Assembly: GCF_002892535.1 (NCBI RefSeq) | Contig: NZ_CP024847.1 | Coordinates: forward strand, 1,674,001-1,738,000 | Direction of reading: 5' to 3' | Source of the DNA: Aquella oligotrophica | GTDB lineage: Bacteria; Pseudomonadota; Gammaproteobacteria; Burkholderiales; UBA11063 | Length of the DNA stretch: 64,000 nt | Shown: positions 1 through 64,000 of the stretch, in pieces | Layout: each line of letters starts with the position of its first letter | Numbering within the stretch: the first letter of the stretch is position 1 | Notes under the pieces: generated by a model | The model's database searches: none | What the model was told of the DNA's origin: nothing | What the model saw: the letters and a program-made list of their open reading frames with translations, nothing else | Position numbers and translations under genes: made by a program

Positions 1-561
1 ATTAAAGCTCCAAGTATAATCTTGCTGGGCAAGTCTATAGCCACCAAAAAAACGATGTGATACCATTCCTAGGTTTTTAATTGTATTATCCCAAGTTATT
101 TGCCCTAGATCACTGGTACCGTCACTTCCAGATGAGTCAGTTACGTCACCAATAAACAAAGCCGCAAATAAAGCTTCATTATACTGAGCTTGGGTAGGCG
201 TTGAATTAATTGTTACATGCGGCACATTATTTGCATTTGCAACTGCAGCGCTATAACCACTTAGTGATAATGATTTTAACTTAGCTAGTGCAGCTTGATC
301 ATTTCCAGTAATAATTGCTACCGCTGATTCCAAATTTATTGTTGTTTTTGCAGGGTCTGCTGCAAGAGCATTAAAAATCTGTTTTAAGTCATTGACACTT
401 ACTTGTGGCAATGAACTAGCAGATTCTGCAATATTTATATTACTATTAGACGAGCTTGTGCTATTAGTAGCTGTTGGTTGACTACCACTATTACATGCTG
501 AAAGAGTTAAACCAATTGACACTAATGATAAAAATAATGCTGAAGATTTAAAGTTTTTCAT
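1..561 (-). CDS. Secreted lipoprotein of unknown function, C-terminus beyond the window
   Basis: The reading frame is open for 187 codons from an ATG at 559-561 to the window edge, so the protein is incomplete. It begins with a basic n-region, a hydrophobic stretch and a lipobox ending LSAC (Cys about residue 22), followed by a Ser/Thr/Asn-rich linker typical of surface lipoproteins. The rest has no motif I recognise. The gene lies 42 bases downstream of the DUF3443 gene in the same direction and may belong to the same transcription unit. I infer only that it is exported and lipidated. Confidence 0.7.
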   Translation of the reverse strand, partial: MKNFKSSALFLSLVSIGLTLSACNSGSQPTATNSTSSSNSNINIAESASSLPQVSVNDLKQIFNALAADPAKTTINLESAVAIITGNDQAALAKLKSLSLSGYSAAVANANNVPHVTINSTPTQAQYNEALFAALFIGDVTDSSGSDGTSDLGQITWDNTIKNLGMVSHRFFGGYRLAQQDYTWSFN

Positions 562-603
562 TATTAGATTCCTATATGTAAATTATATGATGTTCTTAAA
601 TTT

Positions 604-1842
604 TTAAAAAGCAAAATATGGACCGCTAGCGCCACCAGCATTTGCACCAGTAAATGCACTAAATACTTTCTTACCATAGAAAAATGGTAAGCCCCAAATA
701 AAGAAGTTATCGCCACCTTCAGCAGCTGCATTTGGGATTGCTTCGGTGTTTTGGTTACTGTTCAAATAATTCTCAACATTGATAATGTTGTAACTATAAT
801 TGATAGCATTACTACCATTTAAGCTTGATATTTGCGTGCTTATTGCTGTGGTACTAGTTGGGCAATAAAAACCACTCAAACTTTGACAAACAGCTAATGC
901 AGGAGAATTAGCTGGTGTATCAAAAAATAGCTCAGTTGATCCAGTATCAAATATTGAATCATAACTGCCACTATCATAATTAGTCGTAAAGCTACCATCT
1001 TGTGCCGTACCATTACTAGTAAAGACATTTTGTGCTGTTAGCTGATTATTTTGTTCAGTACCAATTCCAAAAGTTAAAGTTCCACTCAAAGAAGAAGAGC
1101 CGCCACTTGGTACATTCGGTAACTGGACAATTACACCGTTATTATCATTAGCGAACATATATACTGGGCTTACTACTTGCTGATTTGTATTAATATTACT
1201 ATTGATACTGCAACTACTTCCAGAACATGAATAGTATGTTCCATTATCATAAGGTAATGGATTAACCCCAATAATTCCGTTCGCACCACCCAAATCATTA
1301 TATGCACCTTGATTACTACAATTAGATGGTACTCCCGGGATAGTTGGATCATTAATAATCTGGATTGGTATATTAGTTGCTACTTCACTACCCATTTGCA
1401 CATTAGCCATCGCAATTGAGCCCCAATCATAGCCGCTACCAAATAAAGTACATTCAGCGGTTGGTGAACCGTTCACATTCTCATTAGTCAGATTAAGATT
1501 ACTATTAAGTTTATTCGCAAAAATTCTAAGTCCCATAGATCCGGTATCTAAAATAATATGATCAATTGTTTGACAATTAGTTGGATTACTTACACTACAA
1601 ACCGTTACACTAACAAATGGTGTATTATATGGAGAATTACCGCTTGGTCCACCATCAACGGTAACTGGTACAACATTATTGACTGTTGAATTTGATGATT
1701 TTTGTGGTAATCCTGAGCTTTCAATAGGAGTATTAGAAGTATTAGAAGCATTTGAACTACTTGAATTACCACCCCCGCCACCATTACATGCCGCTAATGT
1801 TAAACCTATAAGAGCTGTTGAAATTATTTGAATTTTTTTCAT
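604..1842 (-). CDS. DUF3443 family lipoprotein with two DTGS motifs
   Basis: 412 residues. A lipoprotein signal (LTLAAC, Cys19) is followed by a Gly/Ser/Asn-rich linker. The body matches DUF3443, a family common in Burkholderiales: it opens with the VPVTVDGGP block near residue 58 and has ILDTGSMGLR near 97-106. A second FDTGSTELFF motif lies near 298-307. The two DTGS motifs (Asp99 and Asp299) about 200 residues apart resemble the two catalytic lobes of pepsin-type aspartic proteases; activity is inference. The gene is 10 bases downstream of the DUF2844 gene, the partner it usually has. The start has the signal peptide directly behind it. Confidence 0.85.
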   Translation of the reverse strand: MKKIQIISTALIGLTLAACNGGGGGNSSSSNASNTSNTPIESSGLPQKSSNSTVNNVVPVTVDGGPSGNSPYNTPFVSVTVCSVSNPTNCQTIDHIILDTGSMGLRIFANKLNSNLNLTNENVNGSPTAECTLFGSGYDWGSIAMANVQMGSEVATNIPIQIINDPTIPGVPSNCSNQGAYNDLGGANGIIGVNPLPYDNGTYYSCSGSSCSINSNINTNQQVVSPVYMFANDNNGVIVQLPNVPSGGSSSLSGTLTFGIGTEQNNQLTAQNVFTSNGTAQDGSFTTNYDSGSYDSIFDTGSTELFFDTPANSPALAVCQSLSGFYCPTSTTAISTQISSLNGSNAINYSYNIINVENYLNSNQNTEAIPNAAAEGGDNFFIWGLPFFYGKKVFSAFTGANAGGASGPYFAF

Positions 1843-1852
1843 GACATTATCC

Positions 1853-2329
1853 TTATTTCACATTATTGATAGATACGTTTGCTGGTGCTAATGAAGGAAT
1901 TAATGCTTTTCCTTCGTAGTGCCCCATCCAGCCATTAGTAGCAGAAACAAAATCATTACTATTGACTTGTCTTGCTGATACAGATTTATAGCTTGGAGTA
2001 GCATTTTGCAAGGTTGCAAAGTATTTACCAAATAACTGATTTTGATCAGGAACATGTGAACCATGCCATGCAACGGCAAAGACCTTACCATTATAGACAA
2101 ACTGTTTGATCGTGATTCCATTTGCAGTTTCAAGGATATTTGTTTGATATGGTGTAGATGAGTTTGCTCCAGCAACTGAATAATCAGTAGCTTGTGAGAC
2201 TTTAGCATTTAGAGCATTTGCATCATTCATTATACTGCTTGAGTCTTCTCCTAGAGTTGCCCATGCTACAAGTGGGGTAATACTAATTATTAGTGTTAAT
2301 ACTGAAACTTTAAGTAGTTTTGCTTTCAT
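1853..2329 (-). CDS. DUF2844 family exported protein
   Basis: I place the start at the ATG at 2327-2329, which puts a clean signal peptide (MKAKLLKV through VAWA) at the N-terminus; an in-frame start 27 bases further upstream would bury it. The mature part, about 130 residues, contains the family's typical segment around the words VFAVAWHGSHVPD and QLFGKYF. The family is uncharacterised and usually encoded beside DUF3443, as here with a 10-base gap. A role as periplasmic partner or cofactor of the DUF3443 protein is inference. The ribosome-binding site (AGAAAG) is weak. Confidence 0.8.
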   Translation of the reverse strand: MKAKLLKVSVLTLIISITPLVAWATLGEDSSSIMNDANALNAKVSQATDYSVAGANSSTPYQTNILETANGITIKQFVYNGKVFAVAWHGSHVPDQNQLFGKYFATLQNATPSYKSVSARQVNSNDFVSATNGWMGHYEGKALIPSLAPANVSINNVK

Positions 2330-2477
2330 TTGTATAATCTTTCTCGATGTAGGCATTTTCTTTAGATAAAGCTAGCGCATAGCTCACTTTATTTATAAAA
2401 ATGAACCTGATTATTTATAGTTTATCTCAAATAAATTTAGATATTTATCGGTAATTATCGTGAATAGTTATTTTTAA

Positions 2478-2990
2478 TTATACAAATGGAAGGTATGATG
2501 AAGCTTCTTCTGCCTGAAGTAAGTAAAATTGATTGGTTTTGATAAATAAGGGATTGTGTTTGATTCTTGAATAAAATAATTTACTCAAATAAGTAATGGT
2601 AGATAATTTACTAAAAGTATGAAGGCTTCTGTTAAGGCACTCCACCAATAAAAGCAAATCATTGTCAAAATCATGTACTGTAAGACTTAGTAGAAGAAGG
2701 ACAAGATACACAATATAGTAGGCAAGAAAATACATTATCCAGTAGACTTCATTGACTAAATCTGAATAACCATCCAGTGAAAGATCATTATCAAGTAGCC
2801 AAGTATTACTTGATAATAAATCAGTAAAGGCATCCATTAAAACTGACACTAGCATGCAGGCTTGACCAATAATCAATAGCCTGATTAAGAGCACGCTCCA
2901 AGATAGGTTTGATTTATGCAAATACATAACATTGTCCATATAATATTCATAGCTATCTCCAAAGCATATAGCATTAGAAATAGTTACCAA
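2478..2990 (-). CDS. Hypothetical membrane protein
   Basis: An open frame of 170 codons starting with TTG; a shorter version could start at the ATG at 2937-2939. Two strongly hydrophobic segments lie near residues 32-55 and 84-105, separated by an acidic loop, and the C-terminal third is soluble and basic. I recognise no family. There is no clear ribosome-binding site for either start, so it may be a decayed gene. Its composition (two membrane spans, acidic loops) is more protein-like than a random frame. Confidence 0.4.
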   Translation of the reverse strand: MVTISNAICFGDSYEYYMDNVMYLHKSNLSWSVLLIRLLIIGQACMLVSVLMDAFTDLLSSNTWLLDNDLSLDGYSDLVNEVYWIMYFLAYYIVYLVLLLLSLTVHDFDNDLLLLVECLNRSLHTFSKLSTITYLSKLFYSRIKHNPLFIKTNQFYLLQAEEASSYLPFV

Positions 2991-3462
2991 TATTATTGTG
3001 ACTAAACAATAATATATTCAATTGACTTCAGGATATGTATCTTGATATTATTGGAAACACTCAAAAATCAATTAAATAAGTAGAGTCTGACAATTTAATG
3101 TTTTGCCATTTATATCTCTTATTTGTTTATATATCTGGTGATATAAGGTACATCCAGTCTTATCGACTGTTGTAGTGGTTACAGGCATGCTAGAAGGTGC
3201 ATATAGTACTATAACCAAGATCCGCTAATTCATTAATAATCACTTATTAATGGCAAAACCGCGTATGAGTTGTTTTTGCTAGAACCTGAATAATAACATA
3301 GTTAGGTAAAATTTTGCAATTTTTTTGAGATATTGAAATAAAAAACATCTAAAAAAAGTTAAACATCTGGCTAAACCAATAATAACCTAGGCGGGCTTTC
3401 TGCTTTTTTTACAGAAGACTTTCTTAATAAAAATTAACATTAACCCCGCCCAAATTTATTAA
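2991..3462. other. Intergenic region, no gene seen
   Basis: A 470-base AT-rich stretch with no open frame worth reporting. It holds an 11-bp inverted repeat (listed separately). Near the end of the Mur-ligase gene, GGCGGG at 3390-3395 could pair with CCCGCC at 3445-3450, but the loop is about 50 bases, so this is not a convincing terminator. Confidence 0.5.
3100..3259. repeat. 11-bp perfect inverted repeat bounding 160 bases
   Basis: GTTTTGCCATT at 3100-3110 is the exact reverse complement of AATGGCAAAAC at 3249-3259. The interval between carries no open frame. It could be the ends of a small non-autonomous element or the base of a folded RNA; chance cannot be excluded. Confidence 0.35.
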
Positions 3463-5178
3463 TTAAAAGCTTTCCGCCTTTAATGCATCTTTTAATAATT
3501 TAGACACTTCAATAATCAACTCATGACTACAAAGGATATTCATATCTTCCGGTTTAGCTTTAGCAAGTATATGTGTTACAGCCTCCACCTCATTCGGGAT
3601 AACCTTGATTTTTTTAGCTGGATAGCCTTTTTCAAGAAGTACTTTTTTAAAGGCTTCGGGCATTTCACCTAATTCACTACCACGTAATGACTGTTGAAAT
3701 TCTTTTATAATCACAGAATCAACATTATGGCGAATAATAATATCAGCAATTTCCGGCATCGTTTCACGGCGATCCGCTGTATTACCATACATTAACCCAA
3801 GCTTTCCTTTTAAGCCTTTTAGCTTTCTAAAGCCATCAGCCAGAGTTAATACCGATTCAAGCCCAGCAGGATTATGCGCAATATCGACTACAAGATGCCC
3901 ATGTTTGGTAGAGTGGTAATAATTCCAACGCCCAAAATTAGATTTGTCATCACCACCAAATTTGGCAAGCCCCTTGATAATCTGTTTTGGCAAAACACCT
4001 AGACTATAACTTAAAGCTACCGCATGAAGTACATTTTCATAATTATAAGTAGCAAGTCCGTGAACTGTTACAGGAATTTCATCAATGCGATTAAGCGTAA
4101 AGCGTTCAGTTAGCGTTTTTAAAATGATCTCTTTATCCGCAATAAAAACGACAAAATTATCGCTAGTCAAATATTTACCAATTGCACTTTCATCTAGCTT
4201 CGTAGATAGATAGGCTTTTCGGTGTTTATTCGGTAAGGCAACAATATTTTCGTCATCAAGATTGATAACCGCAAGACCATCATCACTCAACCCATTGTAA
4301 ACTAACCCTTTGGCAACTGTTAAATCAGTTAGGTTTTCAATACCATTTTGTCCGATATGATCATGAGCAATATTTGTCATCGTAGCTGCGGTTGCATAAT
4401 TAGGTAACAGTCCACGTTTGACCATTCCCCACGAGCAACTTCAAGTATTGCTACCTCGACTTTACTACTAGATAATACGAATTGATGTCCAGAAGGTCCT
4501 GATAAATCACCTTCACTAACTAATTTACCATTAATCATTACCCAATCAGTAGAGCAATATCCTGAAACCAATCCAGATTTACGACAAATAAACTCAGTCA
4601 AACGAGTAGTTGTAGTTTTCCCATTTGTCCCAGTAATTAATACTGATGGAATATTTTTTATTTTCTTCCACGGAATATCACTTAATTTCAATATTTTATT
4701 AAGCTTTGCCTTAAACTGATAAACGCCACTACCTAGGACTACAGTATCTTTATTAACAAAAAAATTAACTTTCTTTTCTAAAGCTTTATTATAGATTTTT
4801 CTAAGTATTAATTTCTGGTTCTCAGCAATAATTTTTTTAAATCGACGCACCGACCGTTTTAAATTAACCTCGCGCTCAAGATCAAAAAGATCAGTAATAT
4901 CCGCCCAAACCCAATCAAGCATCTCACACGCTACCATTAGTAAATCATATGGATAGCGTAAAGCAATATTAAAGCCATTGCGATATACTTTGGTTTTTAT
5001 TTCATAATCTTTAACTGGCAATTTCTCTAAAAGCTTTTTCAACTCTTCAGCAAAGGTACTAGCTATTTTCTCATTATCTCCTGACCAGTCAACATCAATC
5101 ATCGCCCAGCACGGTCAAAAAAGCGGCTTTGCCCAATAAACGCGAAGAAAAAAACTTGGCATCATATAACTGTGTCAC
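3463..5178 (-). pseudogene. Cyanophycin-synthetase-like Mur ligase, frameshifted
   Basis: Two overlapping frames (about 4377-5102 and 3463-4425) form one Mur-ligase gene. The first ends with the P-loop ITGTNGKTTTTRL (near 4600-4640) and the segment EVARG; the second continues with MVKRGLLPNYATAATMTNIAHDH, as in the C-terminal half of CphA-type enzymes. One missing G in the GGGG run at 4427-4430 explains the break. The 5' part is also out of frame: a GTG at 5176-5178 opens a frame giving LYDAKFFSSRLLGKAAF before the reading must change again near 5105-5125, beside T and G runs. Intact, it would be about 570 residues and would join amino acids in an ATP-dependent way. It may be a true pseudogene or contain sequence errors. 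Confidence 0.7.
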
Positions 5179-5371
5179 TTCACTACCCCATATAAAAATT
5201 ACATTTTGAAGATTATAGCATACCTAAAGAATGGACAATATTTCAAAAAACAATTAAACCTGTATCTATATCAAACAACAAAAATTTGGCATATAAATTT
5301 CAAATAAAATCAACTTGCTACTAAATTCTTAACCATATATAGAAAAAATCTCATAACATATTAAGTTAAAT

Positions 5372-6739
5372 TTAAATAAGCTCCTCCTGAAGACTATCAA
5401 TATTTCTATCCGCAATAGCAGCAATTTCTCCATCACCAAGGATTATCAGGAGTTTTGCATGATGTTTGACCTGATTGGTACTTTTAAGTACTTTACCTTT
5501 ATTATCCCGAACAATGGCGTAACCACGATCAAGAATACTTTCTGGATTTAATGATTTTAGGCGTAAGTTACAGTTTTCAAGCCGCTGTTGTGAATTATGA
5601 TAATAATTAGTAATTGCATTTTTTAATCGCAGGGATAAAAAACTTAGATTTTGCAAATGATTAATAAAGTTGGGCTTTAAATAACTAAGCGAGAGGCCCA
5701 ATTCATTTACCTGTTGCTGCTTATTTGCCAGTAAAAACATCATCGCACGTTTTAGCTTTATTTCCAATTCGGAGATGACTTGCTTCTTCATCCTAAGGTT
5801 TACAGTGGGATTAACTGCACGAAGCCTAGCGTAAATTAAATCCAATTGCTGTTGTTTATAATTTATACAACCATTAATCTGGTTCTTAAGCCGATATTCA
5901 AAACCATTTAGAATATCAAGCCACTCCTGACGGCTTCTGGCAACCAGTTCAGCGGCAGCCGTTGGTGTTGGTGCCCGTAAATCAGCGACAAAATCAATTA
6001 TCGTGGTATCGGTTTCATGACCAACTGCACTTATTATCGGAATATGACTACTAAATACTTCACGGGCAACAACTTCCTCATTAAAAGACCATAGATCTTC
6101 CATGCTACCACCACCACGGCATACAATAAGCACATCAACTTCATTGCGCTCATTAGCTGTCCGGATCGCCCGACAAATCTGCATGCTGGCATCCGCCCCC
6201 TGTACGGCACTATGATAGATAATAACTGGGATATTTGGCATTCTTCGGCGTAAGGTCGTTACGACATCGCGAATTACCGCCCCTTCTTTGGAAGTAATAA
6301 CTCCAATTGATTTTGGAAATAATGGAATATTTTTTTTATATTTACTCTCAAATAGCCCCTCATCGCGAAGCTTATTAATTAGTTTAGCGTAAGCTTCCCA
6401 TAAGGCACCAAGTCCAACTTTTCTTACCCGCTCAACATTTATTTGATAACTACCATTAGCTGGATAAATTGTTACCCTACCGCGGACTTCTACTTGAGTT
6501 CCATTTTCAAGAGGAAAATCAAGCATTGTTGCGAGCTTAGCAAACATAACACAGGAGATCTTAGCACCTTCATCTTTTAAATCAAAATAAAGATGTGAAT
6601 AGGTTTTTAACCCTGAAACTTCACCCTTAATCCAAAGAATTGGCAGATTATTCTCCAATGTTGATTTAGCCATCTTGTTAAGCTGGCTAACCGTTATTGA
6701 CTCCTCGTCACTGTTATTAGTTTTAATAAAATCAAGCAT
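5372..6739 (-). CDS. xseA: Exodeoxyribonuclease VII large subunit
   Basis: 455 residues, full length for the family. An N-terminal OB-fold (ITVSQLNKMAKSTLE, WIKGEVSG, YFDLKDEGAKISCVMF) is followed by the catalytic domain with GVITSKEGAVIRDV, CRGGGSMEDLWSFN and AVGHETDTT, then a long helical C-terminal part and a final DRGYAIV motif. With XseB it degrades single-stranded DNA to oligonucleotides in the cytoplasm. No xseB is nearby. A GAGAAA ribosome-binding site precedes the ATG. It stands alone between the Mur-ligase pseudogene and a 445-base gap. Confidence 0.96.
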   Translation of the reverse strand: MLDFIKTNNSDEESITVSQLNKMAKSTLENNLPILWIKGEVSGLKTYSHLYFDLKDEGAKISCVMFAKLATMLDFPLENGTQVEVRGRVTIYPANGSYQINVERVRKVGLGALWEAYAKLINKLRDEGLFESKYKKNIPLFPKSIGVITSKEGAVIRDVVTTLRRRMPNIPVIIYHSAVQGADASMQICRAIRTANERNEVDVLIVCRGGGSMEDLWSFNEEVVAREVFSSHIPIISAVGHETDTTIIDFVADLRAPTPTAAAELVARSRQEWLDILNGFEYRLKNQINGCINYKQQQLDLIYARLRAVNPTVNLRMKKQVISELEIKLKRAMMFLLANKQQQVNELGLSLSYLKPNFINHLQNLSFLSLRLKNAITNYYHNSQQRLENCNLRLKSLNPESILDRGYAIVRDNKGKVLKSTNQVKHHAKLLIILGDGEIAAIADRNIDSLQEELI

Positions 6740-6818
6740 TTATTTCTCAATTAATAGTTTTTGTAAATTATAACTTGGTGGTATCAGATAAAATGACCTA
6801 AATCAAGCGAGTAGTCAC

Positions 6819-6986
6819 TTAATTAGTAGTAGAAGTCAGAAAAATCTTAGAGTCTTTAAACTCAGACTCCATTACATTAAACGCAAACCATTGGAAAGAA
6901 GCTGAGTCATTTAAATGATAAAAAGCATCATAAGCAAAATCAGAGTTAGCGACTGGTTCCAGCCTGATCATAATGTGTTTTAACAT
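6819..6986 (-). CDS. Possible small protein, 55 residues
   Basis: An ATG at 6984-6986 opens 55 codons ending in TAA. The product is acidic and aromatic-rich (FAYDAFYHLND, FQWFAFNVMESE) with no hydrophobic run, so it would be cytosolic. There is no good ribosome-binding site and no family that I recognise. It is the only plausible content of the gap between xseA and the phasin gene. It could also be a remnant of a longer gene. Confidence 0.3.
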   Translation of the reverse strand: MLKHIMIRLEPVANSDFAYDAFYHLNDSASFQWFAFNVMESEFKDSKIFLTSTTN

Positions 6987-7184
6987 AACTTATTTCTAGA
7001 TTAGTAATATTTTTTCAAACGGCATAGATTAGAAACTAAAAATAGTCAATAACATTTTAAAGATTGACAATAGACGTGATTCATGATATTAAAATCATTT
7101 TAGCAAAAATTAATTCAAGCAATAACGACGGACACAGACTAATATTACATCAGAATGTCATAAAAAGACAAATGAAGTAAACAG

Positions 7185-7733
7185 TTATTTTTTAGCTGCA
7201 TTCTCCAAGTTTGCCATCAACCCCTCTGCGCTTTCTTTGACTGTACTACCATAGAGTGATAACATTTTTTCAGCAAATTGATGGATAGCCTGAAATCCAG
7301 TATAGTTACCATTTGCCGTTTCTTTAACCACTTCATCTAATTTTAAAGAAACCGGATTTGGCAACAGCTTGGAATAAAAATCATATACCTGAAAACCATC
7401 CAAACGAGCTGCACTCAGTCCAGATTGAGAAGAAGTAGTTATTTTATTATACATTTGAAGAATAACATTTAATTCTTCAAGATATGCTTTTGCAAGCATT
7501 GAGCTATTTTGTGTAGCCACATGCGACAAAATCGAAGTAAACTCCTCGGGAGTACTCACTTTATATAATTGTTTAGCATGATCCAAATTTGCCTCAAAAA
7601 ACATTTTTGCCTGTTCAAAACAAGTTTTATTTAACTCAAGCACACTTTCAGCTAGATTACAAAAAGCATTATACGCATCGTTCAAAGTTTGCTGATTAGG
7701 TAGTTCATAATTTTTATGATTATTTTTTGGCAT
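7185..7733 (-). CDS. Phasin family protein
   Basis: 182 residues, all helical in character, with the phasin pattern: an N-terminal amphipathic region (FCNLAESVLELNKTCFEQAKMFFEANLDHAKQLY), a middle block beginning STPEEF, and a C-terminal amphipathic helix ending AEGLMANLENAAKK. Phasins coat polyhydroxyalkanoate granules and affect granule size and number. The protein therefore suggests that the organism stores PHA; no PHA synthase gene lies in this window. The start has a GGGGAT ribosome-binding site. It is transcribed away from the neighbouring transporter gene. Confidence 0.85.
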   Translation of the reverse strand: MPKNNHKNYELPNQQTLNDAYNAFCNLAESVLELNKTCFEQAKMFFEANLDHAKQLYKVSTPEEFTSILSHVATQNSSMLAKAYLEELNVILQMYNKITTSSQSGLSAARLDGFQVYDFYSKLLPNPVSLKLDEVVKETANGNYTGFQAIHQFAEKMLSLYGSTVKESAEGLMANLENAAKK

Positions 7734-7895
7734 TGCTTATCCCCTAATTTTTGCTCATGACATCATAAATAATAACAACAACTGCACATAAATCAAGTAT
7801 AATTGTTATTACAATATTATAGCACCCTAAAAAATATAGAACAAATATAATTCTCCTAGTTTATTTCAATTATTTAATATCTCCAAGAGGCATTC

Positions 7896-9176
7896 ATGGC
7901 TAACTATACCCCAAAAAAAAGAAAATGGTTTTTAAGTTTATGGTTTTGGGTTCTTATCTTTATGTGTGGTGGGATTATCTTTGGAGTGATCAATCCGACT
8001 GTGGCAAAACAAAGCAAACCAATAATTGATGGTTTTATTCATGTGATTAAACTAATGGTTGGCCCAATTATTTTCTTTACTGTCATTAGCGGAATCATAG
8101 GAATGGGTAGCCTTAAACAACTAGGGACAATAGGAATTAAAGCATTCATCTATTTTGAAGTTCTTTCAACTGCTTCATTGATTATTGGACTTGCTTTTGG
8201 ACACATCTTTCATCCCGGTGGAGGGATGAATCTGTCTGCCACCAGTATTGATCCTACATTGGTAGCAAAATATACCCAACATACGGAAGAAGGCACAAGT
8301 TTAATAAAAATAATGTTATCAGCAATTCCACACAACCTAATAGAGCCATTTTTAACAGGTAATACACTACAGATTTTATTTATGGCTATTTGTAGCGGAT
8401 TCATCCTATTCTATACTGGCACAAAATACCGAGAAATTATTATCGTTAAGTTACATAGTATTCAGGCATTTTTATTCAAAATTCTAAGTATTGTAATGTG
8501 GTTTTCACCTATAGCTGCTTTTGCAGCAATGGGATTTATGCTGGGTCAGTTTGGTATTGATGTAGTCTGGCATATGCTTGGATTGGTAGCTACTATGATA
8601 TTTACTTGTCTATTCTTTATAGTCATAATCCTTGGACTAATGGCTAAAATTAGTGGGTTTAATATTTTCAAATTTCTTCGATTTATCAAAGACGAAATTA
8701 TTTTAGTTTTTGCAACTTCATCAAGTGAAAGCGCACTAGGTCCAATAATGAAAAAATTATCCAACTCAGGAGTAGATGAATCAGTAGTTGGTATCGTTAT
8801 TCCTGCTGGTTATAGCTTCAATCTTGATGGCACTAATATCTATCTTGCCTTAGTCATCGCTTTTTTATGTCAAGCATTTAATATTCAATTAAGCTGGCAA
8901 GAACATCTAACTATAATTTTAGTTCTGATGGCTACTAGTAAAGGGGCTGCAGGCGTTAGTGGTTCTGGCTTTATTGTACTTGCCGGAACATTGGCTGCAA
9001 TGCATGGCAAAATACCAGTTGTTACTATTGCAATATTATTAGGCATTGATAAAATCATGAGTGAGCTAAGAAGTACTACAAATTTAATTGGCAATAGTAT
9101 GGCAGCTACCGTAGTAGCCAGATGGGAAAAAAAATTAGATTTGAAACAATTTAAAGATGCACTTGAGAAAAGTTAA
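7896..9176 (+). CDS. C4-dicarboxylate/cation symporter of the DctA type
   Basis: 426 residues. This is a dicarboxylate/amino acid:cation symporter (glutamate-transporter fold). Visible signatures are the Ser-rich hairpin motif SSSESALGPIM (near 275-285), GYSFNLDGTNIYL (near 304-316), SKGAAGVSGSGFIVL and the substrate-binding region DKIMSELRSTTNLIGN near the end. The wording of these blocks is nearest to DctA (succinate, fumarate, malate); glutamate or aspartate uptake is the alternative. About eight membrane spans plus two re-entrant hairpins are expected. The start has an AAGAGG ribosome-binding site. Single gene, divergent from the phasin gene. Confidence 0.88.
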   Translation: MANYTPKKRKWFLSLWFWVLIFMCGGIIFGVINPTVAKQSKPIIDGFIHVIKLMVGPIIFFTVISGIIGMGSLKQLGTIGIKAFIYFEVLSTASLIIGLAFGHIFHPGGGMNLSATSIDPTLVAKYTQHTEEGTSLIKIMLSAIPHNLIEPFLTGNTLQILFMAICSGFILFYTGTKYREIIIVKLHSIQAFLFKILSIVMWFSPIAAFAAMGFMLGQFGIDVVWHMLGLVATMIFTCLFFIVIILGLMAKISGFNIFKFLRFIKDEIILVFATSSSESALGPIMKKLSNSGVDESVVGIVIPAGYSFNLDGTNIYLALVIAFLCQAFNIQLSWQEHLTIILVLMATSKGAAGVSGSGFIVLAGTLAAMHGKIPVVTIAILLGIDKIMSELRSTTNLIGNSMAATVVARWEKKLDLKQFKDALEKS

Positions 9177-9526
9177 TATAACTTTGTTAGTCACTTTATA
9201 GTTAAATCAACTTTTTAAGTCAGAATATCTATAGGGAGCTTAATATTTAGTAAATTAGCGAAGCAATTATAGTTAAGGTATAAAACTCCTAAAGAATACT
9301 AGATTTAAGATAAAAGACATATTTCATCTTTGAAAAAAAATTAATACTATTAATCGCTTGAGTTAAGACAGGATGTAACTCCTTTTTAAACTGCATAATT
9401 CCCCAATTATTAACCAAATATTGCGAGATTCTAGCAGAAGAACTATCATTAGACAATCTGCCAAATTGGCAGTGTATACTAAATAAAGGATAAACCATCT
9501 AACTAAAGAGTAATAAGATAGATAAA
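9177..9526. other. Intergenic region, no convincing gene
   Basis: 350 AT-rich bases between the transporter and the rRNA operon. A 69-codon leftward frame (9289-9498) has no ribosome-binding site and no recognisable motif. A short palindrome, CTGCCAAATTGGCAG, sits near 9457-9472; a close variant (CTGCCAAAATGGCAG) occurs near 48120. Confidence 0.5.
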
Positions 9527-9537
9527 AGGAGGTAACC

Positions 9538-9575
9538 CCATAACAAGATCCTGACCAAAGGTCAGGAGGTTATGG
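9538..9575. other. Strong hairpin with purine-rich flanks
   Basis: TCCTGACC (9549-9556) pairs with GGTCAGGA (9560-9567) around an AAA loop. After a small internal bulge, CCATAAC (9538-9544) pairs with GTTATGG (9569-9575), making a 15-bp stem. AAAGGAGGT lies just upstream (9525-9533) and GGAGGGAG just downstream, six bases before an ATG at 9584 that opens only seven codons (MNFLIVL). Read leftward, the hairpin is followed by a TTTT run, so it could be a second terminator behind the rRNA operon. Function is unknown. Confidence 0.5.
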
Positions 9576-9661
9576 AGGGAGATATGAACTTTTTGATTGT
9601 TTTGTAGCTAATTTATTGCTAATTGAAATTGTCGTAAGTCCAATGTACGATGTGTCAATGC

Positions 9662-9714
9662 TTATACTCAATCAGATTGAAGAAGCATGGTAGGCGTGAG
9701 CTACCCAGCTTACA
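9662..9714. repeat. Partial copy of a dispersed element
   Basis: This stretch begins TATACTCAATCAGATT and continues with CATGGTAGGCGTGAG and AGCTTACA. It matches 43277-43330 over about 45 bases with a handful of differences. The other copy is complete, with inverted ends; this one lacks the right-hand end. It lies just downstream of the rRNA operon terminator. Confidence 0.6.
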
Positions 9715-9765
9715 CTATTGTGTTGCCCTATTGTCTACTATCAACTATTTCGGCTCCACAAATGT

Positions 9766-9791
9766 AAAGACCCGGTATTATCCGGGTCTTT
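9766..9791 (-). terminator. rRNA operon terminator
   Basis: A perfect 10-bp stem, AAAGACCCGG with CCGGGTCTTT, with a six-base loop, lies 13 bases past the 3' end of the 5S gene in the leftward direction and ends in three T residues. Position and form fit the intrinsic terminator of the rRNA operon. Confidence 0.85.
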
Positions 9792-9803
9792 CTCTTGTAT
9801 GGG

Positions 9804-9921
9804 AGCTTGGCAATGTCCTACTTTCGCATGGTATACCCCACACTATCATCGGCGATCACCCGTTTCACTGTCCTGTTCGAGATGGGAAGGAGTGGTTCCA
9901 GGTCTCTATTGTCACCAAGCA
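9804..9921 (-). rRNA. rrf: 5S ribosomal RNA
   Basis: Read leftward the gene starts TGCTTGGTGAC and ends TTGCCAAGC, which pair as helix I. The conserved loops ACCCGTTTCA/CTGTTCGAG (as complement) and the GCGAAAGTAG-type segment near the 3' end are present. Length is about 118 bases. It is the last gene of the rRNA operon, 245 bases after the 23S gene. The ends are set from helix I pairing. Confidence 0.95.
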
Positions 9922-10153
9922 ATTCTTTTGCACGTTCTTTATTAAGAACTATGCGAATTCGGTTTAACAGATGGATTTTGTTTTGATATTAACTATGTTT
10001 ATTTACTTAAGCTCTTCTCACACTTATCTCAGCAGTACTGCCATGCCTATTTGTAATAACTTCGTTACAAGACTCCTCATTTACTTTCATGTAAATCACG
10101 TCATCTTGCGTCTCGTTTTTACTTCATATGCTTTTGCAGTATTTTTACTAAAA

Positions 10154-10166
10154 CTACTAAAATAAT

Positions 10167-10175
<9 letters not shown>
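10154..10175 (-). other. 23S processing stem, 3' arm
   Basis: CTACTAAAATAATAGAGTC and the following AAG (10154-10175) form the reverse complement of 13025-13046 with one mismatch in 22. The two arms would bring the ends of 23S rRNA together as the helix cut by RNase III in other bacteria. The 5' arm is at 13025-13046. Confidence 0.85.
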
Positions 10176-13031
<2,856 letters not shown>

Positions 13032-13357
13032 CTATTATTTTAATAGTCTCTTTACCGTATTAATAGCTAACTTTGTCAGCTTAGTTAACGCGATAAAAAA
13101 TTCAAGTAAACTGCTGATTCTCAAAGATTCGTTTCCAAACCTCTAAGATTTTATTTTTTACTGTATGAGTTTCTTTTTGCTTAAGTTTTTTACATATGCA
13201 ATCTACCCGCATATAATCCTTTACTCCAAAGTAGTTACCTACTTTGAATTTAGTTTATGCTTATAAGATTTGTAAGTCCGATTTATTCGGAATTACAAAG
13301 ATTATTAGCATTAATAATATACGCGTTGGTAAATTTTTAATATCTAACTCTATCCAT

Positions 13358-13368
13358 CTTGTTAAAGA
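13358..13368 (-). promoter_or_regulatory. boxA antitermination site in the 16S-23S spacer
   Basis: Read leftward the sequence is TCTTTAACAAG, identical to the boxA-like site in the operon leader (15491-15501). Such sites bind NusB-NusE and protect rRNA transcription from Rho; a second copy before 23S is usual. Assignment rests on the consensus and position. Confidence 0.75.
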
Positions 13369-13435
13369 TCTTAGTACCAAAGTACTTAATATAAATGACT
13401 TAATCTTAATCTCATCTACATTAGACACTCTGTCT

Positions 13436-13512
<77 letters not shown>

Positions 13513-13529
13513 GTTATCTCACCTATACC

Positions 13530-13605
13530 TGGTGGAGGATGACGGGATCGAACCGACGACCCCCTGCTTGCAAAGCAGGTGCTCTCCCAGCTGAGCTAAT
13601 CCCCC
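13530..13605 (-). tRNA. tRNA-Ala (TGC)
   Basis: A 76-base cloverleaf with encoded CCA: acceptor GGGGGAT/ATCCTCC, D-arm GCTCAGCTGGGAGAGC, anticodon stem-loop CCTGCTTTGCAAGCAGG and a T-arm containing GGTTCGATCC. The anticodon is TGC. It is the first tRNA after 16S, so the order is Ala then Ile. Confidence 0.97.
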
Positions 13606-13733
13606 AAATGTCTTCGTACTACTTTGTCGCTCAATTGCTCATTTAGATCACTAAACTTTGCAATTTCGCTCCGCGCATTACTCGCATTTTTTATACTCTG
13701 TATTTCTACCCAGTACTTCTAATCTTAACTACT

Positions 13734-13760
13734 ATAAACAACCAATAAATGTGAGGCATC
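13734..13760 (-). other. 16S processing stem, 3' arm
   Basis: The 27 bases here are the reverse complement of 15464-15490 with one mismatch. The arms flank the 16S gene on both sides and would form the long stem cut by RNase III during 16S maturation. The shared core is TAAATGTGAGGCATC. Confidence 0.88.
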
Positions 13761-13771
13761 CAACCATTCTC

Positions 13772-15303
<1,532 letters not shown>

Positions 15304-15551
15304 TAATCCTAGACTTATAGTCTACTCTTTTTATAGTGCATTCATACACGAACACACTCGCTTGACGTCTTTGGTTTCCCGTTAGACATCTGCTATTTTT
15401 TTGTAACACCATGAAACAGATTATTTAATAACCCACTCCACGGCACTACCTTTTCTATAGCTAGATGCCTCACATTTATTGATTGTTTATCTTGTTAAAG
15501 ATCTGTTTTGTTTCTCTTTTTCCCAATCGATTCCTTTTGGGGAGAACGTTA
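15304..15551 (-). other. rRNA operon leader
   Basis: About 250 transcribed bases between the promoter and the 16S gene. They contain the 5' arm of the 16S processing stem (15464-15490) and a boxA-like site (15491-15501). The remainder shows no open frame or other element I can name. Confidence 0.75.
15491..15501 (-). promoter_or_regulatory. boxA antitermination site in the rRNA leader
   Basis: Read leftward, TCTTTAACAAG matches the boxA core (TGCTCTTTAACA in E. coli). It directly precedes the 16S processing stem, the normal place. The same 11 bases recur in the spacer at 13358-13368. Confidence 0.78.
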
Positions 15552-15580
15552 TTATTACACAAACAAAACTTCTATGTCAA
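15552..15580 (-). promoter_or_regulatory. rRNA operon promoter
   Basis: Read leftward, a perfect -35 TTGACA (15575-15580) and a -10 TAATAA (15552-15557) are separated by 17 bases. An A/T-rich stretch with A and T runs lies upstream (15581-15600), like an UP element. This is the only strong promoter between argS and 16S. Confidence 0.85.
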
Positions 15581-15666
15581 AAGTTTTTAACTTAATTCTT
15601 CTTGTTTATTCGCTTAACTAAGAATAAAATCTAAATACATCAAAAGAATAATGCATTTCAAAATTT

Positions 15667-17397
15667 TTACATTTTAGCTACAACAGGTATTCCCAATAAA
15701 CTCAAAGCAACTTCCAGAGTCTTAGCTGTATTAGCTGCCAATGCTAGGCGACTGTCACGCAATGCTAGATCTGCTTCTTTCAAAATTGGTGAACTTTCAT
15801 AAAATTTCATAAATAAAACAGCCAACTCGTAAATGTATGAACATAAATAATGGGGATAGTTTTCTTTTGCAACCTGAATTAAGCGATCAGCAAACCTAGC
15901 AATATGCAATGCCAACTTATGCTCATCTCCATTAGTAATCATAATATCTTTATTTAAATAAGCATCAATTGTTGATTGAGCTTTAAGAAAAATACTATTA
16001 ACTCTTGTATAAGCATATAATAGATAAGGTGCAGTATTTCCCTCAAATGCAAGCATTTTATCAAAGCTAAAGATATAATCCGTTGTCCGATTTTTGGATA
16101 AATCCGCATATTTCATGGCAGCCACACCAAGAATGTGCCCCAAAGAAGCAACTTCATCATCACTCCATTCAGGATTTCTTTCTTTAACTAATGTTGTTGC
16201 CCTTGTTATTGCTTCATTTATTAAATCAATTAACTTAACCGTTCCACCTGTTCTAGTTTTAAAAGGCTTACCATCTTCACCCATCATTGTTCCAAACGCA
16301 GCATGCTCCATTTTTACGTCTGAATTAGCAATATGGGATTTATGTGCAACAACAAACAGCTGTTTAAGATGCAGAGATTGACGAGAGTCAATCACATACA
16401 CCAGTCTCGTAGCGTGGAGATTATTTACCCTATCATAAACTGCAGCAATATCTGTAGTAGCATAAAGGTATCCGCCATCACTTTTTTGAATTATGAATGG
16501 AGTCTCATCCTTACTCCCCAGCTCATCTTCGGTAAAAAATATACATTTTGCTCCATTGCTATCTACAGCAATTCCTTCTTCCATTAGCTTATTAACCATT
16601 GGAGCAAGTAAATCATTGTATCTACTTTCCCCCACAGCATCTTCACGCGTTAGTTTAGTGCCAAGCCTATCACAAACCTCTTGACAATGATCAAGAGAAA
16701 CCTCAACAAACTGCTGCCACAGGGCAAGAATCTCTGCATCACCCGATTGCAATCTAACTACATATTCTCTAGCTTTATTTGCAAAGTTCTCATCAGCATC
16801 AAATTTTGCCTTAGCTTTCCGATAAAACTCCTCCAAATCACCAAGCTCCATCTGAAGAGACTCTTTATTTTGATTTAATTCCAGCAAATATGCAGTTAGC
16901 ATACCAAATTGAGTACCCCAGTCGCCGACATGATTGCGGCGAATCACTTTATTGCCCATATATTCATAAACACGAACCAGACAATCACCAATAACAGTAC
17001 TTCGTAGATGTCCAACATGCATTTCTTTAGCCAAATTTGGTGCCGAGTAGTCAACAACAATTGTTTCTGTCTGAGCCAAAGAAACATCTAGCACCTTATT
17101 GCCAAGCCTACTTGCAAGAAACTCATCCGCTAAATAAATATTAATAAAGCCTGGTCCCGCCAATTCTAATTTTTCGATAACATTAGTTAATTCTACATTT
17201 TCTATAATTTTTTGTGCTAATTCACGTGGATTTTGCTTCAACTGTTTCGCGGCTGCCATTGCTCCATTTATTTGATAATCACCAAATTCAGGACGTCCAG
17301 ATTCCTGCAAAACAACAGGTATATTGGGTCCAATTCCTGTTCGTGCAAAAGCGTTTCTAAATTTCTGTTCAAGGATATGTTGAATGGTTTCTTGCAT
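15667..17397 (-). CDS. argS: Arginyl-tRNA synthetase
   Basis: 576 residues, normal length for class Ia ArgRS. The N-terminal additional domain is followed by the HIGH-type motif HVGH (127-130) in NLAKEMHVGHLRSTVIGD. Further on are GDWGTQFGML, the KMSKS counterpart in GKPFKTRTGG and the C-terminal DALR anticodon-binding domain (TAPYLLYAYTRVNSI onward). It charges tRNA-Arg in the cytoplasm. The gene lies upstream of the rRNA operon in the same direction, but the operon has its own promoter. Confidence 0.97.
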   Translation of the reverse strand: MQETIQHILEQKFRNAFARTGIGPNIPVVLQESGRPEFGDYQINGAMAAAKQLKQNPRELAQKIIENVELTNVIEKLELAGPGFINIYLADEFLASRLGNKVLDVSLAQTETIVVDYSAPNLAKEMHVGHLRSTVIGDCLVRVYEYMGNKVIRRNHVGDWGTQFGMLTAYLLELNQNKESLQMELGDLEEFYRKAKAKFDADENFANKAREYVVRLQSGDAEILALWQQFVEVSLDHCQEVCDRLGTKLTREDAVGESRYNDLLAPMVNKLMEEGIAVDSNGAKCIFFTEDELGSKDETPFIIQKSDGGYLYATTDIAAVYDRVNNLHATRLVYVIDSRQSLHLKQLFVVAHKSHIANSDVKMEHAAFGTMMGEDGKPFKTRTGGTVKLIDLINEAITRATTLVKERNPEWSDDEVASLGHILGVAAMKYADLSKNRTTDYIFSFDKMLAFEGNTAPYLLYAYTRVNSIFLKAQSTIDAYLNKDIMITNGDEHKLALHIARFADRLIQVAKENYPHYLCSYIYELAVLFMKFYESSPILKEADLALRDSRLALAANTAKTLEVALSLLGIPVVAKM

Positions 17398-17555
17398 TAA
17401 GCTCTCTTTTATAACCTGTAATTTTAATTTTTAACTTATATCTGTGGGTCAAAATTTTAACACAGGATAAAAAGTTAATTCCACATCTGTTTTCATTTCA
17501 AAATCACAAATTATCGATTATATCATTTAAAATCAGCATGTTAAACCAATGGGTA

Positions 17556-17584
17556 TTGACATTTTTTTCTTTATTATATATAAT
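17556..17584 (+). promoter_or_regulatory. Promoter of the sspA operon
   Basis: TTGACA (17556-17561) and TATAAT (17579-17584) are both perfect sigma-70 hexamers with a 17-base spacer. They lie 45 bases before the sspA start, and the spacer is almost pure A/T. This predicts strong expression of sspA and the genes behind it. Confidence 0.88.
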
Positions 17585-17628
17585 ATCGGGCTGCAAAAGA
17601 CAAATAATTTCACACAAAGGAGCCCTCA

Positions 17629-18276
17629 ATGATACATTTGTATTCCGATTCACGCTGCGCGTTTTCTCACCGGGTAAGGATAGTACTTCATGAAAAAGAT
17701 ATGGATTTCAAGATAATTGATGCAACGGTTAACCGCGACGACCTTATGCAACTAACACCATATAATGAAACACCAGTTCTCGTAGATGACATAGATAAGA
17801 ATAATAAAAAACGTGACTTAATTCTCCTAGATACCAATATAGTATCTGAATATATTGATGAAAGATTTCCTCATCCACAACTAATGCCAATTGAACCTGC
17901 GGAAAAAGCAAGAATGAGAATGGCACTACATAAATTGGATCGAGAGCTTTTTCAGCATATTAGATTTTTGGATGCAAATATACAAAGTAAAGACCCTAAA
18001 ATTAAAAAAGATATTGATAAAATAAAAAAACAAATCAGTAACTCACTAGATGAAATCGCTACTGTTTTTGCTAATAATAAAAAAATGGAATACTTTGGCA
18101 GTAATCAGTTTACATTGCTTGATGCTTCGTTATTACCAATACTTTGGCGATTAAATCATTATGAAATTGAAGTTAAAAAAACCTGGGTTAATATGATGAA
18201 ATATGCTGAAATCCAGTTTAATCGCCCAAGCTTTCTGGCATCTTTAACCGCTGCCGAACGTAGTATGAAACAGTAA
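17629..18276 (+). CDS. sspA: Stringent starvation protein A, glutathione-transferase fold
   Basis: 215 residues. An N-terminal thioredoxin-like GST domain (LYSDSRCAFSHRVRIVLHEK, NETPVLVD, DTNIVSEYIDERFPHPQLMP) is followed by a helical C-terminal domain. SspA binds RNA polymerase and alters transcription under starvation and acid stress; it has no glutathione-transferase activity. Position directly before sspB confirms the identity. A clear AAAGGAG ribosome-binding site precedes the ATG. It is first in the run sspA-sspB-tusA-lysS. Confidence 0.93.
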   Translation: MIHLYSDSRCAFSHRVRIVLHEKDMDFKIIDATVNRDDLMQLTPYNETPVLVDDIDKNNKKRDLILLDTNIVSEYIDERFPHPQLMPIEPAEKARMRMALHKLDRELFQHIRFLDANIQSKDPKIKKDIDKIKKQISNSLDEIATVFANNKKMEYFGSNQFTLLDASLLPILWRLNHYEIEVKKTWVNMMKYAEIQFNRPSFLASLTAAERSMKQ

Positions 18277-18286
18277 GAATAAAATT

Positions 18287-18655
18287 ATGACAAGCCAAAA
18301 ACCATATTTTATTCGTGCCTTATATGAATGGTGTATTGATAATAACTTTACGCCTCATTTGCTAACCTTTGTAGATAATAACACTATGGTACCCAAACAG
18401 TTTGTTCGGGACAACCAGATTGTTCTTAATATTGCCTACAGCGCAACCAAAGACCTGCTAATTGATAATGAGTGGGTTACTTTTAAGGCTACATTTTCAG
18501 GAAGTATTCAGGATATTGCTATTCCTGTTGGTAATGTTCTTGCAGTATTTGCAAAAGAAAATGGACAAGGAATGCAGTTTGAACTTGAAAATCAGGCGCC
18601 TACAACATCACCTGAGCCAGCAACAACTGGTAGTGGTTTAAAACTAGTTAAATAA
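18287..18655 (+). CDS. sspB: ClpXP protease adaptor SspB
   Basis: 122 residues. The N-terminal substrate-binding domain begins KPYFIRALYEWCIDNNFTPHL and includes IVLNIAYSATKDL and FSGSIQDIAIPVGNVLAVFAKENGQGM. A Pro/Thr/Glu-rich linker leads to a short C-terminal tail (GLKLVK) of the kind that docks on ClpX. It delivers ssrA-tagged proteins to ClpXP. It is 10 bases after sspA and co-transcribed. Confidence 0.94.
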   Translation: MTSQKPYFIRALYEWCIDNNFTPHLLTFVDNNTMVPKQFVRDNQIVLNIAYSATKDLLIDNEWVTFKATFSGSIQDIAIPVGNVLAVFAKENGQGMQFELENQAPTTSPEPATTGSGLKLVK

Positions 18656-18661
18656 ACCGCT

Positions 18662-18880
18662 ATGATAGAGCTAAATCTGAGCGGGCTTAATTGCCCGCTT
18701 CCTGTTTTAAAAACCAAAAAATTTCTCGCCAACCTAGAATCTGGAGAAGCAGTAAAAGTCTTAACTACTGATCCTGCATCAATCAAAGATTTACAGGATT
18801 TCTGCGATAAAACAGGTAATATATTACTAAGTCAATCCCAAGAACAACAACTAATTACAACAATAATCAAGCGACGCTAA
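18662..18880 (+). CDS. TusA family sulfur carrier
   Basis: 72 residues, the whole TusA/SirA fold. The signature is LNLSGLNCPLPVLKTKK, with the sulfur-accepting Cys11 followed by PLP. Family members pass persulfide sulfur to tRNA thiolation, molybdenum cofactor and other pathways. Which one applies here is not visible, since no tusBCDE, iscS or moa gene is near. It sits six bases after sspB and 18 before lysS, so is co-transcribed with both. Confidence 0.88.
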   Translation: MIELNLSGLNCPLPVLKTKKFLANLESGEAVKVLTTDPASIKDLQDFCDKTGNILLSQSQEQQLITTIIKRR

Positions 18881-18898
18881 TAAAATTAAGGAAATTAA

Positions 18899-20401
18899 AT
18901 GACAGAAATAAGCCACGAAATGTATGAAGATGAAAATCGACTGATTGCTGAACGCCGCCAAAAACTATCACAACTAAGAAATCAAGGAAATCCATTCCCA
19001 AATGGCTTTAAACCGCAAAATAACTCAACAGACCTACACCTAAATTACGAACAATTTGGTAAAGAAGAACTTGCGGAAAAAAATATCCCAGCGGTAGTTA
19101 GTGGCAGGATGATGCTTAAACGGGTTATGGGTAAGGCATCTTTTGCAACTCTTGCTGACTCTAAAGGACGGATTCAAGCATACCTGAGTAAAGAAAAACT
19201 AGGTGAAGACGTATATGAAGCATTTAAGCATTATGATATTGGCGATATAATTGGAGTCAGTGGGACGCTAATGAAAACCAAAACTGGTGAATTAACTGTC
19301 GATGCCAAAGAAGTTAAATTAATCAGTAAAGGAATTCGCCCCTTACCTGAAAAATTTCATGGACTTAGTGATCAAGAGCAGCGTTATCGCCAGCGTTACC
19401 TTGATTTGATAATGAATGATGAGTCAAAAGATATTTTTATTAAACGTTCAAAAATAATCCGAGTTATCCGTGAAACTCTTGAAGCACAAGATTATCTTGA
19501 AGTTGAAACTCCAATGATGCACGTCATCCCCGGTGGTGCAACAGCAAAACCATTTGTGACACATCATAATGCACTTGATATGCCTTTATATCTTCGAGTT
19601 GCGCCAGAATTATACCTAAAACGTCTAATTGTTGGTGGTTTGGGGCGAGTTTTTGAAATTAACCGTAATTTCCGCAATGAGGGCTTATCAACCAGACATA
19701 ACCCTGAATTTACTATGATTGAGTTATATGAAAGCTATGCAGATTATAAACGAATGATGGAAATTACCGAAGAGTTGGTAAGAAATTCAGCAAAAATAGC
19801 TTGTAATTCACTAGTAATCAACTATCAGGATAAAACTGTTGATCTTGAGCAACCATTTGATAGATTAACTATTACTGAAGCAATACTAAAATACAATCCT
19901 GAATTAAACATTAATCAGTTAACGGACATCGGATTTCTTAAAGCAGAAATTAAAAAGCTGACTCGCCATGAACCTGAAACAGATAGTTTGGCAGTTTTAC
20001 AACTACTACTATTTGAAGAAAATACCGAGCATAAACTGTGGAATCCTACCTTTATCATGGATCATCCGATTGAAACCTCACCATTAGCAAGGCAATCGGA
20101 TGATAGACCGGGAATAACCGAAAGATTTGAATTATTCGTAGTTGGTAGAGAATTAGCTAATGGTTATTCTGAGCTTAATGATCCGGAAGATCAGGCTGAT
20201 CGTTTCCGCCAACAGGTTGAACAAAAAGATGCTGGTGATGAAGAAGCAATGCATTACGATGCCGACTATATCCGCGCTCTTGAATATGGGATGCCGCCAA
20301 CTGGTGGATTAGGTATTGGAATTGACCGGCTGGTTATGCTTCTAACCAATGCCGCTTCAATCCGCGATGTTATTCTTTTCCCACATATGCGCCCGGAATA
20401 G
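18899..20401 (+). CDS. lysS: Lysyl-tRNA synthetase, class II
   Basis: 500 residues. An N-terminal OB-fold anticodon-binding domain ([22 protein letters not shown]) precedes the class II core. Visible are motif 2 ([20 protein letters not shown]), the LysRS block [10 protein letters not shown] and motif 3 ([14 protein letters not shown] near the end). It charges tRNA-Lys. An AAGGAAA ribosome-binding site fixes the start. It closes the sspA operon and is followed by an intrinsic terminator. Confidence 0.97.
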
Positions 20402-20417
20402 AAAATAATTTTTTCTC

Positions 20418-20450
20418 AAAGCCTATGCCTAAGTGTATAGGCTTTTTATT
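20418..20450 (+). terminator. Terminator after lysS
   Basis: AAAGCCTAT pairs with ATAGGCTTT over a 10-base loop, followed by TTTATTTT, 17 bases after the lysS stop codon. A clear intrinsic terminator. Confidence 0.88.
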
Positions 20451-20541
20451 TTGGTGCAGCGCAAATGGTATTATCTATGCTACCCGGATATAATCATTGG
20501 TTACTTAACTTTTACAATAATAATTATTTTTGGGAAGAAAA

Positions 20542-21984
20542 ATGGCTGGACCAATTAATATTTCATCAGGATCAAATAAATATAATCCTAATGCCGAGTA
20601 CAAAAAAATAGTTTACTGGGTTTGTACAATTGCAGCATTGGGCGGATTACTCTTTGGTCTAGATCAGGGCTTTATAGCAAACTCACTCGAAACAATTGAA
20701 AAAGTTTACCATCTTGGTGTTGAAGGTGGTGAAAAATACGCAGCGATTCTTGCAACTGGCGGTGTCATCGGAGCGTTATTATCCGGTTTCTTTGCCCGTT
20801 TTCTTGGTCGGAAACGCAGTCTTATGTTAGCAGGCTTTTTATTTAGCTCACTATCTGTTGTTTCAGCAACGCTGCCATCAATTGAAATTTTGACCGCCTG
20901 CCGCTTTGGTTTAGGATTTGCCGTTGGTGTTGCATCATTTATTGTTCCACTATACCTTTCTGAAACAGCTCCGGCTGGGATTCGTGGTGCAATGGGAACT
21001 CTATTCCAACTAATGATAACCATTGGGATCTTTCTTATTGCAGCAACTAATGTTGCGATTGCCCATATCTTCATTAATCCATTAGTTGCCCTACCATTAA
21101 TGTTTATCGTAATTGCAGCTTTTGCTCTAGTGATGTTTTTTGGTAGTTTTGCATTACCTGAAAGCCCACGTTGGTTGATGCTAAAAGGTAAACGTCAGGA
21201 AGCACAAAAAGTACTTGAAAAGGTACTAAATGGCAAAGAAGAGGTTGAGCAGGAATTAAAAGAAATCGATGAAGCAATTCGCAGTGACAAAGGCGCTGGA
21301 TTGGGTATCGTATTTAAAGGATACTTCTTTAAAGTAATGATTATGGGTGTAGTTCTTCAGATGTTCCAGCAACTAGTTGGAATTAATATGATGATTTATT
21401 ATGCACCAACAATTTTTGGTTATGCCGGAATGAAGGGTATAGTTGCTATGATGACCGTACCAACTGTCAATATGCTATTTACTTTCCCAGCTATCAAACT
21501 AGTTGAAAAATGGGGGCGTAAAAAACTCCTTTATGTTGGCGCGGTGGTAATGATGATCACCATGATATCAGCTGGACTTGCATTTGCAAGTATTGGTGGC
21601 ATTACCGACCCATCACAAATAAGTGGTGTTCCCAAAGCAGTTTTATTAATTTCAGTTATTGTTTATATTTTTGGCTTTGCCGTATCTTGGGGACCTGTTG
21701 CTTGGCTTGTGTGCTCGGAAGTATTCCCATTAGAAGGACGCGAAGTTGGTATGACTGTTACCACGATCGTAAACTGGACTTTTGCAGGATTAGTTATGGG
21801 TAACGCATTATCCTTCATGCGTACATATGGTAATGCATCAATTTTCTTTGTGTTTGCTGGATTCTGTGTTTTATCAATGCTATTCTTGAAGCTATTTGTG
21901 CCTGAAACCAAAGGAATCACACTAGAGCATCTTGAAGCGAATCTAAAAAGTGGTAAACCATTAAAAGAAATTGGTAATATGTAA
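20542..21984 (+). CDS. Sugar porter of the major facilitator superfamily
   Basis: 480 residues and 12 membrane spans. Sugar-porter signatures are GLLFGLDQGFIANSL (span 1), ARFLGRKRSLM (loop 2-3), PESPRWLMLKG (after span 6), QMFQQLVGINMMIYYAP (span 7), WGPVAWLVCSEVFPLEGR (span 10) and the closing PETKG. This resembles XylE, AraE or GalP, proton-coupled uptake of a monosaccharide; the sugar cannot be told. I use the ATG at 20542, behind a GGAAG site, rather than an in-frame TTG 12 bases upstream. Isolated gene; a second, broken relative lies at 44092-45411. Confidence 0.92.
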   Translation: MAGPINISSGSNKYNPNAEYKKIVYWVCTIAALGGLLFGLDQGFIANSLETIEKVYHLGVEGGEKYAAILATGGVIGALLSGFFARFLGRKRSLMLAGFLFSSLSVVSATLPSIEILTACRFGLGFAVGVASFIVPLYLSETAPAGIRGAMGTLFQLMITIGIFLIAATNVAIAHIFINPLVALPLMFIVIAAFALVMFFGSFALPESPRWLMLKGKRQEAQKVLEKVLNGKEEVEQELKEIDEAIRSDKGAGLGIVFKGYFFKVMIMGVVLQMFQQLVGINMMIYYAPTIFGYAGMKGIVAMMTVPTVNMLFTFPAIKLVEKWGRKKLLYVGAVVMMITMISAGLAFASIGGITDPSQISGVPKAVLLISVIVYIFGFAVSWGPVAWLVCSEVFPLEGREVGMTVTTIVNWTFAGLVMGNALSFMRTYGNASIFFVFAGFCVLSMLFLKLFVPETKGITLEHLEANLKSGKPLKEIGNM

Positions 21985-22006
21985 GGAAGATATATTTCTT
22001 ATACCA

Positions 22007-22031
22007 ACCGCATCAGGATATCTGATGCGGT
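22007..22031. terminator. Bidirectional terminator-like hairpin
   Basis: ACCGCATCAG pairs with CTGATGCGGT around a five-base loop, between the convergent sugar-porter and hexosaminidase genes. The T-tract is poor on both sides, so the call rests on the stem and the convergent arrangement. Confidence 0.65.
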
Positions 22032-22060
22032 AAGCCTCATTTTAAAGAGTTCTTGCAAGG

Positions 22061-24445
22061 TCATTTTTTTAGATTAGTCGTTACCATTTCATTTTTCTGA
22101 CATACCTCATCAGGTACTTCCTTATAAATACCATTTGGATAACCGCGATAATTTATCTGATATAGCTTATTTAAATAATTTAAAAAGCCATTTGAGCCAC
22201 AACCAAGCCTATTTGCAAGACTTTGCCAGTTAACCTGAGTTGCTTTTGCCGTAGTATGCTGCGGCGACCATGCTGCCTCAGCCAGCCCAGATAGTTTTGG
22301 TAATGCCATGTAAAATAAATGATCAGTACTAGCCAAATTTTCTGACCATAATGTGCCTTCAAGTCCAAGTATATTTTGTTGATTTTTAGTTTGATTTAAA
22401 GTCTGATTTGCGCTAACTATACTACTTAAAGCAGTATAAGTACCACTATTATTTCCTGCCCAAATAAAACCATGCTCATACATTGATGGTGTATAAGCCA
22501 GATCAAAATATGTCTTATCCGCAAAAGCCAGCACGGTTGGATAGTTTCGTGTAGCAAGTAATGCAGCATTCTTAATCCCGGTATTACTTGGATCCCATAC
22601 CCAAACATGTCCGGTTTGTCCGCTACCAATAATTTCCTTATTGAAAGAACCATCTGAATTTTGTACCAGCTGCTGCCAACCTGAAATAAGTAAATCACTA
22701 TTATTATTGGCTAAGCGCTCTAAAAATAGCTGGGATTTTGCTAGTGCAGATAAATCATTCCACTCATTACGGCAGCTGGTATCATTACTCCATGCATTTT
22801 TACTTACTTCATCTCCTGCTACACTAATTTCATTATTTATTGCATAGATAGTAGTCTGTCCATTAAATTCTTTAGCAATATCATTTACTAAAGTATTCAT
22901 TGTTTGGGTAAATTCAGCACCAATTGAAATATCGCTATTATAGGTACAAACAGGTAAAACATCATCAGTATAACCCTGAACTGACATATATTGTGAATTA
23001 TCATTATGATCAATCATTACTTCCGGCATCGCCTTGATAATTGAACGTGCATGTCCGGGAATATCTATTTCAGGAATAATTGTTATCTGGTTCTGATTGG
23101 CATAAGCAATCAGATTTTTTATATCTTCTGGCGAGTAGCTACCGGAATATGGAGTATTTGCAAAGGGATAATCCAACTGACTACGATTGGTAGTATCAAG
23201 ATTATTCTGTACTAACATTGTTGCGCCAATTTGCTGTCCAAGCCCACGATTTGAAGCACCGGACAAAAGAGGTAACGATGGAATTTGAAGTCTAAATGCT
23301 TCATCATCAGATAAGTGCAAATGTAGTGTATTTAACTTATTTGCTGCCATCACATCAAGCAGCTGTTTTATTTCATCAATGCTAAAGTAATGTCTAGCAA
23401 CATCCAGCAATATTCCACGATACTTAAAGCGTGGATAATCAACGATTGACATTGACGGAAGTTTCTCTTTATTTTGATACCAAAGTTGTCTTAATGTTTG
23501 TAGTGCATAATATGCACCAGCATTAGTCATTGTTTCAATCATAATATTATCAGCGGTAATTGTGATCCGATACCCTTCAGGGTTATTATTTACTACTTTT
23601 GGAGTGGTTATTTCTGTTATCACAACTCCATCCCGAGCAGTACTGTCATTATCTACTGTCACTTTTTTATCAAAGTCTTCCTTCATGATTGCTGCCCAAT
23701 TTTGTAGCATCTCATTATCACTATTTAGCTGATTATGAATTACCAGTTTTTTCGGAAAAACATACCCACTATCAATAGCTTGCCCAACCAGGACTGGAGT
23801 TGGTACAACCTTAAGCTCATTTGGGCTTGCAGACAAACTTGAGTTCCAGTTATTCTGAATTGTATTTTTTAAGTTTTCATCAATTTTGTTTTGGTCATAG
23901 CCAATTACTGAATAGTTACTTATTTCAGTATTAATTGTGTATATCTTAGGAATATCTGCTGCCTTAGCGGTATTTATCAAGAATAAGCTCTGTGGAAAAG
24001 TTGAGATATTCGCTGGCAAGCCCTGATTATTATGACTTAACCGGATATAATACGTTTTATCCTCTTCAAGCGGAAAATTACTTATTGGCTCAAGTATTGT
24101 CAGATAAGCCTGAGATAGATCTTTATCGGTTATCGAATCAGCCTTCACATAACGTAAATTCGTACATCTACCACCAGCATCACAAATCTGCATTCTCAGA
24201 TTTTGATTAACATTCTGTAACGCGAGGCTATAAAAAGGCATTGGCATATAAAATCCAAATTGCCATTTTTTAAAGGTATCTTCTTTATTTGTGAAGTTAA
24301 ACTGAATGCTAAATTCATTTGCTAGATCTTCATCCATATGCCCCATTTGAATGCTATTTACCGCAATATCCGCTTTTGTATAGGATTTAGCAGATACACT
24401 ACCAAGTAATAAAAGCATGGTTGATGCAAATAATTTCAGCTTCAT
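22061..24445 (-). CDS. Exported beta-N-acetylhexosaminidase (GH20)
   Basis: 794 residues. A signal peptide (MKLKLFASTMLLLLGSVSA) leads into an N-terminal carbohydrate-binding domain of the CHB_HEX type, then a GH20 accessory domain and the TIM barrel. Barrel landmarks are RGILLDVARHYFSIDEIKQLLD, LHLHLSDDEAFRLQ, PEIDIPGHA and the catalytic pair Asp545-Glu546 in GDEV. The enzyme removes terminal GlcNAc from chitobiose and similar glycans, probably in the periplasm. Lacking a lipobox, it should be soluble. No other chitin genes lie nearby. Confidence 0.92.
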   Translation of the reverse strand: MKLKLFASTMLLLLGSVSAKSYTKADIAVNSIQMGHMDEDLANEFSIQFNFTNKEDTFKKWQFGFYMPMPFYSLALQNVNQNLRMQICDAGGRCTNLRYVKADSITDKDLSQAYLTILEPISNFPLEEDKTYYIRLSHNNQGLPANISTFPQSLFLINTAKAADIPKIYTINTEISNYSVIGYDQNKIDENLKNTIQNNWNSSLSASPNELKVVPTPVLVGQAIDSGYVFPKKLVIHNQLNSDNEMLQNWAAIMKEDFDKKVTVDNDSTARDGVVITEITTPKVVNNNPEGYRITITADNIMIETMTNAGAYYALQTLRQLWYQNKEKLPSMSIVDYPRFKYRGILLDVARHYFSIDEIKQLLDVMAANKLNTLHLHLSDDEAFRLQIPSLPLLSGASNRGLGQQIGATMLVQNNLDTTNRSQLDYPFANTPYSGSYSPEDIKNLIAYANQNQITIIPEIDIPGHARSIIKAMPEVMIDHNDNSQYMSVQGYTDDVLPVCTYNSDISIGAEFTQTMNTLVNDIAKEFNGQTTIYAINNEISVAGDEVSKNAWSNDTSCRNEWNDLSALAKSQLFLERLANNNSDLLISGWQQLVQNSDGSFNKEIIGSGQTGHVWVWDPSNTGIKNAALLATRNYPTVLAFADKTYFDLAYTPSMYEHGFIWAGNNSGTYTALSSIVSANQTLNQTKNQQNILGLEGTLWSENLASTDHLFYMALPKLSGLAEAAWSPQHTTAKATQVNWQSLANRLGCGSNGFLNYLNKLYQINYRGYPNGIYKEVPDEVCQKNEMVTTNLKK

Positions 24446-24608
24446 CGGTAATCCCTTTTTATTTATGCCTATAAAGTTATATTATACCAAGGAAACCATA
24501 TAGCGTAAGCATTTATGACCTTAAAATCAAAGTATCAATAATATCAAAGCCCAATTAAATTGCTTTAGTATATAATATCAGATGTGAAAAATTTTATCAG
24601 GAGCATGT

Positions 24609-26057
24609 ATGGATCGTAATATAGCAAAGCTTGAGCCACAAATTGTCTGGGGCTATTTTCATCAGCTAACTCAGATTCCCCGCCCATCCAAAAAGGAAGA
24701 TAAGGTTCGGGCATATTTGATTGAAACCGCCAAAACTCTTGGATTAGATTATACTGTTACTAAAATCGGCAACGTGGTAATTCGTAAAAAAGCAACAGAT
24801 AGCAGCAAACCACGTAAAAAAATTATCTTGCAGGCTCATATGGATATGGTTCCTGCCAAAGGTAAGGAGTCTAAACATAATTTTGAGACTGACCCGATTG
24901 ATGCTTATATAGATGGCGAATGGGTAACCGCTAATGACACCACCCTTGGTGCTGACAATGGGATGGGCGTAGCAATGGCACTGGCAGTTCTTAGTTCAAA
25001 AGATATAAAACATAATGATCTTGAAGTACTAATCACAACCGATGAAGAAGCGGGAATGACTGGTGCATTTGGCATCATTGGTGATGAAGTTACAGGTGAA
25101 GTATTACTCAATCTAGACTCTGAGGAAGATGATGAAGTCTGTATCGGTTGCGCGGGTGGTATAAACACTAATGTTACCTACCCAATTAGTCGTGAAGTTG
25201 CGGCACCTAATCAGCAAACACTAAAAATTGAATTAAAAGACCTATTTAGTGGACATTCAGGAGTTGATATTCCTCTAGGACGAGCTAATGCAATTAAAGA
25301 AATGGCACATTTACTAGTTGCACTTGATTTAGAATTTGGATTTCAATTAGTATCAATTAGTGGTGGCAAACTACGTAATGTCATTCCAGCTTATTGTGAA
25401 GCTTATATCAATATAGCAAAAGATAAGGTTCAGCAAATAAAACAATTTATCAGCAATTTTGAGCGTGATTTAGTTCAGGAATTTAGTGAAACCGACCCAA
25501 ACCTTAAGCTCGTCGTTTTGGATGTAGATTATGCAGAGAAGGTAATTTACCCAACTCAGGCACGCCAATTTATCTATGCCCTTGATAGTGCTTATAATGG
25601 TGTTTGGCGCATGAATAACAAACTAGGAATCGCCGAAACTTCGAGTAATATTGGTGTAGTAAGTACTCATGATGATCATCTAAAAGTTATTACCTTACAA
25701 AGAAGTGCGATGCATGCTCCAAAAATAAAAGCAGCAAATGCGGTAGCCGCAGCATTTAGACAAATTGGCGCGAGGATTGAACATTCTGACTGTTATCCAG
25801 GATGGCAACCAAACACCCAAAGTCCAGCATTGGCGGTTGTAAAAGAAGTTTATCAAGAATTATTTAATGAAGAAATTCATGTTGGCGCGACCCATGGCGG
25901 GCTTGAATGCGGACTTATTATTGATAAATTTCCAACACTCGATGCAATATCAATTGGAGCAACAATCCGCTTTCCACATTCACCAAGTGAAAAGGTTAAC
26001 ATTAAATCAGTTGCTAAAAACTGGAAGCTATTAAGCAATCTAATTGAACGGCTTTAA
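24609..26057 (+). CDS. pepD: Aminoacyl-histidine dipeptidase (M20)
   Basis: 482 residues, as expected for PepD (beta-alanyl-histidine dipeptidase, M20 metallopeptidase). Metal-binding and catalytic residues are His77 and Asp79 in QAHMDMVPAKG, Asp116 in GADNGMGVAMA and the Glu pair in TTDEEAGMTG; a lid domain lies between about 185 and 390, and the C-terminal GLECGLI and RFPHSPSEKV follow. It hydrolyses Xaa-His and other dipeptides in the cytoplasm. The start has a CAGGAG site. Divergent from the hexosaminidase gene. Confidence 0.95.
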   Translation: MDRNIAKLEPQIVWGYFHQLTQIPRPSKKEDKVRAYLIETAKTLGLDYTVTKIGNVVIRKKATDSSKPRKKIILQAHMDMVPAKGKESKHNFETDPIDAYIDGEWVTANDTTLGADNGMGVAMALAVLSSKDIKHNDLEVLITTDEEAGMTGAFGIIGDEVTGEVLLNLDSEEDDEVCIGCAGGINTNVTYPISREVAAPNQQTLKIELKDLFSGHSGVDIPLGRANAIKEMAHLLVALDLEFGFQLVSISGGKLRNVIPAYCEAYINIAKDKVQQIKQFISNFERDLVQEFSETDPNLKLVVLDVDYAEKVIYPTQARQFIYALDSAYNGVWRMNNKLGIAETSSNIGVVSTHDDHLKVITLQRSAMHAPKIKAANAVAAAFRQIGARIEHSDCYPGWQPNTQSPALAVVKEVYQELFNEEIHVGATHGGLECGLIIDKFPTLDAISIGATIRFPHSPSEKVNIKSVAKNWKLLSNLIERL

Positions 26058-26059
26058 AA

Positions 26060-26092
26060 AATAGTGCCCCATAAAATACGGGGCATTATTTA
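26060..26092. terminator. Bidirectional terminator between convergent genes
   Basis: AATAGTGCCCC pairs with GGGGCATTATT with one mismatch, followed by TTATTTTAT rightward and preceded by AAAAA (T-tract on the other strand). It overlaps the last codon of the leftward lipoprotein gene. Confidence 0.85.
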
Positions 26093-27076
26093 TTTTATAC
26101 GATTTAATCCAATATTTCCACTTTGTTGATCAAATAATACTTGATAATAATTGAAAATATTATTTCCAACATTTACAATGCCTCCATTATAATTACTATC
26201 ATAGGCAGCTACCGGATCAGTTAAATAAATTGGCATTACACCCAGTGAAGTTACGATATCAGCTTTTATCGTATTTACAATATTTCCATCTTTATTAACA
26301 TCAAGCCATGATGGTAATGGAGAAAATTGAAAGCTGGAAGATGCTCCACTATCAAACAATGAATTATATTGAATCACTGGGTTTGGAGCCCCTGAAATCA
26401 TATAATCTACTGGTACTGCCATATCATCCCAACAAATCGGACTTGCTGATGAACTTACACCGTAATTATTGCAGCTACTTTCTACTAATTGAACCGTTCC
26501 AAAAATTGCAAGCTGTGATTCGGTAAAATTACCAAAGGTAATTTCAGATTTAGGCACATCAAAAATAAATGCTTGATTATATGGATATGGCAGAAATAAC
26601 TTAGCAGAAACATTACTATCCATACGTAAGCCTAGAATTGCATGATTCTGTTTAGGATTGGGATTAACTACTCCATCAGCAACAACTATAACAGGCACCT
26701 GATTATTAGTACTAATTATTGAACCACCACTTTCACCATTAAGAAAACTAACTGTTGTATACCCAAGATATCCTGAACGAGGATTAGTACCATGGTCATA
26801 GGTATAGGTTACACTTTCATTGGTCATAACTATATTGCTACCCACATAGCTTGATTCTATAAGAAGAAAATCCGAGCCAGTATCAATCTCAGTAAGTGTT
26901 GCAGGACCTCCTGCAACACTCGTATATAAGGCAAATTTACTTGCATAAGTTGTTGTTGGAACAGTAACTGAGGCAAACATCTGTGCGCTGCCAACATTAC
27001 CAGAGCTACCGCTACTGCATGCAGAAATAGCTCCTAACGCTAAAATAGATAAAACTATTCTTTTAATCTTCATCAA
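26090..27076 (-). CDS. Pepsin-like aspartic-protease-fold lipoprotein
   Basis: 328 residues with a lipoprotein signal (lipobox ISAC, Cys20). The first lobe has EIDTGSDFLLIE (Asp65), the second LFDSGASSSFQF (Asp242). The C-terminus FNYYQVLFDQQSGNIGLNR follows the pepsin pattern (hydrophobic strand, FD, basic or polar turn, IG). The 177-residue distance between the two Asp residues and the total length fit A1-type proteases, rare in bacteria. Protease activity is inferred; a Ser or Thr after each DTG/DSG is present. It lies five bases after the NlpC/P60-like gene, in the same operon. Related at a distance to the DUF3443 protein at 604-1842. Confidence 0.7.
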   Translation of the reverse strand: MMKIKRIVLSILALGAISACSSGSSGNVGSAQMFASVTVPTTTYASKFALYTSVAGGPATLTEIDTGSDFLLIESSYVGSNIVMTNESVTYTYDHGTNPRSGYLGYTTVSFLNGESGGSIISTNNQVPVIVVADGVVNPNPKQNHAILGLRMDSNVSAKLFLPYPYNQAFIFDVPKSEITFGNFTESQLAIFGTVQLVESSCNNYGVSSSASPICWDDMAVPVDYMISGAPNPVIQYNSLFDSGASSSFQFSPLPSWLDVNKDGNIVNTIKADIVTSLGVMPIYLTDPVAAYDSNYNGGIVNVGNNIFNYYQVLFDQQSGNIGLNRIK

Positions 27077-27081
27077 AGCTC

Positions 27082-28344
27082 CTAATTATTATTTACGCCA
27101 AGTACCCTACGTACACCCCATACCTGAGCTTTATAGAAACATTCGGTAAATGCGCGATAATCTGGTCCCTGGTAATGGCTATCGGTAATAATCCAATTCC
27201 CTTGATTATTGGCTGCAGACCACCATTGACTACCACATTCTCCATTATGAAAACTCCAGCTATCAATATCAGTTTCTGGTGCGATCATACTATCAGTAAT
27301 CCAGCTACTTTGTCCAATTTTTTGTCCAGTCCACATAACTACATGAGTAACCGTTGGATTAATCGTCTGATTATTATAATCATAGGCTAATCCAGCGATA
27401 TATAATAAATCTCCCGGCTGCAAATTATTCATGACTGATTCGGTCAAAGCATTTGCATTATAGCCTCCGCTACTAGTAAATACTGAAATATAACCGCCAT
27501 GTCCATTACAACTGGTACTATCAGCCATCCCTTTAGGTAAATTAACTGCCGTACCATCATTACATACCAGATTTCCAGCAGAATATAGTCCTAGTGTATC
27601 AGCTGCTCCTGAATCATGAAAACCCGACATATTAGGTGCCAGATTTTGCTGATTGGCTGCCTGCCCTGCCTGCATTGAAACATCACTGGTAAAATAGATT
27701 GATTCAGCATAGGCATAATTTAATTTCGTATAGTCACTACAGTCCAAACCATAACCATAATTACCCGTTGGATACAACTTGCCAGAATCAACATTATACC
27801 AAGCTTTTTGTGACTCAATCCCGGTTCCCGAATAGTTCCAGCGAATTATTTGTGCTGGATTTGTAACTGGCTCTTTAGGCACATTACTACAGGATTCAAA
27901 ACTAATTTTAGCATCTGGGTTTGGCGTAACCCCATCCATATTGTATTCAGGGTACCAAGTTGGAATATGATGATGACAATAGTTGACCTTTTGACTTACC
28001 CAGTAATTAGCCGCAGCAAGAACCCGGTCTTGTTGCCAATTAATATAATTATTACATGATTCAAGACTACTTGGAAATGGTAAATTCGCAAGGCTTGGCC
28101 CCCAGATAAAATCATACGGTAAACTGGCTAGGCTAACCCCTGTCAAACTATCAAAATTTGCAACATTATTCATGCAGTAATTGGGATAGGGAGTGGGGGT
28201 TGGGGTTGGAGCAGGCGATGGTGACGGAGTTGGGGTCGGAGCAGGCGATGGTGTTGGACTAGAGCTACTACCGTTATTACATGCCACAATCCCAAGCCCT
28301 GCCATAATTGATAATAAGATAATATTTATAGTTTGTTTTCTCAT
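27082..28344 (-). CDS. NlpC/P60-like lipoprotein with a Pro-Thr linker
   Basis: 420 residues from the ATG at 28342-28344, which has an AGGAG site; an upstream in-frame start would hide the signal peptide. The lipobox is GIVAC, then a (Pro-Thr/Ser) linker of about 25 residues. The rest contains GLDCSDYTKLNYAY, LQPGDLLYIAG and VTHVVMWTG, the Cys, Gly-Asp and His landmarks of NlpC/P60 cysteine peptidases, which cut peptidoglycan stem peptides. Overall similarity to known members is low, so the specificity is open. Last, Trp-rich part unknown. Co-transcribed with the pepsin-like gene. Confidence 0.65.
   Translation of the reverse strand: MRKQTINIILLSIMAGLGIVACNNGSSSSPTPSPAPTPTPSPSPAPTPTPTPYPNYCMNNVANFDSLTGVSLASLPYDFIWGPSLANLPFPSSLESCNNYINWQQDRVLAAANYWVSQKVNYCHHHIPTWYPEYNMDGVTPNPDAKISFESCSNVPKEPVTNPAQIIRWNYSGTGIESQKAWYNVDSGKLYPTGNYGYGLDCSDYTKLNYAYAESIYFTSDVSMQAGQAANQQNLAPNMSGFHDSGAADTLGLYSAGNLVCNDGTAVNLPKGMADSTSCNGHGGYISVFTSSGGYNANALTESVMNNLQPGDLLYIAGLAYDYNNQTINPTVTHVVMWTGQKIGQSSWITDSMIAPETDIDSWSFHNGECGSQWWSAANNQGNWIITDSHYQGPDYRAFTECFYKAQVWGVRRVLGVNNN
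28201..28253. repeat. Tandem repeat coding for the Pro-Thr-Ser linker
   Basis: A 23-base unit at 28201-28223 recurs at 28231-28253 with one change, period 30. It encodes the Pro-Ala-Thr-Ser linker of the NlpC/P60-like lipoprotein, so copy number can vary without frameshift. Confidence 0.75.
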
Positions 28345-28573
28345 ACCAGTTGCTCCTATATAATTTTCAGTATTATAAGACTTAGTGTCATTTTTCTTCA
28401 AATGCAAATTCGCATAACTATTATGTGTTAAATATCACTCGGCATAATTAGTACCATTAATATTCTAATCCGACATCTAAATAGCTATATACATTTAGGG
28501 TATTAATCTTGTATTTTTCAATTAGCTTCCTTGAGTTTGTCATTTGCTTTTCAAACATTCAAACATAAAATAT

Positions 28574-29269
28574 CTACTTGCCAATTAGGAAAATAACTTC
28601 CTGTTTATTAAAATCAAATTTACTATTTTTCCATTTAGCTATTTCACGCGTGATGATTTTTTGTCCGCTAGTCATCAGATCAACTCCCAGACATAACTTT
28701 ATTTCGGCATGCAGAGTTGTTAGCATTGCTTCAAAGAGTTTCTGATTGCGAAATGGTGCTTCTATGAAAATATGGGTACTATTTTCTTTTAGAATGGATT
28801 GCTCAAGCTGTTTTAATTTAACTTTACGTGCATCAGGTTCGGCTGGTAAATAACCGTGAAAGGTAAATTTTTGTCCATTAAGCCCGCTTGCCATCAATGT
28901 AAGTAAGATTGAGCTAGGTCCAACAAGTGGTACTACTTCAACCCCCATTTCATGACAAACTGCAACTACTCTACCACCGGGATCGGCAACGGCTGGACAA
29001 CCACAGTCAGAAATTAAGCCGACATCTTTGCCAGATTTGAACGGTTCAATTAATTTACTAATATCCTGCTTATGTTTATTTAGTTCTTCAATCTGTAACT
29101 GTTGTAGCGGTGTATCCAGATTTAGCTGCTTCAAATGTGCACGTCCAGTTTTTGCAGTTTCAACGATAAAATGCTCTAGATGCCTGATCTGTAGCAACTC
29201 ATTAGGAAGAAGTACTGCGCTATTAACTTCAGGATTAAGACTAGTTGGAATAAGAAAAAGTTTTGACAT
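28574..29269 (-). CDS. SAM-dependent methyltransferase of the RsmI/tetrapyrrole methylase fold
   Basis: 231 residues. Family landmarks are LFLIPTSLNPE at the N-terminus, the SAM-binding GLISDCGCPAVADPGGRVV, VPLVGPSSILLTLMASGLNGQKFTFHGYLP and IFIEAPFRNQKLFE. RsmI methylates the 2'-O of C1402 in 16S rRNA; this protein is shorter (RsmI is about 285) and matches the short paralogue found in betaproteobacteria, whose substrate is not known to me. Single gene downstream of metK, with its own upstream gap. Confidence 0.82.
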   Translation of the reverse strand: MSKLFLIPTSLNPEVNSAVLLPNELLQIRHLEHFIVETAKTGRAHLKQLNLDTPLQQLQIEELNKHKQDISKLIEPFKSGKDVGLISDCGCPAVADPGGRVVAVCHEMGVEVVPLVGPSSILLTLMASGLNGQKFTFHGYLPAEPDARKVKLKQLEQSILKENSTHIFIEAPFRNQKLFEAMLTTLHAEIKLCLGVDLMTSGQKIITREIAKWKNSKFDFNKQEVIFLIGK

Positions 29270-29589
29270 AATATGGGATATTTATAAATGTATTAGATAA
29301 TTATTACAATATTATAAGGGATAAAGAATAAGAAATACTTTAAAAAGATAGATCTTACTTGGTCACATGGGTACATTCAGCCTTAATTCAATCTAATCAA
29401 AGTTTAATTTTAACCAAAAACTAATATTACTGCCTTGCTTCATTTGTATATTTGGCGGTGCACTAACTACTGTATAAAATCAAGATATAAAGCTTAAATA
29501 TAGAAAATCCACTTATGGCACGCTCCCAGCACTAAATATTAGACTTAAAAATTTCATAAATCATGTAACTTTGAATTATTGACTCTAGA
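29270..29589. other. Intergenic region, nothing recognised
   Basis: 320 AT-rich bases between metK and the methylase gene. No open frame, tRNA or terminator was found. The inverted repeat at its right end is listed separately. Confidence 0.5.
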
Positions 29590-29655
29590 AGACCTCCCCC
29601 CATAACCCACTATTTCACCCTTAAACTAGAAAAAAGAAGATTAAAAAGGAGGTCT
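29590..29655. repeat. Inverted repeat of ribosome-binding-site-like arms
   Basis: AGACCTCC (29590-29597) is the exact complement of GGAGGTCT (29648-29655), with a 50-base A-rich interval. The segment starts nine bases past the metK stop codon. In the rightward direction AAAAAGGAGGT stands eight bases before a GTG that opens only four codons. CCCCCCATAACC at 29595-29606 resembles the other strand of 9569-9582. Confidence 0.45.
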
Positions 29656-29663
29656 ACGTGTTA

Positions 29664-30827
29664 TTAAATTAAGCTAGCAAGTAATTCAGCTTTATCAGTT
29701 TTTTCCCAGCTAAACTCAGGTTCTTCACGTCCAAAATGGCCATAAGCCGCAGTTTTTTTATAAATTGGGCGAAGTAGATCCAGTTCCTGAATAATACCTT
29801 TTGGACGTAGATCAAAATTATTTATTACAATCTGTTCAATCTTGCGATCATCAATTTTACCAGTACCAAAAGTATGAACATTAATCCCAACTGGTTTGGC
29901 AATCCCAATCGCATAAGCTATTTGTACCTGACATTGACGTGCCAAACCTGAAGCAACAATATTTTTGGCAACATAACGGGCAGCGTAAGCTGCAGAACGA
30001 TCAACTTTCGATGGATCTTTACCAGAAAAAGCACCACCACCATGAGGCGCTGCACCACCATAAGTATCAACGATAATCTTACGCCCGGTAAGACCGCTAT
30101 CTCCCATTGGTCCACCTATGATAAATTTGCCAGTTGGATTGATAAAATATTTAGTATCTTTAGTTAGCATATGATTTGGCAAAGTTGGTTTAATAATTTC
30201 CTCAATCACGGCTTCTTCGATTTGACGATGGGTTAGTTCCGGATCATGCTGAGTTGATAATACTACAGTATCAAATGAAATAGCTTTACCACTTACATTA
30301 TCATAGCGTACGGTTAATTGGGCTTTAGCATCTGGACGTAACCATGCTAATTGTCCAGATTTACGCACTTGTGATTGTTTTTCCATCAAGCGATGACTAT
30401 AATAAATCGGTAATGGCATCAGCGTTGGCGTTTCATCACAAGCATAACCAAACATTAAGCCTTGATCGCCTGCTCCCATGTCTAGATCAAGCCCCTCGCC
30501 CTCATTAACACCTTGGGCAATATCTGGTGACTGTTCATCATAATTAACTAAAATCGCACAACTATCAGCAGCAAAACCATACTCATTCTTGGTATAGCCG
30601 ATATTTCTTATCGTATCGCGTACCACTTGTTGATAATTAACATGCGCTTTAGTTGTTATTTCACCAGCAAGCACTACTAATCCAGTATTAACCAGTGTTT
30701 CAGCAGCAACACGGGAATATTTATCTTGACTAAAAACAGCATCAAGAATAGCATCAGAAATCTGATCAGCAACTTTATCTGGATGACCTTCAGAAACTGA
30801 TTCAGAAGTAAATAAAAATTCAGACAT
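29664..30827 (-). CDS. metK: S-adenosylmethionine synthetase
   Basis: 387 residues, standard length. Landmarks are [21 protein letters not shown] (ATP and metal site), [12 protein letters not shown], the phosphate loop [25 protein letters not shown] and [11 protein letters not shown]. It makes SAM from methionine and ATP, with triphosphate as intermediate. An AAAGGAA site precedes the ATG. Its 5' leader contains an unexplained inverted repeat. It follows the small lipoprotein gene with a 178-base gap and probably has its own promoter. Confidence 0.98.
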
Positions 30828-30929
30828 TATAATTCCTTTTAATTTAAACTATTAAATATATATCGGGAATTACATGCTAAGAGAAGAAATATATTTATAC
30901 GAGAAATCCCCCTTTAGCTGTAATTTAAT

Positions 30930-30968
30930 CTAAAACCGCGCAAGCTGGAGAGTCAAATCCGGTTTTAG
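30930..30968 (-). promoter_or_regulatory. Inverted repeat in the metK leader
   Basis: CTAAAACCG (30930-30938) pairs with CGGTTTTAG (30960-30968) around 21 bases. Read leftward, TTGACT and a loose TAGATT with about an 18-base spacer overlap the element, so it may be an operator over the metK promoter. I could not fit it to any SAM riboswitch class known to me. Confidence 0.4.
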
Positions 30969-31005
30969 CAGACATTATTTTAGCATAATTTTTTTAGCAA
31001 ACTAA

Positions 31006-31152
31006 TTAATTTCGATGTTCAAAATCGCTAGGCGCACCCTGCTGAGCGGTACCTTCCATCGGATTATCGGCTGGTGCAGTTGTATTCATATTTGCACATG
31101 CAGAGATAAAAAATGAAAATAAAAAAGAAAATATGATTGATAATTTACGCAT
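31006..31152 (-). CDS. Small lipoprotein, 48 residues
   Basis: A short gene from an ATG at 31150-31152 with a strong GGGAGG site. The N-terminus MRKLSIIFSFLFSFFISAC is a lipoprotein signal with Cys19; the 30-residue mature part is polar (PADNPMEGTAQQGAPSDF). It resembles the small entericidin- or LptM-like lipoproteins only in layout, not in motif. The start lies 20 bases after the transporter stop codon, in the same direction. Confidence 0.65.
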   Translation of the reverse strand: MRKLSIIFSFLFSFFISACANMNTTAPADNPMEGTAQQGAPSDFEHRN

Positions 31153-31171
31153 GGTCTAGCCTCCCATCAAG

Positions 31172-32104
31172 TTAAATTTTATTTTTAAGTGTTAATGCAT
31201 AATTGGTAATATAAACCCCGATTAAGACAATTAGTCCGCACAAAAGCTCATTCATACCAATCCTTGCACCAAAGAACACATAGCCAATTATCACCGCCTG
31301 TAATGGAATGGTATTTTGAAAAACAACAGTACGAAATACCCCTAACTGAATAATCGCATCGGTATACCAAAGATAAGCAATTACAGTTGCAATTATTGAC
31401 ATATATAAAATTGAAAGCCAAAAGCTCAGATTTAACTCATGGATAGCTGTTAAATCACCACCAAGGAAAGCAAATAAACCAAGAGTAACGGCACCAATAA
31501 TTGCTGCGTAGGTATTCATAGTGATTGATGGTACATTTTTTTGTGAAGTATATTTACTGATGACTGAATAACAGGCAAAAGTAATAGTTGCAAGCATACC
31601 CAATACTTCACCGCGCCCGACATGCATAAATATATTGCTACAAAAAAATTTACCACATTCCGGAGTTGCATAATTGATCACCCCAATTGAGCCTAAAAGT
31701 GCAATTAAAATTCCAATTTTACTTAAAAAATTAAGTCTAGCTTTAAAAACATAGGAGGAAATCACTGTGGTAATACAAGGTGCAAAAGCATACATAATTG
31801 CAACCAAATTCCCAGAAATTAACGATTCAGCACTAAAAAAAAGCAGATTATATAAGCAAATCCCAACTAAACCCAGTGCCAAAATGCAAAGCCATTGAGA
31901 TTTATCAAGCTTAGGTATAAAATTTCCAGTTTTAAATTTATGGATAAAAATAAAAATAGCCGCAGTAATGATATAACGAATAAATGCGATTGTAACCGGA
32001 CCAGTTTCTTTAGTTGCAATTTTCGCAACATGATAAAGGCTTGCCCAAATAGCAATAACCAAAATTAGTTTGATATATTGCCTCGAATGGCTAGTTGGAG
32101 TCAT
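31172..32104 (-). CDS. EamA/DMT family transporter
   Basis: 310 residues with ten predicted membrane spans in two EamA repeats. Typical features are an early WASLYHVAKIATKETGP and FIRYIITAAIFIF, and a second repeat that includes ATVIAYLWYTDAI and a GYVFFGARIGMNELLCGLIVLIGVY ending. Family members export amino acids or other metabolites; the substrate cannot be read from sequence. The start overlaps the end of folA by 14 bases. Confidence 0.85.
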   Translation of the reverse strand: MTPTSHSRQYIKLILVIAIWASLYHVAKIATKETGPVTIAFIRYIITAAIFIFIHKFKTGNFIPKLDKSQWLCILALGLVGICLYNLLFFSAESLISGNLVAIMYAFAPCITTVISSYVFKARLNFLSKIGILIALLGSIGVINYATPECGKFFCSNIFMHVGRGEVLGMLATITFACYSVISKYTSQKNVPSITMNTYAAIIGAVTLGLFAFLGGDLTAIHELNLSFWLSILYMSIIATVIAYLWYTDAIIQLGVFRTVVFQNTIPLQAVIIGYVFFGARIGMNELLCGLIVLIGVYITNYALTLKNKI

Positions 32105-32582
32105 ATTTATGATATTCTTTTATTATACATTTTATCCCGGAGCTACTTACAAACTCTTTAATTATGTTAAATTGCCATACTTTTGGATCAAGAGCCGGAA
32201 ACCAGGCACAAGGATTAGTGACGTCACACTCCACCTCCGTTATGTGGATAGTACCAGCAAACTTAATGGCTTCAGCAAATATTTGACCACCACCAATGAT
32301 ACAGATTTCTTCATAAGTAGTGTTATCATCTAATGCATTTTGAAGCGAGGAGTAACAAACCACTCCTTCATGCTGATAACCCTTATTACTAATCACAATA
32401 TTTTTACGCCCGGGTAAGACGCGCCCAATCGATTCAAAGGTCTTCCGCCCCATGATAATTGGTTTACCCAGTGTTACCTGTTTAAAATATGCTAGATCTT
32501 CAGGAATATGCCACGGTAACTGGTTATTGGTACCAATCACTCGTTCTTTATTCATCGCTACGATAAGAGTTATTTTTGACAT
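32091..32582 (-). CDS. folA: Dihydrofolate reductase
   Basis: 163 residues. Family landmarks are ITLIVAMNKERVIGTNNQLPWHIPEDLAYFK, the NADPH-binding GRKTFESIG with LPGRKNIVIS and the IGGGQIFAEA loop. The protein reduces dihydrofolate to tetrahydrofolate, replacing what thymidylate synthase consumes. It follows thyA at six bases and overlaps the next gene, so the three are one transcription unit. Confidence 0.96.
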   Translation of the reverse strand: MSKITLIVAMNKERVIGTNNQLPWHIPEDLAYFKQVTLGKPIIMGRKTFESIGRVLPGRKNIVISNKGYQHEGVVCYSSLQNALDDNTTYEEICIIGGGQIFAEAIKFAGTIHITEVECDVTNPCAWFPALDPKVWQFNIIKEFVSSSGIKCIIKEYHKYDSN

Positions 32583-32588
32583 GATTAA

Positions 32589-33383
32589 TTAAACCGCAAC
32601 CGGAGCTTTAATTGCCGGATGAGGATCATAGCCTTCCAGAATAAAATCATCATATTCAAAATCAAAAATATATTTGATAGCCGGATCAATTTTCATTGTT
32701 GGTAATGGGCGTGGCTCACGACTTAGCTGTAAATTAACTTGTTCAAGATGATTCAGATAAATATGCACGTCACCAAAAGTATGAATAAATTCACCAACAT
32801 CCAGATCACAGACTTGAGCAATCATCATGGTTAATAAAGCATAACTAGCGATATTAAAAGGTATACCTAGAAACACATCTGCCGAACGCTGATATAACTG
32901 ACATGAAAGCTTACCATCATTTACATAAAACTGAAAAAACGAATGACACGGCGCTAACGCCATTTTATCGAGTTCACCGACATTCCATGCGGATACGATC
33001 AAACGGCGCGAATTAGGATTATGTTTTATTTCTTCAATAACATTACTAATCTGATCAATTACATCACCATTAGCGCCCTGCCAGCTGCGCCATTGTTTAC
33101 CATAAACCGGACCTAGCTCACCATTTTCATCAGCCCATTCATTCCAGATGGTTACTCCATTTTCAACTAAGTATTTAATATTGGTTTCACCACGTAAGAA
33201 CCATAATAACTCATGAATGATTGATTTAAGGTGAACTTTTTTGCTGGTAACAAGAGGAAATCCTTCTGCCAAATCAAAGCGCATCTGATAACCAAATGTA
33301 GAGATGGTCCCGGTTCCGGTACGATCTTCTTTTTTTGTTCCATGAGTAAGAACATGTTTTAATAAATCATGATACTGTTTCAT
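32589..33383 (-). CDS. thyA: Thymidylate synthase
   Basis: 264 residues, the same length as E. coli ThyA. Visible are [12 protein letters not shown], the catalytic Cys146 in [33 protein letters not shown] and a C-terminus ending IKAPVAV. It converts dUMP to dTMP using methylene-tetrahydrofolate. AGGAGG precedes the ATG. folA follows at once, coupling the two steps of the thymidylate cycle. Confidence 0.98.
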
Positions 33384-33408
33384 AAAGCCTCCTATTACCA
33401 GACATTAT

Positions 33409-33813
33409 CTAAAGATAATTCGCTAGTAATTCAAAAATTTTTGCCGTTGTTGGCAGTAATGGTTCTAATTCGATATCTTTATCTAATTGATACCAGAATA
33501 GTTTTTGTCCTTCCAAGGGCTGTGGTTCATTTTGCCACGCTGTTACCAGAATAATATCCAGCGTCACCAAAGCATGTGGATATTGATACTCTATCTGATC
33601 TAGATAAGATAAATTTGGAATTGCTACAATAATATCCAGCTCTTCATTTAATTCTCTTATTAGTGCTGCAAAAGCCGACTCATCTCTTTCCAGTTTGCCA
33701 CCGGGAAATTCCCAATAGCCAGCAAATGGTTTACCTTCTGGACGACAAGCCAAAAGCACCGAGTTTTCTAGCTTATTATAAATTATTCCCAAACAGGCAT
33801 TAATTATTGGCAT
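33409..33813 (-). CDS. Nudix hydrolase of the MutT type
   Basis: 134 residues from the ATG at 33811-33813, which sits behind a GAGGAT site; an upstream in-frame start is less well placed. The Nudix box is complete: Gly39, Glu45 and REL-NEEL (53-59). The first 40 residues and the WEFPGGK motif match 8-oxo-dGTP diphosphatases, which remove oxidised nucleotides. The gene overlaps the preceding hydrolase by 14 bases and lies 25 bases before thyA, consistent with a nucleotide-pool role. Confidence 0.88.
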   Translation of the reverse strand: MPIINACLGIIYNKLENSVLLACRPEGKPFAGYWEFPGGKLERDESAFAALIRELNEELDIIVAIPNLSYLDQIEYQYPHALVTLDIILVTAWQNEPQPLEGQKLFWYQLDKDIELEPLLPTTAKIFELLANYL

Positions 33814-35338
33814 TAATATCCTCAGCAAACTCTTTCCGGGCGAATAATAACATAAAACTGACCCCCTGTGGATGATCTACATCGACATCAGTCCACGGAA
33901 TATAGCCCTGCACTTTAAAATTTTGATTTGGTACCCGAGTAACTTTTACATAGCGTGAATTATTATTAGTAAGCCCGATATACGCAGTTTCACTATTTAA
34001 CCTTGGAACAATCGAGTCATATTCAAGCATCAATAAACTAATCGGAGTAGTTGCCTTCCAATTATAAATATCGGCATTTAAGAGTTTTGCATGTAATTGA
34101 GGATTATCTTTAAAATCTGGTATCGTCAACATTGCTACCGAATTGGAGCCATCTTTATTATAGCCAACAGTCTTGGCTGCATCGGTTATTGCTGTGTATT
34201 TATGCCCCTCTTTAACTGGTGCTTTCTCTATCCAACTCAAGAGATCGTATTTAACGCCATTAAACACACAATTATTACAAGCTAAAAATTCTGGATTAAA
34301 TATGGGACTATTTAATGATGCACTTTCATAATATTGGTAAGAGTGAACAGCATCAACATAAAGCCCCGGCTTAGCAAATTCTGTCACCCACGAATTTTCA
34401 ATATAATCTGGGGATTGTTTATCCTTTGTCTGACTATTTAAAACATAACTCCAAGTTACTTTGGATATATTATATGCCCCAAGAATAGGAACTGTTTTTT
34501 GCAGGCTAAATGGATGCTTATTAAAATAGTCTGAATTATCCTGAACTATTTTTGCTGCCCATAAAGCATAAGATCCGCCCTCTGAATATCCGCTGATATA
34601 TAATGGAATTTTATTATCTATCCGATTAATTGCCATTTTTGCCAAAGTACTCTCAAGCGGCTTTAACATATATAAACCACTTAATGCATTTACTTCGGGA
34701 TAAAGAATGTATGGATGAACACTCTGTTGATCAATTCCAAAGCCAATATAATCAGGCATAACCACCACGTAACCATCAGAGGCAATTGCACTTGCCATCA
34801 AACGACTTAACTGAAAATCATCACCATTAAAATTTGATGGAATATTATTTTTATCCAATATGGTATGATGATAAAAAAGCACTATTCCTTTTAGTGGTTT
34901 AGCGGAGTCAGGAATAAGTACTGCGCCAGAAACTAATTGCGGCTTACCTTCATTATTAACTGCCGTATAGTTTAATGTATAACCATCAATTGATTTTATA
35001 CTACTATCGATTAAACCAGACTCTTTTGAAACATCGGTGCCTGTATATAACTTCAGGTTTTCTTTATTATAACTACAATTGGCAATATAAATCCCAGCAC
35101 ATATTTTGTTCAAATAATATTTATACAATTTTTCAGGTTTATAATCAAGTACCTTAAAAAACTGAACTTGCTTGCCATAACTCTCGGAGAGCATAATTTG
35201 CTGATATTTTTTATCGGTAAAATACTGACTGTAGTCATTAGATTCCAGATTAAGTGTCCCACCATGAGAAATAATCTGCCCTTCTGCCCAAACAGCATTT
35301 ATCAGTAGCAAGCAAATGATTAATACCAATCGAATCAA
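33800..35338 (-). CDS. Exported alpha/beta hydrolase, lipase-like
   Basis: 512 residues. A signal peptide (MIRLVLIICLLLINAVWA) is followed by a domain with a GAVLIPDS strand, HHTILDK, VMPDYIGFG and the nucleophile elbow GYSEG (Ser252). The Asp and His of the triad should lie in LMLEYDSIVPRLNSETA and DVDHPQGV near the C-terminus. The overall wording recalls secretory lipases (LIP family) and related esterases. The substrate is unknown. It starts at once after the ferredoxin stop codon and overlaps the Nudix gene. Confidence 0.78.
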   Translation of the reverse strand: MIRLVLIICLLLINAVWAEGQIISHGGTLNLESNDYSQYFTDKKYQQIMLSESYGKQVQFFKVLDYKPEKLYKYYLNKICAGIYIANCSYNKENLKLYTGTDVSKESGLIDSSIKSIDGYTLNYTAVNNEGKPQLVSGAVLIPDSAKPLKGIVLFYHHTILDKNNIPSNFNGDDFQLSRLMASAIASDGYVVVMPDYIGFGIDQQSVHPYILYPEVNALSGLYMLKPLESTLAKMAINRIDNKIPLYISGYSEGGSYALWAAKIVQDNSDYFNKHPFSLQKTVPILGAYNISKVTWSYVLNSQTKDKQSPDYIENSWVTEFAKPGLYVDAVHSYQYYESASLNSPIFNPEFLACNNCVFNGVKYDLLSWIEKAPVKEGHKYTAITDAAKTVGYNKDGSNSVAMLTIPDFKDNPQLHAKLLNADIYNWKATTPISLLMLEYDSIVPRLNSETAYIGLTNNNSRYVKVTRVPNQNFKVQGYIPWTDVDVDHPQGVSFMLLFARKEFAEDINANN

Positions 35339-36137
<799 letters not shown>

Positions 36138-36253
36138 TGTAAAACTTTATAATAAAAGCAGTATTTTAACAAATTAGAAGCTAAAGAACCAAATCAGATT
36201 TTTAATGGATGGTATAATAAGCAATAATCATTGCAAATTTTTATTTTTAAGCT

Positions 36254-37288
36254 ATGTATTTCCCTAGAATCCCTGCCGAACAAAGAGCCAATATTTATGC
36301 CCATGCCTTGAGCTTTCTGCTTAATGTAACTGGTTACATTATTACCAACGATTTCATTTTCATCTGGATTGAAATTGCCAGCCTCTCATTTATCGGATTT
36401 CATACTGCAAAAAGTCCAAAATTCTTTGATCGTAATATTCTCAACCATTTTCTGACGGTTATGATCTACTATTTGATTGCACACCTGATTGGTAGCAATG
36501 ATGTTTTATATTCGCTACTTATCTTTGGGTTTACTTATTTTTATTTTATCCTAAAAGATAATGGTTTCAATAAAAGTAGTCAGCTTTGGATGTACATTCA
36601 AGCTCTACTGATTGATACTACCTTCGTTAGCTTCCCATTTCAGGAAAAAATCATGGCAACTGTTGTTGCCTATATGGAAGCACAACTAATTCTAAATCTA
36701 ACTTTTGCTTTCTTCACTAATAATATACAACATGAAGCCGAACGTAAATACATTGATATTTTTAAAATCACTCTACGTGACTGGATAGACTTTCATAAAG
36801 AAGCAGTAAGACTAGCAATCCGTGGTGCTCTTACTGCTACTATTTTATATAGTCTATGTTCAGGATTTCATGATTTAAAACCGAACTGGGCAGTAGTTAC
36901 AGCTGTATCTTGCCTACAAAGAAATGATAAAAATGGTAGTCTACGCGCGATCAAAGGAATTGCGATTGGTAGTTTAATTGGCTGGCCATTAGCCAATGGT
37001 TTAATTTCACTTCTTGGGCAACATGCTTTAATTGCAACTTTATTATTATGGGGCTTTATGATTGCAGCATTAATACTATCACTGGAACAAATAAAATCAC
37101 CAAATCTTAACCGCCAAATCATTGTTACTGCCTTTTATTTGATAACTACCACCTGCATTGCAATCGGTATGAATGCCCCCAGCCACACCTATGTACACCT
37201 AAAAGTAATGAATTCATTAATTGGGATTAGTATTGGTTTTCTAGCATTAGGCATTTGGGAACTTACCCAAAAAAGCCCCGTAAAGTGA
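36254..37288 (+). CDS. FUSC family membrane protein, short form
   Basis: 344 residues. An N-terminal membrane block (near 15-105) precedes a cytoplasmic linker and a C-terminal group of spans typical of FUSC proteins: IRGALTATILYSLCSGFHDLKPNWAVVTAVSC and GIAIGSLIGWPLANGLISLL. FUSC/YccS members are aromatic-acid or other effluxers of about 650-700 residues; this one is about half that length but both ends look natural. It ends with TGA, which shows that TGA is a stop codon here. The substrate is unknown. Confidence 0.72.
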   Translation: MYFPRIPAEQRANIYAHALSFLLNVTGYIITNDFIFIWIEIASLSFIGFHTAKSPKFFDRNILNHFLTVMIYYLIAHLIGSNDVLYSLLIFGFTYFYFILKDNGFNKSSQLWMYIQALLIDTTFVSFPFQEKIMATVVAYMEAQLILNLTFAFFTNNIQHEAERKYIDIFKITLRDWIDFHKEAVRLAIRGALTATILYSLCSGFHDLKPNWAVVTAVSCLQRNDKNGSLRAIKGIAIGSLIGWPLANGLISLLGQHALIATLLLWGFMIAALILSLEQIKSPNLNRQIIVTAFYLITTTCIAIGMNAPSHTYVHLKVMNSLIGISIGFLALGIWELTQKSPVK

Positions 37289-37301
37289 GATTAAATGAGC
37301 T

Positions 37302-39419
37302 CTAATTACTGGATACTGCCAATGCCTGTTTTATAAATTCTGGATTATAATTGCGGCTAAATTCTGGCAAGGCTTTTAATAAAAGACCACCATATTGTTT
37401 AAGAACAATCCGATTATCACAGATAGTTACCTGCCCATAATCGCTTTCATTACGTAGTAAACGACCAACCGCTTGGATTAATTTTATCCCAGCCTCGGGT
37501 AATGAAACATCCATAAAATAATTACCATTTTCAGCTTTTACCCAATATTCACGAACCATGCTTTCTGGATCTTTATGGGTTTCAAATGGCAATTTAGTAA
37601 TTACCACATGCATACAATAACGCGAAGGCAAATCCACACCCTCAGCAAAAGAGTTTAGCCCAAAAATAATGCTTGGAATACCGCTATCAATTGTCTCTTT
37701 ATGTTCAGCGATCAGTTTTTGATTACTGCTAAATTCAGTTTGCAATAAAACACGATTCTGTAATTTTACAGGTAATTGTTTAAAGCTATCTATCAATTGC
37801 TGCCGATTAAAAAACAACACCAAAGTACCATAAGGATCACTATAATTAAGGATCTGACCAAGATATATACCTAGCTCTTTTTGAAACATCTCGCGCATAT
37901 TAAATTCTGGTGCGTACTGAAACCGAGGTATAACTAATTGACTTTGATTTTTATAATCAAAGCTTGACGGTAATTTGACTGTGACTACTTTAGGAAGAAG
38001 ATTTAGCCCCATTTGGAATTTAATATATTCAAAACTGGTTCCCACTGCAAGAGTGGCAGAAGTTAAACAGGCTCCATATACCCGATTCCAAAGCTTATTT
38101 ATCAGTAGATTACCCACATGGGTTACACCCGAAGTAATTTTATAATCTTCACTCCCGCCACTAATAATCTGCTCTACCCAACGGACATTCGCATTATAGC
38201 GTGAATTATCCTGATTTATCAGATAATTTGAGGTATTGGCAATTTGTGCTATTGCCGACAGATAAAATCCCAGTTTTACTAGATTTGCTTCGGCAAGATA
38301 ATCACCACCATTTTTTATCCGCTCTTTCAGTTTCTCCTGAATCTTTTCCATACCATCAACAAATTCAGCAGAATTAAACGCAATTACGATAAATAAATCT
38401 TTTACATCTTGAGTAATCGCTGCATTCAGGTAATCATTTAAGATCAAAATACCGTTATTAAAAACTGAATTATTAATTTTTAATAGCTGGAGGAAGTTTT
38501 CCATTCCATCTACTAAATCCTGTCCTTTGGCAACCAGATTATCGCAAAATGGAATATCATCGACAATATAACTATTACTTGCTGGATTAGTAATCAGCTT
38601 CATTGCATTATTAACTAAGCCAATACTTTGCCTTAAATCAAACTGCCCCATGAATCCATTAATGGCATACCCCGGGAAATTATGCGCCTCATCGACACAC
38701 AAGAAATAGCTCTCTGGTTTGACAGGTAGGACATTACCTCCACCGCTATCCAGATCCGCCATTAGGAGACTATGATTAGTAACAATCAAATCACAGCTTT
38801 TCAAATATTCGCGATTATTATAAAATGGGCAACGCGATTCATCTTTTTGATTGTGTGGACATTGATAGCCAAGGCATTGATGCTTATCTACCGTAATTAG
38901 TGGCTTTAGTTTATTTTCAATCATGACTGGTGCATTATCCAAATCACCATCCCAGCCACTACTAAATGCCGTTGCAATTTTTGTCAGCTTCTCGGCTGAA
39001 TTATCCGCTTGGGCAACCATATCACTAGCCACATCTGACATGCTATTTTCAAGCTGATAAGGACATAGATAGTTACTCCGACCTTTAGCTAAACCATACT
39101 TGATTTTTATGCCGCTTGCCTTAATAAATAAAGGAATGTCCTTACTTGAAAGTTGCCCTTGTAGCGTTTTGGTGGCGGTAGCAATAACTAATTTTTTGCC
39201 AACTTTTATTGCCTCCGTTACTCCAGCCATGAGATAAGCAAGACTCTTACCAGTTCCGGTCGGTGCTTCAATCATGCAAAGATTGTGGCCATCTTTCAAG
39301 TCATCTTTAATATTTGATAAGCACTGCGAAATAACTTTTACCATTTCAAGCTGACTCGGTCTAGCCTTAAAATCAGCAATATTCGCGGTTATATTGGCAT
39401 AGGTACGCTCAATTGCCAT
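37302..39419 (-). CDS. DinG/YoaA-type ATP-dependent DNA helicase
   Basis: 705 residues, superfamily 2, XPD-like. Walker A is EAPTGTGKS, the Walker B/DEAH box is CVDEAHNF. Four cysteines in the LCPYQLEN and CLGYQCPHNQKDESRCPFY region can hold the 4Fe-4S cluster. Late motifs are GLNSFAEGVDLPS and QAVGRLLRNESDYG. Such enzymes unwind damaged or R-loop-containing DNA 5' to 3'. DinG and YoaA cannot be separated with confidence. The start overlaps the stop of the DUF2062 gene by one base. Confidence 0.88.
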   Translation of the reverse strand: MAIERTYANITANIADFKARPSQLEMVKVISQCLSNIKDDLKDGHNLCMIEAPTGTGKSLAYLMAGVTEAIKVGKKLVIATATKTLQGQLSSKDIPLFIKASGIKIKYGLAKGRSNYLCPYQLENSMSDVASDMVAQADNSAEKLTKIATAFSSGWDGDLDNAPVMIENKLKPLITVDKHQCLGYQCPHNQKDESRCPFYNNREYLKSCDLIVTNHSLLMADLDSGGGNVLPVKPESYFLCVDEAHNFPGYAINGFMGQFDLRQSIGLVNNAMKLITNPASNSYIVDDIPFCDNLVAKGQDLVDGMENFLQLLKINNSVFNNGILILNDYLNAAITQDVKDLFIVIAFNSAEFVDGMEKIQEKLKERIKNGGDYLAEANLVKLGFYLSAIAQIANTSNYLINQDNSRYNANVRWVEQIISGGSEDYKITSGVTHVGNLLINKLWNRVYGACLTSATLAVGTSFEYIKFQMGLNLLPKVVTVKLPSSFDYKNQSQLVIPRFQYAPEFNMREMFQKELGIYLGQILNYSDPYGTLVLFFNRQQLIDSFKQLPVKLQNRVLLQTEFSSNQKLIAEHKETIDSGIPSIIFGLNSFAEGVDLPSRYCMHVVITKLPFETHKDPESMVREYWVKAENGNYFMDVSLPEAGIKLIQAVGRLLRNESDYGQVTICDNRIVLKQYGGLLLKALPEFSRNYNPEFIKQALAVSSN

Positions 39420-39910
39420 TAGAATTGTTTACCTTTTAAACCATATATAAACCAGACAATGGCAGCAACCAAAATCGAGCAAATTATGCCAAAGAGTATA
39501 GAGCCTACTATAAGCGGTAGTAGTAGCAAATGCCAGTTAGCAAAAATATGATGAAAATTGGCACTGATCATATTGGTAGAGAATTCGATGCCCAAGACAT
39601 GGCAACCGAGGTAATATGAACAATAAAGAATTGGTAGCATGGTAAATGGATTACTTACCCAAACCCAAGCAATCGCAACGAGTATATTAGCACGAAACAA
39701 TATGGCAAAAAGTGCCGCTGGAAGCATCTGAAAAGGCATTGGCAACATAGCCCAGAATACACCAATCCAAGTCGCTTTTACCACCTGCCAACGTTGAAAA
39801 TCCCATAAATACGGCTTATCCTCAAGTTTATGTTTAATAAATCCAAAGCACTTATGATTTTCAACGTACTCACGCGTTGGGATGTATTTTTTTAATTTAC
39901 GGGCAACCAA
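39419..39910 (-). CDS. DUF2062 membrane protein
   Basis: 163 residues. The DUF2062 pattern is clear: an N-terminal soluble part with WDFQRWQVVKATWIGVFWAMLPMPFQMLPAAL, then RANILVAIAWVWVSNPFTMLPILYCSYYLG and two final spans near residues 119-155. The function of the family is unknown. It is translationally coupled to the helicase gene, an association that I cannot explain. Confidence 0.85.
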   Translation of the reverse strand: MVARKLKKYIPTREYVENHKCFGFIKHKLEDKPYLWDFQRWQVVKATWIGVFWAMLPMPFQMLPAALFAILFRANILVAIAWVWVSNPFTMLPILYCSYYLGCHVLGIEFSTNMISANFHHIFANWHLLLLPLIVGSILFGIICSILVAAIVWFIYGLKGKQF

Positions 39911-40086
39911 GCCATATCTCCAAATTATATTTTTTGAATCCTGTATTTTATCAAAGCATAGCTATATCCATGAGTATAAAAAAGAATGAAGAGCATCTCC
40001 TAAACTGAATCATCATGAAATAAATACCTATTAAGAGGACTAATTGATGTAAAATCACAATGTTTTAACTATACAGGGATACTAAA

Positions 40087-41433
40087 ATGTCTTTTTCGGA
40101 ATTAGGTTTGTCTGATTCAATACTAGATGCACTTAGCGAACGAGGTTATACAAAGCCTACTAAAATTCAGACTGAAGCCATTCCTGCCATTCTAGCTGGC
40201 AACGACGTTTTGGCAAGTGCGCAAACTGGCAGTGGTAAAACTGCTGGCTTTACATTACCAATTTTACAACTACTTGCAGATAAATCTGTCAAAGGACCAT
40301 CCTCTGGACGTCCTCCGATAAGAGCCCTGATTTTAGTACCAACTCGGGAATTAGCGGCTCAAGTAGAAGAAAGTGTTAACATTTACGGTAAAAATCTGAC
40401 TTTAACTTCAATGATTATGATTGGTGGTGTAAGCTTAAATCCACAAATTAAACGCTTACGTAGTAGGGTTGATATTCTAATAGCAACTCCAGGCAGGCTG
40501 CTTGATCATATAGCTCAAAAAAATGTAGATTTATCTCAAATTAAAATATTAGTATTGGATGAAGCTGACCGAATGCTTGATATGGGCTTTATCCGCGATA
40601 TCAAGAAAATTCTAGCATTATTGCCACAAACCCGTCAAAGTCTGCTTTTTTCGGCAACTTTCTCTAAGGAAATTAAATCTCTAGCAGAAAGCTTTTTAAA
40701 TAAACCAGTATTAATTGAAACAGAAAAAAGTAACAGTACTGTTCCATTAATAAATCATAAAGTGCATTTCGTCAATGCGGACAAGAAAAAATTTCTGCTT
40801 GCCCACCTAATAAAAGAGAAAAACTGGTTTCAGGTTTTAGTGTTTACCAAAACCAAACACGGTGCCAATAAACTGGCTGAATTTCTGACTAATCAAGGTA
40901 TTTCCGCTTTAGCTATTCATGGCAATAAAAGCCAGTCGGTAAGAACTAGAACACTAGCAGAATTTAAACAAGGCTCACTGCAAATAATGGTTGCAACTGA
41001 TATTGCTGCGAGGGGGATAGATATTGTAGATTTACCACATGTGGTTAATTTTGATTTACCAAATGTTCCAGAAGATTATGTACACAGAATTGGACGTACT
41101 GGTCGTGCAGGTAAAACTGGTGATGCAGTATCCCTAGTATCTCAGGATGACAGAAAATTATTGAACTCAATTGAGCGGTTAATTGGCATGAAAATTCCTG
41201 AAGAATTAGTTAGTGGATTTGAAGTAACAGCCAATACTATGCAAAAAGACTCTCCGCAAAAACCGCGAACACAGCAAAAAAAGGATAAACCAATAGCAAA
41301 TCAGAAAGATAAAGGTTTAATAAAGCAAAAAACAATAAAAACCGAACCGCTAGCAAAACCTCAAAAAATCAACAAAAAACAAGAAGTTACCGTATTATTA
41401 ACTAAGCCAATCAAAAAAACCAGATCAAAATAA
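40087..41433 (+). CDS. rhlE: DEAD-box RNA helicase of the RhlE type
   Basis: 448 residues. All helicase motifs are present: Q motif (KPTKIQTEAIP), I (AQTGSGKT), Ia (PTRELAAQ), Ib (TPGR), II (DEAD), III (SAT), IV (VLVFTKT), V (ATDIAARGID) and VI (HRIGRTGRAG). A Lys/Gln-rich tail from about residue 380 is disordered and probably binds RNA. RhlE acts in ribosome assembly and RNA turnover. The start has an AGGGATA-type site. Confidence 0.93.
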   Translation: MSFSELGLSDSILDALSERGYTKPTKIQTEAIPAILAGNDVLASAQTGSGKTAGFTLPILQLLADKSVKGPSSGRPPIRALILVPTRELAAQVEESVNIYGKNLTLTSMIMIGGVSLNPQIKRLRSRVDILIATPGRLLDHIAQKNVDLSQIKILVLDEADRMLDMGFIRDIKKILALLPQTRQSLLFSATFSKEIKSLAESFLNKPVLIETEKSNSTVPLINHKVHFVNADKKKFLLAHLIKEKNWFQVLVFTKTKHGANKLAEFLTNQGISALAIHGNKSQSVRTRTLAEFKQGSLQIMVATDIAARGIDIVDLPHVVNFDLPNVPEDYVHRIGRTGRAGKTGDAVSLVSQDDRKLLNSIERLIGMKIPEELVSGFEVTANTMQKDSPQKPRTQQKKDKPIANQKDKGLIKQKTIKTEPLAKPQKINKKQEVTVLLTKPIKKTRSK

Positions 41434-41478
41434 TCTGCTGGCAGTTCTACAGTATGTGTTGTTATACTATTAAGGCAT

Positions 41479-41515
41479 AATGATGCCATTTACTACCAAA
41501 AATAATGGCATCATT
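41479..41515. terminator. Hairpin between rhlE and ribH
   Basis: AATGATGCCATT pairs exactly with AATGGCATCATT across 13 bases, between the convergent rhlE and ribH genes. A second AT-rich hairpin (AACCAATTA with TAATTGGTT) at 41524-41547 overlaps the ribH stop codon. Neither has a strong T-tract. Confidence 0.55.
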
Positions 41516-41545
41516 AAAACATTAACCAATTAACTAATTAATTGG

Positions 41546-42013
41546 TTATTTACTTGAAATATTGTGCAATAGATTAGTCATTTCAATTGCAGTTATTGCT
41601 GCATCATAACCCTTATTCCCTGATTTAGTACCAGCACGTTCAATTGCTTGCTCGATATTTTCAGTAGTAACAATACCAAATACAACCGGAACCCCAGTAT
41701 CTAGCTGAACTTTGGCAACACCTTTTGCCACTTCATTACACACATAATCATAATGGGTTGTAGAACCACGGATTACCGCACCAAGGGTAATTACCGCATT
41801 ATATTTGCCACTAGCAGCAAGCTTCTGGGCAACCAAAGGAATCTCAAAAGCACCTGGTACCCAAGCGGTATCAATATCCTCCGCCTTAACACCATGACGC
41901 TCAAGTCCATCAATTGCACCACCAAGCAATTTGCCAGTTATAAACTCATTAAAACGGCTAACGACAATCGCATATTTACCTTTTGCCGCAACCAAATTTC
42001 CTTGAAATAACAT
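41546..42013 (-). CDS. ribH: 6,7-dimethyl-8-ribityllumazine synthase
   Basis: 155 residues. Landmarks are [61 protein letters not shown] and [20 protein letters not shown]. The enzyme condenses 5-amino-6-ribitylamino-uracil with dihydroxybutanone phosphate, usually as a 60-mer. It is the last gene of the riboflavin operon, 55 bases after ribBA. Confidence 0.97.
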
Positions 42014-42068
42014 ATTTGAACTCCTAAAATTTTAATTTTTTAACGTTGAATCTTTAATAAAACTTATA

Positions 42069-43253
42069 CTATAACATATGCCCTAATTTACTTACTTTGA
42101 CATCCAAATAATCTTTATTTACTTGATTAGCTGGAATTATCAATTCTTTACGCCCAGCAATTTTTACTCCATATTTTTCAAGTGCACTGAATTTACGTGG
42201 ATTATTACTTAGTAAATTTATTGAACTAATTCCGAGATCACGCAAAATCTGTGCCGCAAGATAATAATCGCGCATATCATCCGGAAATCCAAGATGAAGA
42301 TTTGCTTCTACGGTATCCATGCCCTGATCTTGCAATGCATAAGCTTTAATCTTATTCAATAAGCCAATCCCTCGCCCTTCTTGACGCAGATAAATCAATA
42401 TCCCACCTTCTTCTTCAATCTGCTTGAGACTTGCAGCTAATTGTTCACCACAATCACAACGTAATGAACCAAAACCATCACCAGTCAGGCATTCGGAATG
42501 TATCCTCACTAAAGGCACCGAATTAGAATCAAGATTTCCTTTTACTAACGCAACCGCCTCTTGATTATCAACTATACAACGAAACCCCACCATCTCAAAC
42601 GAACCGTATTTGGTCGGTAATTTGGATGAAGCTATTCTTTCTATTAGCTTATCATTAAGTTTACGGTAGTCTATCAGATCTTTAATATGAATCAGTTTCA
42701 ATTCAAATTTCTTTGCAAGCTCAATCAATTCAGGTAGCCGTGACATTGTTCCATCCGGATTAATAATCTCACAAATGGCAGCAACTTCACTACAACCAGC
42801 AAGCCTTGCCAAATCAACTGCAGCTTCGGTATGCCCAGGTCGCTCCATTACACCATGCTTTTTAGCAAGTAGCGGGAAAATATGTCCGGGTGCACGAAAA
42901 TCATTGATAGCAGTCTTACTGTCTGCCATTTTTAGCAATGTTAAAGATCGCTCATAGGCGCTAATACCAGTTGTACAATCTATATGATCAATGCTCTGGC
43001 TAAAGGCGGTCTGCATATTATCTCGATTGCGCCTAACCATCGGTTCAAGCCCGAGTCGCTTAGCCACTTCAAGACCTACTGGACTACAGAGTAGCCCTTT
43101 ACCGTGAGTAATCATTAAATTAACGGTTTCGGGAGTCATTTTTTCGGCAATTGCCAAAAAATCACCTTCATTCTCACGGTTTTCGTCATCACAAACTATA
43201 ATTGCCTTCCCAAGCTTCAAATCAGCAATTGCTTCATCTATCGTATTAAACAA
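42069..43253 (-). CDS. ribBA: Bifunctional DHBP synthase / GTP cyclohydrolase II
   Basis: 394 residues. The N-terminal RibB domain (1-200) has VCDDENRENEGDFLAIAE and the RPGHTEAAVDL motif. The C-terminal RibA domain (205-394) has its zinc cysteines in HSECLTGDGFGSLRCDCGEQL, RQEGRGIGLLNKI and the NPRKFSALEKYGV end. Both domains look complete. It feeds both branches of riboflavin synthesis. Between it and ribE lies a 110-base inverted-repeat element. Confidence 0.96.
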   Translation of the reverse strand: MFNTIDEAIADLKLGKAIIVCDDENRENEGDFLAIAEKMTPETVNLMITHGKGLLCSPVGLEVAKRLGLEPMVRRNRDNMQTAFSQSIDHIDCTTGISAYERSLTLLKMADSKTAINDFRAPGHIFPLLAKKHGVMERPGHTEAAVDLARLAGCSEVAAICEIINPDGTMSRLPELIELAKKFELKLIHIKDLIDYRKLNDKLIERIASSKLPTKYGSFEMVGFRCIVDNQEAVALVKGNLDSNSVPLVRIHSECLTGDGFGSLRCDCGEQLAASLKQIEEEGGILIYLRQEGRGIGLLNKIKAYALQDQGMDTVEANLHLGFPDDMRDYYLAAQILRDLGISSINLLSNNPRKFSALEKYGVKIAGRKELIIPANQVNKDYLDVKVSKLGHML

Positions 43254-43276
43254 TTATCACCCTTTCATTTCCAGTA

Positions 43277-43388
43277 GTATACTCAATCAGATTAAAGATT
43301 CATGGTAGGCGTGAGTGACGACGCTTACAGATAGTAAGCAAGGAACGAAACAACACCCCAGGAACTTCAAACGGTTTGAGTATATATG
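43277..43388. repeat. 110-bp element with inverted ends (MITE-like)
   Basis: The left end ATACTCAATCAGATT and the right end, read from the other strand, ATACTCAAACCGTTT, agree in 12 of 15 positions. The interior is GC-richer than its surroundings (CATGGTAGGCGTGAG, inner pair CGCTTAC/GTAAGC) and has no open frame. A partial second copy is at 9662-9714. It sits in the ribE-ribBA gap inside the riboflavin operon, where it would be transcribed and could fold. Confidence 0.68.
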
Positions 43389-44051
43389 TTAAATAAACCC
43401 ATGCTCTGCAAGATAACCCTCAGTTATCTCAGAAGAGTTGTCAGTCTTATAGCCTCCTGATAGCTTATTATCAGAAAGCTTGGCATGCTGTTTTGCCATA
43501 ATATCACATTCAATATTAACTAATTCCCCGATCTTTTTAAACCCAAGTATGGAATGCTTTCGAGTATGTGGAATCAATGATACGCTAAGTTTTCTACCAC
43601 TAATTGCAGCAATCGTAAGGCTAGTACCATCAATAGCAATCGAGCCTTTTTCGACACAAAAAAGTTCCAACCCAGATACTAATTCAATAGTATAGATAAT
43701 TGCATTTTCATTAGTTTTAATTGCTACGATTTTAGCAACGCCATCAATATGACCACTTACCATATGTCCACCAAAGCGACCATTTGCTGCCATTGCTCGT
43801 TCAAGATTAACCTGTGAATTAGCCAATAGCCCAGATAAATTGGTAGCATAAAATGTAACAGGCATAACATCTGCCGCAAATGAATTACTATCAAATTTGG
43901 TTACCGTCAGGCAAACACCATTAACTGCAATACTATCCCCAAGTTTTACATCTTTAGTCACAATTTTGGCGGCAATTACTAAGCGTAATGTATTACCTGA
44001 CTTTGTAATAGATTTAACTTTACCGATTTCTTCAATTATACCTGTAAACAT
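43389..44051 (-). CDS. ribE: Riboflavin synthase, alpha chain
   Basis: 220 residues: two lumazine-binding repeats, MFTGIIEEIGKVKSI with VNGVCLTVTKFDSNSFAADV, and GGHMVSGHIDGVAKI with IDGTSLTIAAISG. It dismutates two lumazine molecules to riboflavin. The C-terminus is slightly longer than usual (KTDNSSEITEGYLAEHGFI). It follows the sugar-porter pseudogene by 41 bases. Confidence 0.95.
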   Translation of the reverse strand: MFTGIIEEIGKVKSITKSGNTLRLVIAAKIVTKDVKLGDSIAVNGVCLTVTKFDSNSFAADVMPVTFYATNLSGLLANSQVNLERAMAANGRFGGHMVSGHIDGVAKIVAIKTNENAIIYTIELVSGLELFCVEKGSIAIDGTSLTIAAISGRKLSVSLIPHTRKHSILGFKKIGELVNIECDIMAKQHAKLSDNKLSGGYKTDNSSEITEGYLAEHGFI

Positions 44052-44091
44052 TTTTATCTATACCTATTATTTATTACTTAAAAATGAATTA

Positions 44092-45411
44092 TTATCTATT
44101 TTTCCAGTTTATTTTCTCAAGGGATTTGCCCTTGGTTTCAGGAATATACATGCTAATTAGCAAGTAGCAAAAGACAAACATTGCCATAAACATAAATAGT
44201 TTTGCATAACCAATTATTGCTACCAAAGCGCCAAACCACGAAACAAACACTGTACCAACCAGAGCACCAATGGTAAACGCAACTGAAATTGCTACTCCAC
44301 GGACATTGTTTGGTAATAGCTCCGTTGAAATAACTAATATTAACGCCCCAGGACCAAACGCAAAAAAACCAACTACCAAGATAATACCCGCTAGGGTTAT
44401 ATAGCCAATTGTCTCACCCGGTGGGAAGATTAAATGTGCACTAAAAAGAGAAATTAGCGTCAATAGTAAGCCACTAGTACCAATAATCAGAATCTTTTTC
44501 CTACCAATCTTCTCAACCAAAAATAGTGTTGCGGTCATTGCAGCAAAATTTACTAGACTAATACTAATATTGCCAAAAACACCAACAATATCTGATGAGA
44601 TGCCTGATTCTTTAAGAACTTGCAGGCTGTTTTGGACAAAGACATTAATCCCAGTCAACTGATTTAATGACACTGCCGCAAGAATTATCAAAAAAGGGAG
44701 TAGATTATTTTTTTGCCAAAGATCACTAATTTTACCGGATGTACCACTAACTGCATTTTTTATCTCAGCAAGTACGTTTAGCGCAGTTGCAGGGTTAACT
44801 CGACTAAGTGTAAGCTTTGCTTCCTCGAGTTTACCTTTACTCACAAGCCAGCGTGGTGATTCAGGAAGTTTGCGCGTTAGTAACCATACCCAAATCGGAA
44901 TAATTAATGCGATAGCAAAAGCAGCAGGATAATAGCTAGTATCAATCCCAAGTCAAACAAGACTCACAACTAATGCACCACCAGTATTTGCCATTTTAAA
45001 GGCAGTAATTATCTGACCACGCCATCTAGTTTCAGATACTTCCACTAAATATAAAGGCATAACTATCTCACACATCCCATAGGCAAGCCCCTGAATGAAG
45101 CGGGCAGCATATAAATGATAATAATTTTTGGCAATTATAAAGTAACAGATGCCAATAACATAAATAAGCATGGTAATAAAAATTACTTTCTTGCGTCCGA
45201 TGGCATCACACAAACTCCCGGTATAAATACTGGAAATGAAACAGCCAAGAAGCAAGGCACCTGCCAATAATGAAATCTGCTCTTTCAGCATATATTTATG
45301 ACCGACCAGATTTGGCATAATCATTGCAATCACACCAAGTATATAACCACAAATTACCCCGGTTATGATGGTCAGTGTTATTATCTGGGCTTTATAATTA
45401 TCTGACTTCAT
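44092..45411 (-). pseudogene. Sugar porter (MFS) with an in-frame TGA
   Basis: One continuous reading frame of 440 codons is interrupted by a single TGA at 44953-44955. Before it is the N-terminal half with DAIGRKKVIFITM and ARFIQGLAYGMCEIVMPLYLVEVS; after it come WLLTRKLPESPRWLVSKG, VSLNQLTGINVFVQNSLQ and a PETKGKSLEKI end. Without the TGA this is a normal 12-span sugar porter. The codon was probably TGG (Trp). No frameshift is needed. It overlaps anmK by 14 bases and lies inside the FMN-riboswitch operon. It may be a recent pseudogene or a sequence error. Confidence 0.82.
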
Positions 45412-46507
45412 AAAGTGCCCCTAGGATACATTTCTGGCTGGCACCAGTTACGCTTTCATAATTAGCTGGCTTTTTCTCGACTCGTCTTTTAGCAAACCAA
45501 GCAAATGCAATTGCCTCAAGCTGGTCAACATCGATCCCTAATTCTTTGGTAGTCGTAACTTGAATACCACTGTTATGAGAAATTCGTTCTAGCAAGAAAC
45601 CATTAAATGCCCCGCCTCCACAAGCATAGATAGCTTCGACACTAGAAGTAGAAATTTGACTAGCAATAGCATCAGCAACTGTTTGGGCAGTAAGTTCTGT
45701 CAAAGTACAAAGGACATCTTCGTCAGAATATTGAGCTGTGGCTTGTGCTAATTTTGCTTTAATCCAGTCTAAATGATAAATTTCTTTCCCCGTACTTTTG
45801 GGTGCTGGTAATTGAAAATACTCATCTTTAAGCATAATCTCGAGTAATTCAGCGATAACCGTACCGGATTTGGCTAATACACCATCTTTGTCATAAGGTA
45901 AACCAAAACGATCCTGAACCCATAAATCAATCAGACAATTAGCGGGTCCGGTATCAAACCCGGTCACATTTTCGGATGCCGGATCTAGCATGGTGATATT
46001 GGCAATTCCCCCCAGATTAAGAATGACCCGTGGTTTAGTACCAGATAGAAAATATTTATGGAATACCGGCGTTAGCGGCGCTCCTTGTCCGCCATATGCC
46101 ATATCCATCCGCCGAAAATCACAGACAACATTTATTCCAGTTAGCTGAGCTAACTTATTTCCATCCAGAAGCTGCAAGGAAAAGGGATATTTCCCGATTG
46201 GTTCATGAAAAATAGTTTGTCCATGACAGCCAATCGCGGTAATCTCATTGTGATTTAAATTTGCACTTTTTAGAAGTAGCTTTACTGCTTTGGCATAATC
46301 ATAAGCTAGACGCACTTCAAGCTCACCAAATTCCTTCAGGTGAAGGGTAAAAGTCCGTAATAATTGCTGTAAATCTGCCTGTAACCCGCGATCAAACGGA
46401 ATTGAGCACTTTGCCAATACAGTTAATTTATCATTATTATCAAAATTGCATAAAACGGCATCTATACCATCAAGGCTAGTGCCTGACATTATTCCAATAT
46501 AATTCAT
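45398..46507 (-). CDS. anmK: Anhydro-N-acetylmuramic acid kinase
   Basis: 369 residues, normal for AnmK. Landmarks are YIGIMSGTSLDGIDAVLC, GCHGQTIFHEP, MAYGGQGAPLTPVFH, NLGGIANIT with TGFDTGPANCLID, and the C-terminal ACGGGAFNGFLLERI and EAIAFAWFAKR. It phosphorylates anhydro-MurNAc from recycled peptidoglycan. Its place between ribD and ribE is unusual. The downstream sugar porter overlaps it, which suggests translational coupling and, by inference only, a linked substrate. Confidence 0.95.
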   Translation of the reverse strand: MNYIGIMSGTSLDGIDAVLCNFDNNDKLTVLAKCSIPFDRGLQADLQQLLRTFTLHLKEFGELEVRLAYDYAKAVKLLLKSANLNHNEITAIGCHGQTIFHEPIGKYPFSLQLLDGNKLAQLTGINVVCDFRRMDMAYGGQGAPLTPVFHKYFLSGTKPRVILNLGGIANITMLDPASENVTGFDTGPANCLIDLWVQDRFGLPYDKDGVLAKSGTVIAELLEIMLKDEYFQLPAPKSTGKEIYHLDWIKAKLAQATAQYSDEDVLCTLTELTAQTVADAIASQISTSSVEAIYACGGGAFNGFLLERISHNSGIQVTTTKELGIDVDQLEAIAFAWFAKRRVEKKPANYESVTGASQKCILGALYEVR

Positions 46508-46559
46508 TATGTTCTTCCCTTTTCCGTAGCTTGAATACTTACTAATTATACTAAAAGCT

Positions 46560-47639
46560 TTAAAGTGCTTTTGTGTATATTAGCTTAACATCATTCTCTA
46601 ATTGGCTGATTGTTTCAAGTTTTAACTTCATATTTGTCATCAGGTCAGCAAAACCATTTCCAGCAAAAAAGTGCTTGGCATCTCTTGAACCTATTAACTG
46701 TGGACTGATATAACTAATTATTTGATTAACTTTTCCTGACTCAATAAATGAAGCATAAATTTTTTCACCACCTTCAACCAATATTGAATAAATTCCCCTT
46801 TTATATAACTCATTTAACACAGTATTAATTTCAAGATTTTCAAGAACAATAATATCTACACCCGCATATTGATATAGTTCAAGTTTTATTTTATCACTAA
46901 CCGTAGTACAAATAATTGTAGGGGCTAGTTTATCAGCAATAACTCTTGCAGACAGTGGCGTTTTTAAATTGCTATCTAATACTATCCGAATTGGATTTCT
47001 TGGTGCATTTTCAATTAAATGTGGAGTCAAACTAGGGTCATCCGATAAGACCGTACCAACCCCAACCAGTATTCCGGTATGATTTATCCGATACTGATGA
47101 GCATCTTTTCTTGAACTCCTAGAGGTAATCCACTGACTTAGGTTTTTATAGCTAGCAATTTTCCCATCTAGACTCATACCGACCTTAATAGTAACAAAAG
47201 GTTGTACGTGTTTAACATTATGAAAAAACACTTGGTTCAATCGATAAGCCTCTTCAGCCAAAATACCTATATCAACTAGAATTCCTGCCTCTTTTAATTT
47301 AGCAACTCCTTTGCCCGCAACCAAAGGGTTTTCATCAAGATTAGCAATTACTACACGACTTATTCCAGCAGCAATAATCGCGTTAGCACATGGTGGAGTT
47401 TTACCGTAATGCGAACAGGGTTCAAGATTAACATACAAAGTAGCGCCTTTGGCAGCGGCTCCAGCCTGCTGTATAGCATAAATTTCAGCATGATGATCGC
47501 CTGGTCGTAAATGACATCCGATGCCAAGAATTACTCCGTCTTTAACAACAATAGCTGCGACATGCGGATTCGGTAAAGTTTGTAGCATAGTGTTTTTTGC
47601 TATTTCAAGCACTAACTGCATATAGATTTGATCTTGCAT
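46560..47639 (-). CDS. ribD: Riboflavin deaminase/reductase
   Basis: 359 residues. The N-terminal deaminase has zinc ligands His50 (in HHAEIYA), Cys75 and Cys84 in PCSHYGKTPPC. The C-terminal reductase has VTIKVGMSLDGKIAS, LVGVGTVLSDDPSLT and VEGGEKIYASFIESG. It carries out two successive steps of riboflavin synthesis. First gene after the FMN riboswitch, with a 265-base untranslated stretch between. No obvious ribosome-binding site precedes the ATG. Confidence 0.95.
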   Translation of the reverse strand: MQDQIYMQLVLEIAKNTMLQTLPNPHVAAIVVKDGVILGIGCHLRPGDHHAEIYAIQQAGAAAKGATLYVNLEPCSHYGKTPPCANAIIAAGISRVVIANLDENPLVAGKGVAKLKEAGILVDIGILAEEAYRLNQVFFHNVKHVQPFVTIKVGMSLDGKIASYKNLSQWITSRSSRKDAHQYRINHTGILVGVGTVLSDDPSLTPHLIENAPRNPIRIVLDSNLKTPLSARVIADKLAPTIICTTVSDKIKLELYQYAGVDIIVLENLEINTVLNELYKRGIYSILVEGGEKIYASFIESGKVNQIISYISPQLIGSRDAKHFFAGNGFADLMTNMKLKLETISQLENDVKLIYTKAL

Positions 47640-47904
47640 TTTATCGATAGTAAATTAGTTAATTTATTGTAATTAAATAAAATCGGAGATATGAGAAAGG
47701 TAAATAGCTGAGGGGATAACATAATATGCGCAGTAATTCGCAGCCATAGTGACGCTAAGCGACAAAAAGCATTTAATGTATAAGTAGAAGATCAAATATG
47801 TATAGATATTTAATTCTCAAAAATATTATACATCTTTTATAAAAAATAGTGATCAAACTTACTTTAACTATATTAGGTTTAAGTATTTTATTGGCGCTTA
47901 TTAC
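47640..47904 (-). other. Leader between the FMN riboswitch and ribD
   Basis: About 265 transcribed bases with no open frame. It should contain the riboswitch's expression platform. I find no strong intrinsic terminator in it; the only T-run near (ATTTTTTATA, leftward from about 47855) lacks a GC-rich stem. Control may therefore be by Rho or at translation start. Confidence 0.5.
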
Positions 47905-48050
47905 CTATATCCCTCTCCCATCCAGACTTTTACTGTCGGCTTCAGATTTTCACTGAATCAACTGTAAGCCAAAAAACTTACAGGTCACGGGCTAAAAGCA
48001 AAATGCTTATTACCGTCGGTGAGGAATTGCGCCTCGCCCCGAAAGATATA
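47905..48050 (-). ncRNA. FMN riboswitch (RFN element)
   Basis: Read leftward the element begins TTTCGGGGCGAGGCGCAATT and has CCTCACCGACGGTA, GCCCGTGACC, then CAGTGAAAATCTG, GCCGACAGTAAAAGTC and CTGGATGGGAGAGGG, in the order of the six-helix RFN aptamer. The variable arm is short. FMN binding would switch off the genes ribD to ribH downstream. Ends are approximate. Confidence 0.96.
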
Positions 48051-48409
48051 ACGGGAAAGATTATAACACGTCAAGTTTACTGGATAAGTAAAATAATTAT
48101 ATGTAGTTTATGCAACCATCTGCCAAAATGGCAGCTTATATTGGTCTATAAAAATTGATACAATCCATGGATATAATGAAATCATTATTCGCAGCATTAA
48201 ACAGTAGGATTTTAACACAATTCAATATATTTATGCTACAATGAATGAATATAATACATCGAACTATCCCTTAAAGCTTGCTTTACAAAAAAGGTAGTCC
48301 AATAATATTACTGGCTATAATCAGGAGGTATGATTAACTAGACTTATAAAACTAACAAGTAGAGAATTTTTTAATAAATAAATCAAATAAATTCAAGGGA
48401 ACATTTAAA
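48051..48409. other. Intergenic region between the riboswitch and the thaumatin-like gene
   Basis: 360 AT-rich bases holding the promoters of the two divergent units, none of them clear. A CTGCCAAAATGGCAG palindrome lies near 48120. A perfect TCAGGAGGT stands directly before ATG-ATT-AAC-TAG at 48330-48341, a three-codon frame 70 bases upstream of the next gene. No other gene is seen. Confidence 0.5.
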
Positions 48410-50965
48410 ATGTACATCAAAAATAAAATCAAACCAGCAGTCAGGTACTTACTGTGTATTTCTGCAACTGCTATTTTGTTAAGTTCATGTAGCAGCGGAA
48501 CTAGCTCATCAAGCACCCCACCAGCAAGTGGGCAGTTAACTTTTACTCCATCGGGAACCATTCAAGTTACAAATGGAAGTCTAAGACACGTTTTGTTTTC
48601 ACTACAGGATAGTACTGGAGTTAGCAATCAGACCGTTAACTTTACTAGTTCTAATCCGGCAATTGCCACAGTAACACCCGCATCATGTACAGTTTCAAGT
48701 GGAACTGAAGAACAATCTAGCTGCGTTCTAAAAATTCAAGGATTACAAAATGGAAGTGTTAGTATTTCGGCAGCATCAAATGGTTATCCAACTACAACAA
48801 TTAGTGGGCAGGTGGGAGAGTCGGTAGTCTATGGACGAATTCATATTTTTGGACAGGGCGAAAGTACGTCTTATACCGCCTTATACCCAAGTCTTGAATC
48901 AGCCCCACATAAAATTACATTTACTGCAGTACTGGAAAGTAGTTCAGGAGTATCAGCAAGTGAACCCCTTTACGTAAATCTAGCAGAATCTCCTACCAGC
49001 TGTTCCGGTAGTAATTGTACGCTTGGTTTTGTGGCTGGAGTTGATATTCAGCAATGTGCTCTTTCTACTGAACAACCAACCTGTAACATTCAAGCAACAC
49101 TATATAGCAACACTAATGTTAGTACAAGCCTTAAGCCTGTTGGAAGTTTAAACACTAGCTATAGTGCAATACCTGTTAATGTAATAGGAACAACCAATCC
49201 AGAAAGTGGAGCTATTACACTAAGTACTCAACATAACTCTACAGGTAATAACACCATATTCTCAGGATTAAATGCACCGATATTTGTAAACTGGAAAGGT
49301 TTTAATGGTGTGGCAGAATCATTAACCCTAACAATCACCAGTAATAACTCAAACTTACAGTTTTATCAATATAATCCTGGAGCAGCGACTACAACCAGTC
49401 AAACTACAACTTGTGTGATAAGTAATACAATACCAAATTGTGGATTGAATGTAATTGCTAGTCAAAACGGAAGTTATCAAGTACAGATATCATCAATAAC
49501 TGTAAATGCTGGAAGTACAACTAATTCTATCCCAAATTTAAAAAACTCTCCACTTACACTTAATGTTGTTTCACCATCAACAACTGGTCGGACAATTACT
49601 TTTACCAATAACTCAAAAGATAAAGTTCAGCTTGGTTTTACTAGCGGTTCTGCAATGTCATTTATTAATCCGCTACAATCCACAAGTGGTGGCAGTTTTG
49701 ATGAAAGAAGTGCACCTGGTGCAGGTTCAATGTGTGGCCCAAGTAATCCTCAAGCAGCTTGCCCGATTGGTACGACTTGTGCTCAAGGTGGCGCGAACCC
49801 AAGTAAAAGTTCAACCTACTTCTGTTTTTGGAGTCCATTATCAGTGGCTACCGGATCAAAACAACTTGAATCAGGTGCCAGTGCCACAGTTTTCATCAGT
49901 AATTCCAATGGTGTAACTACTGGAACTCAACAAATTCAATGGTCAGGTAACTACCATGCTGATAAATGTCCAGCCGGTGTTTGCCCACCATCTGAAAGCG
50001 GTGTTGGAACAGGTCCAACCTATCCAGCGGTAACACTAGCCGAAGTTACTTATCAGTACTCTTCAGTTGATTACTACGATGTATCAATTATTAATGGAGT
50101 AAATTATGCTCTTACATTTGGACCAACAACGACACCTGTAAGCTCAACAGATGCATATAGCTGTGGACAAGCTGGGTCATTTACTGCTCAAAATGGTGGC
50201 TGGAGTTATACTAACCAAAATAGTGCCGGATTACCAGCTAGTAACTGGGTACTTACTCCTACAGAATCCTCTATTGTTGGCAGTATTTCCCAAAGTGATA
50301 CACCCGCTTCATATTTTGCAGTAGTTGAATCTGCTGGTATAAATTATGGGACATGTAATACGAATGGTACAGGCTGTAATGCTGGCGCAACATGCGGTTG
50401 GGAATATTCTCAAGTTGCAACAGGCACTTATGCTTTTGAATCTTCACAGCGAATATGTGGTAAATTTGTGTCATGGGCAACTGCCAATCAAATTTTTGGC
50501 TGGAATGAATCAATAACCAATCTTTCACCATTTAACCTATTTACATCATATGCAGTAAGTCCAGCTTATCAGGGCGTTAGCTCTATACTAGTTGGGAATT
50601 ATCAATTATGTAATAACAACACTTATTCAGCTTATGGTGAATCACCAACCTATTCAAATGGAAATGCGGTAACATCGGTTATGGCATGCGGTGGTGTAAA
50701 CTGGAATAATGTTAACAATCAAAGCTATGGAATAACAAGACCATCTGGTCCTGCGGTGACTGTAAATAGTGAATGGATGAGCCAAGTTTTGCCAACCATC
50801 ATTTGGTTAAAACAAGCTTGTCCAACCTGCTATACCTTCCCGTATGATGACTTTGCTTCAACATTTACCTGTAGCAATGCAACAGGTGGTAGCCAAAATA
50901 GTACTAACTACACAATAACTATTAATAACCTTGGAAGCGGGACTCCTGAACCTGCCCTTCACTAG
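48410..50965 (+). CDS. Lipoprotein with Ig-like repeats and a thaumatin-like C-terminus
   Basis: 851 residues. A signal peptide ends in LLSSC (Cys27). Residues 40-140 look like an Ig-like BIG domain (SNPAIATVTPASC), then a Ser/Thr-rich beta region. From about 390 the sequence follows the thaumatin family: TGRTITFTNNSKDKVQLGF, LESGASATVFIS, GTQQIQWSG, VTLAEVTYQ, VDYYDVSIINGVN and finally CPTCYTFPYDDFASTFTC. It has over 20 cysteines, fitting a disulfide-rich fold. The domain is enlarged relative to the usual 200 residues. Thaumatin-like proteins are mainly from plants and fungi and may bind or cut glucans. Start has AAGGGA upstream. Confidence 0.75.
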   Translation: MYIKNKIKPAVRYLLCISATAILLSSCSSGTSSSSTPPASGQLTFTPSGTIQVTNGSLRHVLFSLQDSTGVSNQTVNFTSSNPAIATVTPASCTVSSGTEEQSSCVLKIQGLQNGSVSISAASNGYPTTTISGQVGESVVYGRIHIFGQGESTSYTALYPSLESAPHKITFTAVLESSSGVSASEPLYVNLAESPTSCSGSNCTLGFVAGVDIQQCALSTEQPTCNIQATLYSNTNVSTSLKPVGSLNTSYSAIPVNVIGTTNPESGAITLSTQHNSTGNNTIFSGLNAPIFVNWKGFNGVAESLTLTITSNNSNLQFYQYNPGAATTTSQTTTCVISNTIPNCGLNVIASQNGSYQVQISSITVNAGSTTNSIPNLKNSPLTLNVVSPSTTGRTITFTNNSKDKVQLGFTSGSAMSFINPLQSTSGGSFDERSAPGAGSMCGPSNPQAACPIGTTCAQGGANPSKSSTYFCFWSPLSVATGSKQLESGASATVFISNSNGVTTGTQQIQWSGNYHADKCPAGVCPPSESGVGTGPTYPAVTLAEVTYQYSSVDYYDVSIINGVNYALTFGPTTTPVSSTDAYSCGQAGSFTAQNGGWSYTNQNSAGLPASNWVLTPTESSIVGSISQSDTPASYFAVVESAGINYGTCNTNGTGCNAGATCGWEYSQVATGTYAFESSQRICGKFVSWATANQIFGWNESITNLSPFNLFTSYAVSPAYQGVSSILVGNYQLCNNNTYSAYGESPTYSNGNAVTSVMACGGVNWNNVNNQSYGITRPSGPAVTVNSEWMSQVLPTIIWLKQACPTCYTFPYDDFASTFTCSNATGGSQNSTNYTITINNLGSGTPEPALH

Positions 50966-50984
50966 TTATTAGTTGCTATCAATT

Positions 50985-51013
50985 TGCCTCATCACTTTTG
51001 ATGAGGCTTTTTT
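50985..51013 (+). terminator. Terminator after the thaumatin-like gene
   Basis: GCCTCATC pairs with GATGAGGC around ACTTTT, followed by six T residues, about 20 bases after the stop codon. A textbook intrinsic terminator. Confidence 0.92.
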
Positions 51014-51081
51014 GCATTTAATCTGAATTTCTGGGACAATACAGGTTTAATGCTTACTAAACAATTAACAAGAATTTAGCC

Positions 51082-52320
51082 ATGCTTACCTCCTCCGATA
51101 TAATTGAAGAACTATCTAATTTAAACCCACCAACTACCGAATTTAATAATAAGTTGATGCTAAAAGCACTTTTATTATTGGGAAATCCACAGAATAATTA
51201 TAAGGTAATCCATATTGCTGGTAGCAATGGAAAAGGATCAACCGCAGCATTTCTTGAAGAGGCACTATATCAAACAGGGTTAAAAATTGGTAAATTTAGT
51301 AGTCCACACGTAAATAAGATCAATGAATGTATTTCTTACAATAAAAATTTAATAGACGACCAAACACTTATTAGAATTTACCTTGAGTTAAAATTAACTC
51401 TTAATAATCACAACATATATCCAAGTTCATTTGAGATGTTGACTCTTATTATGTTCAAGTTTTTTGCTGAAAAAAATATTGATTACCTAATTCTAGAAAC
51501 CGGGATGGGTGGACAAGATGACTCAACCAATGTAGTTAATAGTAGCTATTCGATAATTACCAATATTAGTCTGGAACACACCCAATGGCTTGGAAATACC
51601 TTAGATGAAATAGCTAGACATAAATGTGGCATTATAAAAAATGGTTTGACAATTCTTGGGGAAAATATACCTGAACTAGTCAATCATACACGAGAAAAAA
51701 CTTCTAATTTTGTTTTAATTGATGACCTATACAATTATACTGTTGAGCTTAATTTTAAAAACTTCTCTACAATATTAAAATTTGATGATAAATACAATAA
51801 CCATTTTAATTTTGAATTGGGTTTATTTGGATATTTCCAAGCACGTAATTTTCTTTGTGCCTACACAGTGCTTAATGATATTGGTATTAGCATTGACACC
51901 ATACAAAAGGCCGCAAAAAAAACATCCTGGGCAGGAAGATTACAAAAAATCTCAAACTATCCACTAACTATTTTAGATGCTTCGCATAATGAGAGTGGAA
52001 CAGGGGCACTAACAGCCTGCCTCAGCAACTATGGAAAACGCCAGAATAGTATAATTCTATGCTCTATTCTAAAAGATAAAAATATTGATAAAATGCTTGA
52101 AGATTATAGTAAAATCAGTGAAGATATTATCTTTTGCAGTATTGCCAATCAAGCAAGAGCAAGTAATCCGTTTTCTTTAGCAAGAAAAGCCCGTTACAAA
52201 TTTAAGAATATATATGTCATACCTTCGCCATCATTGGCGCTATATCAGGCAAGAAAGATGAAAAAACAACTAATCCTGATTAGTGGCTCAATTTATCTCT
52301 TGAAAAATTTTATCCATTAA
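51082..52320 (+). CDS. folC: Folylpolyglutamate/dihydrofolate synthase
   Basis: 412 residues. Mur-ligase fold with the folate-binding VIHIAGSNGKGSTAAFLEE P-loop, GKFSSPHVNKINE, LILETGMGGQDDSTNVV, and TILDASHNESG. FolC adds glutamate to folates and usually also makes dihydrofolate from dihydropteroate. It starts a rightward pair with folE, 22 bases apart. Confidence 0.93.
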   Translation: MLTSSDIIEELSNLNPPTTEFNNKLMLKALLLLGNPQNNYKVIHIAGSNGKGSTAAFLEEALYQTGLKIGKFSSPHVNKINECISYNKNLIDDQTLIRIYLELKLTLNNHNIYPSSFEMLTLIMFKFFAEKNIDYLILETGMGGQDDSTNVVNSSYSIITNISLEHTQWLGNTLDEIARHKCGIIKNGLTILGENIPELVNHTREKTSNFVLIDDLYNYTVELNFKNFSTILKFDDKYNNHFNFELGLFGYFQARNFLCAYTVLNDIGISIDTIQKAAKKTSWAGRLQKISNYPLTILDASHNESGTGALTACLSNYGKRQNSIILCSILKDKNIDKMLEDYSKISEDIIFCSIANQARASNPFSLARKARYKFKNIYVIPSPSLALYQARKMKKQLILISGSIYLLKNFIH

Positions 52321-52342
52321 TTAAGAAAGTATTTTGATAACC

Positions 52343-53020
52343 ATGAAAAATACCTGCTATCAAAGTGACTATGCACTCGGTTTAGAAATTCAAAAAATCC
52401 TATTAGATGCCGGGATAGAAAACCCTGTAAATACAGATAAAATTAGGGTTTGGAACGATCCAGCGCATATGGAGCAGCTTACCGGGAAACTAGCTATGTT
52501 TTTCGATGAACTTGGGATTTATAGAGATAGCAATGATTGTAATCATACTGCAAATCGATTAATTGATTACTGGTGTCAACAGTTATTTTATGGTTTGGAT
52601 TATAATCGTTTTCCAGAAGTAAACCCTATGTCAAATGAGTTTGCTTATCATAATCCATTAATTGCCGAAGATATTCAATTTACAAGCACTTGTGAACATC
52701 ATCTTGTTCCAATTCATGGTGTGGCAGTAATTGCTTATAAGCCGGACAAAATAGTGGTCGGACTGAATAAATTAAATGCAATCGTGGATTTTTTTACGCA
52801 TCGCCCACAACTTCAGGAGCGGCTAACTAGACAGATATTTATAACCTTAAAATACATTTTGCAAACAGAAGATATTGCTGTATTAATAAGAGCGCGACAT
52901 GATTGCATCTGTAGTAATGGTATAACTGATTTTACTTCATTTCATTCAAGCTTTGAATTGGGTGGAATATTTAGTTCCGATACAAGTTTTAAACAACACT
53001 TACTAGATAAATTAAAATAG
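52343..53020 (+). CDS. folE: GTP cyclohydrolase I
   Basis: 225 residues from the ATG at 52343; a TTG nine bases upstream, behind AGAAAG, is an alternative start. Zinc ligands are the Cys and His in TSTCEHHLVPIHG and the Cys in HDCICSNGI. GLNKLNAIVDFFTHRPQLQERLTRQI is also typical. The enzyme makes 7,8-dihydroneopterin triphosphate, the first step of folate synthesis. It follows folC and converges on pabA. Confidence 0.95.
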   Translation: MKNTCYQSDYALGLEIQKILLDAGIENPVNTDKIRVWNDPAHMEQLTGKLAMFFDELGIYRDSNDCNHTANRLIDYWCQQLFYGLDYNRFPEVNPMSNEFAYHNPLIAEDIQFTSTCEHHLVPIHGVAVIAYKPDKIVVGLNKLNAIVDFFTHRPQLQERLTRQIFITLKYILQTEDIAVLIRARHDCICSNGITDFTSFHSSFELGGIFSSDTSFKQHLLDKLK

Positions 53021-53021
53021 T

Positions 53022-53603
53022 TCAAATACGGTTTATAAAGTTATCCAAAATTTTTAATCCAAACTCGGTTAAAACAGATTCAGGATGGAACTGGACACCA
53101 TAGCATGGCAAATCTTCATGACGAATTGCCATTACTTCTGCACTCCTTGTCACTGCAGTAATTTTTAAAGGTGTTCCGTAAATACTATTACTATCAACAA
53201 TTAGTGAGTGATAACGAACAACAGTAAATTCGTCAGGAATACCATCAAACAAAACATCCTGCTCATGAGTTAATCTAGAACTTAACCCATGGGCTATAGT
53301 AGTCGCGTTTACTACTTTGGCACCAAAATATTCAGCAATCATTTGATGCCCAAGACAGACCCCTAGTAATGGAGTTTTATTCAAGAAAATTTGAGGTAAG
53401 ATATTTTTCACCAAAGACAAGCTACTATCATTGGGATGTCCAGGACCTGGGCCAACTATTATTTTTTCTGGCGCGAACTCTTCGAGTATATTAACAGTAA
53501 CTTTATCTGTTTTCAAAATAAAAACATCACAATTAAGTTGCCGCAAATAGTCGGCAATGATGTCAGTAAATGAATCATAATGATCAATTAGCAGTATTTT
53601 CAT
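53022..53603 (-). CDS. pabA: Aminodeoxychorismate synthase glutaminase subunit
   Basis: 193 residues from the ATG at 53601-53603, which overlaps the pabBC stop codon as ATGA; an upstream in-frame start is less likely. Class I amidotransferase: ILLIDHYDSFTDIIADYL, VGPGPGHPND, the nucleophile in GVCLGHQMIAEYFGA and the His-Glu in QFHPESVLTEFG. It supplies ammonia from glutamine to PabB. TrpG is the alternative, but its neighbour is pabB. Confidence 0.93.
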   Translation of the reverse strand: MKILLIDHYDSFTDIIADYLRQLNCDVFILKTDKVTVNILEEFAPEKIIVGPGPGHPNDSSLSLVKNILPQIFLNKTPLLGVCLGHQMIAEYFGAKVVNATTIAHGLSSRLTHEQDVLFDGIPDEFTVVRYHSLIVDSNSIYGTPLKITAVTRSAEVMAIRHEDLPCYGVQFHPESVLTEFGLKILDNFINRI

Positions 53604-55414
53604 ATTTTTCCCTGATACTCGCACAATTGCAAACCACGAACATCATTACATAAGTAAATAGCTGTTGCATTTTCAAGCATTGTAGGAGTAATTGGCTTTT
53701 CCAATAAGCTTCCTTCATCAAGCATTTTCTGCCTGAATATCCCAGGCAAAAGCCCCTCACTCACTGGTGAAGTAATTAATTGACCAGCATAATCAATAAT
53801 AACATTAAAATATCTAGATTCAGTAATAATACCATTTTTATTAATAAAAACTAGCTCATCTAAAATGGAAGAATTCAGGTATTCTTGATATAATAAATCA
53901 TAAAGTCCACGTACTTCTTTAGCCGTGGTTTTATGCTGAAATAAGGGATTGGATGAATCGATTGGCTTATTAAGTAGCGCAATTTTTAATGGCGTAACTG
54001 AAGTAGTGATTTCAGTATGGGAAATTATTAATTCACATGGATGTTTTACTAGCAGTCTTAATTTATATCTCTTATCAAATGCAAATAAATTCTGCCTAAG
54101 GTAACTCATTAATAAGCCCTCTAATTGCAAAGTATCAATTGTAAACATTAGCATACTTGCTGAATTTGCCAAACGGGTCAAATGCTCAGCCAGATTTTTT
54201 ATTTGACCACCAATAACCAGCATTGATTCAATCAACTCAAAGTCAGGTTGGTAAAAATCACTTATAAATTTTAGTTTAGTCTTAATCTCATCCCACTCTT
54301 CAGATGAATTTGATTGAATGGTTATTCCGCCACCAACACCAAACTTATAAAATGAATCTGTGTTACTTTTACTAAGAGTTCTGATTGCTACATTAAAGTG
54401 CATGTCATTATTTGGCAAAATAAAACCTAGTGCACCACAATAGATTTCACGACAACTGGTTTCAACCGAGTCAATTATTTGCATGGTACTGATTTTAGGC
54501 GCACCAGTAATTGAACCACAAGGAAATAGCCCACGAATTATTTCATAAAATGTAATTGAAGAATTTACCCTACCGCTTATCTCGCTAACCATTTGAAATA
54601 CAGTTGAGTATTCTTCCACCTTGAAGATATTATCAACCCGAACAGTTCCAGTTTCACAAAAACGACTAAGATCGTTTCTTAATAAATCAACAATGATCAA
54701 GTTCTCTGCCCTATTTTTACTATCATTTGCTAACCAGTTCCTTGTAGATTCATCTATAACTGGGTCATTACTTCGCGGAGCAGTACCTTTCATTGGCTTA
54801 ACTCTAATTACTTCACCAGACTTATGAAAAAATAATTCGGGAGAAAATGAAAGAAGCTGATTTGGTAAATATGGTAGTAATGCAGCATATTCTACTGGCT
54901 TATGGCGTGAAAGATGATAAAAAACATCAAATAATGAATCAGCTTGAAAGCGTATGCTTCCACGAAGAGTAAGATTTACCTGGTAACTATCCCCAGCAAC
55001 AAGATATTTTTGTATCTGTTCAAATTTCTGCTGATAGCTTTTATAATTATCTTCAAGTAAAATCTGCTTAACCTGAAAACCACTACGATCATGCTTAATA
55101 CCATGTTGACGTAGAACATCTAATAAATTCTTACTGGCAAAAACCTTACATGCACTATAGGCATGAAAATGTACGAGCGGAGACTTGGAGATAACTTTAT
55201 CAGAAGATATTTTCGGCTCAAGTCCCAAAATGCTATCATAAGCAATATAACCAGCGAGATAGTATCCATCTTTACTTAAAGCTTCAATTTTAGCTAAAGC
55301 AGAGACTACTCCAGAATAGTCATAAATACAGACTTCAGTAGATAGATCATAAAATAAATAACTACTTTCTTTTTCCGGATTCAGTACATCTTCAAATAAA
55401 GCATATGACATCAA
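53600..55414 (-). CDS. pabBC: Fused aminodeoxychorismate synthase I and ADC lyase
   Basis: 604 residues. The PabB part (about 1-380) has YQVNLTLRG, RVKPMKGTAPRS, a DLLRNDLSRF motif and FPCGSITGAPK. The PabC part (about 400-604), fold-type IV PLP enzyme, has LLVKHPCELIIS, KTTAKEVRGLYDLLYQE and SEGLLPGIFRQKML. Together with PabA it makes para-aminobenzoate from chorismate. Fusion is common in some bacteria. A four-base overlap with pabA suggests coupled translation. Confidence 0.92.
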   Translation of the reverse strand: MMSYALFEDVLNPEKESSYLFYDLSTEVCIYDYSGVVSALAKIEALSKDGYYLAGYIAYDSILGLEPKISSDKVISKSPLVHFHAYSACKVFASKNLLDVLRQHGIKHDRSGFQVKQILLEDNYKSYQQKFEQIQKYLVAGDSYQVNLTLRGSIRFQADSLFDVFYHLSRHKPVEYAALLPYLPNQLLSFSPELFFHKSGEVIRVKPMKGTAPRSNDPVIDESTRNWLANDSKNRAENLIIVDLLRNDLSRFCETGTVRVDNIFKVEEYSTVFQMVSEISGRVNSSITFYEIIRGLFPCGSITGAPKISTMQIIDSVETSCREIYCGALGFILPNNDMHFNVAIRTLSKSNTDSFYKFGVGGGITIQSNSSEEWDEIKTKLKFISDFYQPDFELIESMLVIGGQIKNLAEHLTRLANSASMLMFTIDTLQLEGLLMSYLRQNLFAFDKRYKLRLLVKHPCELIISHTEITTSVTPLKIALLNKPIDSSNPLFQHKTTAKEVRGLYDLLYQEYLNSSILDELVFINKNGIITESRYFNVIIDYAGQLITSPVSEGLLPGIFRQKMLDEGSLLEKPITPTMLENATAIYLCNDVRGLQLCEYQGKI

Positions 55415-55724
55415 GTTCAGACTACCTCTGGTTTATTTTTATTCAGGAAGCGTGTATTTTACCCTGAATACAATCCTAGACACAATATGTAACAAGTAAG
55501 TTTTAAATTTAACGAAAATCACTAGCAATAAATTAAAACAAATCAAGTAAAAACACATGAAATATACAACAATAACATTTCATTAAGGATTATCCATAAT
55601 GAATGCCACCATAAATTTAAAACATGCTATAATCTAAAAAATTTTATTCAAAATCTGCTTGTAAGTGATTGTGACTGACTTTATGTTGTCAATAAAGCAA
55701 TCTTATTGGGGTAACAAAACAATA
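55415..55724. other. Promoter region of the large lipoprotein gene
   Basis: 310 AT-rich bases. An extended -10 (TGCTATAAT, 55625-55633) is the best promoter signal, 92 bases before the lipoprotein ATG. No good -35 precedes it. No gene is seen; a 12-codon frame beginning at 55600 is not convincing. Confidence 0.55.
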
Positions 55725-58700
55725 ATGAAATTAAAGTCTATCCAACCAAATAGATTATCAGTATTACTTTTAATCAATAGTCTAACATTAATTTCCTGTG
55801 GTGGCGGAAGTGGATCAAGTAGTAGTGGCAATAATGGCGATGTAAATACACTACAGATAATCACACCTAGGACGATTTATAGTAATCCTACTGTTGCAAA
55901 TACTGGCTATGTAGTAATTAATAATCCAACAAGTACAGCGGTAAAGAACCTACATTATAGTCTAGATAATATAATTGGTGGCGCACAAGGTGCAGAGATC
56001 GATCCATCAAGCGCAGCAAACTGTAGCGTGATAGAATCATACGGGCAATGTAATCTGAAAGTAACTGTACCAATAGGAGCAGTTGCTGGAAGTTTAGGCA
56101 TAAGTCTAAATAATGATAATAGCCTTTTGGGCAAATTAAGTAAGTCAGCCCAATCGGTCGTAACCCCGGCAATGGGAATCCAGCAATCTGCATATAATAA
56201 CCTGAGTGGTGCGGATGGAATTACGCTAAACTATTCCCATACCGTAATTAATGGTACGCCATATATATTAGTAGCAGGGCTAGTAGCCTCAGCCAATGCT
56301 GGCAACTTCAATAATGTGGTTTTGGTAGATGGCAATAATACCCCTATTCCAAATCAGCAACTGATTGCCGGAGCTGGTGCATATACCCAGGGTAAAACCT
56401 TTAGTATCTTATTGCCAGTACCCGTAGGCGATAACCTGACTCAGGTTATAAAAGTCCAAACACAACTTATAACATCATCTACAGAATCTTCCAAGAAAAA
56501 TCTTTCGTCAACAGAGATAGTATCAACAGCCACTACGAGTAGCACGCTAACTACTGCCAGTGATATTGGTATAGTAGAAATGCTCCCCTCAGCAGTTTAC
56601 TTGAATCAAAACAATCCAGAGCAGTCGGTAACCTTCAGTAACACAGGTAGTGTAACAGCAGAGTTACAAAGTCTTACTGCAAGTAACCCAAATATCGAAG
56701 TAATCTTTAGTTCTGGAGGATTAAGTAGTGGCGGTACAACTACTGCAATGTTAAAACTCAAAGATCCAACTCAATCAGCCTCAAGTGGTGAAATAGTATT
56801 GACTTATTATAATGGACAAAAAGAGGTTACTATTGCTGCGGCGGCTGATCAAAATGTGAATCCAACACCAACGCCAAGCCCGACACCAACGCCTACACCC
56901 ACTCCAGTACCTACGCCTACACCAGTTCCATTAGCAGGACTAACTGCCATATTAAATCCGGATGATGATTTTTTTGTAACGACAGCAAATGATACTGCTT
57001 CAAGGCAGCTGACAATCACCAATACCGGCAATACCAATGAAAATAATTTTGTTCTGACTTTACCAAATAACTTCACTATTAGTGACGGAAGTAATCCAGC
57101 TACAAAATGTACGGTAACCCAACCAGCAACGATTAGTAATACACTTACCGCAAATGGGGGGAATTGTACGGTAACGGTAACTTATACCAATTCGACAGTA
57201 ACTTCACAAGCAGCTGGTAGTATAAGTATTGCTTATGACTATAATAATGGTATAGCTGCAACACCAGTAACAGTGGGCGTAAATTATAAAGTTACCCAGT
57301 CAACAGCAAATCTAAGTTTATCGCCAAGTACGATGAATTATGCATCAATTCCGAATAATGGCACATCTACCAGTGCTGCTGGCTCATTATTTACACTATC
57401 GAATAGTGGCGAAGTTGCAGCAAGTAATCTGACATTTAATATCACGGGTGCGAATAGTGGTTTATTTAGTGTTATAGCTGGAGGAAGTTGTTCATCTGGC
57501 GGAACATTAGAGGCAAGCCCAGCCACATGTACTATTGCAACCCAGTTTGGTCCAGCAGCTAATGATGTAGCAACTGGCACAAAAATCGCTAGTTTTGCCG
57601 TTAGTTACACTCCATATACAGGTGGAGCGACCCAGAGTAGCAATACTGCTACTTTAAATGGTAGCGTAACAGCAGCTCCATCAGCGACATATACTTCAGC
57701 AATAACTGGAGCTAGCTTCATTGATGGAGATGGTAGTTCTATTGATCAATATATTGGATATATCAATACCAATTATACACTGGATGTAACCTATACTAAC
57801 GATTCTGTAATAGATGCGAGCGGCTTTACGACTAGCTATACACCGCCCGCAGGCTGGACACTAAGTACTCATGGTTGTAATGATGTAGCAATGGCGGCTA
57901 CCAATGGTACATGTACTGATACTTATACTTTAAATTCAGCAGATGCTGGCAGTCATAATCTTCTATTACAGAATGTAACTGCTGGCTGGACTGATAGTTC
58001 TGGAACATACACTAATCAGTCTGTGGGTGGGACAGAAGAGTATGTTATCCTTACTCCGCCGCCAGCGGCAATTACCATTGCATCGACAACCGACTGGGGG
58101 CAAATAATGATGGGTAATGCCTATTCATTTACCGCAACAATAACTGGCGGTAGTAGTACTGTTACGCCAACGGTAGCAGGAATTACTGGCAATACGGTAT
58201 TCCCAGCTTCATGTGCTTTGGATAGTGCCGCCCCAGCAACAAGTAGCTGTGTGTTTATCGTAACCCCATATACTGGAACGGGTAATTATTCATTCTGGGA
58301 TCCAGCAAATATAGCTAATAGTACTGATGTTAATAATGCCTTAGTAATTTATACCAATCCGGGCGGCGTGAATCTGACAGTAACCGCTAGCAATAGTGCT
58401 ACAGTCAATGGTAATGCATCCTCGCAGACATTTAGTAATATAACTGGAACGGTGGCTGCACCATATGTGTATCTGCCAGCACCGATGGAGGGGGCTTCAT
58501 CAGCGACCAATATTGGGATTACTTGGGGTACGGGGGTACGGTAAGCACCCGTTTTGAAGCTGGGAGTCAAAGTGGTGGTGGAACATGTGCTGATTCATTG
58601 AAAGATAACCTCACCGATTTGGAGTGGGCAAAAAATGGAATTATTGGCTTTGAAGCAACTAACGGTGGTGGTCCAATCGCTCAACCAAACTATGCTAATA

Positions 58701-59038
58701 CTACAGCCAACCTAAATGATCTAAACTGGGCAAATGCTACAACAGCAATTAGTAATTTGAATGCTGCTACTAACAAATTATGTGGTTATGCCAATTGGCG
58801 TTTACCAACAATCAATGAGTTAGCAAGTTTAGTGAATTATGCTGTTATTCCGCCTTCAACTCCTGCTAGTTGGTTAAATGATGTGACAGTTGGCTTTGCA
58901 AATGTCCAATCTTTCTATTATTGGTCATCTACGGTTGGTACTCCCGGAAATGTATGGGCTGTCTATTTTGAGGATGGTACGACAAGTGCGGCTTTCGATG
59001 GGATGCTCCGCTATGTTTGGCCTGTGCGAAACAGATAG
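55725..59038 (+). CDS. Large lipoprotein ending in a DUF1566 domain, frameshifted
   Basis: Two frames make one protein of about 1100 residues. The first (55725-58544, 939 codons) has a lipobox ending LISC, a string of beta-rich repeats resembling choice-of-anchor/DUF11-like modules, and a Pro-Thr linker at 56869-56930. It breaks off after NIGITWG. The next frame (to 59038) goes on with GYGGTVSTRFE, DNLTDLEWAKN, NWRLPTINELASLVNY and WPVR, a complete DUF1566 domain that lacks its own start and ribosome-binding site. One missing G in the runs at 58525-58536 accounts for the shift. The start is the ATG giving a signal peptide. The domain occurs in adhesin-like proteins such as Legionella Lcl. Confidence 0.72.
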
Positions 59039-59084
59039 TACTTGTTTCATTCTTACAACAGTTATCAGTAAAAGGTATTTGAAA

Positions 59085-59630
59085 ATGAAGTACAAATTCA
59101 TCAAATTGGGAGTGTTGCTTACTAGCATAATAGTTATAGCCAAAGCTAGTAACATTGCTTACATACCAAAAACTGGACCAGGTGATGCTGCTGGTGCAGG
59201 TAAACAATGGCCTAACACTCGTTTTGTAATAAATGGAGATTGTGTAACCGATAATTTGACTGGACTAGTATGGCTAAAAAACACAAAACAAGTTTGTTCT
59301 GCTGGCTGTAATTGGAGCAATGCGTTTGCTTCGATAGCAGCTTTTAATACTGCGGGTGGTGATTGTGGCTATAATAATTGGCGTTTACCAAACATTAATG
59401 AATTAAAATCGCTGGTAAATTATTCGGCAAGTACAACTATGGGTGTTTTCTGGTCAAATTGGTTAACTTCAGTAGGGTTTACTAATATTGATTCAAACCA
59501 AAATTATTGGACAGCTACTACCTATGGTGATGCTGCTGCTTGGTACATTAATTCCACCCGTGGAGAAACTATTACTGGAAATCGTAATGACAACGCTTGG
59601 TATGTCTGGCCTGTGCGTGGCGGGCAGTAA
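59085..59630 (+). CDS. Small exported DUF1566 protein
   Basis: 181 residues from the ATG at 59085, behind an AAAGG site; a longer frame upstream overlaps the previous gene and is not credible. A signal peptide (MKYKFIKLGVLLTSIIVIAKAS) precedes one DUF1566 domain: CVTDNLTGLVWLKN, CGYNNWRLPNINELKSLVNY, YWTATTY and WYVWPVRGG. It is a paralogue of the C-terminus of the protein upstream, 46 bases away, probably from a duplication. Cysteines at similar places suggest a disulfide. Function unknown. Confidence 0.78.
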   Translation: MKYKFIKLGVLLTSIIVIAKASNIAYIPKTGPGDAAGAGKQWPNTRFVINGDCVTDNLTGLVWLKNTKQVCSAGCNWSNAFASIAAFNTAGGDCGYNNWRLPNINELKSLVNYSASTTMGVFWSNWLTSVGFTNIDSNQNYWTATTYGDAAAWYINSTRGETITGNRNDNAWYVWPVRGGQ

Positions 59631-59663
59631 AATTAATTATTGGGTTTACACGGATGGAGGATA

Positions 59664-59758
59664 GGTGAGCCTTTACCTTGGCACTTGCGTATCCGCATAT
59701 GGCTGCTTCGTTCCCGACCTGACCAGGTTTTGCGGCAGACAATGCAAGGAGACCCACC
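59664..59758 (-). ncRNA. ffs: 4.5S RNA of the signal recognition particle
   Basis: Read leftward, the core CCTGGTCAGGTCGGGAACG and AAGCAGCCA matches the Ffh-binding domain with its tetraloop, and the outer ends GGTGGGTC and GGCTCACC pair. Length is about 95 bases, near the bacterial small type. With Ffh and FtsY it targets membrane proteins. Ends are set by pairing. Confidence 0.95.
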
Positions 59759-59773
59759 ATTGTTGAGAGAGGA

Positions 59774-59804
59774 ATTATACCGTATTAGGCTGTTAAAATG
59801 TAAA
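59774..59804 (-). promoter_or_regulatory. Promoter of ffs
   Basis: A perfect TATAAT (read leftward, 59774-59779) lies about 15 bases before the RNA's 5' end. TTTACA at 59799-59804 can serve as -35, although the spacer of 19 is long. Confidence 0.65.
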
Positions 59805-59915
59805 AAACCTTTAGATTAACTCAAACTTTACAAATACAAGAAGAAAAATTAAAAATTATCGTGCATTCAATTGCAATTTAGATCTAAACATGGCATAATA
59901 ACCCCCTCGTTATGT

Positions 59916-59992
<77 letters not shown>

Positions 59993-60129
59993 TTTCGATC
60001 TTCATTTACTTTTCAAAAACTAAATCCAAAAAATCAAACAAATTTATTTTTCTCTCTTGAAATTCAATAAATCGTCACTATAATAACTGATATAGAGATT
60101 TCATTATTTTTATTTAACAGGGTGAAAAA

Positions 60130-62019
60130 ATGTCAAATAAACAAACTATGTCGTTCCAGACTGAAATTAAACAACTTCTTCATTTGATGATCCATTCATT
60201 GTATTCAAACAAGGAAATTTTCTTGCGTGAGCTAGTATCAAATGCCTCAGATGCGATTGATAAATTCCGTTTTGAGCAGATTAACAAACCAGAGCTAAAT
60301 AAAGGTGATGAACTAGCGATCACTATTAGTTTCGATAAAGATGCCAAAACAATTACGATTAAAGATAACGGTATCGGTATGACTTATGATGAAGTTATTC
60401 AAAATATCGGTACAATTGCAAAATCTGGAACTAAAGAATTTTTAGATAAACTATCAGGTGATGCTAAAAAAGATGCTAATTTGATTGGTCAATTTGGGGT
60501 TGGTTTTTACTCTGCATTTATTGTTGCAGATAAAGTTACTTTAGTTACCCTTAAGGCAGGTGAAGTTACCTCCAAAGCTACCGAGTGGGTTTCTGATGGT
60601 AGTGGCGAATTTAGCATTGAAACCACAGATAAACTTGATGGTAACGGTACTACGATTACGCTACACCTTAAAGAAGATCAAGATGATTTATTATCTGACT
60701 GGAGCTTACGTTCAATTATTCGTAAATACTCGGATCATATCAACTACCCAATTAAAATGCAGAAAATGCCTGAACATGATAAAGATGGCAAAGAGATCAT
60801 TTCCACTGAAATGGAAACAGTAAATAAAGCGAATGCTCTTTGGACACGTAGCAAAAATGATGTTACTGAAGAAGAATACAAAGAGTTTTATAAGCATGTT
60901 TCGCATGATTTTAATGAGCCAGCAAAATGGATTCATTCACGTGTAGAAGGAGCACAGGAATATACTATGCTTCTATATATGCCAGCTAAAGCGCCGTTTG
61001 ATTTATATGATGCTAATCGCAAATATGGCATTAAATTATACATTAAGCGTGTTTTCATTATGGATGATGCTGAGAAATTATTACCAAATTATCTGCGTTT
61101 TATCCGCGGTGTGATTGATTCACAAGATTTACCGCTAAATGTATCACGTGAGATTCTTCAGTCTTCCAAAGATATTGATGCAATTCGCTCAGGTTGTACT
61201 AAAAAAGTACTAAGCATGATTGAAGATATTGCAAATAATGATAAAGACAAATATAGCGAGCTATGGAACGAATTTGGTCCAGTAATTAAAGAAGGTATCA
61301 TTGAAGATCACACAAATAAAGAACGTGTAGCTAAATTATGCCGCTTTGCTTCTACGGCTAATGATTCAGATGCCAAAACCGTAAGTCTTGATGATTATAT
61401 TGCCCGGATGAAAGATGGTCAAGATAAGATCTATTATATTACAGCAGATAGTTATAATGCTGCTAAAAATAGTCCACATCTTGAAATCTTCAAACAAAAA
61501 GACATTGAAGTATTATTACTAACCGATCGGGTTGATGAATGGGTAGTTAGTCATTTATTTGATTATGAGAAAAAATCTCTGGTGTCAGTGGCTAAAGGTG
61601 GTTTAGACCTTGGTAATCTTGATGATAAAAAACCTACTGAAGAAGAGAAAAAAGAGCAAGAAGAAAAAGCTAAGCCAATTCTGGAAAAAATCAAGACTGC
61701 TCTTGATGGCAAGGTAAAAGAGGTAGTTATTACTAATCGTCTGGTTGATTCTCCTGCCTGCCTAGTAACTGATGGTTATGGAATGAGCATCCATATGGAA
61801 AGACTACTTCGTCAAGCCGGACAAGCAGTACCTTCTTCTCAGCCAACGTTGGAAATTAATCTGGAACATAGATTAATCAATAAACTAGAAAATAGCATTG
61901 ATCAAAATCAGATTAATGATTTGAGTTTACTGATATTTGAACAGGCTCAGTTAACTGAAGGAATTCAACTTGATGATCCAGTTGGCTTTGTTAAGCGGAT
62001 GAATTCGTTTATTGCCTAA
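60130..62019 (+). CDS. htpG: Chaperone HtpG (Hsp90)
   Basis: 629 residues. The N-terminal GHKL ATPase has [49 protein letters not shown] and [11 protein letters not shown]. The middle domain has [18 protein letters not shown], and the C-terminal dimerisation domain follows. It folds client proteins at the expense of ATP. The start has an AGGGTGAAAAA site. An intrinsic terminator follows. No heat-shock sigma consensus is obvious upstream. Confidence 0.97.
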
Positions 62020-62050
62020 AATAATTAGAATAAATAAAATTTGCTCCATT

Positions 62051-62078
62051 CTGCCACTTTTAGTGGCAGTTTTTTTAT
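62051..62078 (+). terminator. Terminator after htpG
   Basis: CTGCCACT pairs with AGTGGCAG around a short loop, followed by seven T residues, 32 bases after the stop codon. It lies between the convergent htpG and metal-exporter genes. Confidence 0.9.
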
Positions 62079-62106
62079 TTTATTAAAATTTAAAGCATTA
62101 GATTCT

Positions 62107-63156
62107 TTAATCTGGGCAACAGCCAACTTCCTTACACTTTAAATCATCAAATTCATACTGCAAAGTTACGTGATCAATCTGATATTTATCAAGCAACATT
62201 TTCTGGCAACTTTTAAGAATTTCAGGCCAAGACTCGGGTTTACATGCTACAACGTGTGCAGCAAGTGCCGCTTTATTTGCTGACATATACCAAATATGTA
62301 AGTCATGAACTTCAATAATTCCTTCAATTGCCTGTAAGTCTTTGCCCACAGCCTCATAATCAAGATGTTCAGGAACGCCAGCCATAAGAATTATAACCGA
62401 CTTCTTCATCAGGCTAAAATTGGAAACAATCAGTAAAACAATAACAACTAATGATAGCAATGGGTCAACTATTGACCAATTGGTAAAATAAATTATCGCA
62501 CCAGCAATAATTGCGACTAAAGACCCCAATAAATCTCCCATCGCATGAATCATTGCCGCACGTGTATTTAATGAATGTGAATTCTTTGATAACACAAAAA
62601 CTATTACACCATTAACCAGAAAGCCCAGCGCGGCTACAATAAATAGACTTGCCCCATGAACTTCAACTGGCTGCATAAAGCGATTAAACACTTCAAATAA
62701 TAACCAGATAGTTAAAACAGTGGTAAACATGCAATTAATCAATGCTCCAACAACCTCTGCCTTGCCATAACCAAAGCTAAGCTGAACAGTTGCGGGGCGT
62801 TTACTAATTACGTTGGCAAAATAAGCTATCATCAAACCAGCTGCATCTGTCATCATATGAACCGCATCAGACTGTAGAGCGATTGAGTTGATCAAATAAC
62901 CACCAATTCCCTCAACCAGTGAAAAAGTGAATGTAGCAATCAGACACCAGAATAATACTTTACCACTAGTTTCCCGTATCATTTCTGCATGATTGTGGCT
63001 ATGCCCCTCATGATCATGATTATGCTCATGATGATGTGTGTGATCATGCGAAGAATGATCCTTATGATTATGCTTAATATTATTATGCGTTGCATCACTA
63101 TGCGCCTCATGTCCTGCCTCATCATGTGATAAAAATTTACTGTGTTTTACCGTCAT
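62107..63156 (-). CDS. Cation diffusion facilitator (zinc/cobalt efflux)
   Basis: 349 residues, six membrane spans. The N-terminal 55 residues are His- and Asp-rich (HHEHNHDHEGHSHNH). The metal site is visible as HxxxD in SDAVHMMTDAAG and in MIHAMGDLLGSL. A soluble CDF C-terminal domain ends with CKEVGCCPD, an added Cys cluster that may bind metal. It exports zinc or a similar divalent ion from the cytoplasm. It follows fdx by 15 bases, same direction. Confidence 0.92.
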   Translation of the reverse strand: MTVKHSKFLSHDEAGHEAHSDATHNNIKHNHKDHSSHDHTHHHEHNHDHEGHSHNHAEMIRETSGKVLFWCLIATFTFSLVEGIGGYLINSIALQSDAVHMMTDAAGLMIAYFANVISKRPATVQLSFGYGKAEVVGALINCMFTTVLTIWLLFEVFNRFMQPVEVHGASLFIVAALGFLVNGVIVFVLSKNSHSLNTRAAMIHAMGDLLGSLVAIIAGAIIYFTNWSIVDPLLSLVVIVLLIVSNFSLMKKSVIILMAGVPEHLDYEAVGKDLQAIEGIIEVHDLHIWYMSANKAALAAHVVACKPESWPEILKSCQKMLLDKYQIDHVTLQYEFDDLKCKEVGCCPD

Positions 63157-63171
63157 AATCTGTCTCCTGAT

Positions 63172-63507
63172 TTATCCTTCTTTCGCATGATTAATAGTAT
63201 ACTTGGGAATCTCTATCGTCAAATCTTTATTGCCAACTTTTATCTGGCAAGAGAGTCTTGATACAGCCGTCAAGCCCCATGCACGATCAAGTAGATCCTC
63301 TTCAATTTCATTAGCTTCATTTAATGAACTATATCCTTCACGTACAATTACATGGCAGGTAGTACAGGCACACGCCATATCACAGGCATGTTCAATATCT
63401 ACACCTCTACTCAGCATTGATTCACATAAGTTTGCACCAGTTTCAAGTTCAAATTCCACACCATTTGGGCATATTTCTTCGTGCGGTAATATCTTAATTA
63501 CAGGCAT
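63172..63507 (-). CDS. fdx: 2Fe-2S ferredoxin of the Isc type
   Basis: 111 residues. Cluster ligands are Cys42, Cys48, Cys51 and Cys87 in CDMACACTTC and RLSCQIKV, the adrenodoxin/Isc-Fdx spacing. The start MPVIKILPHEEICPNG matches the family. It gives electrons for iron-sulfur cluster assembly. Other isc genes are not in this window. A GGAAG site precedes the ATG. Confidence 0.95.
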   Translation of the reverse strand: MPVIKILPHEEICPNGVEFELETGANLCESMLSRGVDIEHACDMACACTTCHVIVREGYSSLNEANEIEEDLLDRAWGLTAVSRLSCQIKVGNKDLTIEIPKYTINHAKEG

Positions 63508-63540
63508 TAAAACTTCCTATCAATTATTATTTAGGTCAAT

Positions 63541-63549
63541 ATTATAGCA
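63541..63549 (-). promoter_or_regulatory. Extended -10 promoter of fdx
   Basis: Read leftward, TGCTATAAT lies about 33 bases upstream of the fdx ATG. It is an extended -10 element; no matching -35 was found at the usual distance. Confidence 0.6.
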
Positions 63550-63702
63550 TACATATAACCGAGTATTTTAGTCAACTAATAACTTCTACGATGGCACTAC
63601 ATTACCAAGAAACACTCACTACAACAAACTAGCTTCACTTACCATAAACATAAGGTTATCCGACCTTTGATTACTCCCCCACACAAATAGTGCATAAAAA
63701 TA

Positions 63703-63732
63703 TTGACAAAAATATAAATATTGCGCTAGAAT
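63703..63732 (+). promoter_or_regulatory. Strong promoter of the Ser/Cys-rich peptide gene
   Basis: TTGACA (63703-63708) and TAGAAT (63727-63732) with an 18-base spacer. The -35 is perfect and the -10 differs in one position. It lies 60 bases upstream of the 34-codon gene, with no other start codon on a good ribosome-binding site in between. Confidence 0.75.
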
Positions 63733-63792
63733 CTTTGGGTGATTAGCTAATAAGCTGACACAAAATGTATCAATTATTGAAAAGGAAGCAAA

Positions 63793-63897
63793 ATGATACA
63801 CTACTTTGATAACTACCGGATAAAAACTACAGTACCGTTTAATGTATCTTCTAAATCTACTTCTATCGCTTCTTCATTCTCTTCTTGTTGTTGCTAA
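63793..63897 (+). CDS. 34-residue Ser-rich peptide ending in three cysteines
   Basis: The ATG at 63793 stands behind AAAGGAAG, and the frame ends with TAA after 34 codons. The N-terminal half, MIHYFDNYRIKTTVPFNV, is mixed. The second half has eight serines, one threonine and a C-terminal Cys-Cys-Cys (32-34). Eleven of the last 16 residues are Ser or Cys. The architecture fits either a modified-peptide precursor (leader then Ser/Cys core) or a regulatory leader peptide that senses Ser-tRNA or Cys-tRNA. An AT-only hairpin follows at 63908-63924. I do not recognise a family; the promoter and site argue that it is real. Confidence 0.6.
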   Translation: MIHYFDNYRIKTTVPFNVSSKSTSIASSFSSCCC

Positions 63898-63907
63898 TCT
63901 CTAGCTC

Positions 63908-63924
63908 AAAAATTCCAAATTTTT
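63908..63924 (+). terminator. Weak AT-rich hairpin after the peptide gene
   Basis: AAAAATT pairs with AATTTTT around CCA, followed by ATTTTATT. With only A-T pairs it is a weak terminator or attenuator at most. Confidence 0.35.
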
Positions 63925-64000
63925 ATTTTATTGTTTATTCTGTAGCTATTTAATAACTAAAAATATATTTTAGTCATATATTTTTGTTTGCTACATTTTA

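Follow-up and report, generated by a model that had tools for sequence, protein, structure and literature searches.

In the classical attenuators of the trp and his operons, the leader peptide contains a run of the regulatory amino acid, and the tna operon has, next to the stop codon of its leader, a Rho site that is masked. Seliverstov et al. (2005; PMC1262725) described short open reading frames (ORFs) that have a series of Cys codons close to their stop and precede cys operons in Mycobacterium and Propionibacterium acnes, and a Cys-run ORF before cbs of Bifidobacterium longum; these were predictions, with no conserved terminators, and Rho was proposed. In mycobacteria, polycysteine leaderless ORFs are reported to attenuate expression in response to cysteine (Canestrari et al. 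2020, Mol. Microbiol.; cited in PMC9031893, PMC9094748 and PMC13236596). In Rhodobacterales, the uORFC-8-2 motif comprises an upstream ORF with tandem Cys codons before cysS (PMC8632094). The tna operon of Escherichia coli is Rho-dependent (PMC1262725) and is subject to leader-peptide arrest (PMC3902921). Because polycysteine leaders have been described in actinobacteria and a Cys-coding upstream ORF in Rhodobacterales, the kind of element considered here is already known.

The locus that we describe in Aquella oligotrophica resembles the actinobacterial polycysteine leaders in being a short ORF with a Cys run near its stop, placed before cys genes and followed by no obvious terminator. It differs in coming from another phylum, in the TCT-TGT-TGT end shared by two Aquella operons and in the SET gene that stands first in one of them. 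Mycobacterial leaders are leaderless according to the title of Canestrari et al., whereas the Aquella leader is preceded by a Shine–Dalgarno (SD) sequence and a 5′ untranslated region (UTR). With uORFC-8-2 it shares tandem Cys codons and a logic based on Cys-tRNA; as described in PMC8632094, however, that motif, located before cysS, includes two stems and ends in a run of U, whereas in Aquella no strong intrinsic terminator was found and the genes are mccB/mccA-like and cysK/cysE. In contrast to the trp and his attenuators, no GC-rich terminator and antiterminator pair was found in Aquella, and its Cys codons directly abut the stop. What is new here is the betaproteobacterial genus, the presence of two operons whose leaders end alike, the SD-led translation and the SET gene. 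No report of a Cys leader in Neisseriales or Aquella was found in the literature searched, which misses most subscription journals.

A. oligotrophica P08T is a tap-water member of the Neisseriales (PMC6612550). Its genome is a single contig of 2,820,660 bases, and the window, that is, the whole stretch of 64,000 nucleotides analysed here, corresponds to bases 1674001–1738000. Coordinates are window positions unless marked L002; adding 61000 to an L002 position gives the window position. G000 denotes the A. oligotrophica genome, G005, G007, G014, G019, G020 and G022 are genomes of the genus, and L073 is a contig of a MAG. The features are as follows.

63703..63732, + strand: sigma-70-type promoter TTGACA-N18-TAGAAT, 11 of 12 consensus matches.
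63782..63788, + strand: SD-like AAGGAAG, read directly; AAAAGGAAGC is also present in G019.
63793..63897, + strand: ORF of 34 codons for a candidate leader peptide, MIHYFDNYRIKTTVPFNVSSKSTSIASSFSSCCC, stop TAA; counterparts at all six operon copies found.
63847..63885, + strand: Ser-rich, pyrimidine-rich second half of the ORF; seven of eight Ser codons are TCT.
63883..63899, + strand: TCT-TGT-TGT-TGC-TAA-TC, comprising the last Ser codon, the Cys codons (63886–63894) and the stop (63895–63897); unchanged in five of six operon copies.
63898..64000, continuing to genome position 1738166, + strand: beginning of the untranslated region of 269 nt that leads up to the SET gene, with more C than G.
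L002:3167-3568 (genome 1738167–1738568), + strand: SET-domain protein gene, just right of the window.

An initial annotation of the window had already pointed to a near-consensus promoter, a ribosome-binding site and a 34-codon frame with a Ser-rich second half and three Cys codons at its end, and all of these were read at the positions given above. The −10 hexamer is followed 60 nt downstream by the ATG, and the peptide ends in Ser-Ser-Cys-Cys-Cys before its TAA.

The decisive genes had been expected to the right of the window, with cysteine or other sulfur genes among the candidates, and a cysteine operon was indeed found there on the same strand. The leader stop is followed, after 269 bases, by a 133-codon SET-domain gene (Pfam SET), then after 41 bases by a cystathionine gamma-lyase-type gene and after a single base by a cysteine synthase/cystathionine beta-synthase-type gene. 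The lyase-type protein falls below the curated cut-off of all 25 NCBIfam models among the matches listed, the best being bifunctional cystathionine gamma-lyase/homocysteine desulfhydrase (569 of the 594 bits needed), and its best solved relative is an enzyme of that same name (7d7o). The synthase-type protein passes the cysKM subfamily cut-off of NCBIfam and has an O-acetylserine lyase (5xw3) as its best solved relative. We take the two genes to be an mccA-mccB-like reverse transsulfuration pair, with a lyase of the mccB type and a synthase of the mccA type. Genes resembling metN, metI and metQ lie farther downstream. In the same flank, a glycerol-3-phosphate dehydrogenase-like gene is apparently split into two frames (L002:12160-12468 and 12639-13709), adjoining GlpK- and GlpF-like genes.

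The SET protein appears to have intact HGLGLF, RFINH and GEEI..NY motifs in G000. Its gene was found in exactly five of 23 genomes of the genus, the same five that carry the close lyase, and, at an E value of 1e-12, in four of 300 genomes of the order, all four within the genus (G019 lay outside that draw). It is the first gene of the operon at all six copies and, in these searches, was seen only with the operon (in the genus and in L073).

A short frame in AT-rich surroundings, with low-complexity Ser codons, could be a chance ORF in a 5′ UTR, but both the rarity of its end in the genome and the recurrence of that end at other loci make this scarcely conceivable. The pattern TGYTGYTGYTAR, which leaves out ends of the Cys3-TGA type, occurs at 22 genome sites compared with six for a reversed control pattern. 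The other 21 sites all lie within stop-free frames of 198–660 codons; thus the window site alone belongs to an intergenic ORF that has a start of its own. The 13-mer TCTTGTTGTTGCT occurs at exactly two sites in the 2.82-Mb genome, both strands included, and these two sites belong to two different leaders, the second of which is described below. Across the 23 genomes of the genus, the exact 13-mer has 15 sites, comprising nine in leaders, five within long frames and one unexplained. For comparison, only one of 84 short ATG frames from 57 codirectional gaps of the same genome (283.5 kb) has Cys-Cys among its last six residues. A similar end recurs in 12 leaders of two operons. Judged on these sequence patterns, the 34-codon ORF is real and no chance frame.

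To follow the operon in relatives, we used its lyase, which has homologues of at least 73% identity in five genomes, all of one genus, and of at most 48% elsewhere (61 genomes, including its own and those of relatives). A scan of named genomes gave five loci, four of which were taken as copies already known; the one new locus was L073 (JAIEMU010000019.1), an Aquella-type operon contig within a MAG labelled Sphingobacteriaceae, a placement that is probably a binning error. All six operon copies found carry a leader of 33–37 codons ending in SCCC or SCCCC (the start codons in G022 and L073 are uncertain), so the same end that the initial annotation had proposed to look for in related genomes is there at every copy. 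The 17 bases TCTTGTTGTTGCTAATC are identical in five of the six, and G022 has one TGT more. The last Cys codon is TGC in all six, though TGT is the commoner codon in sampled genes (183 versus 68). By contrast with this shared end, the N-terminal parts of the leaders are unalike between species. Among the 30 lyase loci listed from 44 matching genomes, five were operon copies; of the 25 remaining, distant ones, two had a chance Cys-Cys frame and the others had none.

Two further observations concern these loci. In G014, which has no operon copy by SET and lyase searches, an exact TCTTGTTGTTGCTAATC (G014:C112:21674-21690, minus strand; L101/L159) forms the end of a short frame, MNDHHHQWSIILSCCC, located in the gap that separates two long opposite-strand frames; it is perhaps a remnant leader. 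A motif like TTTTTTGAAANNNGACAAAGNCTAAGATTCAAAGATGA, recognized by eye in L064, L065 and L073, lies upstream of the leader in G022 and, more loosely, in G005. In the stretch from leader to SET gene, it recurs in G022, and L073 has a partial, inverted form. It looks like a dispersed repeat.

A second leader of this kind stands before cysK-cysE. In G000 it reads MATNIHLSFTLADKHNICFADSFLSQAFPLSCCCCCN, ending in …LSCCCCCN, and a pattern search that allowed one mismatch gave a leader before cysK-cysE in G007. The cysK product passes its own NCBIfam cut-off in both G000 and G007; the protein encoded by cysE in G000 is recognized by a serine O-acetyltransferase model (EpsC) and falls 0.85 bits short of the TIGR01172 cut-off. 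Close cysK orthologues (75–100% identity) number seven in the 23 genomes, and six of the seven have a leader, G020 being the one without. The leader of G019 is of the same type as that of G000, those of G007, G022 and G014 end in SCCC, and that of G005 ends in SCCR, with just two Cys. No leader was found at two more distant cysK homologues (33–35% identity) or, apart from two chance frames, at the 25 cysK loci listed, of 74 matching genomes outside the genus. With both the window leader and the cysK-cysE leader in G000, A. oligotrophica has two such leaders, before two cysteine routes. Six window-operon leaders and six cysK leaders thus make up the small sample considered below, all from one genus except L073; all 12 have Cys-Cys or a longer run near the C-terminal end, and TCT-TGT-TGT is common to all of them.

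The initial annotation had weighed a ribosomally made, modified peptide against a stalling leader for sulfur genes. The Ser/Cys-rich end behind a polar N-terminal part would suit a RiPP or another secreted Cys-rich peptide, yet the next 12 kb contain 15 frames taken as genes, and in the 14 of them that were scanned no modifying-enzyme family appeared (one of these lacks any family); to the left of the peptide, the scan covered three genes. The N-terminal half, which would be the recognition leader, evolves almost freely, and peptides of this form accompany cysteine operons at loci of two kinds. We consider this reading highly improbable. The sulfur-gene alternative fared better: the cysteine operon on the right, the Cys tail at six of six copies and the second leader before cysK-cysE all agree with it, and the stalling itself we infer.

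Substitution patterns point to the tail as the constrained part. Between the window leaders of the two closest species, G000 and G019, the first half shows a pS of 0.57 and a pN of 0.33, and the second half has no synonymous and two nonsynonymous changes; for comparison, pS is 0.31 in the lyase, 0.21 in SET and 0.50 in the ferredoxin gene of the same neighbourhood. In the UTR after the leader, 249 of 262 aligned bases are the same (272 columns). In this pair, therefore, with the first half diverged and the tail near-fixed, the Cys codons and not the whole peptide are under selection, and the constraint appears to act on codons and RNA rather than on a free peptide. In other pairs (the G000/G019 and G022/G014 cysK leaders, and G022/L073), pN is about equal to pS over the ORF, so protein-level selection on the remaining peptide is not evident there.

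We propose that the window ORF is very probably a cysteine-sensing leader peptide, that is, an attenuator, for the SET-mccB-mccA-like operon; this confidence covers the cysteine sensor alone and not the Rho step discussed below. The layout, as read from sequence, runs from promoter and SD through a leader whose Cys codons adjoin the stop to an untranslated stretch and the operon, and is similar before cysK-cysE. The window promoter is the best of six promoter-like sites in 693 scanned bases (the other five match at nine of 12 positions), although a count of six is not above that in shuffles (mean 5.5). At 11 of the 12 leaders, the best upstream site within 120 nt has at least 10 of 12 promoter matches, a count made without a shuffle control; the exception is the G005 copy of the window operon, with a best site of eight of 12. 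Several of the 12 leaders have poor SD sites.

When Cys-tRNA is scarce, ribosomes would come to a halt at the Cys codons that end the leader, and the operon would be expressed; when it is plentiful, ribosomes would finish the leader and release at its stop, and expression of the distal genes would be cut. Release could expose the RNA past the stop, richer in C than in G, to Rho, leading to termination before the first gene, and a stalled ribosome would mask the Rho tract, much as in tna. The likeness to tna lies in this possible masking, by which a Rho site next to the stop codon of the leader would be hidden. The trigger differs: in tna it is free tryptophan acting on the nascent peptide, whereas in Aquella it would be uncharged Cys-tRNA, a missing charged tRNA.

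The Ser codons raise the question of a second signal, in which a shortage of serine, from which cysteine is made, would also stall ribosomes. Eight of the 34 residues of the window leader are Ser and seven of these are TCT, compared with 237 TCT among 1,476 Ser codons in sampled genes, and TCN codons serve as a serine sensor in Bacillus subtilis sinR (PMC3862929). The cysK leaders, however, have anywhere from two to eight Ser with mixed codons, only the TCT before the Cys run is present in all 12 leaders, and TCT could be favoured by pyrimidine richness alone. Serine sensing in addition to cysteine sensing therefore seems unlikely to us.

How a cysteine sensor would be coupled to transcription or translation is less clear-cut. 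In the 80 nt after the stop, C exceeds G by 5 to 13 at all 12 leaders. An excess of 5 is reached in nine of 57 control gaps of the same genome (mean −1.7, s.d. 6.4) and in 17 of 105 stretches just upstream of genes, and the mean of the leaders was reached by zero or one of 200,000 control resamples, whether computed from all 12 or from eight representatives (G019, twice, L073 and G014 were dropped as near-duplicates). A rho gene is present in the genome. The C-over-G excess together with the rho gene suggests Rho-dependent attenuation, with the proviso that composition is a weak marker for Rho sites. Given a cysteine sensor, we judge the chance that Rho is its output switch to be about even.

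No internal promoter above chance was found between leader and first gene in any of 11 stretches (170–200 of 200 shuffles were as good; of the 12 stretches, the G019 cysK one was left out). No Rfam family (all 4,227, release 15) matched above its gathering score in L002 and seven further loci. We found no conserved RNA structure in the window-operon leader, and the UTRs align poorly beyond close pairs. The weak AT hairpin of the initial annotation survives as an inverted repeat, AAAAATT/AATTTTT at 63908–63924, but not as a fold, its MFE being 0 kcal/mol. Three candidates were rejected: a trp/his-type GC-rich terminator with U run and antiterminator, which was not found between leader and first gene; a strong and conserved intrinsic terminator, given no match in the pattern scan and hairpins that are weak and scattered; and base-pairing between leader tail and SET SD as a general mechanism, as detailed below.

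The same cysteine sensor could instead act through a weak intrinsic terminator, through translation attenuation by pairing of the leader tail with the SD, or through mRNA stability, a family of outputs that we hold to be plausible though somewhat short of even. The mycobacterial cases are called translation attenuation (PMC13236596, PMC9031893). In G000, an 11-bp stem made up nearly entirely of A/U pairs forms 61–89 nt after the stop (−4.9 kcal/mol) and is kept in G019 (−4.5 kcal/mol) despite a changed loop. A weak hairpin with a loose T tail is likewise common to these two genomes, 143–146 nt after the stop (143 in G000; −4.9 and −6.5). Weak hairpins of this type, with five of the next eight bases T, occur in five of six window-operon UTRs; their stems have two to three G-C pairs (one in L073 has five G-C among 12 pairs). 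Against a terminator, the 693-base pattern scan gave no terminator-like site after the leader, the weak hairpins lie at corresponding places in the G000/G019 pair only, with those of other copies elsewhere, only one of six cysK UTRs has one, and six of the 12 leaders have none. In G000 and G019, nine bases of the leader tail can pair with the SET SD, but pairing as good was found in 13, 15, 70, 33, 89 and 5% of shuffles for the six copies. At the cysK leaders, six of six folds allow pairing of the Cys codons with bases a short way downstream, in most cases right after the stop, with one two-sided change, seen in a single sequence; the hairpin count, however, is not above that of shuffles (79 of 500 as high). 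The A/U stem and the Cys-codon pairing at cysK lend some plausibility to an intrinsic or translational output beside Rho.

A cysteine-sensing leader does not by itself account for the SET gene, and one further proposal links the two. Protein methylation by the SET protein would drain SAM to SAH and homocysteine, from which the two downstream enzymes would make cysteine, and the cysteine-starvation switch would work as a polycysteine attenuator dependent on Rho, with an origin independent of the actinobacterial ones. We regard this full scenario as quite unlikely. A ‘methyl sink’ role of histones has been put forward for yeast and human cells (PMC10610432), and a SET methyl drain, if true, would be a bacterial counterpart of it.

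If the reading as a cysteine sensor is true, tRNA-Cys-sensing leaders would extend from actinobacteria and Rhodobacterales to a betaproteobacterial lineage, in which they would precede two operons of one pathway. The locus would also offer a compact natural test, in an AT-rich genome, of whether amino-acid attenuation can have Rho as its output. The co-regulated SET gene is possibly the surprising part, as it would tie a SET-domain protein to the supply of cysteine.
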